From: Thermoleophilia bacterium
GTDB lineage: Bacteria; Actinomycetota; Thermoleophilia; Gaiellales; Gaiellaceae
Assembly (NCBI GenBank): GCA_025923055.1
Contig: JAICGP010000002.1
Coordinates: forward strand, 1 to 45,408
Direction of reading: 5' to 3'
DNA: 45,408 nt
Positions within the stretch are counted from its first letter, which is position 1; each line of letters opens with the position of its first letter. A program made the position numbers and the translations under genes. The notes under the pieces are model-generated. The model worked only from the letters and a program-made list of their open reading frames with translations. It made no database searches and was not told where the DNA came from. This document shows positions 1 through 45,408 of this stretch, in pieces.

Positions 1-450
1 CCCTCGCTCGAGATCGCCGGGCCCGGCGGCCACTGGGTCGAGGTCTCGCGGGCGGTCGCCGCCGACGGCGAGCCCGGCGAGGCGACGAAGCGGATGCTCG
101 AGGCCTACGAGGAGTACATTGAGGCGGCCGCGGGCGCGATGCGCCCGGGGGCGAGCGCCCACGACGTCCACCGGGCGGTCTCGAAGGGTTTCGTCGACCG
201 CGGCTACACGCTCGGCCACGTCACGGGCCACTCGATCGGGATGACGATGATCGAGTTCCCCAAGATCGGCGAAGGGATCGAGACCGAGCTGGCCGAGAAC
301 ATGGTCTTCTCCATGCACCCGCATGCGATTGCCGACGACGGGCGCTCGTGCCTCTACATGCAGGACACCTGGCTCGTCACCGCGGAGGGCGGCGAGGCGC
401 TCGCCGGTCTGCCGATGCGCATCTTCCGCGACTCGGACCCGCGCCCGTAG
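1..450 (+). CDS. M24-family metallopeptidase (Xaa-Pro aminopeptidase-like), C-terminal part; 5' end outside window
   Basis: Frame open from base 1; GHVTGHSIGMTMIEFP...ENMVFSMHPHAI...CLYMQDTWLVT resembles the M24 creatinase/aminopeptidase C-terminal motifs. Confidence 0.85.
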   Translation, partial: PSLEIAGPGGHWVEVSRAVAADGEPGEATKRMLEAYEEYIEAAAGAMRPGASAHDVHRAVSKGFVDRGYTLGHVTGHSIGMTMIEFPKIGEGIETELAENMVFSMHPHAIADDGRSCLYMQDTWLVTAEGGEALAGLPMRIFRDSDPRP

Positions 451-489
451 AGGAGAGGGCGCGTGCGCGCCCCCTCCTCGTGCGGTCTC

Positions 490-1470
490 TCACGCCCGGT
501 GGGCTGCCGGGACCCGGCCCGGGGCCGACGCGGACGACCCGCTGCTGCGGGCGCCGCCGTACGCCTCCCGGAACCCCGAGCGCCAGCTCGGGTAGCGGAG
601 CTCCCAGCCGAGCTCGCGCTTCGCCTTCGCGTTCGAGGCGCCGCGGCTCTCCGTCATGAGCGCCACGCCCGCCTCGCCCGCCGCCAGCCGGGCCAGCCGG
701 CGCGGCACGCGGCGGGGCGGCTTCGCGCCGATCGCGGCGGCCAATGCGGGCAGCCATTCGTGGACCGGCGCCGGCTCGTCGTCGACGACGTTGTAGATCC
801 CGGGCTCGCCGTGCTCGACGGCGAGGACGGTCGCCGCCGCTGCGTCGTCCAGGTGCACGAACGACCAGACGCCGCCGCCGTCGCCGACGAGCGGGAAGCG
901 CCGCCTGCGCACGAGCTCCAGCTGGGCGTCGTCGGGCGAGCCGTAGAAGCCGCCGTAGCGGAGCGCGATGCCACCGGCGGCGACCACCGTCCGCTCGAGA
1001 TGGCGGATCGCAGCGAGCGTTTCCCGCATCGCCGGCACGGGCGCCGGATCGAGTGGGTCCTCCTCGATCTTGACGCGCCCGCCCTCGCGCGCGTACGGCC
1101 AGCCGGCGAAGCTCTGCGCGACGACGCGGGCGACGCCGACCTCGCGCGCGGCCGCGAGCAACGCGTCCGTGCCCTCGGTGCGGAGGCGGTTCGTCTGGGC
1201 GAAGCTCCTGTCGAAGTGCTTGAAGTCGCTCAGCCCGGCGAGCGCGGTCGCCTGGTGGACGATCGCGTCGGGCCGGGCGGCGGCGACCGCGTCGCGGACC
1301 GCTCCGGGGTCGAGCAGGTCGAGAGCCACGGGGTCGGCTCCCCGGCCGCGTAGGTGGGCCGCCTTCTCCGGCGAGCGCGACGTGCCGATCACGGTGTGAC
1401 CGCGCTCGGCGAGCTGGGGGACGAGGCGCGAACCGAGCGCCCCGGTTGCTCCTGCGACGAAGACTCGCAT
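490..1470 (-). CDS. NAD-dependent epimerase/dehydratase (extended SDR)
   Basis: N-terminal Rossmann motif MRVFVAGATGALGSRLVPQL; YGGFYGS in active-site region. Confidence 0.88.
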   Translation of the reverse strand: MRVFVAGATGALGSRLVPQLAERGHTVIGTSRSPEKAAHLRGRGADPVALDLLDPGAVRDAVAAARPDAIVHQATALAGLSDFKHFDRSFAQTNRLRTEGTDALLAAAREVGVARVVAQSFAGWPYAREGGRVKIEEDPLDPAPVPAMRETLAAIRHLERTVVAAGGIALRYGGFYGSPDDAQLELVRRRRFPLVGDGGGVWSFVHLDDAAAATVLAVEHGEPGIYNVVDDEPAPVHEWLPALAAAIGAKPPRRVPRRLARLAAGEAGVALMTESRGASNAKAKRELGWELRYPSWRSGFREAYGGARSSGSSASAPGRVPAAHRA

Positions 1471-1532
1471 CGCTTGTCTCCTTTCCTCGTGCTTTCGTAC
1501 CGGAGACGAGCTGGAGCCCGGTCCCGTGACGG

Positions 1533-1559
1533 TGTCACACCCGGGTCTGCTATCCCGTC
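1533..1559 (+). promoter_or_regulatory. Candidate ECF41-type promoter TGTCACA-N16-CGTC
   Basis: TGTCACA at 1533-1539, 16-nt spacer, CGTC at 1556-1559, directly before the ECF41-like sigma gene. Confidence 0.75.
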
Positions 1560-1562
1560 CAC

Positions 1563-2420
1563 GTGGACGTGGACGCCCACGAGGAGCTGCGCCCCTACCT
1601 GTTCTCGATCGCCTACCGGATGCTCGGGTCGGTCGCGGAGGCGGAGGACGTCGTCCAGGACGCGTTCCTCCGCTACGCGGAGGCCGAGGCGGAGGCCGAC
1701 TCTCCGAAGGCGTACCTCGCCACGGTGACGACCCGTCTGGCGATCGACCGGCTCCGCTCGGCGCGCGCCCGGCGCGAGGTCTACCCCGGGGAGTGGCTGC
1801 CCGAGCCGCTCGTCGACGACGAGGCCGTCCGCCACGCCGAGACCGCCGACTCTCTCTCGCTCGCGTTCCTCCATCTGCTCGAGAAGCTCTCGCCCGTCGA
1901 GCGCGCCGTCTTCCTGCTCCGCGAGGTCTTCGACTATCCGTACGAGGAGGTGGGTCGCATCGTCGGCAAGAGCCCCGAGAACTGCCGCCAGATCCTGACG
2001 CGGGCCCACCGGCACATCGAGGAGGGCCGGAGGCGGTTCGACGTCTCCCGCGAGGAGCGGGAGGAGGTGGCCCGCCGGTTCCTGGCCGCCTGGGAGGAGG
2101 GCGACACCCAGGGGCTCGTCGAGCTGCTCGCCGCCGACGCGACGGTCTACGGCGACGGCGGCGGGAAGGCGCCGTCCGTGCCGAAGCCGCTCGTCGGGGC
2201 AGAGCGCGTCGCGAAGGCCCTGATCGGCTGGGGCCGCCAGGCGTGGGCGCAGGGGCTCGTGCACCGGCCGGCGCGCGTGAACGGCGAGCCGGGACTCGTC
2301 TTCTACGGCCCGGACGGCCGTGCGGTCTGGGTCGCAGCGCTGGAGATCGCAGACGGCGTCGTCGTCGCCGTCCGCTCGATCCTCAACCCGGACAAGGTCG
2401 CACACGTCCCGGCGCGCTGA
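1563..2420 (+). CDS. ECF RNA polymerase sigma factor, ECF41-like, with C-terminal SnoaL-like extension (GTG start; second GTG at 1569)
   Basis: Sigma-70 region 2 (LFSIAYRMLGSVAEAEDVVQDAFLR) and region 4; ECF41 signature motifs WLPEPL, DGGGK and NPDK present. Confidence 0.9.
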   Translation: MDVDAHEELRPYLFSIAYRMLGSVAEAEDVVQDAFLRYAEAEAEADSPKAYLATVTTRLAIDRLRSARARREVYPGEWLPEPLVDDEAVRHAETADSLSLAFLHLLEKLSPVERAVFLLREVFDYPYEEVGRIVGKSPENCRQILTRAHRHIEEGRRRFDVSREEREEVARRFLAAWEEGDTQGLVELLAADATVYGDGGGKAPSVPKPLVGAERVAKALIGWGRQAWAQGLVHRPARVNGEPGLVFYGPDGRAVWVAALEIADGVVVAVRSILNPDKVAHVPAR

Positions 2421-2427
2421 GCGGCAA

Positions 2428-2453
2428 GGCCGGCCCCGTCGCCGGGGCCGGCC
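2428..2453. terminator. GC-rich hairpin between convergent genes
   Basis: GGCCGGCCCC-gtcgcc-GGGGCCGGCC inverted repeat between sigma gene (+) and M64 peptidase (-). Confidence 0.6.
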
Positions 2454-2475
2454 GTCTGTCGCTCTTCCCCCCGCC

Positions 2476-4914
2476 TCAGAGGCCGGCGCACTGGCCGGAC
2501 TGCGCGCCTCCGACCGTGTTCGCCGCCCCGAAGTCCGTGACTCCGGGATCGTTGCCGGCGCAGTCGAGGTCGTCACCGACCACGTTGCCGACGAGCCCGA
2601 CGCCGTAGTTGCGCATCTCGCCGCTCGGGATCGTCACGTCGGCCGAGCGGTTGCCGGTCACCGTGAGGGAGCCGCTGAAGACCGATCCGGCGACGATGAG
2701 GTCGACGGTCGTCCCCGAGACGGCCGCGTCGCCGTTCACCCGGGCGCCGAAGACGTGGACGACCGCGGCTCCGTCGGCCGTGAGCCCGCCGTTGATCCTC
2801 GTGCCGTCGAGGACGACGACCGAGGCGCCCGGACGCACCGTGACGCCCCCGTTCATCGTCCCGCCGGCGATGCAGGTCACGCCGCTTTGCACGACCAAGC
2901 GGCCGGCGCGGTCACCCGCCACCGTGGCCGTGCACGCCGGAGAGCCGCCGGGCAGCACGGTCGCCCGGAAGTGGTCGGCGTCGCCGATGTTGCCGGCGGC
3001 GTCGATCGCCCGGTGCTCGACTGTGTGCGTGCCGTAGCCCGGCTCGAAGCCGCCGCTGGGATGCGCGTCGGTGAACGACTGCTCGAAGGTCGCCTTCGAG
3101 AGGCCCCCGGTTCCGAGGTTCCCGTAGGTGAGCGCCTTCACGTCCTTGCCCGAGTGCGAGAACGTGAAGGGCGTTCCCTCGGGCTGCTCGGGGAACCCGA
3201 AGTAGTTGAACCAGCCGTCGCCGTTGAGGCGGAACTCGCCCACGACGAAGCCGGGCTGGTCGTCGGTCGGCTCGAGGCCCATGTCGAACTCCCCGAAGTA
3301 GACGTTGTGCTCCGTGACGCGCGAGAGCGCGGTCAGCGGCTCGGACAGCTCGCGGGGCGCGGTGGGGAGGACGTTGTCGACCGTCCACGACCGCGTCTCC
3401 GAGGCGCCGGCCGGGTCGGCCGGGTCGGTCACCGTCGCGCTGAGCGAGTGCGTGCCGGGCGCGAGGTCGCGCGCCCCGAGGTCCAAGTTGCGGCTGTTCG
3501 CCGGGTTGGGGACGACCTCGCCGTCGAGCCGCCACGTCACGTCGAGCACGCGGTCGGTCGGATGCGTCGTCTCGACGAAGACGACGTCCTCGCCGCCGAC
3601 GGGCCGGTCGGTGGGCGTCGAGAGCGTTAACGCGGCGTCGACCGGCGTTTCGGGGAGAGCCGCGCCGACGGTCCACTGTCTCGTCTGGGTCATCCGCGGG
3701 CCGTTCTTGAACGCCGGGTCGCGCACGAACTCGGTCTCGTCCTGGACTGTCACCTCGACGTCGTCTCCCGCCGCGACATCGAGGCCGGCTAGATCGAGGT
3801 TGCGGCTGTTGCCCGTCCCGGGCACGATCTCGCCGTTCACGCGCCAGGTGACGGTCAACTCGTGGTACTTGGGGTGTTGCGTCTCGACCCAGACGACGTC
3901 CTCGGGCCCCACCTCGCCGAGCGGCGTGTGGAGGAGCGACATGCCGTTCGCGTTCCGCCGCCCGGTTATCCGGTAGGTCATGTGCTCGCGGCCGACCTGG
4001 TCGAAGTAGAAGCCGAGCCAGCGCATCATCGAGTGCTCGCTCGGGCGCCGGACGCCGCAGGGGAAGGTGTTGCCGCCCTCCCAGAGGCCGATGACGCCGC
4101 CCGACAGGCTCTCCTCGCCGATCCAGCGCCACCACTTGTGCTGCGTGTCGACCATGTCCTGCGTGCTCGTCCGGATCGTGTGGTGGAACGAGAACGGCTC
4201 GCCGCCCGTGTAGCACGGTCGAACGACGTCACGGGACGAGTACGGGTACTCGTCGGCCATCTGGCCGAGCGAGTGCCCGAGCTCGTGCGTGGAGATGAGC
4301 GGCCCCTGCGGGCTGCCGCCGGACGTCGTCGCCGACGTGCCGCCGATCCCTCCGTACGTGAAGGTGTTGGCCAGCGCGAGCGTCTGCACGTTCTGCCCGG
4401 AGACACCGAGCGGCTCGAGGTAGGTTTCCATGAAGAGGCTACGCTGCTGCGATCCCGAGCACCCGGGGTCGTTGAGCTCTGCGCAGCCCGTCCCGGGCGT
4501 CAGCGCCGGGCCGTACGTGATGCCGCGCGCCAGCGGCGGCGCCGGGCAGACGCTCGCGAAGTTGAGGCGCAGCGGCGTGTTGCGCCGGACGTTCCCGTCG
4601 TCCGGGTCGCAGCTGATGCCGGAGTCCTGCGAGACGATCTCGAGCCGGTAGACGTTGAAGTAGTGCCGGTAGCTGCGGAACGGCTCGATGCTCCACTGCA
4701 CGTTCAGGTTCCGGTCCACGTCGGCCCGGAACTCGTCCAGCTCGTGGGCCTGGTAGCCGTCGCCCAGAATCACGAGGTTGAGCCGCTCGGCCGGCGGCCC
4801 GGTGATCTGGAGCGGCACGACCGTCGCGCTGCCGGGCGCCTGGGCACCTGCGGCGGGCGCGCCGGCCGCTGCCACGAGGCCGGCCGCAGCCGCTACTGCG
4901 AGCTTGAGTCGCAT
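2476..4914 (-). CDS. Secreted M64-family (IgA peptidase-like) metallopeptidase with tandem Ig-like repeats and a C-terminal beta-repeat domain
   Basis: Signal peptide; LNLVILGDGYQAHELDEF and zinc motif HELGHSLGQMADEYPY; two WR(V/L)(N/D)GE(I/V)VP...NSRNLDL repeats. Confidence 0.85.
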   Translation of the reverse strand: MRLKLAVAAAAGLVAAAGAPAAGAQAPGSATVVPLQITGPPAERLNLVILGDGYQAHELDEFRADVDRNLNVQWSIEPFRSYRHYFNVYRLEIVSQDSGISCDPDDGNVRRNTPLRLNFASVCPAPPLARGITYGPALTPGTGCAELNDPGCSGSQQRSLFMETYLEPLGVSGQNVQTLALANTFTYGGIGGTSATTSGGSPQGPLISTHELGHSLGQMADEYPYSSRDVVRPCYTGGEPFSFHHTIRTSTQDMVDTQHKWWRWIGEESLSGGVIGLWEGGNTFPCGVRRPSEHSMMRWLGFYFDQVGREHMTYRITGRRNANGMSLLHTPLGEVGPEDVVWVETQHPKYHELTVTWRVNGEIVPGTGNSRNLDLAGLDVAAGDDVEVTVQDETEFVRDPAFKNGPRMTQTRQWTVGAALPETPVDAALTLSTPTDRPVGGEDVVFVETTHPTDRVLDVTWRLDGEVVPNPANSRNLDLGARDLAPGTHSLSATVTDPADPAGASETRSWTVDNVLPTAPRELSEPLTALSRVTEHNVYFGEFDMGLEPTDDQPGFVVGEFRLNGDGWFNYFGFPEQPEGTPFTFSHSGKDVKALTYGNLGTGGLSKATFEQSFTDAHPSGGFEPGYGTHTVEHRAIDAAGNIGDADHFRATVLPGGSPACTATVAGDRAGRLVVQSGVTCIAGGTMNGGVTVRPGASVVVLDGTRINGGLTADGAAVVHVFGARVNGDAAVSGTTVDLIVAGSVFSGSLTVTGNRSADVTIPSGEMRNYGVGLVGNVVGDDLDCAGNDPGVTDFGAANTVGGAQSGQCAGL

Positions 4915-5129
4915 CGCTTCCCCCTGTTCGTCGTCGGTGTCGAGTCAGCTCCTGCGGCCGCAGAGCACTTCGTCCCGATCCTCGCCTGCCAGGCGCGGCC
5001 GAGTATTTCCGGGATCCGGCGCCGCCGCAAGGAGCGGCTTGGAGCCGCGCCGGGCGAGGAGTATCCTAGTCCCGACGTCCTTGCATTCCGGTGTCCATCT
5101 CGGAATGGCGGCGGAAAGGAGCAGGCGAC

Positions 5130-6905
5130 ATGGCGAGCGCCGCACTCGCGGGGGGTGCGGACGCGGGAAGCGCCCGCAGGCCGGCGCCTGCGACGATCTG
5201 GCTCCTGGCACTCACGGGCTGTGCCGCCGCGGCGACCGCGCTCGCCTTCGCCCTGACGAACGAGGCGATCGGCGCCGAGCTGGGCGAGCCGCTCGTGATC
5301 GCCCTTCTGAACGACTGGATCACCGTCTCGTTCGTGTCCTGCGGCCTCGTCGCGTGGTGGCGCCGGCCCGAGAGCCGCTTCGGCCCGCTCATGATCGTCG
5401 CCGGCTTCGTCAACTTCCTGACGACGCTCTCGTGGACGACCAGCGACGTCCCGTTCACGATCGGGCAGTCGCTCGACCTGCTGGCGCCCGTCCTCTTTCT
5501 CCACGTCTTCCTCGCGTTCCCGACCGGCAGGCTGGACAGCAGGTTCCAGCGCGTCCTGCTCGCGACCGCATACGCGCTTGCGATCGGCCTGGAGATTGTC
5601 CGGATGACGCTGGGGGGATTCGGGCCCCACAACCTGCTGGAGATCTCTTCCAACGTGGGAGCACAGGAGGCCGTGACTCGAGTGCAGCTGCTGGGCGTGG
5701 CGGCGTGCTGCCTGGTCGGAATCGGCGTTCTCGTCGCGCGCCGCCGGCGGGTCGGCCAGCCGCTCCGAGGCTCGCTCGCGCTGCTCTACGACGCCTTCGG
5801 CCTGGCGCTGGTCATGATCGCGCTCCTGTTCGGCTCGCTCGTCTTCGACGGGCCCGCCGTCGCGGAGATCCGGTGGGCCACCTTCGTCGCGCTCGGGCTG
5901 GCGCCGGCGGCGTTCCTCGTCGGGCTCCTCCATTCACGCCTCGCGCGCTCCGCAGTCGGCGACCTCGTCGTCGAGCTGCGCGGCGATCCGGCGCCGGCTG
6001 AGCTGCGTGATGCGCTCGCCCGGGCGCTTCGCGACCCGTCGCTCGAGCTCGTCTACTGGCTCCCCGAGTTCGGCAGCTACGCCGACCTGGACGGGCGCCC
6101 GGTGAGGCTCCCGAGCCGGGACGGGAGGGCGACCACCCAGATCGACCGCGGCGGCGAGCACGTCGCGGCGCTCCTGCACGACCCGGCCCTGGAGGACGAG
6201 CCGGAGCTGCTCGCCGCCGTCACCGCCGCGGCCGGGATCGCCATCGACAACGGCCGTCTCCAGGCGGAGCTGCGAGCCCGTCTCCAGGAGCTTCGCGGCT
6301 CGCGCGTCCGCGTCATCGAGGCGGGGCAGAAGGAGCGGCAGCGGCTGGAGCGGGATCTGCACGACGGCGCCCAGCAGCGGCTCATCGCGCTCTCGCTGGA
6401 GCTCAGCCGCCTCGAGGAGAGCCTGGACGACGACCCGGACGCCAGGCTGCGGCTCGTCGAGGCCCGGGGCGAGATCGCGAAGTCCCTCGACGAGCTCCGT
6501 GCGGTGGCCCGGGGAATCCACCCTGCGGTCGTCAGCGGGCACGGCCTGGACGTGGCGCTCGAGCAGCTCGCGGCGCGGGCCCCGGTCCCGGTCCGGCTGA
6601 GCGTCGCCGTCCCGGGCCGGCTGCCCGAGCATCTGGAGATGGCCGCCTTCTACCTCGTGTCCGAGAGCCTGACGAACGTCGGCAAGCACGCGCAGGCGTC
6701 CTCGGCCACCGTCGTCGTCTCACGAGCGGGCGGTCAGGTCGTCGTCGAGGTGGTCGACGACGGCGTCGGGGGCGCCGACACCGAGCGCGGAACGGGCCTG
6801 CGAGGGCTCGCCGACCGCGTCGAGGCGCTCGACGGCCGCCTGCGGGTGTGGAGCCCGCAGGGCGGCGGGACGCGCCTGCGGGCGGAGATTCCGTGCGTGT
6901 CGTGA
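5130..6905 (+). CDS. NarL/DesK-type sensor histidine kinase (HisKA_3/HATPase_c) with N-terminal TM region
   Basis: RQRLERDLHDGAQQRLIALSLEL phosphoacceptor motif; VVDDGVGG and GTGLRGLADRVEALDG ATPase motifs; RBS before ATG 5130. Confidence 0.92.
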   Translation: MASAALAGGADAGSARRPAPATIWLLALTGCAAAATALAFALTNEAIGAELGEPLVIALLNDWITVSFVSCGLVAWWRRPESRFGPLMIVAGFVNFLTTLSWTTSDVPFTIGQSLDLLAPVLFLHVFLAFPTGRLDSRFQRVLLATAYALAIGLEIVRMTLGGFGPHNLLEISSNVGAQEAVTRVQLLGVAACCLVGIGVLVARRRRVGQPLRGSLALLYDAFGLALVMIALLFGSLVFDGPAVAEIRWATFVALGLAPAAFLVGLLHSRLARSAVGDLVVELRGDPAPAELRDALARALRDPSLELVYWLPEFGSYADLDGRPVRLPSRDGRATTQIDRGGEHVAALLHDPALEDEPELLAAVTAAAGIAIDNGRLQAELRARLQELRGSRVRVIEAGQKERQRLERDLHDGAQQRLIALSLELSRLEESLDDDPDARLRLVEARGEIAKSLDELRAVARGIHPAVVSGHGLDVALEQLAARAPVPVRLSVAVPGRLPEHLEMAAFYLVSESLTNVGKHAQASSATVVVSRAGGQVVVEVVDDGVGGADTERGTGLRGLADRVEALDGRLRVWSPQGGGTRLRAEIPCVS

Positions 6906-7537
6906 TCGCAGAGGACAGCGTCCTCCTGCGCGAGGGGCTCGAGCGGCTCTTGACCGAGAACGGCTTCGACGTCGTCGGCAGCTGCGAGACGGCCGACGAT
7001 CTCCTCCTCAAGGCGCGGAGCTACTCGCCCGACGTCGCGATCGTCGACATCCGCCTACCGCCGACGCACAACGACGAGGGAATGCAGGCGGCGCTCGAGC
7101 TCCACGCACGCCATCCGTCGGTGGGCGTGCTCGTGCTCTCGCAGTACGTCGAGGTCGGCCTCGCCATGAAGCTGTTGGCCGAGTCCGCCGACGGCGCCGG
7201 CTACCTGCTCAAGGACCGCATCAGCGACGTCAAGGAATTCGTGGGCGCCGTCGAGCGCGTCGCGCGCGGCGGCTCCGCGATCGATCCGATCATCGTCTCG
7301 ACGCTTCTTTCCCGCCAGCGACGGGACGACTCGCTCTCCGACCTGACGCCGCGGGAGCGCGAGGTGCTCGAGCTCATGGCGGAGGGACGGTCGAACCAGG
7401 GCATCGCCGACAAGCTCGTGATCTCCCTCCGCGCCGTCGAGAAGTACGTCTCGAGCATCTTCGGGAAGCTCGGACTGCCGTCAGGAGCGACCGACTCCCG
7501 TCGCGTGCTCGCGGTGCTCCTTTACCTGCGCTCCTGA
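6893..7537 (+). CDS. NarL/LuxR-family response regulator
   Basis: VVIAEDSVLLREGLERLL, VDIRLPP, LLKDR, HTH LTPREREVLELMAEGRSNQGIA; GTG start overlaps the kinase 3' end. Confidence 0.92.
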   Translation: MRVVIAEDSVLLREGLERLLTENGFDVVGSCETADDLLLKARSYSPDVAIVDIRLPPTHNDEGMQAALELHARHPSVGVLVLSQYVEVGLAMKLLAESADGAGYLLKDRISDVKEFVGAVERVARGGSAIDPIIVSTLLSRQRRDDSLSDLTPREREVLELMAEGRSNQGIADKLVISLRAVEKYVSSIFGKLGLPSGATDSRRVLAVLLYLRS

Positions 7538-7654
7538 AGCGCCCGCCCCGAAGACACCAGAAAACCGACCCCGACGCGGCAAGTCGCCCGCCTTCCCTGC
7601 GGCGGGCTCGTGTGGGACGTTTTGAGCAGGTTCCCCACCTGCGAGAGGAGCACG

Positions 7655-9931
7655 ATGAAGACGCGTGTCATCCAGGACGACCCGGACGGTCCGACGACGC
7701 CGAAGACCTCCCCCGACCCGGTCTCCGAGCAGAGACCGAGGACCAACATCGCCGGCCGCATGGGCCGCTGGAGCGCTCGGCATCGAAAGAAGGCGATCTT
7801 CGGCTGGTTCGCGTTCGTCGTCGTGGCGTTCGCGCTCGGGATCGTCACCGGCACGACCCAGATCGAGCCCGCCACCTCGGGGGTGGGCGAGTCCGGGCGC
7901 ATCGACAAGCTGCTTCACGAAGAGTTCGTGCAGCCCGCCGGCGAAAGCGTGCTCGTCCAGAGCGAGACGCTGACGATCAAGGATCCGGCGTTCAGGGCGG
8001 CCGTCGAGGACGTCGTCGCCGGGATCTCGGGGCTCGACGCGGTCCAGAACGTCCGCTCGCCGCTGGATCCCGAGAACGCGGGGCAGATCGCCGGCGACGG
8101 ACGCGCCGCCCTGGTCGACTTCGAGATCCGCGGCGATCCGGACGACGCCACCACGAAGATCGATCCGGTCGTCGCCGCCGTCGACGAGGCTCAGAGCGCG
8201 CATCCGGACCTGTTCGTCGACTCGTTCGGCGTCAGTGCGGACAAGGAGGTCGAAGGCGCCTTCATGGACGACCTCAAGCAGGCCGGACTCCTCTCCATCC
8301 CAGTGACGCTCATCATCCTCATCGTCGTCTTCGGGGCGCTGGTGGCCGCCGGGATCCCGCTCCTCCTCGCGCTCACGGCGATCGTCGCGACGTTCGGGCT
8401 GGTCGCGCTCCCGAGCGCGCTGATCCCGATCGACGAGGTCACGTACGAGCTCATCCTCCTGATCGGGCTCGCCGTCGGCGTCGACTACTCGATGTTCTAC
8501 TTGAAGCGAGAACGCGAGGAGCGCGCCGCCGGGCGCAGCGAGGGGGCGGCGCTCGAAGCCGCCGCTGCCACGTCCGGCCGCTCCGTGCTCATCTCCGGCC
8601 TGACCGTCATCGTCGCCATGTCCGGGATGTTCCTCGCCGGGATCCAGGGCATGTCGGCCTTCGCCGTCGGCACCATTCTCGTGGTCGCGGTGGCGATGCT
8701 CGGGTCGTTGACCGTCCTGCCGGCCACCCTCTCCTGGCTCGGGGACCGGGTCGATCGCGGCCGCGTGCCCTTCGTCAGCCGGCTTCGCCGCGACGACGGC
8801 CAGGGTCGGATCTGGGGAGCGATCGTCACGGCGGTCATGCGCCGGCCCGTCGTCTCGGTCGTCCTGGCGGGCGGCCTGCTGGTGGCGCTCGCCGTCCCGG
8901 CGCTACAGCTGCGCACGGTTCAGGCCGGCGTCGAGACGTTCCCCCAGGACCTGCCCGCCGTCCAGACGTACAACCGGATCCAGGCGGCGTTCCCGGGGAG
9001 CGAGATCCCGGCCACCGTCGCCGTCCAGGCCCCTGACGTGGCCGCGCCCGCCGTGCAGGAGGCGATCGGGCAGCTCGAGTGGCGCGCGCTCGCCAGCGGG
9101 CAGATGCACGAGCCGATCACCGTCGACGTCAACGGGGGCGGCACCGTCGCGACCGTCGCCATCCCAGTCGACGGCAAGGGGACGGACGCGACCTCCGAGG
9201 CCGCGCTCGCGACCCTCCGGGAGGACATCGTCCCCACGACCGTCGGCGCGCTCCCGAACGCCGAGGTGGGCGTCACCGGCATGACGGCGCAGTCGAAGGA
9301 CTTCACCGACAAGCTGAGGTCGGTCGCGCCGCTCGTGTTCGGCTTCGTGCTCCTGCTCGCGTTCGGGCTGATGCTCGTCGCCTTCCGCTCGCTCGTGATC
9401 GCCGTCAAGGCGATCCTCCTCAACCTGATCTCGATCGCCGCCGCCTACGGCGTGATGGTGCTCGTCTTCCAGCACGGCTGGGGCAAGGGCATCCTCGGCT
9501 TCGAGTCCACGGCAGGCATCGACTCCTTCCTGCCCATCTTCATGTTCGTGATCCTCTTCGGGCTCTCGATGGACTACCACGTGTTCATCATCAGCCGCAT
9601 GCGGGAGGCCTACGACCGTGGCATGAGCACCGACGAGGCGGTCACGCACGGCATCCGGACCACGGCCGGAGTCGTGACGAGCGCGGCGATCGTGATGGTC
9701 TGCGTCTTCGCGGTCTTCGCGACGCTCTCGATGCTGATCTTCAAGCAGTTCGGGGTCGGGCTCGCGGCGGCGATCCTGATCGACGCGACCATCGTCCGTG
9801 CCGTGCTCCTGCCCGCGACGATGAAGCTGCTCGGCGACTGGAACTGGTACCTGCCGAAGTGGCTCGAGTGGCTTCCGCACCTCGAGCACGGCGAGAGGGT
9901 CGAGGCCCCGGCCGTCCCGGCGGGCTCGTAG
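7655..9931 (+). CDS. MMPL-family RND transporter
   Basis: About 12 TM segments in two halves; VGVDYSMFYLKREREERAAG and FGLSMDYHVFIISRMREAY; GAGAGGAG RBS before ATG 7655. Confidence 0.93.
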   Translation: MKTRVIQDDPDGPTTPKTSPDPVSEQRPRTNIAGRMGRWSARHRKKAIFGWFAFVVVAFALGIVTGTTQIEPATSGVGESGRIDKLLHEEFVQPAGESVLVQSETLTIKDPAFRAAVEDVVAGISGLDAVQNVRSPLDPENAGQIAGDGRAALVDFEIRGDPDDATTKIDPVVAAVDEAQSAHPDLFVDSFGVSADKEVEGAFMDDLKQAGLLSIPVTLIILIVVFGALVAAGIPLLLALTAIVATFGLVALPSALIPIDEVTYELILLIGLAVGVDYSMFYLKREREERAAGRSEGAALEAAAATSGRSVLISGLTVIVAMSGMFLAGIQGMSAFAVGTILVVAVAMLGSLTVLPATLSWLGDRVDRGRVPFVSRLRRDDGQGRIWGAIVTAVMRRPVVSVVLAGGLLVALAVPALQLRTVQAGVETFPQDLPAVQTYNRIQAAFPGSEIPATVAVQAPDVAAPAVQEAIGQLEWRALASGQMHEPITVDVNGGGTVATVAIPVDGKGTDATSEAALATLREDIVPTTVGALPNAEVGVTGMTAQSKDFTDKLRSVAPLVFGFVLLLAFGLMLVAFRSLVIAVKAILLNLISIAAAYGVMVLVFQHGWGKGILGFESTAGIDSFLPIFMFVILFGLSMDYHVFIISRMREAYDRGMSTDEAVTHGIRTTAGVVTSAAIVMVCVFAVFATLSMLIFKQFGVGLAAAILIDATIVRAVLLPATMKLLGDWNWYLPKWLEWLPHLEHGERVEAPAVPAGS

Positions 9932-9942
9932 AGGATGCGGGC

Positions 9943-11241
9943 GTGACCAGCGCGACGGAGCCCATCGTCGAGAGGAGAAAGGGTGTCGCGGCCCGGGCCG
10001 CGACAGCCCTCCGCACGGAGGCGGGCCTCGCGCGACTCGCGCTCGGCGTCGCGGCGCTCCACGTCGTCGACGACAACTTCCTCCAGCCGCAGCCCGGCAC
10101 GTCGGCCGCCGACCATCTGGTCGGCGGCCTCGTGCAGGTGGCGTTCTTCCTCCTTGTGGCCTGGGCCTATCCACGGCTCAGGCCCGGGGCCCGGGCGACG
10201 CTCGCGCTCGGATCCGGGATCTTCACCGTCGTCATGGGCGTCGGCGAGGCCGGCTACTACACGCGCGAGAACGGCCCGTCCGGCGACGACTTCACCGGGC
10301 TCCTGGCCATCCCCGCCGGCTTCCTCCTCGTCGTCATCGGGCTCGCGACGCTCTGGCGGTCGCGGAAGGGCGGTAGCCTCGTACGCCGGTACGTCCGCCG
10401 CGCGCTCCTGACGGCCGGCGGGCTCCTCGCCGCGTTCCTGGTCGTCTTTCCGGTCGCCCAGTCCTACGTCGTCACGCATGCCGCACGCGCGTACGTGCCG
10501 ACCCCCGAGCTCGGCGTCGCGCACCAGGACGTGAGCTTCGTGACGGCTGACGGACTGCGGCTCGAGGGCTGGTACGTGCCCTCGACGAACGGTGCCACGG
10601 TCATCGTCTTCCCCGGCCGCAAGGGCCCGCAGGAGCCTGCGAGGCTCCTCGTCTCGCACGGCTACGGTGTGCTCCTCTTCGACCGGCGCGGCGAGGGTGA
10701 GAGCGAGGGCGACCCGAACGCATTCGGCTGGGCCGGCACGCGGGACGTCGAGGCGGCGATCGCCTACCTCCGGAGCCGACCGGAGGTGGACCCCGGCCGG
10801 ATCGGCGGCCTCGGCCTCTCCGTCGGAGGCGAGGTGATGCTCCAGGCAGCCGCCGAGGGCGCCGCCCTGGGCGCCGTCGTGTCCGAGGGGGCGGGTATCC
10901 GCTCGGTGCGCGAGGCGGTCGAGCTCAGCGGTTTCGAGCGGTGGCTCTCGACGGCCGTGTTCGCCGTCTCCACCGTCTCGACCGCCGTCTTCGCGAGCGA
11001 CCTGCCGCCGCCCAGCCTTACCGATCTGAGCGCCGAGATCCCGGCGCCGGTCTTCTTCATCTACGCCACCCCGGGGCAGGGCGGCGAGAGCCTCAACCCG
11101 ACCTACTACGAGGCGGCGAGCGGCCCCAAGGAGATCTGGTCCGCCGAGGGCGGCCACACCGGAGCCCTCGCCGCCGAGCCTGAGGAGTACGAGCGCCGCG
11201 TGACCGGCTTCTTCGACGACAACCTGGTGGAGGGACGATGA
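9943..11241 (+). CDS. Alpha/beta hydrolase with N-terminal TM region
   Basis: LLFDRRGEGESEGDPNAFGW and nucleophile elbow GLGLSVGGE; four N-terminal hydrophobic segments; GTG start. Confidence 0.82.
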   Translation: MTSATEPIVERRKGVAARAATALRTEAGLARLALGVAALHVVDDNFLQPQPGTSAADHLVGGLVQVAFFLLVAWAYPRLRPGARATLALGSGIFTVVMGVGEAGYYTRENGPSGDDFTGLLAIPAGFLLVVIGLATLWRSRKGGSLVRRYVRRALLTAGGLLAAFLVVFPVAQSYVVTHAARAYVPTPELGVAHQDVSFVTADGLRLEGWYVPSTNGATVIVFPGRKGPQEPARLLVSHGYGVLLFDRRGEGESEGDPNAFGWAGTRDVEAAIAYLRSRPEVDPGRIGGLGLSVGGEVMLQAAAEGAALGAVVSEGAGIRSVREAVELSGFERWLSTAVFAVSTVSTAVFASDLPPPSLTDLSAEIPAPVFFIYATPGQGGESLNPTYYEAASGPKEIWSAEGGHTGALAAEPEEYERRVTGFFDDNLVEGR

Positions 11242-11867
11242 CCGACCGACCGACGCTCAGGCGCACGATCCTGTTCGGGACACCGCTGCTGTACATCGTG
11301 CTCGGCATCCTGCATCCGATGGAGGACCCGGGGCTCGGCGAGGCGACCGGCCTCTTCATCGGCCTGCACTTCGCGCAGCTGTTCCTGATCGCCGGGCTCG
11401 CCTACTCGCTCTGGCTGCTCGTCGACGGCCTCGAGAGTCGCGCCGCGACCGTCACCCGGGTGCTGATCGTGCCCTTCGTGATCCTCTACACGACGCTCGA
11501 TGCGATCGCCGGGCTCGGCATGGGCGACCTGGTCCGGATGGCCAACGAGAGCACGGGCACGGAGCGGGCCACGCTCGGGGCGTTCATCGAGGAGCTCCGC
11601 GAGCCGGACGCGGCGGGCTACGCGATCTACCTCGGCGCTGGCCTCTCCTGGGTCGCAGCCGTGGGCGCGGCGACCGTCGCGTTGAAGGTGCGTGCTCCCG
11701 GCGGCGCGCTCGTGCTCATGATCCTCGGGGCGCTCGTCTTCGCCGTCGGCCATCCCAAGCCGACGGGGCCGATCGGCATGGCGCTGTTTCTCGCCGGCGT
11801 CGCATGGCTCGAGCTGCGGTCGCGGCCGGTGGAGACGCGTCGGCCCGTCTCGGCACAGCCGGTCTGA
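11238..11867 (+). CDS. Hypothetical multi-pass membrane protein
   Basis: ATGA overlap with preceding CDS; hydrophobic segments. Confidence 0.75.
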   Translation: MTDRPTLRRTILFGTPLLYIVLGILHPMEDPGLGEATGLFIGLHFAQLFLIAGLAYSLWLLVDGLESRAATVTRVLIVPFVILYTTLDAIAGLGMGDLVRMANESTGTERATLGAFIEELREPDAAGYAIYLGAGLSWVAAVGAATVALKVRAPGGALVLMILGALVFAVGHPKPTGPIGMALFLAGVAWLELRSRPVETRRPVSAQPV

Positions 11868-11901
11868 TCCGCACGCCGCTTCGCCGCCTAGACTCGCCCT
11901 C

Positions 11902-12846
11902 GTGGCGAGCCGGCTTCCCGCGTTCCTTCGTCGCCGGCGCGTCCTCGTCGGGCTGCAGCTCGCCTTCGTCGCGGTCGTGCTCGCGTTCCTCGGCTGGGCG
12001 CTGCGCGACGTCTGGAGCGACGCGCTGCCGCGGCTCCGAGACGCCGACCCGGCGGCGCTTGTCGCCGCTCTGGCCGTGCTCGCCGCCTACTACTGCCTCT
12101 TCGTCGTCGGCTGGCAGTGGATCCTGGCCGGGTTCGGGATCCGCGTCGGCTACCGGCTCGCGCTCCAGGCCGAGATGGCCTCGATGCTCGCCAAGTACGT
12201 GCCGGGCGGCGTCTGGACGCCGCTCGCGCGCATCGTGTGGCTGCGGCGGGCGGGAGGCGTCCGTGACACGTCGTTCGTCCTCAGCTCCATCCTGCTCGAG
12301 GCCGGGCTCTCGGCAGTGGCCGGCATCCTCGTCTTCGCGGGCGGCCTCGCCGCCGTGGAGGCGGTGGACGCGCCCCTGCTCCCGCTCCTCGCCTTCGGCT
12401 TCGTGGTCGGCGTCCTCCTGCACCCGCGGGTCTTCACCGCGCTGGCCCGCGCGCTCTTCCGCCGCTTCGACGCCCCCGAGCCGCCGCGGCTCCCCTATCG
12501 CGTCCTCGTCGGCCTGCTCGGCTACTACGCGTTCACCTGGCTCGTCGGCGGGACCGCGCTCTATCTGCTCCTGCGCTCGCTCGACGCCGATCCGGGCGCC
12601 GCGACGATCCCCTACCTCGGCGGCGCGGCCGCGGTGGGGGCGATCGTCGCCGTCCTGGCCGTCTTCGCGCCCTCGGGCCTGGGCGTGCGGGAGGCGTCCA
12701 TGTACGGCCTCATGGTCGTCGTCGTGCCCGCGGGGGCCGCCCTCGGCGCCACGGTCCTGAACCGCTTCGCGATCACGCTGGTCGAGGCCCTCCTGCTCGG
12801 CGGAGGCGTCCTCGGGTCGAGGCTCAGACCCTCCAGCCGTCTCTAG
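11902..12846 (+). CDS. Lysylphosphatidylglycerol synthase TM-region/UPF0104-like membrane protein
   Basis: KYVPGGVWTPLARIVWLRRAG and FAPSGLGVREASMYGLM motifs; multi-TM. Confidence 0.8.
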   Translation: MASRLPAFLRRRRVLVGLQLAFVAVVLAFLGWALRDVWSDALPRLRDADPAALVAALAVLAAYYCLFVVGWQWILAGFGIRVGYRLALQAEMASMLAKYVPGGVWTPLARIVWLRRAGGVRDTSFVLSSILLEAGLSAVAGILVFAGGLAAVEAVDAPLLPLLAFGFVVGVLLHPRVFTALARALFRRFDAPEPPRLPYRVLVGLLGYYAFTWLVGGTALYLLLRSLDADPGAATIPYLGGAAAVGAIVAVLAVFAPSGLGVREASMYGLMVVVVPAGAALGATVLNRFAITLVEALLLGGGVLGSRLRPSSRL

Positions 12847-14822
12847 CGCAACCGTATCGCCCCGAGCATGAGCCCCCGGGGCGGGTCCGCGTCGAGGAGC
12901 CTCGGGATCTCGAGCACGAGCGCGTGCCAGCGCTCGCCGTCCAGCTCCGCCTCGAGCCTCGCCGTCCCGGCCACGACCGTCTCGTCGACGCGGACCCCGT
13001 CGACCCAGAGCGCGGCCGGCGTCTCCGCGATGGCGCTCACGTCGAGCTGCACGGTGCCGGAGCCGTAAAGCCACAGGAGCCCCTGTCGCTCGCGCATCGT
13101 CCTCTCGCGCCAGCCCTCGCATAGGAACGGCTCGGCGCGCGAGGGCTCCGGCACCGGCGCCGGGGCGGCGCCGTCGCCGCGGGCCAGGAGGGTGACGCGG
13201 CCGCCCCGGGCGACGGGCGCGAAGCCGTGCTCGACGAGGCTCTGCCAGCCGAACCAGGCGCCGGGGACGTCTCCCTGCTCGTACATGCCGCGGTGGAAGA
13301 GGACGTGCTCGACACCCAGCTCGCGGAGCGTCTCCTCGTCGCCCGGCAGCCAGATCCCGCACGAGAGCCGGTTGCGCTGGAAGAAGAAGTCGAACGCCGG
13401 CTGCGGGACGAGCGTCGAGTACCCGCCCGGCCGCTCGCGCGGCGCCTGGAGCTGATAGGCGTCGTAGACGCTCCCGTGGTGGATGCCCGGCTCGAAGAGC
13501 GGCAGCTCGAGGATGCGGCCGTCCGGCTCCTCCCGCAGCGCCGCGTAGGCCTCGTTCCGTTCGTCGGCGTCGGACGCTCCCAGCGGGAACACGAGCAGGT
13601 CGGCGGCGACCAGCGCCGTGAGCACGGCGGCGGTCGCGGCCGCGCGCCGGCCCGACGCGGCCAGGAGACGGGAGATCGCGACGGCCGCCAGCGCGGCGAG
13701 CGCAAGGTTCGCGATCGGGAGAAGCCGTCCCGGCACGCGGGGATAGCGAAGCGGCGGAAAGGCGTCCCACAGCCACCCGTAGAGCGGCAGGTTCGTCCCG
13801 AGCGCGAGCACGACGGGGACGACTGCCGCCGCGCCGAGGAGGAGCGCGAGCGCGCGCGCGCCCTGCCGCCACAGCACCACGGCTCCCGCGCCCGCCAGCA
13901 CGGGGAGGAGCCAGCCGACATAGACGAACTCCTCCAGACCTCCGAGCTGCCAGCGGCTCAGGACGTCGACCCACTCGGCCGAGAACTCGCCGACCTCCTG
14001 GAGCGAGCGCCCGCCGCTCTCGGCGGAGCCGCGGACGATCGTCAGGTGGATCGCGAGCCCGACTCCCACGGAGGCGAGCAGCCCCCCGGCCGCCCACGCC
14101 GCCGCGGTCGGCGCGAAGCGCAGCGCCGCGTAGACCGCGACGAGCGGGACGACCCCTAGGGCCAGGTGCGGCTGGCCGGAGAGCGGGACCGAGACGAGCG
14201 CGGCGGCCGCGAGCGCGCCCCAGGCGTGCAGGGCGCGCGGCCGCGGGGACGACCGGGCGCGCTCGTACGCGAGCAGCGCCAGCGGCAGGAAGACAGCCAC
14301 CCAGGCGAGCAGGTGGACGCCGCTCTGGGCGAGCCGGTAGGGAGCGAGCGCGAACGCCAGGCCGCCGAGGGCGGCGGCCACGGGGGGCAGCGCCAGGGCA
14401 CGCAGCCAGCCGTAGGTGAAGGCGCCTGCCGCCACGATCGTGCCGAGGAGGAGCAGGTTCCACGCGACGACGGGCCCGAAGGCGGCCTCGAGCGGCCAGA
14501 AGAGGAGGCCGAACGGCCAGCCTGCCAGAACCGTCTGCGGCTCGACGAGCGGCTGGAAGCTGTACGGGTCGAGCCACGGCGTCGCGCCCTGCTCGAGGCG
14601 GTGCCCGACGAGCCAGAAGCGGTAGACGGCCTGGAGGTGGTCGCCCGCCGCCGGCTCGCCGTTCCCCTCGCCCCCGTCCGCGATGTAGGCGCTCCCGAAG
14701 GAGGCGATCGCAGGCAGCGTCGCGACGACCGCCGCGGCGGCGTAGAGGCCTAGGACGAGAGGGAGCGGGCCGCCGCGAGCAGCTCGTCGAAGTCCGGCAC
14801 CTGCGCGCTGTCGTAGCGCCAT
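12843..14822 (-). CDS. Large polytopic membrane protein (GT-C/YfhO-like)
   Basis: Many TM helices plus soluble C-terminal domain; N-terminus overlaps the upstream peroxiredoxin 3' end. Confidence 0.7.
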   Translation of the reverse strand: MALRQRAGAGLRRAARGGPLPLVLGLYAAAAVVATLPAIASFGSAYIADGGEGNGEPAAGDHLQAVYRFWLVGHRLEQGATPWLDPYSFQPLVEPQTVLAGWPFGLLFWPLEAAFGPVVAWNLLLLGTIVAAGAFTYGWLRALALPPVAAALGGLAFALAPYRLAQSGVHLLAWVAVFLPLALLAYERARSSPRPRALHAWGALAAAALVSVPLSGQPHLALGVVPLVAVYAALRFAPTAAAWAAGGLLASVGVGLAIHLTIVRGSAESGGRSLQEVGEFSAEWVDVLSRWQLGGLEEFVYVGWLLPVLAGAGAVVLWRQGARALALLLGAAAVVPVVLALGTNLPLYGWLWDAFPPLRYPRVPGRLLPIANLALAALAAVAISRLLAASGRRAAATAAVLTALVAADLLVFPLGASDADERNEAYAALREEPDGRILELPLFEPGIHHGSVYDAYQLQAPRERPGGYSTLVPQPAFDFFFQRNRLSCGIWLPGDEETLRELGVEHVLFHRGMYEQGDVPGAWFGWQSLVEHGFAPVARGGRVTLLARGDGAAPAPVPEPSRAEPFLCEGWRERTMRERQGLLWLYGSGTVQLDVSAIAETPAALWVDGVRVDETVVAGTARLEAELDGERWHALVLEIPRLLDADPPRGLMLGAIRLR

Positions 14823-15214
14823 GCGCCGCGGATCATGCCGTTTCGGTCGACGAGAAACGCCGAGCGCTCGGCGACGTCCGCGAGGCCGCGATACTCGTGC
14901 GCGATCCCGAACGCGTGCACGGCCTCGGCGCTCCAGTCGGAGAGAAGCGGCACGTCGAGGTCGAGCGCCTGCCCCCAGGCGATGTGCGACCAGGGGCTGT
15001 CGCGCGAGATCGCGTAGGTGCGAACGCCGGCCGCCTCGAACTCAGGTCTCCTGTCACGCAGGAGCGTCAGCTCGTCCGTTCAGGTGCTCGACCAGTCGAA
15101 GAGGTAGAAGAGGAGGAGGTACGGCGCGTCGGCGGCGAGCTCGCGAAGTCCGACCCGGTCCCGGGTGGACGTCCAGACGCGGACGTCGGGGACGGCCTCG
15201 CCCGTGCCGATCAC
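14750..15214 (-). CDS. Predicted selenocysteine-containing peroxiredoxin (AhpC/TSA family), in-frame TGA at 15082..15080 read as Sec
   Basis: ORF-track fragments ending at 15080 and starting at 14953 share one frame (729 nt between their 5' ends is divisible by 3). Joined: VIGTGEAVPDVRVW...LLLFYLFDWSST[U]TDELTLLRDRRPEFEAAGVRTYAISRDSPWSHIAWGQALDLDVPLLSDWSAEAVHAFGIAHEYRG...RSAFLVDRNGMIRGAWRYD; TGA sits at the peroxidatic Cys. Confidence 0.82.
15048..15082 (-). promoter_or_regulatory. Candidate bacterial SECIS element with UGA codon
   Basis: UGA-ACGGACGAGCUGACG-CUCCUG-CGUGA-CAGGAG: perfect 6-bp stem, 5-nt loop with G at position 2, loop 21 nt after UGA. Confidence 0.7.
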
Positions 15215-16410
15215 GCGGTTACCGTGAGCGCCGCCTCGGTGGCGTTCGAGATCTCCCGCGTCACCTCGAGGATGTCCCGGTTCGCGTTGAAGACGCGGAG
15301 CTGGCGCTCGGCGCCGCTTCCCTGGGCGAGGATCGCGCGGATGCCCTCCAGCTCCCGGTCGGACCCGAGCTCGCGCGCGTGCGGCTCGATCGCGCGGAGC
15401 GCCCGGCGGACGAGCTGCGCGACGGGGACGCGGTTGCGGCGGCCGGTGGCGAGGTCCATGACCGGCGCCTCGAGGCCGTAGCGGGCGCCGAGCCACTTGT
15501 TCTCCGTGATGAGGATGCGGTGGTAGCTCGGCAGCTCCTTGCCCGCGTCGTGGAGCTCGCAGTAGTGCTTGACGAGCCCCTGGGCGTACGCGGCGAGCGC
15601 GACCGTCTCCTCGACGTGGCTGATCGCGTCCATGACCCGGATCTCGATCGTCCCGAAGCGAGGGTGCGGCCGCACGTCCCACCAGATGTGCGTGTAGTCC
15701 GCGATGCAGCCTGTCTTCTCGAGCTGGCCGACGACCTCGGCGTAGTCGTCGTAGCCGTCGAAGCGGGGCGGCGGCCCCGAGCGCGGGAAGGCGGCGAAGA
15801 CCATCTGGCGACTCGAGGCGAGGCCGGTCGGCTCGCCGCGCCAGAACGGCGAGCTCGCCGAGAGCGCGAGCAGCTCCGGCAGGTGGACGAGGAGCGCGCT
15901 CATGACCCGGATCGCCTTGTCCGGGCCGTCGACCGCCACGTGGACGTGGCAGCCGAAGATGAGCTCCCGGCGCGCGACGTACTGCAGCTGGTCGACGAGG
16001 TTGCGGTAGCGGTCGCGCGCGGTGATGCGCTGGCGCTCGAAGAGGCTGAAGGGGTGCGTTCCCGCCGAGCCGACGCGGAGGTCATGGCTGCGCGCGGCCT
16101 GGGTCACGTGCGTCCGGAGCCGGCGCAGCTCCCGGTCGACGTCGCCCGCCGTCTTGCAGACGGGCGTCGAGATCTCGAGCACAGACTGCATCAGCTCCGG
16201 GCCGATCCGCTCGTCGAACTCCCCGTCCTGGGCCGCCGTGAGGACGGTGTCGACGTGCTGGACGAGGTCGAACGTCTGCGGGTCGAGGAGCATGTACTCC
16301 TCCTCGACGCCGAGCGTGAAGGGCGGGGAGGACCCGAAGCGGTGGTCGAGGACGCTGCCGCCCTCGGCGAAGCCCTTGCCCGTGATCGACGCCGGATAGA
16401 TCTGCTTCAT
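15211..16410 (-). CDS. Glutamate-cysteine ligase family 2 (GCS2/YbdK-like carboxylate-amine ligase)
   Basis: FTLGVEEEYMLLDPQTFDL, ELMQSVLEISTPVC, FGCHVHV, ADYTHIWWDVRPHPRFGTIEIRVMD. Confidence 0.93.
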   Translation of the reverse strand: MKQIYPASITGKGFAEGGSVLDHRFGSSPPFTLGVEEEYMLLDPQTFDLVQHVDTVLTAAQDGEFDERIGPELMQSVLEISTPVCKTAGDVDRELRRLRTHVTQAARSHDLRVGSAGTHPFSLFERQRITARDRYRNLVDQLQYVARRELIFGCHVHVAVDGPDKAIRVMSALLVHLPELLALSASSPFWRGEPTGLASSRQMVFAAFPRSGPPPRFDGYDDYAEVVGQLEKTGCIADYTHIWWDVRPHPRFGTIEIRVMDAISHVEETVALAAYAQGLVKHYCELHDAGKELPSYHRILITENKWLGARYGLEAPVMDLATGRRNRVPVAQLVRRALRAIEPHARELGSDRELEGIRAILAQGSGAERQLRVFNANRDILEVTREISNATEAALTVTA

Positions 16411-16516
16411 GGGAGCGAGAACTCTACTCCCCGCCCGGAGGGAAGAAAGAGCGCCTGGCCTCGTCATGTGACCGTACGCACAGATGGCGTCTGGCTCGAC
16501 GAAGGGAGTGGGAACA

Positions 16517-16909
16517 ATGCGGCAGAGGCGGAGGATTCGGCTCTTCCGGCGGCTCGCGGTCGGGCTCGCCGCGCTCGCGGTCGCCGTTCCGGCGGCCGGT
16601 GCGGCCCCCGACCAGCGCGGCGCCGACGGAGCGGACGGCGCGAAGGCGGCCCCGTTCGTGCAGGGAGTCACGGACTTCCCGGGCACGTCGGCGGTCCAGC
16701 CCCGCGGCGACGGCGGATCGACCGCTGGGTACCGGCGGGCGCTGCCCTCGGACTACGGCGTGGTGCCGGTGGTCCGCGTGGTCGAGCGGCCCGGCGGCTT
16801 CGACTGGGGCGACGCGCTCGCGGGCGCGGGCGTGGCTCTCGGCCTGGCCCTCCTGGCGGCCGGGGCGGTCCGCGCGACCGGGCGGCTGACCAGGCCCGCG
16901 GCGGCCTGA
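16517..16909 (+). CDS. Hypothetical secreted/membrane protein
   Basis: Signal-peptide-like N-terminus (MRQRRRIRLFRRLAVGLAALAVAVPAAGAA) and C-terminal TM. Confidence 0.65.
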   Translation: MRQRRRIRLFRRLAVGLAALAVAVPAAGAAPDQRGADGADGAKAAPFVQGVTDFPGTSAVQPRGDGGSTAGYRRALPSDYGVVPVVRVVERPGGFDWGDALAGAGVALGLALLAAGAVRATGRLTRPAAA

Positions 16910-16925
16910 GCTTCGGCGACGTGGG

Positions 16926-16955
16926 GACGGACGGGCCCGCAGGGGCCCGTCCGTC
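16926..16955. terminator. Perfect 13-bp hairpin
   Basis: GACGGACGGGCCC-gcag-GGGCCCGTCCGTC. Confidence 0.6.
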
Positions 16956-16972
16956 GCTGCGAGGATGGCGTC

Positions 16973-17479
16973 GTGCACCGTCTGGCCGTCGCCGCCTGCC
17001 TCCTCGTCCTCGTCGCCGCATGCGGTGGAGACGACGACGCCGGGACGCAGGCGACGGGCGCGGCGACGACGACGGCGCCCGCGACGACGGGGGGCGAGGA
17101 GGAGGGCGGGCCGCGCGTCGTCGTCGAGACCGACGCCGGCGAGGTCGTCTTCGAGGTCGAGGTCGCGGACAGCCCGGACGAGCGGGAGGTCGGCCTCATG
17201 AACCGGGAGTCGCTGCCGCGCGACTCCGGCATGATCTTCCTCTTCGAAAGCGACTCGAGCGGCGGCTTCTGGATGAAGAACACGCTCATCCCGCTCTCGA
17301 TCGCCTTCGCGGACGCGGGCGGGACGATCCTCCGCATCCTCGACATGGAGCCGTGCGAGGCGGACCCGTGCCAGATCTACGATCCGGGCGTCTTCTACCG
17401 GAGCGCGCTCGAGGTGAACCGCGGCGCCTTCGACCGGCTCGGCGTCGAGGAGGGCGACCGCCTCAGGCTGGAGCGGTGA
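16973..17479 (+). CDS. DUF192-family lipoprotein
   Basis: Lipobox-like LLVLVAAC; VADSPDEREVGLMNRESLPRDSGMIFLFE...GGFWMKNTLIPLSIAF. Confidence 0.9.
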   Translation: MHRLAVAACLLVLVAACGGDDDAGTQATGAATTTAPATTGGEEEGGPRVVVETDAGEVVFEVEVADSPDEREVGLMNRESLPRDSGMIFLFESDSSGGFWMKNTLIPLSIAFADAGGTILRILDMEPCEADPCQIYDPGVFYRSALEVNRGAFDRLGVEEGDRLRLER

Positions 17480-17855
17480 GGACGGCCTCGGCCTCGATCT
17501 CGAGCAGCCAGCGCGGGTCGAGCAGGGCGGCGACGACGACGGTCGTGTTCGCGGGCCGGATCTCGGCGAAGGCCTCGCCGTGTGCCGACGCGAAGCCGTC
17601 GAACTGGCCGGCGTCCGTCAGGTAGACCCGCGTCCGCACGACGTCCCCCAGCGAGCCGCCCGCCCGCTCGAGCGCCGCGGCGACGATCTCCAGGCAGCGT
17701 TTCGCCTGCCCGTACGGGTCGGCCGGAGGATCGGCGCCGTCCGGCATGATCGGCGCGCACCCGGCCACGAAGACGCGGTCGCCGACGCGGACCGCGCGCG
17801 AGTAGCCGACGACCGGCTCGTACGGGGACCCCGAGGAGATCAGCTGCCGCTCCAC
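17463..17855 (-). CDS. RidA/YjgF-family protein
   Basis: YSRAVRVGDRVFVAGCAP...DVVRTRVYLTD. Confidence 0.88.
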   Translation of the reverse strand: MERQLISSGSPYEPVVGYSRAVRVGDRVFVAGCAPIMPDGADPPADPYGQAKRCLEIVAAALERAGGSLGDVVRTRVYLTDAGQFDGFASAHGEAFAEIRPANTTVVVAALLDPRWLLEIEAEAVLTAPA

Positions 17856-17880
17856 CGCCGACTAGTATCGCGGGCCGACC

Positions 17881-18690
17881 GTGCGGGCGCTCGAGCAGAT
17901 CGACTCGTGGCCGGCTGCCACCGCCGCCGTCGCCGTCGTCACGCCCGCGGGCGTCGTCGCGCAGCGAGGCCCCGGCGACCTCGGCCTCCGCTGGGCGTCC
18001 GTGACGAAGCTCTGCACGGCGCTCGCCGCCCTCGTCGCGGCGGAGGAGGCGGTCCTGGACCTCGACGAGCCGGCCGGGCCGCCCGGCGCGACCGTGCGCC
18101 ACCTGCTCGCGCACGCCTCCGGGCTCCCCTTCGAGGGCGACGCGCCGATCGGCCGGCCGGGCGAGCGGCGGATCTACTCGAACGCGGGCTTCGACCTGCT
18201 CGGGGAGCTGCTCGCCGAGCGCGCCGAGATGCCGTTCGCGGAGTACCTGCACGAGGCCGTGCTCGGCCCGCTCGCGCTCGCGGGAACGCAGCTCCGCGGC
18301 CGTCCCTCGGAGGGACTTCACGGGCCGCTCGCCGACCTCGGGCGGCTGGGACGGGAGCTGCTGGCGCCGACGCTCGTGGCGCCGGAGACGCTCGCGGAGG
18401 CGACGGCGGTCGCCTTCCCCGGCCTCGCCGGCGTCCTGCCCGGTCTGGGTCGCCAGGATCCGAACGACTGGGGCCTCGGCTTCGAGCTCAAGGACGCGAA
18501 GACGCCGCACTGGACGGGCTCGCGAAACTCGCCGCACACCTTCGGGCACTTCGGCGGCGCCGGAACCTTCCTCTGGGTCGACCCCGAGGTCGGCTGCGCC
18601 TGCGCGTGCCTCACCGACCTGGAGTTCGACGAGTGGGCGCTCGCGGCCTGGCCGCCGCTCTCCGACGCGATCCTCGAGGCGCTAGCCTGA
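17881..18690 (+). CDS. Serine hydrolase, beta-lactamase/class C-like
   Basis: SVTK motif (WASVTKLCTALAAL), YSNAGFDLLGELL, HFGGAGTF. Confidence 0.88.
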   Translation: MRALEQIDSWPAATAAVAVVTPAGVVAQRGPGDLGLRWASVTKLCTALAALVAAEEAVLDLDEPAGPPGATVRHLLAHASGLPFEGDAPIGRPGERRIYSNAGFDLLGELLAERAEMPFAEYLHEAVLGPLALAGTQLRGRPSEGLHGPLADLGRLGRELLAPTLVAPETLAEATAVAFPGLAGVLPGLGRQDPNDWGLGFELKDAKTPHWTGSRNSPHTFGHFGGAGTFLWVDPEVGCACACLTDLEFDEWALAAWPPLSDAILEALA

Positions 18691-18694
18691 GGGC

Positions 18695-18892
18695 ATGCTC
18701 GAGTGGATCCTCGTCGGGCTCGGCTACGCCTTCGGGCTCCTCTTCTTCCAGCTGCTCGGCGGCATCGGCGCGGCCGGCCGGGCGATCGAGCGCTGGGGAC
18801 GCGAGAGCTCCGTGCGGCGCATCGAGCGGAGCGGCCTCTCGCCGCAGAGCTTCGCCCACTCCCGCCTCGCCCGCCGCCGCCCCGCCGGCTAG
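18695..18892 (+). CDS. Small hypothetical membrane protein
   Basis: 65-aa ORF; one hydrophobic segment and basic tail; immediately downstream of preceding CDS. Confidence 0.55.
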   Translation: MLEWILVGLGYAFGLLFFQLLGGIGAAGRAIERWGRESSVRRIERSGLSPQSFAHSRLARRRPAG

Positions 18893-18916
18893 CCCCCGGA
18901 GCCTGGTAACAGACCG

Positions 18917-19216
18917 TTAGGGAGCGCGTTCGGCGGCGATCGCCTCGTACCGGGCCTGGTCGCACGTCGCCACGGCCGCCGGCGTGAGCGCCCGCGCGCT
19001 GCCGGCGAGCCGGTCGCCGGGGCGGAGGACGCCGCCGCCGCCGCTCAGCATGCCGCCCAGGACAACCGCGTAGAGCCCCGCCGCGTCGACCTCCTCGCCG
19101 GGGGCGAGCTCGTGGCGCTCCATCTCGCGGGCGAGCCTCGTCAGCGCCTCGCCGGGCAGGACGCCGAGCTCGGCGACCCGCGAGAGCTCGTGGACGGTCG
19201 CCGCCTCGTGCCTCAC
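18917..19216 (-). CDS. Small hypothetical protein, possible partial cyclic-nucleotide-binding fold
   Basis: GTG start overlaps stop of the upstream acidic ORF; LYAVVLGGMLSGGGGVLRPGDRLAGSARALTPAAVATCD resembles a cNMP-binding jelly roll. Confidence 0.45.
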   Translation of the reverse strand: MRHEAATVHELSRVAELGVLPGEALTRLAREMERHELAPGEEVDAAGLYAVVLGGMLSGGGGVLRPGDRLAGSARALTPAAVATCDQARYEAIAAERAP

Positions 19217-19344
19217 TCGTCCCCCGAGCGGGCCTCGCCGGGATCGTCGTGACCCGGGCCGCGCTGCGCGTCTTCCTCCTCCCGTCGCTCCGGCGGGGCG
19301 TCCTTCTCCTCCTCGGTGGGCTCGGGAGACTCCGGAGTCGACAT
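19213..19344 (-). CDS. 43-aa acidic small protein
   Basis: MSTPESPEPTEEEKDAPPERREEEDAQRGPGHDDPGEARSGDE; stop overlaps next start (GTGA). Confidence 0.45.
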   Translation of the reverse strand: MSTPESPEPTEEEKDAPPERREEEDAQRGPGHDDPGEARSGDE

Positions 19345-19358
19345 ATAGGCTCGATCCT

Positions 19359-19892
19359 ATGGCAACCGCGGCGCAGCTCGCGGAGTGGCGAACGTGTCCG
19401 CGCTGCGGGGCCGGGCTCGAGCACCGAGAGGCCGCGGTCTCGTGCCCGTCGTGCGGGCTCGAGCAGTACGCCAACCCGGCTCCGACGGCGAGCGGCCTCG
19501 TACGCGACGGCGAGGGCCGCGTCCTGCTCGCCCGCCGTGCGCATCACCCCGGCGAGGGCCTGTGGGACCTCCTCGGCGGTTTCGTGGACGAGGGCGAGGA
19601 CGCGCTCGCCACGCTCCGCCGCGAGCTGCGCGAGGAGACGGGGCTCGACGTGGCCGAGGTGGGCGAGTTCCTCGGCGCTGTCCCGGACACGTACGGCGAG
19701 GACGGGATCGCGACGCTGAACCTCTACTGGGCGGTGCGGCTCGAGGACGGCAGCCCGGAGCCGGCCGACGACGTCGCCGCCCTCGAGTGGGTGCCGAAGG
19801 ACCGCCTGCCGCCGCGCTCCGAGTTCGCCTTCGCCAACACGATCCAGATCCTGGAGCGTGCCGGCGCGACGTTCCGGGACCCGCCGGGCTAG
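19359..19892 (+). CDS. NUDIX hydrolase with N-terminal zinc ribbon
   Basis: CPRCGAG...CPSCG and Nudix box GGFVDEGEDALATLRRELREETG. Confidence 0.93.
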   Translation: MATAAQLAEWRTCPRCGAGLEHREAAVSCPSCGLEQYANPAPTASGLVRDGEGRVLLARRAHHPGEGLWDLLGGFVDEGEDALATLRRELREETGLDVAEVGEFLGAVPDTYGEDGIATLNLYWAVRLEDGSPEPADDVAALEWVPKDRLPPRSEFAFANTIQILERAGATFRDPPG

Positions 19893-19907
19893 CCCGAAGG
19901 GCGGCGG

Positions 19908-20747
19908 GTGCTGGGGCCGCTGCTCGCCCTCGGGGCGAGCCTGAGCTGGGGGCTCGGCGACTTCCTGGGCGGCCTCCGCGCCCGGCGCCTGCCGCTCCTC
20001 ACGGTGCTCGTCGTGTCGCAGGCGGCCGGGGTCGCCTCCATCGCGCTCGTCGTCGCCGTGCGCGGCGAGGGAGCGCCCGGCGGCAGGCACCTCGCCTACG
20101 CGGCGCTGGCCGGCCTCGTCGGCGCCGCGGGGCTCGCGGCTCTCTACCGCGGCCTCGCGGTCGGCGCGATGAGCGTCGTCGCGCCGTTGGCCGCGACCGC
20201 TGCGGTCGTCCCCGTCGTCGCCGGGCTCGCGCGGGGCGAGCGTCCCTCGGCGGTCCAGGGCGCCGGCATCGCGCTCGCCCTCGTGGGCGTCCTGCTCGCG
20301 GCGCGCGACCCCTCGGCGGGCGGCACGCGGTCGGGCATGGCGGCCGGAGTCGGCCTCGCGCTCGTGGCGGCGCTCTGCTTCGGGCTCCTCCTCGTTGCGC
20401 TCGACGCGGCGAGCGAGGGAGACGCGCTCTGGGCGACGCTCGCCATGCGGGCCGCCTCGTTCTCGCTGCTCGCGGCCGCCGCCCTCGCGCTCCGGCCGAG
20501 CCTCGCGCTCGGCGAGCGCGATCTCGTCGCGCTCGCCCTCGTCGGCGTCCTCGACACCGCCGGGAACGCGCTCTTCGCGCTCGCCTCCACCGAGAGCCTG
20601 CTGAGCGTCGCCTCGGTCCTTGCCCAGCTCTACCCGGTCGTGACCGTGCTCCTCGCCAGGCTCGTCCTCTCCGAGCGGATCGCGCGCTCGCAGGGAGCGG
20701 GCGTCGTCGCGGCGCTCGCCGGCGTGGCGCTCATCACCGCGGGCTAG
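19908..20747 (+). CDS. EamA/DMT-family transporter
   Basis: Ten hydrophobic segments in two halves; LSWGLGDFLGG and LYPVVTVLLARLVLSERIARSQGAGVVAALAGVALI. Confidence 0.87.
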   Translation: MLGPLLALGASLSWGLGDFLGGLRARRLPLLTVLVVSQAAGVASIALVVAVRGEGAPGGRHLAYAALAGLVGAAGLAALYRGLAVGAMSVVAPLAATAAVVPVVAGLARGERPSAVQGAGIALALVGVLLAARDPSAGGTRSGMAAGVGLALVAALCFGLLLVALDAASEGDALWATLAMRAASFSLLAAAALALRPSLALGERDLVALALVGVLDTAGNALFALASTESLLSVASVLAQLYPVVTVLLARLVLSERIARSQGAGVVAALAGVALITAG

Positions 20748-20781
20748 CGTCGCAGAACTAGCCCAATGGACGGTCCGGATA

Positions 20782-20799
20782 GGCCGAACGGCCTATACA
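20782..20799. repeat. 18-bp palindrome ATAGGCCG-AA-CGGCCTAT
   Basis: Perfect 8+2+8 inverted repeat; related to the one near 24558. Confidence 0.6.
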
Positions 20800-20833
20800 G
20801 ATCTTCCGACGCGCAGCCGATAATCGGCGCACC

Positions 20834-20977
20834 GTGAGCGACTTCGGCCTGCACTCCATCGACGACCACCTGCGCGAGGACTGGGTCGACGCCTGGATCG
20901 CGGAGGGCCTCGACGCCGTCGAGGCGTACCTCCGCAACCACGCGGCGTTCGACTCGTTCCTCGAGGACCGCGAGTAG
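20834..20977 (+). CDS. 47-aa small protein
   Basis: GTG start; MSDFGLHSIDDHLREDWVDAWIAEGLDAVEAYLRNHAAFDSFLEDRE; below the ORF-track cutoff. Confidence 0.5.
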   Translation: MSDFGLHSIDDHLREDWVDAWIAEGLDAVEAYLRNHAAFDSFLEDRE

Positions 20978-20992
20978 CGGTCCCGCCGGGTA

Positions 20993-21313
20993 CTAGGCCT
21001 CGACGAGGCCCAGCGACCGCTCGAGCATCCGCTTCGGCTGCGCGCCGATCGCGGCGGCTGCGGGCTCTCCGCCCTTGAAGAGGACGATTGTGGGGATCGA
21101 GAGGATCCCGTAGCGCTGCGCAAGCTCGGGCTCCTCGTCGATGTTCACCTTGACGAGGCGGACCTCGTCCGCGCGCTCATCGGCGATCTGCTCGAGTACG
21201 GGGGATACGGCCCGGCAGGGGCCACACCACTCCGCCCAGAAGTCGACGATCACCGGGGTCTCGCTCTGGAGGACCTCCGAGTCGAACTCGGAGGTCGTGA
21301 TTGCGTTTGCCAT
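20993..21313 (-). CDS. trxA: Thioredoxin
   Basis: VIVDFWAEWCGPCRAVSPVLEQIA, IPTIVLFKGGE. Confidence 0.97.
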   Translation of the reverse strand: MANAITTSEFDSEVLQSETPVIVDFWAEWCGPCRAVSPVLEQIADERADEVRLVKVNIDEEPELAQRYGILSIPTIVLFKGGEPAAAAIGAQPKRMLERSLGLVEA

Positions 21314-21341
21314 GTCTCCTCAAACGTAGACTGAGCGCCAG

Positions 21342-24300
21342 ATGTTCCGGCCCCTACCGCGCGTCCCGGACCACCCGGCCATCGAGCTGGAGGTCCTCTC
21401 CTGGTGGGACGAACGCGAAACGTTCGGGAAGGTCCGGGAGCAGAACCGCGGCGGCCCGAGGTGGAGCTTCGTCGACGGCCCGGTGACGGCGAACAGGATG
21501 GTGCTCGGCGTTCACACCGCCTGGGGGCGCACGCTCAAGGACGTCTTCCAGCGCTACAAGGCCATGCGCGGCTTCGACCAGCGCTACCAGAACGGCTTCG
21601 ACTGCCAGGGGCTCTGGATCGAGGTCGGCGTCGAGCGCGAGCTCGGTCTCAACTCCAAGCGCGAGATCGAGGAGTACGGCCTGGCCCAGTTCGCGAGACG
21701 CTGCCGGGACGTGGTTGCGCGGTCGTCCAGGGCGCTGACCGAGGGCTCCATCCGGCTTGGCCAATGGATGGACTGGGGCAACGACTACTTCACGTTCAGC
21801 GACACGAACATCGAGTACATCTGGCGCTTCCTGCAGCGAATGCACGAGCAGGGCTATCTCTACAAGGGCCACCGCTCGACGGAATGGTGCCCGCGCTGCG
21901 GCACTTCGATCTCCGCGCACGAGCTCGTCGGCAGCTACGAGGACCGCTCGGACCCGTCGCTCTTCATTCGCCTGCCGCTCCTCGACCGCCCGGGTGAGTC
22001 GCTGGCGGTCTGGACGACGACGCCGTGGACACTGCCCGCGAATGTCGCGGCCGCGGTCAATCCCGAGGCCGAATACGGCCGCAGGGCCGACGGCGAGTGG
22101 TGGGCGGTCGCGCGCGACCCCGACGCCGAGTTCGTCGAGCGCAGGCCCGGCGCCGACCTCGTCGGTCTCCGCTACCAAGGGCCCTTCGATCATCTTCCGG
22201 CGGTCGCCGCTATCGAGCACCGCGTCATCCCCTGGGAAGACGTCTCCTTAGAGGAGGGCACCGGGGTCGTCCACATCGCGCCCGGCTGCGGCGCAGAGGA
22301 CTTCGAGCTCTCCCGTGTCCACGACCTGGAGGTGCTGACGCCCGTAGACGAGGCGGGGCGTTTCTACGCCGACTACGGCTGGCTCCACGGCCTCAGCACG
22401 GTCGAGGTCGCGGAGCAGATCGTCGTCGACCTCGGCGAGCGCGGGAAGCTCATCTCGGCCGGGGAGATCGAGCACCGCTTCCCCTTCTGCTGGCGCTGCC
22501 ACACGCCGCTCATCTTCAGGATCGCCGACGACTGGTTCATCGCCGTCGACGAGCTCCGGCCGAAGCTGATCGCGGCGAACGAGACCGTCCGCTGGACGCC
22601 GGAGTACTTCGGCAAGCGCATGGAGGACTGGCTCCAGAACATGGGCGACTGGAACATCTCCCGCCGCCGCTACTTCGGCCTGCCGCTGCCGTTCTACCCC
22701 TGTGAGTGCGGGCACCTGACCGTCGTCGGCTCGACGGCGCAGCTGGCCGAGCTGGCAACGGCCGGCCTCGACCAACTGGAGGAGCTGCACAGGCCCTGGA
22801 TCGACGAGGTCACGATCCGCTGCGAGGCCTGCGGAAACGAGAACGTCCGCCGCATCCCGGAGGTCGGGGACGTCTGGCTCGACGCGGGGATCGTGCCGCT
22901 CTCGACGCTCGGCTGGGAGAACCCCGAGTGGGTGGAGAACGGCTACGCGACCGGCGCCTCGGCAGGCCTGTCCGGCGCGGACCTGCCCGACCATGCATAT
23001 TGGCAGACGTGGTTCCCGGCGGATTGGGTCTCCGAGATGCGGGAGCAAATCCGCCTCTGGTTCTACTCGCAGCTCTTCATGTCGGTGGCGCTCGTGGGGA
23101 AGCCGCCGTTTCGCTCCGTGCTCGGCTACGAGAAGATGCTCGACGAACGCGGCCAGGAGATGCACAGCTCGTGGGGGAACACGATCGATGCGCCGGAGGC
23201 GTTTGCCCGTATCGGCGCCGACGTCATGCGCTGGCAGTTCTGCGCCCAGCCGCCCGACCGCAACCTGCTCTTCGGCTACGGCCCGGCGAAGGAGATCAAG
23301 CGGAAGCTCCTGACCCTCTGGAATTCCGTCCGCTTCCTCGTCGACTACGCGAATATCGAGCGCTTCACGCCGGGGTACGCCGACCTCGACCGTTCACCGC
23401 TGAGCGACACCTCACGGCCCCTCGACCGCTGGCTCGTCGAGCGGACCCGCAGGTACGTCGCCGACGCCACCCGGGCGCTCGAGGACCAGCTCACGCACCG
23501 GCTCATCGAGGCCTTCGAGGCGTTCGTGGACGACGTCTCCAACTGGTACATCCGCCGCTCGCGCCGCCGCTTCTGGGACGGCGACGAGGAGGCGTTCCGG
23601 GCCCTTTGGCACGCGCTCGTCCAGGGCCTGCGCTGCGTCGCCCCGGTGCTGCCGTTCCTCGCGGAGCACCTCTGGCGCAACCTCGTCGCGGACGCCTGCG
23701 AGGACGCTCCGGAGAGCGTCTTCCTCGCCGGCTGGCCCGAGCTCGAGGAGCCGGACGGCGCGCTGCTGGCCGAGATCGCCGAGGTGCGCGCCATCGTCGA
23801 GCTCGGGCACCGCGCCCGCGGCGCGGCCGAGATCAAGCTCCGCCAGCCTCTTCGGGCGCTCGTCGTGGAAGGGGGCTCCGACAGGGCGGCCGGGCACGCG
23901 GAGGAGATCGCCGACGAGCTCCGCGTCAAGACGGTGAGGTTCGAGCCGATCGCCGGAGCAACCGTCCGGGCGAAGCCGAACCTCAAGCTGCTCGGCCCCA
24001 AGCTGGGCGCCAACCTGCCGCCGATCCGGGAGGCGCTCGCCGAGGGGCGCTTCGAGCAGGTCGGCGACGGTCGCGTCCGCGTGGAGGGGCGCGAGCTCGA
24101 GGCCGACGAGGTCTTCGTGGAGCGGGCGGCGCCCGAGGGCTGGACGCTCGCCGAGAGCGACTCGCTCTCGGTCGCGCTCGACCTCCGCCTCGATCCCGAG
24201 CTCGAGGCCGAGGGGCGCGTCTACGACCTCGTCCACACGGTCAACTCGATGCGCAGGGAGCAGGGGCTCGAGCTCACCGACCGCATCGTCCTCACGCTGC

Positions 24301-24401
24301 CCGACGGCGACGACCTCGAGCGGTTCGGCGACTGGATCAAGTCGGAGACCCTCGCCGTCGAGATCGAGCGCGGCGACCGGCTGGCGCTGCGCAAGGCCTA
24401 G
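21342..24401 (+). CDS. ileS: Isoleucyl-tRNA synthetase
   Basis: Class I aaRS; GVHTAWGRTLKDVFQRYKAMRG, TTTPWTLPANVAAAVNP, CWRCHTPLIFR, NWYIRRSRRRFW. Confidence 0.97.
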   Translation: MFRPLPRVPDHPAIELEVLSWWDERETFGKVREQNRGGPRWSFVDGPVTANRMVLGVHTAWGRTLKDVFQRYKAMRGFDQRYQNGFDCQGLWIEVGVERELGLNSKREIEEYGLAQFARRCRDVVARSSRALTEGSIRLGQWMDWGNDYFTFSDTNIEYIWRFLQRMHEQGYLYKGHRSTEWCPRCGTSISAHELVGSYEDRSDPSLFIRLPLLDRPGESLAVWTTTPWTLPANVAAAVNPEAEYGRRADGEWWAVARDPDAEFVERRPGADLVGLRYQGPFDHLPAVAAIEHRVIPWEDVSLEEGTGVVHIAPGCGAEDFELSRVHDLEVLTPVDEAGRFYADYGWLHGLSTVEVAEQIVVDLGERGKLISAGEIEHRFPFCWRCHTPLIFRIADDWFIAVDELRPKLIAANETVRWTPEYFGKRMEDWLQNMGDWNISRRRYFGLPLPFYPCECGHLTVVGSTAQLAELATAGLDQLEELHRPWIDEVTIRCEACGNENVRRIPEVGDVWLDAGIVPLSTLGWENPEWVENGYATGASAGLSGADLPDHAYWQTWFPADWVSEMREQIRLWFYSQLFMSVALVGKPPFRSVLGYEKMLDERGQEMHSSWGNTIDAPEAFARIGADVMRWQFCAQPPDRNLLFGYGPAKEIKRKLLTLWNSVRFLVDYANIERFTPGYADLDRSPLSDTSRPLDRWLVERTRRYVADATRALEDQLTHRLIEAFEAFVDDVSNWYIRRSRRRFWDGDEEAFRALWHALVQGLRCVAPVLPFLAEHLWRNLVADACEDAPESVFLAGWPELEEPDGALLAEIAEVRAIVELGHRARGAAEIKLRQPLRALVVEGGSDRAAGHAEEIADELRVKTVRFEPIAGATVRAKPNLKLLGPKLGANLPPIREALAEGRFEQVGDGRVRVEGRELEADEVFVERAAPEGWTLAESDSLSVALDLRLDPELEAEGRVYDLVHTVNSMRREQGLELTDRIVLTLPDGDDLERFGDWIKSETLAVEIERGDRLALRKA

Positions 24402-24423
24402 CGGCGGAGGCCCCGGAAAGGAG

Positions 24424-24462
24424 AAAGCCCGCCGCTCGGGGGGTAAGCGCGGCGGGCTTTCC
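24424..24462 (+). terminator. Rho-independent terminator downstream of ileS
   Basis: AAAGCCCGCCGC...GCGGCGGGCTTT 12-bp stem ending in a T run. Confidence 0.85.
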
Positions 24463-24557
24463 CACATTGCTCACCGCGGACTACATGGCCAGGGACACAC
24501 ACCGCGGTTCGCATCGCCCAGTGCGGGCCACCGTATCTCGCCCCGAGCTCACTTCCA

Positions 24558-24575
24558 ATGGGCCGAACGGCCCAT
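24558..24575. repeat. 18-bp palindrome ATGGGCCG-AA-CGGCCCAT
   Basis: Perfect 8+2+8 inverted repeat differing from the 20782 copy by one compensatory pair. Confidence 0.6.
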
Positions 24576-24670
24576 CTTTGTAAACCGTATCCGGATGTCT
24601 TACGAACCGCAAATCTCGGAGCGGCGGGACGACCGTCGGAGCCGGGCCTCCCTATCATCTGGGCAAGGTC

Positions 24671-27600
24671 GTGACCGAAGACACCCAGACGATTCTCCTC
24701 GACGCGGTCCCCCTGCTCGCCCTGGCGGGGATCTACGGCCTCGTGTCGATGTTCCTCGCCGTGGCGCTCATCCGGGAGCGGCGCGCCTCCTGGCTCGGGA
24801 TCGGAATCTGGCTCCTCTTCGCGCTCGTCGCCGTCATGTCCGCTCTCGTCGGCGCGCTCCGCCTCGACGGCCGGGACGTCTTCGGCGACGAGAGCCCCTG
24901 GCTCCTGATCGTGGGCGCGGCCGCCGTCGCCGTGCCGGGGCTCATCGTCCTCTTCGGCGGGCCCGAGCGGAGCCTCCTCTTCACCGCTCGAACCCGCGTG
25001 CGCGAGGCGGAGGAGCGCGCCACCGTCCGCGGGCGCGAGGCCGACGCGAGCTCGCGGCTCTCGGCAGCGCTCTCGCGCGTGCACACCGCGGACGAGGCGG
25101 CGTCGTTCCTCTTCGACGAGGTGCAGGCCCTGCTCGAGCCCGACGCGCTGATGCTCGCCGTCGTCGACGAGGAGGCTCGTCGCGCGACCGGCTTCGCGAG
25201 CCGCGGTGTCGACGAGGACTGGTGGCGCAGCGTCGCGCTGGACCTCGATCGCGACACGGGCGCCCTCGTCACGGTCGCGCGCGAGCGCACGGCCCTCGCC
25301 ATCTACGACATCGAGGCGGCGGCGAACGTGAACCGGACGCTCGCCGACCAGGTCGCCGCCAAGAGCGCCGCCTTCGTGCCCCTCATCTCCGAAGGGAAGG
25401 TGGCCGGCGTCCTCGTCGCCGCCACCCGCACGCTCAGGCGCGACTTCACGAGCGCGGAGCTCGACGTCGTCCAGGGGCTTGCGAGCGAAGCTGCGCTCGC
25501 CCTCAGCCGGACGCGCTCCAACGAAGCGCTCCGCGTCGCGCTCGAGCGCGAGCGCCTGATCGCGGCGATCGGCCGGCGGGTCCGCTCCGAGCTCGACGTC
25601 GACGCCGTCCTCCAGGTCGCCGTCGAGGAGACCGCGGCGGCCGTCGGCGTCTCACGCTGCTTCGTCCGCCTCGGCGGGCCCGGGGAGGACATGCGCGTCG
25701 TCGCCGAGTGGGACGCGGCCGGGATCGGGCCGGTCGGCGAGGTGGCGCCGCGTCTTCCCGTTCTCAACCTGGCCGCGCGGGAGCGCCGGACCGTGGCCGT
25801 GGGCGACATCGCCACGGCGACCGAGATCGACGACCCGACCCTGGGCAGTCGATCGTCCCACCTCGAGATCGGCACGAACGCCGTGGTCGCGACTCCGATT
25901 CTCGTCTTCGACCGCCTGATCGGGGTCTTCGCCCTGCACCGCTCGGACGTGAGCCGCTGGGCGCCCGGCGAGATCGCGCTCGCGGAGGCGGTCGCCCGCG
26001 AGCTCGGCCTCGCGATCCACACGGCGAGCCTGCTCAGGGACAACGAGCGGCGCATCCGCAGGCAGGAGACGCTGATCGAGGCGGCGCAGGTCCTGACGAG
26101 CGATCTCCGCTTCGACTCCGTCATCCGCCGCCTCGTCGAGGAGGTCGTGAGCCTGACGCGCGCCGAGGCGGCCGACTGCTGGATCCTCGAGCCGGACCGC
26201 AAGCTCCTGCGCTGCCGCGCGGTCGTGGGCCTGCCCGACTGGAACGTCGGCCGCCAGATTCCCCCCGAGGGCACGATCGGACGCGCTCTCGAGACCGGCC
26301 GCTCGGTGCTCACGCACGACTTCGCGGCGACGGAGCAGCCGCCGCCGAGCCCGCCCTACGCCGTCTTCAACGACGTCATGTGCGCGCCGATCACCTGGCT
26401 GGGCGAGGCGCGCGGGATCCTCGGCGTGTGCTCGCGCGAGGCCGGCCGCTTCGACGAGGCCGACGTCGAGGTCCTCGAGGTGTTCGCCCGCTTCGCCTCG
26501 CTCGCTCTTCACAACGCGGAGAGCTTCGAGGAGCGAGGGCGCCAGGCCCAGGCGCAGCGCGGCTTCTACCGCATCGCCGAGGTGCTCGGCTCGACGCTCT
26601 CCCTCTCCGAGACGCTCGACGCGCTCGCCCAGGCCGCGACGGAGGCGCTCGGCGGAGCGGCCGCGGTCGTGCTCGAGCTGCGCAGCGACGAGCTCGTCCT
26701 CGCAGGCGCGCACGAGCTTCCGGCGCCGCTGCGGGCGCGCTTCGCGGCGGGCGTCGCCGACTCGCTCTCGCCGTTCGCGCGAACTGCGGGAGAGGGGCGG
26801 GTGCTGTCCTCAACCGACCTCGCCGAGGACGACCGGTTCGATCCGTCGCTCCGCCGGATGCTCGTCTCCGAGGGCTACGGCTCGCTCCTCTGCGCCCCGG
26901 TCGCCGGCGTGCGCGAGCAGACGTTCGTCGCCGTCGTGCTCTTCAGCGGCGTGCGCACCTTCAGCGACGAGGACGTCCTCCTCACCCAGCACCTGAGCGG
27001 CGCGGCGCGCGGCGCGCTCGAACGGAGCGAGCTCTTCGAGGCGGAGCGCCGGGCGCGGACCTTCTCGCAGCGGCTCGCCGAGGTCGGTGCCCTCTTCTCC
27101 ACGACGCTCGACCCCGCGGTCGTCCTCGACGAGGTGGCGCGCGAGGCGCCGGCGCTGCTCGACGCCGACGCCGCGGTGATCCGGCTTCTCGACGGCGACG
27201 AGCTCGTCGTCCGCACGGCGCACGGACCGGGGACGGCGGAACTCGCCGGCACCTCGTCCAGCTCTGCCTCCGGCATCTCGGGGGCGGTTGCGCAGTCGCG
27301 TGCTCCCGCGTCCGTCCGGGACGGCCGCGACCAGCCACGGCTGGCCCGCGGCGACCTCGTGCTCGAGCGCGGAGCCGCGGCGTCGGTGGCCGTGCCGATG
27401 ATCGCGCACGGCGGCGGCTTCTCGGGCGTCCTCGCCGTGTACTCGCAGACGCCGCGGGTCTGGCGCGAGGACGAGGTGCAGTCCCTCCTGGCGCTCGCCG
27501 CGGCGGCATCGGCGTCGGTCGCCAACGCCGAGCTCTACCAGCGCGTCGCCGAGGAGAAGGAGCGGAGCGGCGCCATCCTGGCCAACATCGCGGACGGCAT

Positions 27601-28606
27601 CGTCGCCGTCGACCGCGACGGGCGGATCGTCCTCTGGAACACGATGGCGGAGCAGGTCACGGGCGTCCCGGCGTCGGAGGCGCTCGGCCGGCTCGTCCCC
27701 GAGGTGCTCCAGCGCGACCTCGCCGGAGACGGCCTGCCGCCCGGGGAGCGCCAGCTCGCCATCCGCCGCGGCTCGAAGGAGGTTTGGATCGCCCTCACCG
27801 AGGCGCAGATGCTCGACCCTGCCGGCGGCGTCGCCGGCCGCGTCTTCGCGTTCCGGGACGTCTCGAGCGAGCGGGTCGTCGAGCAGATGAAGTCGGACTT
27901 CGTCTCGACCGTCTCGCACGAGCTGCGGACGCCGCTCACCTCGATCTACGGCTTCGCGGAGACCTTGATGCGGGCGGACGTCGACTTCTCGGAGCCGGAG
28001 CGGGCCACCTTCCTGCGGTACATCGCGTCCGAGTCGGAGCGCCTCATCCAGATCGTGGACGATCTCCTGAACGTCGCCCGGCTCGAGGCGGGGACGCTCG
28101 CGGTGTCGCTCGAGGCGGTCGACGTCGCCGAGGCCGCGCGCGCGGCGACCGCAACGGCCGAGGCGCACGCCGACGGGCTTCACAGCTTCGCCGTCGATGC
28201 GGAGCCGGGGCCGCTCGTCGTCCGCGCCGACCGGGAGAAGCTCGGACAGGTCCTGGCCAACCTCCTCGACAACGCCGTCAAGTACTCGCCGGAGGGCGGG
28301 ACGATCACGCTCTCGGCGAGGCGCAGGACGGACGCCGTCGAGGTCACGGTCGCCGACGAGGGAATCGGCATCCCGCGCAGCGAGCAGCAGCGGATCTTCG
28401 CGAAGTTCTTCCGGACGGAGGGCGGGACCGGTGCGCCGGGGACGGGGCTCGGCCTCTTCCTCGTCCGAGGGCTCGTCGCCGCCATGGGCGGGCGCGTCTG
28501 GGTCGAGTCCGAGGAGGGGCGGGGCTCGCGCTTCGCGTTCGAGCTGCCGCTCGCTGGATCGGAGCCCGCCGGAGAGCCGAGGGTCGAGGCGGCGGCTCGC
28601 ACGTGA
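24671..28606 (+). CDS. Large multi-GAF/PAS sensor histidine kinase
   Basis: N-terminal TM segments; about five GAF-like segments; PAS (ANIADGIVAVDRDGRIVLWN); HisKA (FVSTVSHELRTPLTSIYGFAETL); HATPase_c. Confidence 0.92.
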   Translation: MTEDTQTILLDAVPLLALAGIYGLVSMFLAVALIRERRASWLGIGIWLLFALVAVMSALVGALRLDGRDVFGDESPWLLIVGAAAVAVPGLIVLFGGPERSLLFTARTRVREAEERATVRGREADASSRLSAALSRVHTADEAASFLFDEVQALLEPDALMLAVVDEEARRATGFASRGVDEDWWRSVALDLDRDTGALVTVARERTALAIYDIEAAANVNRTLADQVAAKSAAFVPLISEGKVAGVLVAATRTLRRDFTSAELDVVQGLASEAALALSRTRSNEALRVALERERLIAAIGRRVRSELDVDAVLQVAVEETAAAVGVSRCFVRLGGPGEDMRVVAEWDAAGIGPVGEVAPRLPVLNLAARERRTVAVGDIATATEIDDPTLGSRSSHLEIGTNAVVATPILVFDRLIGVFALHRSDVSRWAPGEIALAEAVARELGLAIHTASLLRDNERRIRRQETLIEAAQVLTSDLRFDSVIRRLVEEVVSLTRAEAADCWILEPDRKLLRCRAVVGLPDWNVGRQIPPEGTIGRALETGRSVLTHDFAATEQPPPSPPYAVFNDVMCAPITWLGEARGILGVCSREAGRFDEADVEVLEVFARFASLALHNAESFEERGRQAQAQRGFYRIAEVLGSTLSLSETLDALAQAATEALGGAAAVVLELRSDELVLAGAHELPAPLRARFAAGVADSLSPFARTAGEGRVLSSTDLAEDDRFDPSLRRMLVSEGYGSLLCAPVAGVREQTFVAVVLFSGVRTFSDEDVLLTQHLSGAARGALERSELFEAERRARTFSQRLAEVGALFSTTLDPAVVLDEVAREAPALLDADAAVIRLLDGDELVVRTAHGPGTAELAGTSSSSASGISGAVAQSRAPASVRDGRDQPRLARGDLVLERGAAASVAVPMIAHGGGFSGVLAVYSQTPRVWREDEVQSLLALAAAASASVANAELYQRVAEEKERSGAILANIADGIVAVDRDGRIVLWNTMAEQVTGVPASEALGRLVPEVLQRDLAGDGLPPGERQLAIRRGSKEVWIALTEAQMLDPAGGVAGRVFAFRDVSSERVVEQMKSDFVSTVSHELRTPLTSIYGFAETLMRADVDFSEPERATFLRYIASESERLIQIVDDLLNVARLEAGTLAVSLEAVDVAEAARAATATAEAHADGLHSFAVDAEPGPLVVRADREKLGQVLANLLDNAVKYSPEGGTITLSARRRTDAVEVTVADEGIGIPRSEQQRIFAKFFRTEGGTGAPGTGLGLFLVRGLVAAMGGRVWVESEEGRGSRFAFELPLAGSEPAGEPRVEAAART

Positions 28607-29040
28607 TCCGGGTGCTCGTCATCGACGACGAGGCGCCCATCCGCCTGCTCTGCCGCGTGAACCTGGAGGCGGAGGGGATGAGCGTGCTCGAGGCCGGGGA
28701 CGGGCCGGGCGGCGTCGAGGTCGCCCGCGCCGAGCAGCCGGCGGTCATCCTCCTCGACGTCATGATGCCCGGCCTCGACGGCTGGCGCGTGGCCGAGATG
28801 TTGCTCGACGACCCGGTGACGCGGGAGATCCCGATCGTCTTCCTGACCGCCCGCGCCGACCTGCGCGACCGCGCACGCGGCATCGACCTCGGCGGTCTCG
28901 ACTACATCACGAAGCCGTTCAACCCGGTCGAGCTTGCCTCTCTCGTCCGCGAGGTCGTCGGAGCGGTCGAGCGGGGCGAGCGCGAGCAGCTTCGCGGCGA
29001 GAAGGTCTCCGAGCTGCGGGAGCTCTTCGAGGGCGTCTAG
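28603..29040 (+). CDS. Single-domain response regulator (CheY-like receiver)
   Basis: VIRVLVIDDEAPIRLLCRVNLEAEG...ILLDVMMPGLDGW...FLTARAD...YITKPFNP; GTGA overlap with the kinase. Confidence 0.92.
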   Translation: MIRVLVIDDEAPIRLLCRVNLEAEGMSVLEAGDGPGGVEVARAEQPAVILLDVMMPGLDGWRVAEMLLDDPVTREIPIVFLTARADLRDRARGIDLGGLDYITKPFNPVELASLVREVVGAVERGEREQLRGEKVSELRELFEGV

Positions 29041-29102
29041 GAGGGATTGGCGGAACGTCCTTCGTCGCGGGGGTGCGATGGTCGTCTCGAGGAAGGACGC
29101 AG

Positions 29103-29135
29103 GGAGCGCCGATAGTCAGAGGCTATCGGCGCTCC
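29103..29135. terminator. 13-bp perfect hairpin between convergent genes
   Basis: GGAGCGCCGATAG-tcagagg-CTATCGGCGCTCC. Confidence 0.7.
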
Positions 29136-29219
29136 TGAGGACGCAGCATCGGGGCGAGCGCGCTGCCCTGTGGCACAACGCCTGTCTCGCCGAGCCCTCC
29201 TGGCGGAACCGGGGCGACG

Positions 29220-29657
29220 TCAGCGGAACCGCGCGACGGCCATCTCGACGCAGCCGTACCCGCGCCAGCTCCCCCGCGACCAGCCCGCGCCCACGCGACG
29301 GAAGCCGCGCCGGAGGACGAGATCTCGGTGCGACGCGCTGCGAAGCCAGGCGCGCACCGCCCGGGCGGGGTTGAACCAGGAGCAGGTGCCCCAGGCGATG
29401 ACCTCGCCGGTGCCGGCGGACAGGCGGCCGTGGTGGAAGGCGTCGGCGCGCCTGAGGTGACGCGCCCAGCGGTGCGCTCCCACCTGGATGGTGGCGCCGA
29501 CACGGAGCTTGCGCATGTCGCGCGCGTCCCGGGCCTCGTTGATGTTGGCGATGAGGCGCCTCTCCGCCGATGTCGGCGCCGCCTGGGCCGGCGCTGCGAG
29601 CGTCAGGACGCCGGCACACGTGAGCAGGGCGAGTGCTGTCGTGACCGTTTTCTTCAT
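29220..29657 (-). CDS. Secreted CAP-domain (SCP-like) protein
   Basis: Signal peptide MKKTVTTALALLTCAGVLTLAAPAQA; LIANINEARDARDMRKLRV...AHRWARHLRRADAFHHGRL. Confidence 0.85.
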   Translation of the reverse strand: MKKTVTTALALLTCAGVLTLAAPAQAAPTSAERRLIANINEARDARDMRKLRVGATIQVGAHRWARHLRRADAFHHGRLSAGTGEVIAWGTCSWFNPARAVRAWLRSASHRDLVLRRGFRRVGAGWSRGSWRGYGCVEMAVARFR

Positions 29658-29728
29658 GCGCGGCAGGGTCTCGCACGGATGTCGGCAGATCGTGCGGAAA
29701 CAGTTAGCGTTGTCTGAAGATCGCCGGT

Positions 29729-30757
29729 TCATGACGGCTCCCGGGCGAAATCGGCCTGCATTCTGGCACGTTTTTCCGTTTCGCGCTCGTCGTCGGCCCG
29801 CGCGGTCTGCGCGAGCACGACGCCTGCGAGGACAACGAGCCCTCCCAGGATCTGGCTCGCGCCCAGCTCCTCCTCGAGCCAGAGCCATGCGATGACCGCC
29901 GCGAGGACGGGCTCGAGCATCGCGACGATCGTCACGCGCGTGGCCGGGACGTGGTGGAGCGCGCTGACGAAGAGGACGAACGGGACGACGGTGCCGAGGA
30001 CGACGACATAGGCGAGCAGGAGCCAGACCGGAGCGCTCGTGCCGTCTAGGCGGCCGAGCAGCGGCACGCTCCCGTCCACGAGCTCGAGCGGGAACGACCA
30101 CCACGGCTGGGCCACCGCCCAGAAGAGCGCCGAGAAGGCGAATCCCCACGCGAGCAGGGAGTACACGTCGCGGCCCGATGCGAGCGAGCGCTCGGCCATG
30201 AGGACGTAGCCCGCGTAGGCGAGCGCTGTGACGAGGCAGGCGGCGACGCCGAGCCCGTCGAGCGACGACCCGCCCCAGAGGTCGACGACGAGCGTGAGGC
30301 CGAGGAGGCTGAGCGCAATGGAGATCCAGAGCCGCCGCCGCACCGGCTCCCGGACGAAGAAGCGCGCCCAGAGGGCGACGAAGACGGGGGCCAGGTACTG
30401 GATGACGAGCGCGATCCCGATCTCCAGCCGGCGGATCCCCACGAAGTAGAAGAGCTGCACGAAGGCGAGCCCGAAGACACCGAAGAGGGCCAGGAAGACG
30501 AGCTCGCGGCGCCCCGCACGAAGCGTTGCGGGCCTGAGGATCGCGACCGCGGCGACGAGGATGAGGGCGGATCCCGTCGAGCGCACCTCCGCGAGCCGCA
30601 GCGCCGAGAGGCCGGCCGAGTCCAGCACCACCTTCGCCACGACCGCGTTCAGCGACCAGAGCAGGACGGCCGACCAGACGAGCGCGTAGCCGAGGAGCGG
30701 CCGGCGCTCCGGCGGCCCTCGCTCGAGTGCGGGCGGCGCGAAGGGGGCGTCGGCCAC
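29729..30757 (-). CDS. EamA/DMT-family transporter
   Basis: Ten TM; ALVWSAVLLWSLNAVVAKVVL, LGTVVPFVLFVSALHHVPATRVTIVAMLEPVLAAVIAWLWLEE. Confidence 0.9.
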   Translation of the reverse strand: MADAPFAPPALERGPPERRPLLGYALVWSAVLLWSLNAVVAKVVLDSAGLSALRLAEVRSTGSALILVAAVAILRPATLRAGRRELVFLALFGVFGLAFVQLFYFVGIRRLEIGIALVIQYLAPVFVALWARFFVREPVRRRLWISIALSLLGLTLVVDLWGGSSLDGLGVAACLVTALAYAGYVLMAERSLASGRDVYSLLAWGFAFSALFWAVAQPWWSFPLELVDGSVPLLGRLDGTSAPVWLLLAYVVVLGTVVPFVLFVSALHHVPATRVTIVAMLEPVLAAVIAWLWLEEELGASQILGGLVVLAGVVLAQTARADDERETEKRARMQADFAREPS

Positions 30758-30821
30758 GGCGCGACGATAACGGCGGACCGCGCGGCTGCGGCGCGGACGG
30801 CTTCGCGTAGCGTTCGCGCCC

Positions 30822-31793
30822 GTGCTGGGAACCAGGCCCGTCCTCATGGCGACGGCGGGGGCGGTCTGCATCGCCTTCTCGGCGATCCTCGTCCGTCTCG
30901 CCGACGTGCCGCCTTCCACCGCAGCCTTCTACCGCTGCGCCTACGCGCTCCCGCCGCTCGCGCTGCTCGCCCTCGTCGAGCGGCGGCGCTTCGGGCCGCT
31001 CGGCCGGCGGGCGCTCTGGCTCTCGCTCGTCGCCGGCGTCCTCTTCATGGCCGACCTCGTCCTCTGGCACCATGCGATCGCGGCGGTCGGCGCCGGTCTC
31101 GCGACCGTGCTCGGCAACGTCCAGGTCGTCCTCGTCCCGCTCGCGGCCTGGCTGCTCCTCGGCGAGCGGCCCGCGGCGCGGACCATCGGCGCCGTGCCGG
31201 TCGTGCTCGTCGGCGTGGTCCTCATCTCCGGAGTCATCGGGGCGGGCGCGTACGGCTCGAACCCCCCGCTCGGCGTTCTCTTCGGCGTCCTCACGGCGAT
31301 CGCGTATGCGGCGTTCCTGCTCGTCCTCCGCGCAGGGAGCGGCGACCTGCGCCGCCCCGGCGGCCCGCTCTTCTACGCGACGCTCGCGTCGGCGCTCGCG
31401 ACGCTGCCGGTCGGCGCCGGCCTCGACGAGCTCGAGCTCGCGCCGTCGTGGCCCGAGCACGGCTGGCTGATCGTGCTCGCCCTCACGTCCCAGGTGCTCG
31501 GATGGCTCCTCATCGCCGCGGCCCTGCCGCGCCTGCCGGCGGCGCTCACCTCGGTGACGCTGACGCTCCAGCCGGCGCTCTCGGTCGTCTTCGCCGTCGT
31601 CCTCCTCGACGAGGCGCCCTCCGCCGTCCAGCTCGCCGGTGTCGCGGTCATCATCGCCGGCGTCGTCCTCGCGACCGCGGGCCGCCGCCGAGCGCCCTAC
31701 ACTGAGCCCACGCTGCGGGACGTGGCGCAGCCTGGTAGCGCGCCTGCTTTGGGAGCAGGAGGCCGCCGGTTCGAATCCGGCCGTCCCGACTGA
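30822..31793 (+). CDS. EamA/DMT-family transporter whose ORF runs through tRNA-Pro
   Basis: Ten TM; AAGAVCIAFSAILVRLADVPP-like start; SVTLTLQPALSVVFAVVLLDE; tail VAQPGSAPALGAGGRRFESGRPD is tRNA-encoded. Confidence 0.88.
   Translation: MLGTRPVLMATAGAVCIAFSAILVRLADVPPSTAAFYRCAYALPPLALLALVERRRFGPLGRRALWLSLVAGVLFMADLVLWHHAIAAVGAGLATVLGNVQVVLVPLAAWLLLGERPAARTIGAVPVVLVGVVLISGVIGAGAYGSNPPLGVLFGVLTAIAYAAFLLVLRAGSGDLRRPGGPLFYATLASALATLPVGAGLDELELAPSWPEHGWLIVLALTSQVLGWLLIAAALPRLPAALTSVTLTLQPALSVVFAVVLLDEAPSAVQLAGVAVIIAGVVLATAGRRRAPYTEPTLRDVAQPGSAPALGAGGRRFESGRPD
31716..31789 (+). tRNA. tRNA-Pro(TGG)
   Basis: Acceptor CGGGACG/CGTCCCG; anticodon stem CCTGC/GCAGG with loop TTTGGGA; T-loop GGTTCGAATCC. 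Confidence 0.96.
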
Positions 31794-32011
31794 AAGGAAT
31801 GCCTTGCCCAGGCCGCCGTCGGGCTCGACGGCGTACCAGGTCGATCAGGTCGAAGCTAGCCGCGACCGCACCGCCCACGCCGACGGTCGATCGCCTTGAT
31901 TCCCGACCGGGAATCGTCAAACTGTTTCATACCGTCAGTCCAGCCAGATTGTCGTATAGACCGCCGACGCTCGAGGGAGGGATCGATGCGTGGCGACACG
32001 TCCGTGACGTC

Positions 32012-33154
32012 ATGAACGACGGGACGCTTCGCCCGTTTGTCCGGGCGCTCGTCGTGGCGCTCGCTCTCGTGTCAGCGCCGGCGGCTGCCCAGCAGCCACC
32101 GGTGACCACGCCGCAGGAGCCCGCACCGCCTGAGCACGCAGTCGCGGACGACGAGAATTCCTGGGCGCTAGCGGTCTTGATCGGAGCGGGGGTGTGCCTC
32201 GCGGTCGGAATCGGAGGAGGGCTGCGCGCCGCTCGAGGCCCGCTGCGCACACTTCTGGAAGGACGATCTGGGCGGCGCCCACCACATCCTGTCCTTGCGC
32301 GCCCCGCGCCCGACGATTCGCAGGCCGGGTACTTTTCCCCCTTCGCGCAGCCGGGCGTCCGCGTACGGGAGGCGAGTGACTCGGCCTCGCCTGAGGAGGC
32401 TGTCGCGTCCGGGCCGGAGCGCGCTCTGGCGGGCGAGGTGGAAGCCGGTCTGGACGAGATGGCCGCGCAAGACGAGATGGAGAGCTTCGCGGGGGAAGAG
32501 CCGCAGGACGACGCGGCACAGCCGCCGATCGAAGGGCGCAGAGAGTCCGAGCCGGCCGCTTCGGCCATGCTCGAGGCCGCTCAGGTGGAGAGCGCCCTCG
32601 AGATGGAGTCCGAGCCGGTGGCCGAGCTCGGGCCTGTTCACGAATCGGCGGCGGACGAGCCGGATCAGCTCGCGGAGGGCGAGCGGACGACGCTCTCCCC
32701 GATGGTCGAGCCGGAGCTTCTCGTCGTGGAGGAGCCCCGAGCTACGCCGGGCGACGTCCCGGAGCTCGAGCCGCCCCACGCAGAGGAACAGGAAGAGATC
32801 GCCGAGGCCAGTCGGGGAGCAGCCCCCGAAGCGCAGGACGAGGCTCGTGTGGACGAGAGGGCGGCGAAACCAGAGTCCGAAGACGCCATCCCCCCTGAGG
32901 CGGACGGTGCCGCTGAGAACGCGCCGGCGGTGCCCGCTGCGGTTCCAGAGCCAGAACCTGCCGCGGAGGAGGGGCCAACTCCGGTCGAGGAGAAAGCCGG
33001 CGAGCCCGCCGTTGCCGACAGGCCGGCGCCTCGAGCCCGGAAGAAGCCCGCCAAGCCTCGGTCGAAACGGGCTGCCTCGAAGGCGAAGGAAGGGGCGCCC
33101 CCTGCGGAGCCAAAGCCGTCTCGGCGCCGCTCCCCGCGGAGCCCGCCAGGCTGA
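32012..33154 (+). CDS. Hypothetical single-TM protein with long acidic Glu/Ala/Pro tail and basic C-terminus
   Basis: MNDGTLRPFVRALVVALALVSAPAAAQQ signal peptide, TM WALAVLIGAGVCLAVGIGGGL, then low-complexity EPE/AEE sequence ending KPKPSRRRSPRSPPG-like. Confidence 0.65.
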   Translation: MNDGTLRPFVRALVVALALVSAPAAAQQPPVTTPQEPAPPEHAVADDENSWALAVLIGAGVCLAVGIGGGLRAARGPLRTLLEGRSGRRPPHPVLARPAPDDSQAGYFSPFAQPGVRVREASDSASPEEAVASGPERALAGEVEAGLDEMAAQDEMESFAGEEPQDDAAQPPIEGRRESEPAASAMLEAAQVESALEMESEPVAELGPVHESAADEPDQLAEGERTTLSPMVEPELLVVEEPRATPGDVPELEPPHAEEQEEIAEASRGAAPEAQDEARVDERAAKPESEDAIPPEADGAAENAPAVPAAVPEPEPAAEEGPTPVEEKAGEPAVADRPAPRARKKPAKPRSKRAASKAKEGAPPAEPKPSRRRSPRSPPG

Positions 33155-33221
33155 CGAAACCGTATGCTGACGCGAGGCTCCGCTGCCTCCGTGCGGAGCG
33201 CCCGTGCGGCATCATTGCGGC

Positions 33222-34958
33222 GTGCGTCGTGGCATCAGCATGCGCTGGTGGCTCTCGTTCGCGTTCGCGCTCATCGCCGCCGTGACCGCGGCCGCCGTCG
33301 CCCAGGTTTTCGCCCAGCGCTCGGAGACCGCGTTCCGGGAGCGTGCGGAGGCGCTCGCCGTGGGAAACGCCGTGGCCGCGGCCGACGGCGTCGCGCGCGC
33401 GTTCCGCGAGCGGGAGGGTAATCCCGGAGCGGCCGTCCGGGAGATCGCCGAGCAGCGGCGGCTCGCGCTCTTCGTGTTCGACGACGACGGCGAGCTTCTG
33501 ACGGCGGAGCGCTCGCGCGGGACGGCGCTCGTGGACGTGCCGGGCGGCGCGGAGGCGGTGGGGGTCGCGCTCGACGGGCAACGGCACGTCGAGCCGCACG
33601 ACGACGGCAGGCTCGTCGTCATCGGGCTCCCGCTTCCGAACGCGGGCGAGGCGCAGGCGGTGATCGCCCATGCCGTCCGCCCCGAGCTCACCGCGCAGGT
33701 GGCGATCGCGCGCGAGAAGATCGCCGAGGCCGCCGTGCTCGCCGTCATAATCGGGGCGGCGACCGGGCTGCTCGTCGCCATGCTCATCTCGGCGAGGCTC
33801 CGGCGGATCGCGAGCGCGGCCTCGGCCATCGAGGGCGGTCGCTTCGACCTGGCGCTCGAGCCGAGGTTCGGCGACGAGCTCGGCGCGCTCGCGGCGACCG
33901 TGGACCGCATGCGGGTGCGCCTGCGGGACTCGTTCGAGGCCCTGAGCGCGGAGCGTGACCGCCTGCACACCCTCCTCGCCCGCCTCCGAGAGGGGGTTCT
34001 CACCGTCGACCGGGAGCTCTCCGTCGACTACGCCAACCCGACCGCCGCCCGCTTCCTCGGGCTGCAGCCGCTGGACGGCCGCCCGCCGCTGCCCGAGCCC
34101 TGGCCCGGGTTCTCGCTGCGGGCCCTGGCCGCGAGCCTCTTCCGCGAGGACGCAACGGTGGTGGAGGCGCGGGTGTCCGTCGGCGACGACGTGACGCTCG
34201 CCGTCGTCGGCGTTCCCGCGGGCGCCGGTTCGCAGACGGCCATCCTCGTGCTCGCCGACGTCAGCGAGCGCGAGCGCCGCGAGCGGGCCGAGCGCGAGTT
34301 CGTTGCCAACGCGGCCCACGAGCTGCGCACGCCGCTCGCGGCGATCACGAGCGCGGTCGAGGTCCTCCAGAGCGGCGCGAAGGAGGAGCCGGAGGCGCGC
34401 GACCGCTTCCTGGGCGCGATCGAGCGCCAGTCCGCCCGTCTGGGGCGGCTCGCGCAGACGATGCTCACGCTGGCTCGCGCCCAGACGCGGCCGGGCGCGA
34501 CCTCGCCCGAGCGCATCGAGGTGCGGCCGCTCCTGGAGGAGATCGCCGCCTCGCTCGACGTGGCGCCAGGCGTCGAGCTCCGGGTCGACGCCGACGCAAG
34601 CCTCGAGGTGATCGCCGACCGGGACCTGCTCCAGCAGGCCCTCGCCAACCTCGCCGCGAATGCCGCGAAGCACACGGAGCACGGGTCGATCGAGCTCGCA
34701 GCGGCGCCGGCGCCGGGGGGCTTCGCCGCCGTCGAGGTCCGCGACACGGGCCCCGGGATGGCTCCCGCCGAGCAGCAGCGCGCGTTCGAGCGCTTCTACC
34801 GCGGCTCCGGCTCGGAGGGCGACGGGTTCGGGCTCGGCCTGGCGATCGTGCGCCAGGCGGTCCGGGCCCTCGGCGGGACGGTCGACCTCCACTCCGTCGA
34901 GGGCGTCGGCACGACCGTGCGGGTCGTGCTTCGCTCGACCGAGCGTGAGGTCGCGTGA
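33222..34958 (+). CDS. Sensor histidine kinase (TM, HAMP, PAS, HisKA, HATPase_c)
   Basis: REFVANAAHELRTPLAAITSAVEVLQ; NLAANAAKHTEHG; GDGFGLGLAIVRQAV. Confidence 0.93.
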   Translation: MRRGISMRWWLSFAFALIAAVTAAAVAQVFAQRSETAFRERAEALAVGNAVAAADGVARAFREREGNPGAAVREIAEQRRLALFVFDDDGELLTAERSRGTALVDVPGGAEAVGVALDGQRHVEPHDDGRLVVIGLPLPNAGEAQAVIAHAVRPELTAQVAIAREKIAEAAVLAVIIGAATGLLVAMLISARLRRIASAASAIEGGRFDLALEPRFGDELGALAATVDRMRVRLRDSFEALSAERDRLHTLLARLREGVLTVDRELSVDYANPTAARFLGLQPLDGRPPLPEPWPGFSLRALAASLFREDATVVEARVSVGDDVTLAVVGVPAGAGSQTAILVLADVSERERRERAEREFVANAAHELRTPLAAITSAVEVLQSGAKEEPEARDRFLGAIERQSARLGRLAQTMLTLARAQTRPGATSPERIEVRPLLEEIAASLDVAPGVELRVDADASLEVIADRDLLQQALANLAANAAKHTEHGSIELAAAPAPGGFAAVEVRDTGPGMAPAEQQRAFERFYRGSGSEGDGFGLGLAIVRQAVRALGGTVDLHSVEGVGTTVRVVLRSTEREVA

Positions 34959-35644
34959 GCGCCCGCATCCTCGTCGCGGACGACGAGCCCGACATCGTGG
35001 GCCCGCTCGAGTACGCCCTGCGCGGCGAGGGGTGGGAGGTAGCGGTCGTCGAGGACGGAGACGCGGCCCTGGCCCGGGCGCTCGCGGAGCCGTTCGACCT
35101 CGTCGTCCTCGACGTGATGCTGCCCGGTCTGTCGGGGATGGAGGTGTGCCGCCGCCTGCGGGAGCGGAGCGGTGTCCCCATCGTGATGCTGACGGCCCGC
35201 GACGCGGAGGTCGACCGCGTGCTCGGGCTCGAGCTCGGAGCGGACGACTACGTCACCAAGCCCTACTCCGTCGCCGAGCTCGTCTCCAGGGTGCGCGCCA
35301 TCCTGCGCCGGCGGGAGCTCGACCGTCGCGCCGGCTCGCAGGGCCTCCTCTCGGCGGGCGGCATCCGGCTCGACTTCGCCCGCCACCGCGTCGAGGTCGA
35401 CGGCCGAGCGGTGGAGCTGACCCCCTCGGAGTTCCGGATCCTCGCTCTGCTCGCCGCCGAGCCCCAGCGCGTCTTCACCCGCCGCCAGATCATGGAGCAC
35501 CTCTGGGAGAGCCCGTACGTCGGTGACGAGCGGGCCTGCGACGTGCACGTCTCGAACCTCCGGCGCAAGGTCGAGCGCGACCCCGCGAGGCCGGAGCGCA
35601 TCGTTACGGTGCGCGAGGTCGGCTACAAGCTCGTCGCCGTGTGA
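34955..35644 (+). CDS. OmpR/PhoB-family response regulator
   Basis: ARILVADDEPDIVGPLEYAL...LDVMLPGLSGMEVCRRLR...DDYVTKPYS; winged helix LTPSEFRILALLAAEPQRVFTRRQIMEHLW. Confidence 0.95.
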   Translation: MSARILVADDEPDIVGPLEYALRGEGWEVAVVEDGDAALARALAEPFDLVVLDVMLPGLSGMEVCRRLRERSGVPIVMLTARDAEVDRVLGLELGADDYVTKPYSVAELVSRVRAILRRRELDRRAGSQGLLSAGGIRLDFARHRVEVDGRAVELTPSEFRILALLAAEPQRVFTRRQIMEHLWESPYVGDERACDVHVSNLRRKVERDPARPERIVTVREVGYKLVAV

Positions 35645-35744
35645 AGGAATCTTCACGCGCTGCGAAGCGCGCGCTCACACGCCACGGGGGCACGCTCACG
35701 CGGGCCGGGTACCACTTCCTTTCGCGGCAAGGAGGGACACCACC

Positions 35745-36023
35745 GTGGGTCAAGAGACACGAGAGACACTGCTGATACTCGCCTCGACGCTTCCGTGGGT
35801 CGTCGTCGCGGTCGGCCTCGTCTGGTCGATCGTGACCGCAAGCCTCGACCGTGCCCGCGCCGACCGGACGGCTCGCGGTCCCCGCCGCGCCCGGCAGGTC
35901 GGGTGGGCGGCCGGAGACCAGCTCGAAGAGACGGTCGGCCCGGCCACGAGCCGGACGCGAACCTCCTCCGCGCGTCCGACGAACCGTCCCATGCCCGCAG
36001 ACGTCCGGAGCGCACGTGCCTGA
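35745..36023 (+). CDS. Hypothetical small membrane protein
   Basis: GTG start after GGAGGG; VGQETRETLLILASTLPWVVVAVGLVWSIVTASL. Confidence 0.5.
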   Translation: MGQETRETLLILASTLPWVVVAVGLVWSIVTASLDRARADRTARGPRRARQVGWAAGDQLEETVGPATSRTRTSSARPTNRPMPADVRSARA

Positions 36024-36291
36024 CAGACTCGACGCGCTAGGACGGTGTCACGGGTACCTGGCCGTGGCGAACGACGGGCCCGTGGGCACGGTCGAGACCC
36101 CGCTCTTCCCCCCCGACGTCGACGAGCCGGACTACATCGTCGTCCGGATCCAGCAGGGGCTCCGCTCGCGACTGCCCGTCGTCACGGCGGCGCTCGTCGA
36201 GCGGGTCGACCCCCTCCGCAGGCTCGTCTACCTGCGAGCCTCGGGTGCGGAGGTCGCGGGCCAGCCGGAGCACCTCCCGCTGGCGATCTGA
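36016..36291 (+). CDS. Hypothetical protein
   Basis: GTG start overlapping previous CDS; 91 aa with regular composition. Confidence 0.5.
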   Translation: MPDRLDALGRCHGYLAVANDGPVGTVETPLFPPDVDEPDYIVVRIQQGLRSRLPVVTAALVERVDPLRRLVYLRASGAEVAGQPEHLPLAI

Positions 36292-36351
36292 GGGCCGGGC
36301 GCCGGGGCGCGGAGCTTTGCGGCGACTCCGCGCTCCGGCGCCCAGGCCCTC
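36290..36351. terminator. Very long GC hairpin at the 3' end of the preceding CDS
   Basis: GAGGGCCGGGCGCCGGGGCGCGGAG pairs with CTCCGCGCTCCGGCGCCCAGGCCCTC with one bulge and one G-T. Confidence 0.7.
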
Positions 36352-36441
36352 ACCCGACTCACCGGAGGTGCGGGTAGCCCCACCCCGGACGGTGGTGCTT
36401 CCTGCCTGGAAGCCGGCCGCCTGATCGTCCATGCTTCCCGC

Positions 36442-37431
36442 ATGGCTACCCCTCCTGAGCACGAGCTGACGTTCTTCTTCACCGACATCGAGCGCTCCAC
36501 GGGCCTCGTCCGGAGCCTCGGCTCGGAGTACTGCGACGTCCTCGCCGCCTCGCGCGCCCTCCTGCGCTCGGCGGTCGCCGAGCACGGAGGCCGCGAGGTC
36601 GAGTGCCGGGCCGACGAGTTCTTCGCCGTCTTCACCGAGGCGCGCGCCGGCGTCGACGCAGCCCGCGAGGCCCAGAGGGCGCTCCGGGACGTCGCCTGGC
36701 CGGCCGGTGCGTCCGTCCACGTCCGCATGGGCGTGCACACGGGCACGGCTCTCGACGCGGGCGACGGGCTCGTCGGCCTCGAGGTGCATCGCGCCGCCCG
36801 GATCAGCGCGGCCGGCCACGGCGGCCAGGTGCTCCTCTCGAGGAGGACGGCGACCCTCGCCGACGCGGAGGTCCGCGATCTCGGCGTCTACGAGCTCGCC
36901 GGGCTTCCCGAGCCGGAGCAGCTCTTCCAGCTCGTCGCCGAGGGCCTGCCGTCCGAGTTCCCGCCCTTGCGGCGTGCCCGCCGCATCGACGACCTGCGGC
37001 TCCGCGTCGTCCTCGCCGACGACTCCGTGCTCGTCCGCGAAGGCATCGCTCGGCTGCTCGAGGAGGCGGACATGCACGTCGTCGCCCAGGCCGGGACGGG
37101 GGACGAGCTGCTCGAGCAGGTCGGGGCCACCCGGCCGGACGTCGCCGTGGTCGACATCCGCATGCCTCCCACGGGGAGCGACGAGGGCCTCCGTGCCGCG
37201 AAGACGATCCGGCGGCTCTTCCCGGAGATCGGCGTCCTCCTCCTCTCCCAGACGCTCGAGCCCGCGTACGCGCGTGAGTTGCTCGCGACTGGTGAGCAGC
37301 GCGTCGGCTACCTGCTCAAGGACCGGGTCGCCGACATGAACGAGTTCGCCCGCGCGCTCGTCCGCATCGCGGAGGGCGAGGTCGTGCTCGACGCCAAGAT
37401 CGAGAAGACAGTCCTCGCCGGCGCCCGCTAG
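36442..37431 (+). CDS. Class III nucleotidyl cyclase domain fused to C-terminal receiver domain
   Basis: LTFFFTDIERSTGLVRSLG, GLEVHRAARISAAGHGGQVLLS; then LRVVLADDSVLVREGIARLLEE...VDIRMPPTGSDEGL...LLKDR; no HTH. Confidence 0.88.
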   Translation: MATPPEHELTFFFTDIERSTGLVRSLGSEYCDVLAASRALLRSAVAEHGGREVECRADEFFAVFTEARAGVDAAREAQRALRDVAWPAGASVHVRMGVHTGTALDAGDGLVGLEVHRAARISAAGHGGQVLLSRRTATLADAEVRDLGVYELAGLPEPEQLFQLVAEGLPSEFPPLRRARRIDDLRLRVVLADDSVLVREGIARLLEEADMHVVAQAGTGDELLEQVGATRPDVAVVDIRMPPTGSDEGLRAAKTIRRLFPEIGVLLLSQTLEPAYARELLATGEQRVGYLLKDRVADMNEFARALVRIAEGEVVLDAKIEKTVLAGAR

Positions 37432-37910
37432 CCGGGCTCGCGCAGGGCCGTCGCCGCGCGCCGGCGCCACGCCTCGAGCGCGGCGATCTGGTCCTCGGCG
37501 CGCCTGACGAGCGCGGGGAGGTCGAAGTCGGCGAGCCGTGGGTCGGCCAGCTCGGCGAGTGCCGTCCAGAGCATTCGCTTGCCCGTGACACCGGCGACGA
37601 GCGTATCGAGCTCGACGAGGCGCGAAAGCGGCGAGTAGCGGAGGAGGCTGCCGTTCAGCTTCAGCCGGCCGGCCTTCTCGGCCGCCCAGGCGAGCCGGTT
37701 CTTCACGCGGGACGGCTCCACGCCGAGCGCGTCCATGGCTCGGAGCAGCATCCGCTGGTCCTCGGCCACGTCGCCGTGCAGGTCGGCGAGGAAGGTGCCG
37801 AGCTGGTTGCCGCTGTTCTCGCGCCGGGCGCGCGCGATCAGCTCGAGCGCCGCGACCGAGCCCGCCAGGTGATCCCGGAGGTAGACGCCGAGGAGAGAGG
37901 TGCCGCCCAT
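37428..37910 (-). CDS. Hypothetical alpha-helical protein
   Basis: 160 aa; LHGDVAEDQRMLLRAMDALGVEPSRVKNRLAWAAEKAGRLK. Confidence 0.7.
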   Translation of the reverse strand: MGGTSLLGVYLRDHLAGSVAALELIARARRENSGNQLGTFLADLHGDVAEDQRMLLRAMDALGVEPSRVKNRLAWAAEKAGRLKLNGSLLRYSPLSRLVELDTLVAGVTGKRMLWTALAELADPRLADFDLPALVRRAEDQIAALEAWRRRAATALREPG

Positions 37911-37953
37911 CCCACGGATCCTCTTTTCGCGGCCGGCCGATCGCCAAACGGCT

Positions 37954-38088
37954 TCAGCGCGCGGGCTGGAGCGCGCCGACGAGCCGGAGCAGCCGCTCGA
38001 GCGTCGCCGCGTCCAGCTCGCCCCGGTTGCGGGCGAGCGCGGCGAGCAGCGCGCGCTGGGCGCGGTTCGTGTCCTCGGAGCTCTTCAT
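37954..38088 (-). CDS. 44-aa small protein
   Basis: MKSSEDTNRAQRALLAALARNRGELDAATLERLLRLVGALQPAR; below track cutoff; between two minus-strand CDSs. Confidence 0.4.
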   Translation of the reverse strand: MKSSEDTNRAQRALLAALARNRGELDAATLERLLRLVGALQPAR

Positions 38089-38110
38089 GCGCCGTCGTTC
38101 GCGGCAGCCG

Positions 38111-38977
38111 TCACAGGTCCTTCCGCGCGAAGGCCGCGTACGCGCCGCCGCCGACGAGCGCGAGGTAGGCGAGCGTCCACGGCCACAGGAAGGGCCCGGC
38201 CGCCTGGGCGCCGCCGAACGGCCCGAGCTGGAGGGCGAATTCCGTGAAGCCGGTCGTGTCGGCGGTGATCGCTACGAGCCCGTCCTGGTAGAGCGCCTCG
38301 AAGGGAAGCACCCAGGAGGAGATCTCAGCGACCCGCGTCAGCGTGTCGGAGTCGAGCACCTCGCCGATCTGCCCGAGCAGCCCGGCGACGAGGCCGGCGC
38401 CGAAGACCATGAAGACCGCGATGCCGTTCGCTGTCGAGGAGAGGAAGACGGAGCCGAGGAGCGAGAGCGCGGCGATCACGCAGACGGCGCCGGCGAGCTG
38501 GAGCGCGGGCTCGGCGATCCGGTCGGGCCGCCACCCGCCCGCGGACCACGTGATCCAGAGGTTGGCGCCGAAGACGGCGAGGACGTAGACGGCACACACC
38601 GCGGCGGCGGCGGCGAAGCGCCCGAGGAGGAGCACGCCGCGGCCGACCGGCCGGACGACGAGCGGCTGCAGCAGCCCGCGCTCGGCGTCGCCCCGCACGA
38701 CGCCGAGCGTCAGGAACGCCGCCAGCACGGCCCCGAGAAAGAGCGTGCCGAACATCGAGAGCCCGAAGAGCGTCGCCCCCGTCAGCGTGCGCGTGTCGAT
38801 GCCCGCGAGGATCGCCTCGCGGGGCGGCTGCGCCTCGTCGACCGTGTCGAAGGCCTGGTTCGCCCCCAGCCAGTAGAGGCCGACGAACGCCGCCGTCAGG
38901 ACGAGCACGACGACGAAGACCCGGCGGCGCAGGCTCTCGCGGAGCGCGTAGCCGACGACGACGGGGACCGCTCTCAG
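38111..38977 (-). CDS. ABC-2-type transporter permease, possible CTG start
   Basis: RAVPVVVGYALRESLRRRVFVVVLVLTAAFVGLYWLG upstream of the track's start; multi-TM; in frame from CTG at 38977..38975. Confidence 0.75.
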   Translation of the reverse strand: MRAVPVVVGYALRESLRRRVFVVVLVLTAAFVGLYWLGANQAFDTVDEAQPPREAILAGIDTRTLTGATLFGLSMFGTLFLGAVLAAFLTLGVVRGDAERGLLQPLVVRPVGRGVLLLGRFAAAAAVCAVYVLAVFGANLWITWSAGGWRPDRIAEPALQLAGAVCVIAALSLLGSVFLSSTANGIAVFMVFGAGLVAGLLGQIGEVLDSDTLTRVAEISSWVLPFEALYQDGLVAITADTTGFTEFALQLGPFGGAQAAGPFLWPWTLAYLALVGGGAYAAFARKDL

Positions 38978-39816
38978 CCCGCGTCCTCCCCAACCGCCTC
39001 GAGGTAGATCTCCTCGAGCGTGGACTCGAGCACGCGGACGCCGTAGACGTGCTCGCCCGCCGCGACCAGGTCCGCGACGAGGCGGGGCGCGTCGGCCCGT
39101 CCGGCGCCCGTGAAGACGCGGGTGCCGCCGTCCACGTCGACCTCGACGCCGCGCGGGCGGGCGAGCTCGGAGGGGCGGCCTTCGGCGACGATCCGGCCTC
39201 GCGAGAGGATGGCGACGCGGTCGCAGACGAGCTCGATCTCGCTCAGCAGGTGCGAGTTGAGGAGGACCGCGATCCCCCGGCTCCGGAGCTCCTCGAGCAG
39301 GCGGCGGACCGTGCGGCGGCCGCCCGGGTCGAGGGCGCTCGTCGGCTCGTCGAGGAAGAGGAAGCGGGGGCTGCCGACGAGGGCCTGGGCGATGCCCAGC
39401 CGTTGCTGCATCCCCTTCGACATGTCCTCGACGCGGCGGGCGTGCGCGTCGGCGAGGCCCACGAGCTCGAGCAGCTCGCCGCGCTCACCCGGGCCGCCGC
39501 TCGAGCGGGCGAGGCGCTGGTGGAGGAGGAGCACCTCGTCGGCCGAGGACCAGCCGGGGAAGCGGAACAGCTCGGCGAGGTAGCCCATCGCCGCGCGCGC
39601 CTGCGCCGAGCCGGCCCGCGATCCGCAGACGGCGGCCTCGCCGGCGGTCGCGCGGACGAGCCCGCAGCCGATCTTGACGAGCGTCGACTTGCCGGCGCCG
39701 TTCGGGCCGAGCAGCCCGACGAGCTCGCCCTCCTCGACGTCGAGGTCGACGCCGTCGAGGGCCGTCACCGCTCCGTAGCGCTTCACCAGCCCACGTGCGG
39801 TGAAGGCGGCGCTCAC
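38974..39816 (-). CDS. ABC transporter ATP-binding protein
   Basis: Walker A GLLGPNGAGKSTLVK, MSKGMQQRLGIAQAL, FLFLDEPTSALDPGGR. Confidence 0.96.
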   Translation of the reverse strand: MSAAFTARGLVKRYGAVTALDGVDLDVEEGELVGLLGPNGAGKSTLVKIGCGLVRATAGEAAVCGSRAGSAQARAAMGYLAELFRFPGWSSADEVLLLHQRLARSSGGPGERGELLELVGLADAHARRVEDMSKGMQQRLGIAQALVGSPRFLFLDEPTSALDPGGRRTVRRLLEELRSRGIAVLLNSHLLSEIELVCDRVAILSRGRIVAEGRPSELARPRGVEVDVDGGTRVFTGAGRADAPRLVADLVAAGEHVYGVRVLESTLEEIYLEAVGEDAG

Positions 39817-39832
39817 AGGGCGAGTCTACGTT

Positions 39833-40594
39833 TCAGCTGTGCGGCTGGCGGCCGAGCCCCGCCTCCTCCTCCGCCAGGAAGCGGACGAAGAAGACGGCGA
39901 ACGCCGCGAAGAAGACAATGCCCTCGCTCACCGCCATGGCGATGCCCGCGAGCTGCTGGTCGGCGAGCGCGCCGAGGCCCCAGAGGCGCGGCGCCTCGAC
40001 GTAGAAGTCGTAGAGCGCCCTCGGCAGGAGCGCCAGCAGGAGCCCGAGCGGGCTCGCGAAGACGAAGGCGGCGAAGACGTACGCGGCCTTCGCGCCCGCC
40101 GTCAGGCCCCACGGCCGGTCCTGGAGCAGCGACCACCAGAGCAGCACGCCCGTGAGCACGTACGTCAGGTGCTCGAGGTGCAGGAGCGCGTGGTTCTCGA
40201 GCGCGGCGTCGTAGGCCGCCGGGACGTGCCAGGCCGCGTAGGCGGCGAGCCAGAGCGGCAGCGCGACCGCCGGGCGGGTCAGAAAGCGGACGAGCCCCGG
40301 CCGGGTGAGCTCGGCCGCGAGCCCAGGCGGCACGGCGGCCACGAGGAGGAGCGGGACCCACTCGGCGAGGGCGACGTTCTGGACGAGGTGCGCCCAGAGG
40401 TGGTAGTGGAGGGCGAGCGTGGCGAGCGGGGTAACCGAGACGGCGAAGAGGAGCAGGACGGCTCCGGCGAAGCACGCGAGCCGTCCGCGCGAGGGTGGGT
40501 GCCGCCGCGCCGCGAGGACGTAGGCGGCCACGAGGACGGCCACGGCCGCGAGCTCGACCCAGGCCGCCTGCCAGCTCCCCGGCGACGGCGCCAT
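39833..40594 (-). CDS. CtaG-like cytochrome c oxidase assembly membrane protein (caa3_CtaG family)
   Basis: HYHLWAHLVQNVALAEWVPLLL, AWHVPAAYDAALENHALLHLEHLTYVLTGVLLWW. Confidence 0.87.
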   Translation of the reverse strand: MAPSPGSWQAAWVELAAVAVLVAAYVLAARRHPPSRGRLACFAGAVLLLFAVSVTPLATLALHYHLWAHLVQNVALAEWVPLLLVAAVPPGLAAELTRPGLVRFLTRPAVALPLWLAAYAAWHVPAAYDAALENHALLHLEHLTYVLTGVLLWWSLLQDRPWGLTAGAKAAYVFAAFVFASPLGLLLALLPRALYDFYVEAPRLWGLGALADQQLAGIAMAVSEGIVFFAAFAVFFVRFLAEEEAGLGRQPHS

Positions 40595-40619
40595 GCGGCC
40601 AGCATAGGCCGCAACCCTC

Positions 40620-40994
40620 CTAGATCATCCAGGGATCGACGTAGGCCGGGTCACGCCGCTCGAGCCACGTGCGCACGTACACGCCGGCGGCGATCAGAGG
40701 CGCGCCGGGGAAGGCGGTCAGCAGCACGACGGCCGCCCAGAGCGCGGAGGGCAGCCCGCCCGCGACCGCCGCCACGACGACCGGGACCGCGGCCAGGTAA
40801 AGCGCCCGCCAGTCCGCCACCACGTAGCCGAGGCCGAAATGGACGACGGCCGGCAGGACGAGCAGCACGAACACCACCACGGCCGGCAGCGCGTGCTCGG
40901 TCCGTGCGAAGGCCACGATCCAGAGCGCCATGAAGACGCTGTAGCCGACGACGGCCGTTCTCGATTCGATCTCGTTGATCCGTTCGAGGGTCAC
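40620..40994 (-). CDS. Hypothetical membrane protein
   Basis: 124 aa; four hydrophobic segments. Confidence 0.65.
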   Translation of the reverse strand: MTLERINEIESRTAVVGYSVFMALWIVAFARTEHALPAVVVFVLLVLPAVVHFGLGYVVADWRALYLAAVPVVVAAVAGGLPSALWAAVVLLTAFPGAPLIAAGVYVRTWLERRDPAYVDPWMI

Positions 40995-41123
40995 GCGAGT
41001 CCCCTTGTTCCCGTAGGCGTGACCGCAGGCGCCTGTTGCAGTGCTTCACCCGGATCATGCGCGCCGGGAGGCCCGCCGTGCATCCCCCCTTCGGGGAACC
41101 GGCTATCGTTGGGCGGAAAGCCC

Positions 41124-41194
<71 letters not shown>

Positions 41195-41315
41195 TTCCTC
41201 ACGCAGGAAGCGAAGACACCGCCTGACGCCGCTGCGCCGTGACGGGCGTCGAAGCGCTTTCCTGCTGACGAGAGGCGCCTCCGTCTCCGTCCGCCGCCTC
41301 GGTCACGCTAGCCGC

Positions 41316-42413
41316 GTGGAGGAGCGCCTCGTCTACTTCCGCCCGCGCGCGATCCTGATCGTCCTCGGGATCATCCTCGCCGCGGCGGCGGCCCTCACGT
41401 TCCTCTACCTCGCGTGGCACGTCGTCACGTGGATCCTTATCTCGCTCTTCCTCGCGCTCGCGCTCAACCCGGCGGTCGAGTTCTTCGAGAAGCAGGGCCT
41501 CAGGCGGGGCATGGCGTCGTTCATCGTCTTCTTCATCGCCCTGATCGCCTTCGGAGCGCTCGGGACGTTGCTCATCCCGCCGCTCGTGACGCAGATCACG
41601 AATTTCATCGAGGCCGTGCCCGACCTGATCGACGACCTGATCGCCGGCCGCGGCTCGCTCGGCTTCCTCCAGGAGGACTACCAGCTCGTCGACCGCGTGC
41701 GTGAGGCGATCGAGGACCAGGGAGCCGGCGGCGTCCTCGGCCTGACGACCGCCGGGCTGGCGCTCGCGCGCGGCGTCATCTCGTTCGTGGTCGGCGTGGT
41801 CGCGATCGCCTTCCTCACCTTCTTCATGCTCCTCGAGGGGCCGCGGATGGTGAGGCGGTTCGCGGAGTTCCTCCCGGAGAACGTCCGGCCTCGCTGGGAG
41901 CGGGTGTCGCGCGACATCTACCGCACGGTCGGCGGCTACGTGACGGGCAACCTTCTCATCAGCCTCATCGCCGGTCTCGTGTCGGCGGGGGTCCTGTTCC
42001 TGCTGGGAAGCGACTACGCGGTCGCTCTCGCAGTGCTCGTCGCCGTGCTCGACCTCGTGCCGCTCGCCGGTGCGACGCTGGCCGCGGTGATCGTCTCCAC
42101 CGTCGGCTTCATCGAGCTCGGCTGGGCCCGTGGCGTCATCCTCATCGGCTTCTTCATCGTCTACCAGCAGCTCGAGAACCACATCCTCCAGCCCGTGATC
42201 TACGGCCGCACCGTCCAGCTCTCGCCGCTCACCGTGCTGGTCGCGGTCCTGATCGGGGCGGAGCTCGTCGGCATCCTCGGCGCGCTCGCGGCGATCCCGA
42301 CGGCCGGGATCATCCAGGCCCTCTTCCGCGAGCTGCTCGTCTGGCGGCGGGAAGCGCTCGTGCCGCCCGGGACGGACGTGATCCTGCCCGAGCACCCGGC
42401 GCAGGAGCCCTGA
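41316..42413 (+). CDS. AI-2E/PerM (UPF0118)-family transporter
   Basis: Multi-TM; LALALNPAVEFFEKQGLRRGMA; VLDLVPLAGATLAAVIV; YQQLENHILQPVIYGRTVQLSPLTVLVAVLIGAEL. Confidence 0.93.
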   Translation: MEERLVYFRPRAILIVLGIILAAAAALTFLYLAWHVVTWILISLFLALALNPAVEFFEKQGLRRGMASFIVFFIALIAFGALGTLLIPPLVTQITNFIEAVPDLIDDLIAGRGSLGFLQEDYQLVDRVREAIEDQGAGGVLGLTTAGLALARGVISFVVGVVAIAFLTFFMLLEGPRMVRRFAEFLPENVRPRWERVSRDIYRTVGGYVTGNLLISLIAGLVSAGVLFLLGSDYAVALAVLVAVLDLVPLAGATLAAVIVSTVGFIELGWARGVILIGFFIVYQQLENHILQPVIYGRTVQLSPLTVLVAVLIGAELVGILGALAAIPTAGIIQALFRELLVWRREALVPPGTDVILPEHPAQEP

Positions 42414-42549
42414 CGAGGCTTCCCGTCGGCTCCAGCCTCTCGCCGACGTGAACGGTCTTTCGCTCTCGCAGCTTCGCCCGCTCGTATTCGGGGCGCTCCT
42501 GGCGGGCGCCGACCGCTCCTCGTCCGAGAGCCGGTTCGTGCCGCCGGCC

Positions 42550-42834
42550 TCAGGCCCGCGTGTACTCGATCCGACAGCCCTCGCCGTCGTCGAACACGAG
42601 GGCGTCGCCGGCCGACTCCACTCCGTAGTCGCGCACGGCGTCGTTCGCGAGGGAGATCCGCAGCCTGCCGGGCTCCGCCGGCTCCCACCCGCCCCGGTCC
42701 CAGAGCGGGTGGAAGGCCGACGGAGTCTCGTTCCAGCCGGTGTACCGGCCGCCGGGCTCGAGCTCGAGCAGCTCCGGATACGGCGCGCTGCACTCCGAGC
42801 GCGAGACCTTGCGCCAGCGGCCGGACACGTCCAT
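42550..42834 (-). CDS. Hypothetical lipocalin-like small protein
   Basis: 94 aa; GRWRKV...LELEPGGRYTGWNE; start overlaps upstream stop (TGATG). Confidence 0.6.
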   Translation of the reverse strand: MDVSGRWRKVSRSECSAPYPELLELEPGGRYTGWNETPSAFHPLWDRGGWEPAEPGRLRISLANDAVRDYGVESAGDALVFDDGEGCRIEYTRA

Positions 42835-45020
42835 CAGCGGGCCTTCGCCGCCTTGCGCCGACCCGTCCTCGTCCTGTCGCCCTTGGCCCGGTCGGTGAGC
42901 ACGCCGATGAGATCCTTGTTGCGGCCGGTGCGGGCGACCGTCTTGTTGGTCTCGAGGAGATCGACCGCCTTGCGTGCCTCGCGGGAGCTCATGACGGTGT
43001 CCTCGCTGAGAAGCTCGGCGGCACGCTTGACGTCCGCTTTCCGGTCGCCGAACCGCTTGCCGATCCGCTTCGCCTCGATGTACGCGTAGTGGGGGGCGAG
43101 CACGTCGTTCTTCAGCGCGGCGTCGATCGCCTCGATCCCGTCCTCGAGGTGGTCGCCACCGAGGACCAAGGTCAGGAGCGCGTCAGGCGACGTCAGGACG
43201 CGCAGGGCCGCCGTCGCGTGGCCTTCGTCGACCGCCGACGTGACCATGACGGGCGCGTCGCCCGAGAGCCGGATCGTCGCCTCCCCGAGCGACCACTCGA
43301 GGTCGACGAAGACGCGGTACGCGCCGGGCGCGGCGAAGAGCGCGCCCTCGGCGCCGCGCAGGATCGTGACGGAGTCCGTCACGCTCTCGCCTGGCCCGAG
43401 CTCGCCGATCTCCTCCTGCTCGATGCAGCGAACGAGGGGCCAGAACGTCCTGACGACGCCTGACGGGTCGACGACGCGGCCGCGCACCGCTCCGGCCTTC
43501 ATGCTCAGGCTGGCCGGGATCGGTAGCGCCTGCGCGGTGTCGTTCGTGATCGTGAAGTCCACGCGGACCGGCGCACCGATCGGCACTGCCTCGAGCAGCG
43601 GGGTTACGGTCAGGGTCAGGCCCTCTGCTTCCTCGACCGAGTCGGTCGGGCTGATCGGCGCGGTGCCGTAGGCGGCGCCGAACGAGATCCCGCCCGGCCG
43701 TACCCAGATGTCGGGGAGGTGGCGGAGGCGCTTCAGGTCGTCCGGAGAGAAGGCCCACAGGATGTTGTCCGGGAACTGCACCGGCGGCGCCGCGCCCGCG
43801 GCGATGTCCGGCGTCGTGTGCATGAACCCGTTGTCGACCGCGTTGTGGTACAGGCCCATCGCGTGTCCGATCTCGTGCACGCCCGTGCGGAAATAGGGCG
43901 CACGCGCAAGGCCGAAGCGCTGTCCGCGCACTTTCCCCCACATGTCCGTGTCGGGGATCGTCCAGTGCGACGAGAGCCCGGCGCCCTCGCGCGGAATGTT
44001 GTTGGAGTCGCCGCCGTAGGCGTCGTACATGATCCCGCGCTCGGTCGAGTCGAGCCGGCGGACGCAGATGAGGTGGTAGCGCCATTCGCGGTCGAGGTCG
44101 GCGCTGTCGCGCCGTGCGAGCATCGCCGCGTGCATTTCCGCGTCCGACCAGAACTCCCCGCTCGGCTCGGCCACGTCCGCGTCGCTCTCGTCGATGGTGA
44201 CGTCCCACCCGATCGCCTTGTAGACGTCGCGCCAGTCGATTCCGGCGCCGTTGTCGAGCGGCGCCTCTGAGGCGTTGACGCGGTCGATCTCGAGCGTCGC
44301 CTTGCGCACGTACTTCGAGATCCACCCGATCGTCAGCCGGCCGGCTGCCGGGCCCGCGGCGGGCTTCACCTCGCCGTGCAGGTAGTTGCCGAACGAGGGG
44401 TAGCCCGGGGGTGGCGCCGACCACACCATCCTCGCCGTGTACGGCCCCTCGACCGTCCATGCCTTCGTCGTGTGGTTGAACCGGTGCAGCTCGAAGCCGA
44501 GCACGAAGCTGTTCAGGAACGTCGATCCTTCCAGGATCTGCGTCACGCGCATGTAGTAGCGGTAGTTCTTGCGGGCGAAGATCGGGATCCCGAGCGCGGG
44601 ATTCGGTTCCGCCGGCTTGATCGCCCCGGGTGGGCCCAGGAGGAAGCTGCCCGGCCAGATCTTGAGCGGCTGGTGGACGTACAGATCGCCGCTCGCGGTG
44701 ACGTTCGTCGGCGAGAGCCGCTCCACGCGCAGCGTGCCGTCGTAGTGCAGCGACTGCAGAGCTCCGGCGCGTTGAATGGGCGTGTACCGCATCAGGTAGC
44801 AGCCGCCGCGTAGCGACTTCCGCCGGACCGGGAACGGGAACGGCCGCGGAAGCGGGATCGGGCGGTCCTCGAGCTCGACCTCGAGCTCGACCGAGTCTTC
44901 GCCGGCCGTGACCATCGCCTCCGTCTCGATTGTGTCCGGAAGCGGCGGCAGCGTCGCCTCCGGGACGTAGGGCGGCTCCGCAGGCAGTACGGCGGAGCCG
45001 TTACCCGTGTGGGTGCTCAC
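42834..45020 (-). CDS. Large metzincin-like zinc metalloprotease-domain protein
   Basis: HEIGHAMGLYHNAVDNGFMHTTPDIA gives HExxHxxGxxH plus Met-turn-like GFMHT; C-terminal beta-rich region. Confidence 0.8.
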   Translation of the reverse strand: MSTHTGNGSAVLPAEPPYVPEATLPPLPDTIETEAMVTAGEDSVELEVELEDRPIPLPRPFPFPVRRKSLRGGCYLMRYTPIQRAGALQSLHYDGTLRVERLSPTNVTASGDLYVHQPLKIWPGSFLLGPPGAIKPAEPNPALGIPIFARKNYRYYMRVTQILEGSTFLNSFVLGFELHRFNHTTKAWTVEGPYTARMVWSAPPPGYPSFGNYLHGEVKPAAGPAAGRLTIGWISKYVRKATLEIDRVNASEAPLDNGAGIDWRDVYKAIGWDVTIDESDADVAEPSGEFWSDAEMHAAMLARRDSADLDREWRYHLICVRRLDSTERGIMYDAYGGDSNNIPREGAGLSSHWTIPDTDMWGKVRGQRFGLARAPYFRTGVHEIGHAMGLYHNAVDNGFMHTTPDIAAGAAPPVQFPDNILWAFSPDDLKRLRHLPDIWVRPGGISFGAAYGTAPISPTDSVEEAEGLTLTVTPLLEAVPIGAPVRVDFTITNDTAQALPIPASLSMKAGAVRGRVVDPSGVVRTFWPLVRCIEQEEIGELGPGESVTDSVTILRGAEGALFAAPGAYRVFVDLEWSLGEATIRLSGDAPVMVTSAVDEGHATAALRVLTSPDALLTLVLGGDHLEDGIEAIDAALKNDVLAPHYAYIEAKRIGKRFGDRKADVKRAAELLSEDTVMSSREARKAVDLLETNKTVARTGRNKDLIGVLTDRAKGDRTRTGRRKAAKAR

Positions 45021-45193
45021 GACTCGTGCCTCCCTTCAAGGGGTTGGGGCATTGAGCAGGGTGAGCCGACGTGGGATAGAGGGGCCGCAGCTGCGAAAGG
45101 CCTGATGGATCGGACATCGCGCTTCCCGTCGCTCGCGCTGCTGAGGCGGGCATATCACGCTCGCCAGGGCCGGTCAAGCCGCGGTCCCGAGGA

Positions 45194-45266
45194 TGCGCCT
45201 GGGAGGATTCGAACCTCCGACCCGCGGATTAGAAGTCCGCCGCTCTGTCCACTGAGCTACAGGCGC
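45194..45266 (-). tRNA. tRNA-Arg(TCT)
   Basis: Acceptor GCGCCTG/CAGGCGC; anticodon stem CGGAC/ATCCG region with TCT anticodon; T-arm GGAGGTTCGAATCCTCC. Confidence 0.95.
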
Positions 45267-45313
45267 GCGCACGCAACGTAGCACCGCCTCCCGCTACACT
45301 CGTCTACGGGCGC

Positions 45314-45387
45314 GGTGGCGGTAGCTCAGCTGGTAGAGCCCCGGGTTGTGGTCCCGGTGGTCGGGGGTTCGAGTCCCCTCCGCCACC
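45314..45387 (+). tRNA. tRNA-His(GTG), including encoded G-1
   Basis: Acceptor GTGGCGG/CCGCCAC with G-1 opposite C73; anticodon loop TTGTGGT. Confidence 0.95.
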
Positions 45388-45408
45388 CTCGACGTTCACG
45401 GACGAGGC

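Follow-up and report, generated by a model that had tools for sequence, protein, structure and literature searches.

A putative selenocysteine peroxiredoxin with a leucine-variant active-site motif in mostly uncultured actinobacteria

In the 45,408-nucleotide window discussed here (the whole stretch of DNA that was analysed), a minus-strand frame runs from a GTG start at 15214 to a TAG stop at 14752-14750, and its sole interruption is a TGA at 15082-15080. Read as selenocysteine (Sec), this codon (15080..15082, minus strand) would be residue 45, at the peroxidatic position, of a 154-residue peroxiredoxin (14750..15214, minus strand); the same position carries TGA in 56 distinct orthologs and TGC or TGT in 5. 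An ORF caller splits the gene at the TGA into two minus-strand pieces (14750..14953 and 15080..15682), which the first-pass annotation had joined as one frame with TGA read as U, encoding a continuous AhpC/TSA-family protein with the TGA exactly at the peroxidatic Cys. The peptide it quoted was reproduced from the GTG at 15214 to the TAG ending at 14750, the Pfam AhpC-TSA match (PF00578; residues 5-129, 81 bits, cut-off 26) runs across the TGA, and the joined translations align to Cys homologs whose Cys falls exactly at this codon. Of piece 15080..15682, the peroxiredoxin accounts only for the part that begins at 15214, while the 5' stretch lies inside the gene at 15211-16686, which uses another frame. 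That gene (15211..16686, minus strand) encodes a GCS2/YbdK-family carboxylate-amine (glutamate-cysteine-type) ligase (PF04107, 1.4e-57; NCBIfam PRK13515 above its cut-off), and its TGA stop (15213-15211) overlaps the peroxiredoxin GTG start as GTGA. The ligase is immediately upstream in 22 of the 61 orthologs, many fetched loci being short and the others not thereby ligase-free. Downstream lies a membrane-protein ORF (12843..14822, minus strand; no Pfam or NCBIfam family), which follows the peroxiredoxin in 29 fetched loci (again, many loci are short and the rest are not thereby without it); since its first ATG (14822) is inside the peroxiredoxin, its true start is probably later. A thioredoxin gene (PF00085; window 20993-21313), a possible reductant, is found about 6 kb from the peroxiredoxin.

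The first-pass annotation had also seen a standard peroxiredoxin motif around the TGA, and here the catalytic position stood but the motif as a whole did not: the T/SxxU part of PxxxT/SxxC(U) is present, with Ser42 (15089..15091, minus strand) as its T/S residue (Ser in 52/61 orthologs, Thr in 9/61), but the Pro at -7 is Leu38 (15101..15103, minus strand; placed by alignment to PDB 2cx3), and Leu occupies this site of the canonical PxxxTxxC in 61/61 orthologs. Arg117 (14864..14866, minus strand) matches the conserved peroxiredoxin active-site Arg, being invariant in alignment A2 and aligned with an Arg of 2cx3. The protein has no Cys anywhere else and so no resolving Cys; in total, 45 of the 56 Sec forms are of this kind. 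An AlphaFold model (pLDDT 93.6) gives TM scores of 0.93 to Bcp4, 0.86-0.89 to AhpE entries and 0.80-0.93 to peroxiredoxins overall, and the predicted fold matches 1-Cys peroxiredoxins such as AhpE. Peroxidase activity is suggested by this modelled fold and by the residues retained, and the missing canonical Pro makes it less certain than Sec insertion. One could therefore imagine a Sec protein with a peroxiredoxin fold whose main activity is a different one, such as that of a reductase for other thiol or selenium substrates. Such a role is favoured by the Leu in every ortholog and by the GCS2-family ligase context; however, the T/SxxU motif and active-site Arg are kept and the closest structural matches are peroxiredoxins, and I consider such a role unlikely.

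Turning from the protein to the means of decoding it, the source genome, a draft of 353 contigs, was searched for Sec genes, whose absence the first-pass annotation would have taken as a refutation, and selA, selB, tRNA-Sec and selD were all found. The first three (517, 370 and 67 bits, respectively) sit in one cluster on contig C112 and each exceeds its curated cut-off, ARAGORN reports a tRNA-SeC with anticodon TCA, and selD is present as two pieces on two contigs. In addition, the formate dehydrogenase alpha gene fdhA (L132, G000 C63:7530-9548) contains a single in-frame TGA, located at the customary Sec motif SCEATUHAPT, so the peroxiredoxin is not the sole Sec gene of this genome. Among the 48 genomes with a Sec peroxiredoxin, 10 (drafts, 71-91% complete) had neither a convincing selA nor a convincing tRNA-Sec, and selB did not exceed its cut-off in them; for some of these 10, other members of their genera do have Sec genes. 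Although a suppressor tRNA alone would in principle suffice to place Trp or some other standard amino acid at the UGA, or the codon might have been reassigned, such readings are very improbable given that the complete Sec machinery with a true tRNA-Sec is present, that UGA swaps only with Cys codons at the catalytic residue, and that UGA still terminates other genes, including the neighbouring ligase at 15213-15211.

Sec decoding is also the reading to which the relatives of the gene point. At a threshold of at least 44% identity, all fetched loci together held 56 distinct genes of the Sec form and 5 of the Cys form; 48 of the 101 genomes examined have a TGA ortholog and 4 other genomes have a Cys-codon ortholog. 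When 399 genomes of the class were sampled, every match of at least 44% identity came from a single order, and within it from two families, the named relatives being mostly uncultured Actinomycetota and Thermoleophilia with one Gaiellaceae candidate, and this order is probably Gaiellales; plasmid records held only distant relatives, at or below about 36% identity among the matches listed. The TGA is kept in orthologs down to about 45% identity, nearly all without further disruption, and the part of the gene past the TGA is under purifying selection (dN 0.12, dS 0.56 against the nearest relative). Consequently, the view that translation really ends at the TGA and that the peroxiredoxin is a decayed pseudogene, which the first-pass annotation had argued against and which the splitting of the gene by a standard ORF caller would seem to favour, was rejected on the conservation of the TGA among orthologs, and it is hardly credible when the downstream sequence is constrained and the hairpin codons described below are frozen only in TGA forms. 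Although the genome behind the window is a draft, a sequencing or assembly error turning TGC or TGT into TGA, the other refuting outcome named at first pass, was rejected on the same conservation and carries a negligible probability: dozens of genomes, assembled independently and belonging to different genera, have TGA at the same codon.

The search for a SECIS element, likewise suggested at first pass, returned a SECIS-like hairpin after the UGA. This putative bacterial SECIS hairpin, CUCCUG-CGUGA-CAGGAG (15048..15064, minus strand), begins 15 nt past the UGA, where the Sec genes read CTC CTG CGT GAC AGG and then mostly AGN. Published rules for bacterial SECIS elements describe an apical loop of 3-9 nt, an upper stem of 4-16 bp, a G within the first two nucleotides of the loop, a UGA-to-loop distance of 16-37 nt and a minimum free energy of -7.5 or below (PMC13188914). 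The hairpin falls within every one of them: its 5-nt loop (CGUGA) has G as the second nucleotide, its stem is 6 bp long, the apical loop is 21 nt from the UGA and the energy is -8.7 kcal/mol. The Arg codons within it are CGT in 53/56 and AGG in 55/56 Sec genes, as opposed to 4.3% and 3.6% elsewhere in the same genes; the Cys genes use CGC or CGG at those Arg codons in 5/5. Binomial probabilities for this codon freezing (about 1e-68 for CGT and 1e-78 for AGG) ignore relatedness, and because shared ancestry is left out of them, the number of independent hairpin losses weighs more. In the tree, Cys forms are nested inside the Sec clade at three separate places and the hairpin is lost in each, with the caveat on this count that one of the three Cys lineages (L117, G070 C105) may be a decaying copy: its frame has a TAA close to the start and may begin later or be decaying, and a Sec copy (L112) is present in the same genome. 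The main Cys clade (L049, L051, L068) carries a second Cys at +26 from the catalytic Cys (ISCDSPW), where Sec forms mostly have Arg; in that one clade it may be a resolving Cys acquired as Sec gave way to Cys.

Furthermore, pair 18-36 of the hairpin, in which both partners are third codon positions, covaries (G-C 34, C-G 5; C18 always with G36, Fisher p 3e-5), with a covariation score of 0.106, whereas shuffled alignments average 0.052 and 0/500 shuffles score as high. When the 43-nt RNA of this gene is folded from the UGA onward as a single sequence, another structure is preferred, and the SECIS hairpin becomes the minimum-energy fold once the UGA, which would sit inside the ribosome, is omitted; the z-scores obtained by folding single sequences are modest, averaging -1.6. 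The case is carried by comparative evidence, the single-sequence fold of the UGA region not being convincing. An Rfam search gave no SECIS match near the peroxiredoxin gene, and the UGA-plus-hairpin pattern was found in only 3 of 397 genomes across the phylum, all in the same peroxiredoxin family, so that at that stringency the element did not turn up outside the clade.

Now considering that one conserved protein extends across the TGA, that TGA and Cys codons exchange, that the hairpin is kept only in TGA forms and that the machinery is present, I conclude with high confidence that the locus encodes one AhpE-like single-domain peroxiredoxin whose peroxidatic Sec would be inserted at the UGA via SelB and the hairpin, an insertion for which comparison of sequences argues strongly. 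The model for a hairpin recruiting SelB and Sec-tRNA to a UGA is Escherichia coli SelB. By analogy, SelB carrying Sec-tRNA(Sec) would bind the mRNA hairpin just 3' of the UGA and Sec would go in at the UGA in place of termination, after which the selenolate would attack peroxide and be converted to selenenic acid. As the protein has no resolving Cys, the selenenic acid would have to be reduced by an outside thiol, which could be of low molecular weight or belong to a protein of the thioredoxin or mycoredoxin type; a search for the mycothiol ligase gene mshC, as a clue to the reductant, scored 245 bits where the cut-off is 485, and another contig carried a second small piece. It is a guess that the product of the ligase is tied to the reduction of the enzyme. 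The broader proposal, of an unrecognised order-wide selenoprotein subfamily that has an LxxxS/TxxU motif, lacks a resolving residue and relies on a small thiol, produced with the aid of the overlapping GCS2-family ligase, to restore its selenenic acid, is a tentative one that I hold possible but doubtful; if true, the peroxiredoxin and the ligase would form a two-gene selenium-dependent peroxide-defence unit.

Sec-containing peroxiredoxins are already known, as the selenoprotein Prx family (PF00578, TxxU) described by Zhang et al. (2006; PMC1794560) and covered in a 2026 review (PMC13188914). The orthologs here share with that family the AhpC/TSA domain, the peroxidatic Sec, the T/SxxU motif and an in-frame UGA followed by a bacterial SECIS, but unlike its PxxxTxxU they have Leu for Pro in every member and Ser more commonly than Thr at -3, and they form their own clade in Gaiellales-type genomes. 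By sequence they are a distinct subfamily, with LxxxS/TxxU for PxxxTxxU and usually without a resolving Cys. Thioredoxin-dependent PrxU (NCBIfam NF040737) belongs to the same superfamily and has Sec-containing members; however, its cut-off is not reached (33 bits versus 270) and its model has 233 positions versus the 154 residues here. AhpE of Mycobacterium tuberculosis (PDB 1xxu, 4x0x) is likewise a single domain of equal length (TM about 0.88, about 32% identity) that keeps the active-site Arg, but it carries Cys where the protein here carries Sec, and its motif has the canonical Pro. The best PDB matches by structure (Bcp4 of Sulfolobus, 3hjp) and by sequence (PrxQ of Aeropyrum, 2cx3) are archaeal proteins without Sec, at about 30% identity. 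None of the NCBIfam models reaches its cut-off on the Sec peroxiredoxin, and no description of a Leu-motif Sec peroxiredoxin was found in the open-access literature on selenoproteins together with Gaiella, Gaiellales or Thermoleophilia; novelty is thus judged against NCBIfam cut-offs and open-access literature rather than all annotated proteins.

On these observations, actinobacteria of soil and sediment, most of them uncultured, would gain a subfamily of selenium-dependent peroxiredoxins, whose genes standard annotation would split in two. The three Sec-to-Cys changes, with the hairpin lost each time, offer a clean natural experiment on SECIS retention, and the frozen rare codons point to an easy way of looking for further selenoproteins overlooked in high-GC genomes. 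Other Sec branches were also encountered. A more distant second one (L118 and L119, in genomes G004 and G034) reads FDFTGSxEGGU, with a five-residue insertion before Sec and a downstream RNA fold that differs from the CUCCUG-CGUGA-CAGGAG hairpin, and it has a Cys relative, L122, reading KGQGCEAQVC. A third Sec peroxiredoxin (L120 and L121, in genomes G099 and G089), from another family of the same class, keeps the canonical motif, as PLDWTPVU, and may form a different hairpin, CAGCAGCAGCUG.
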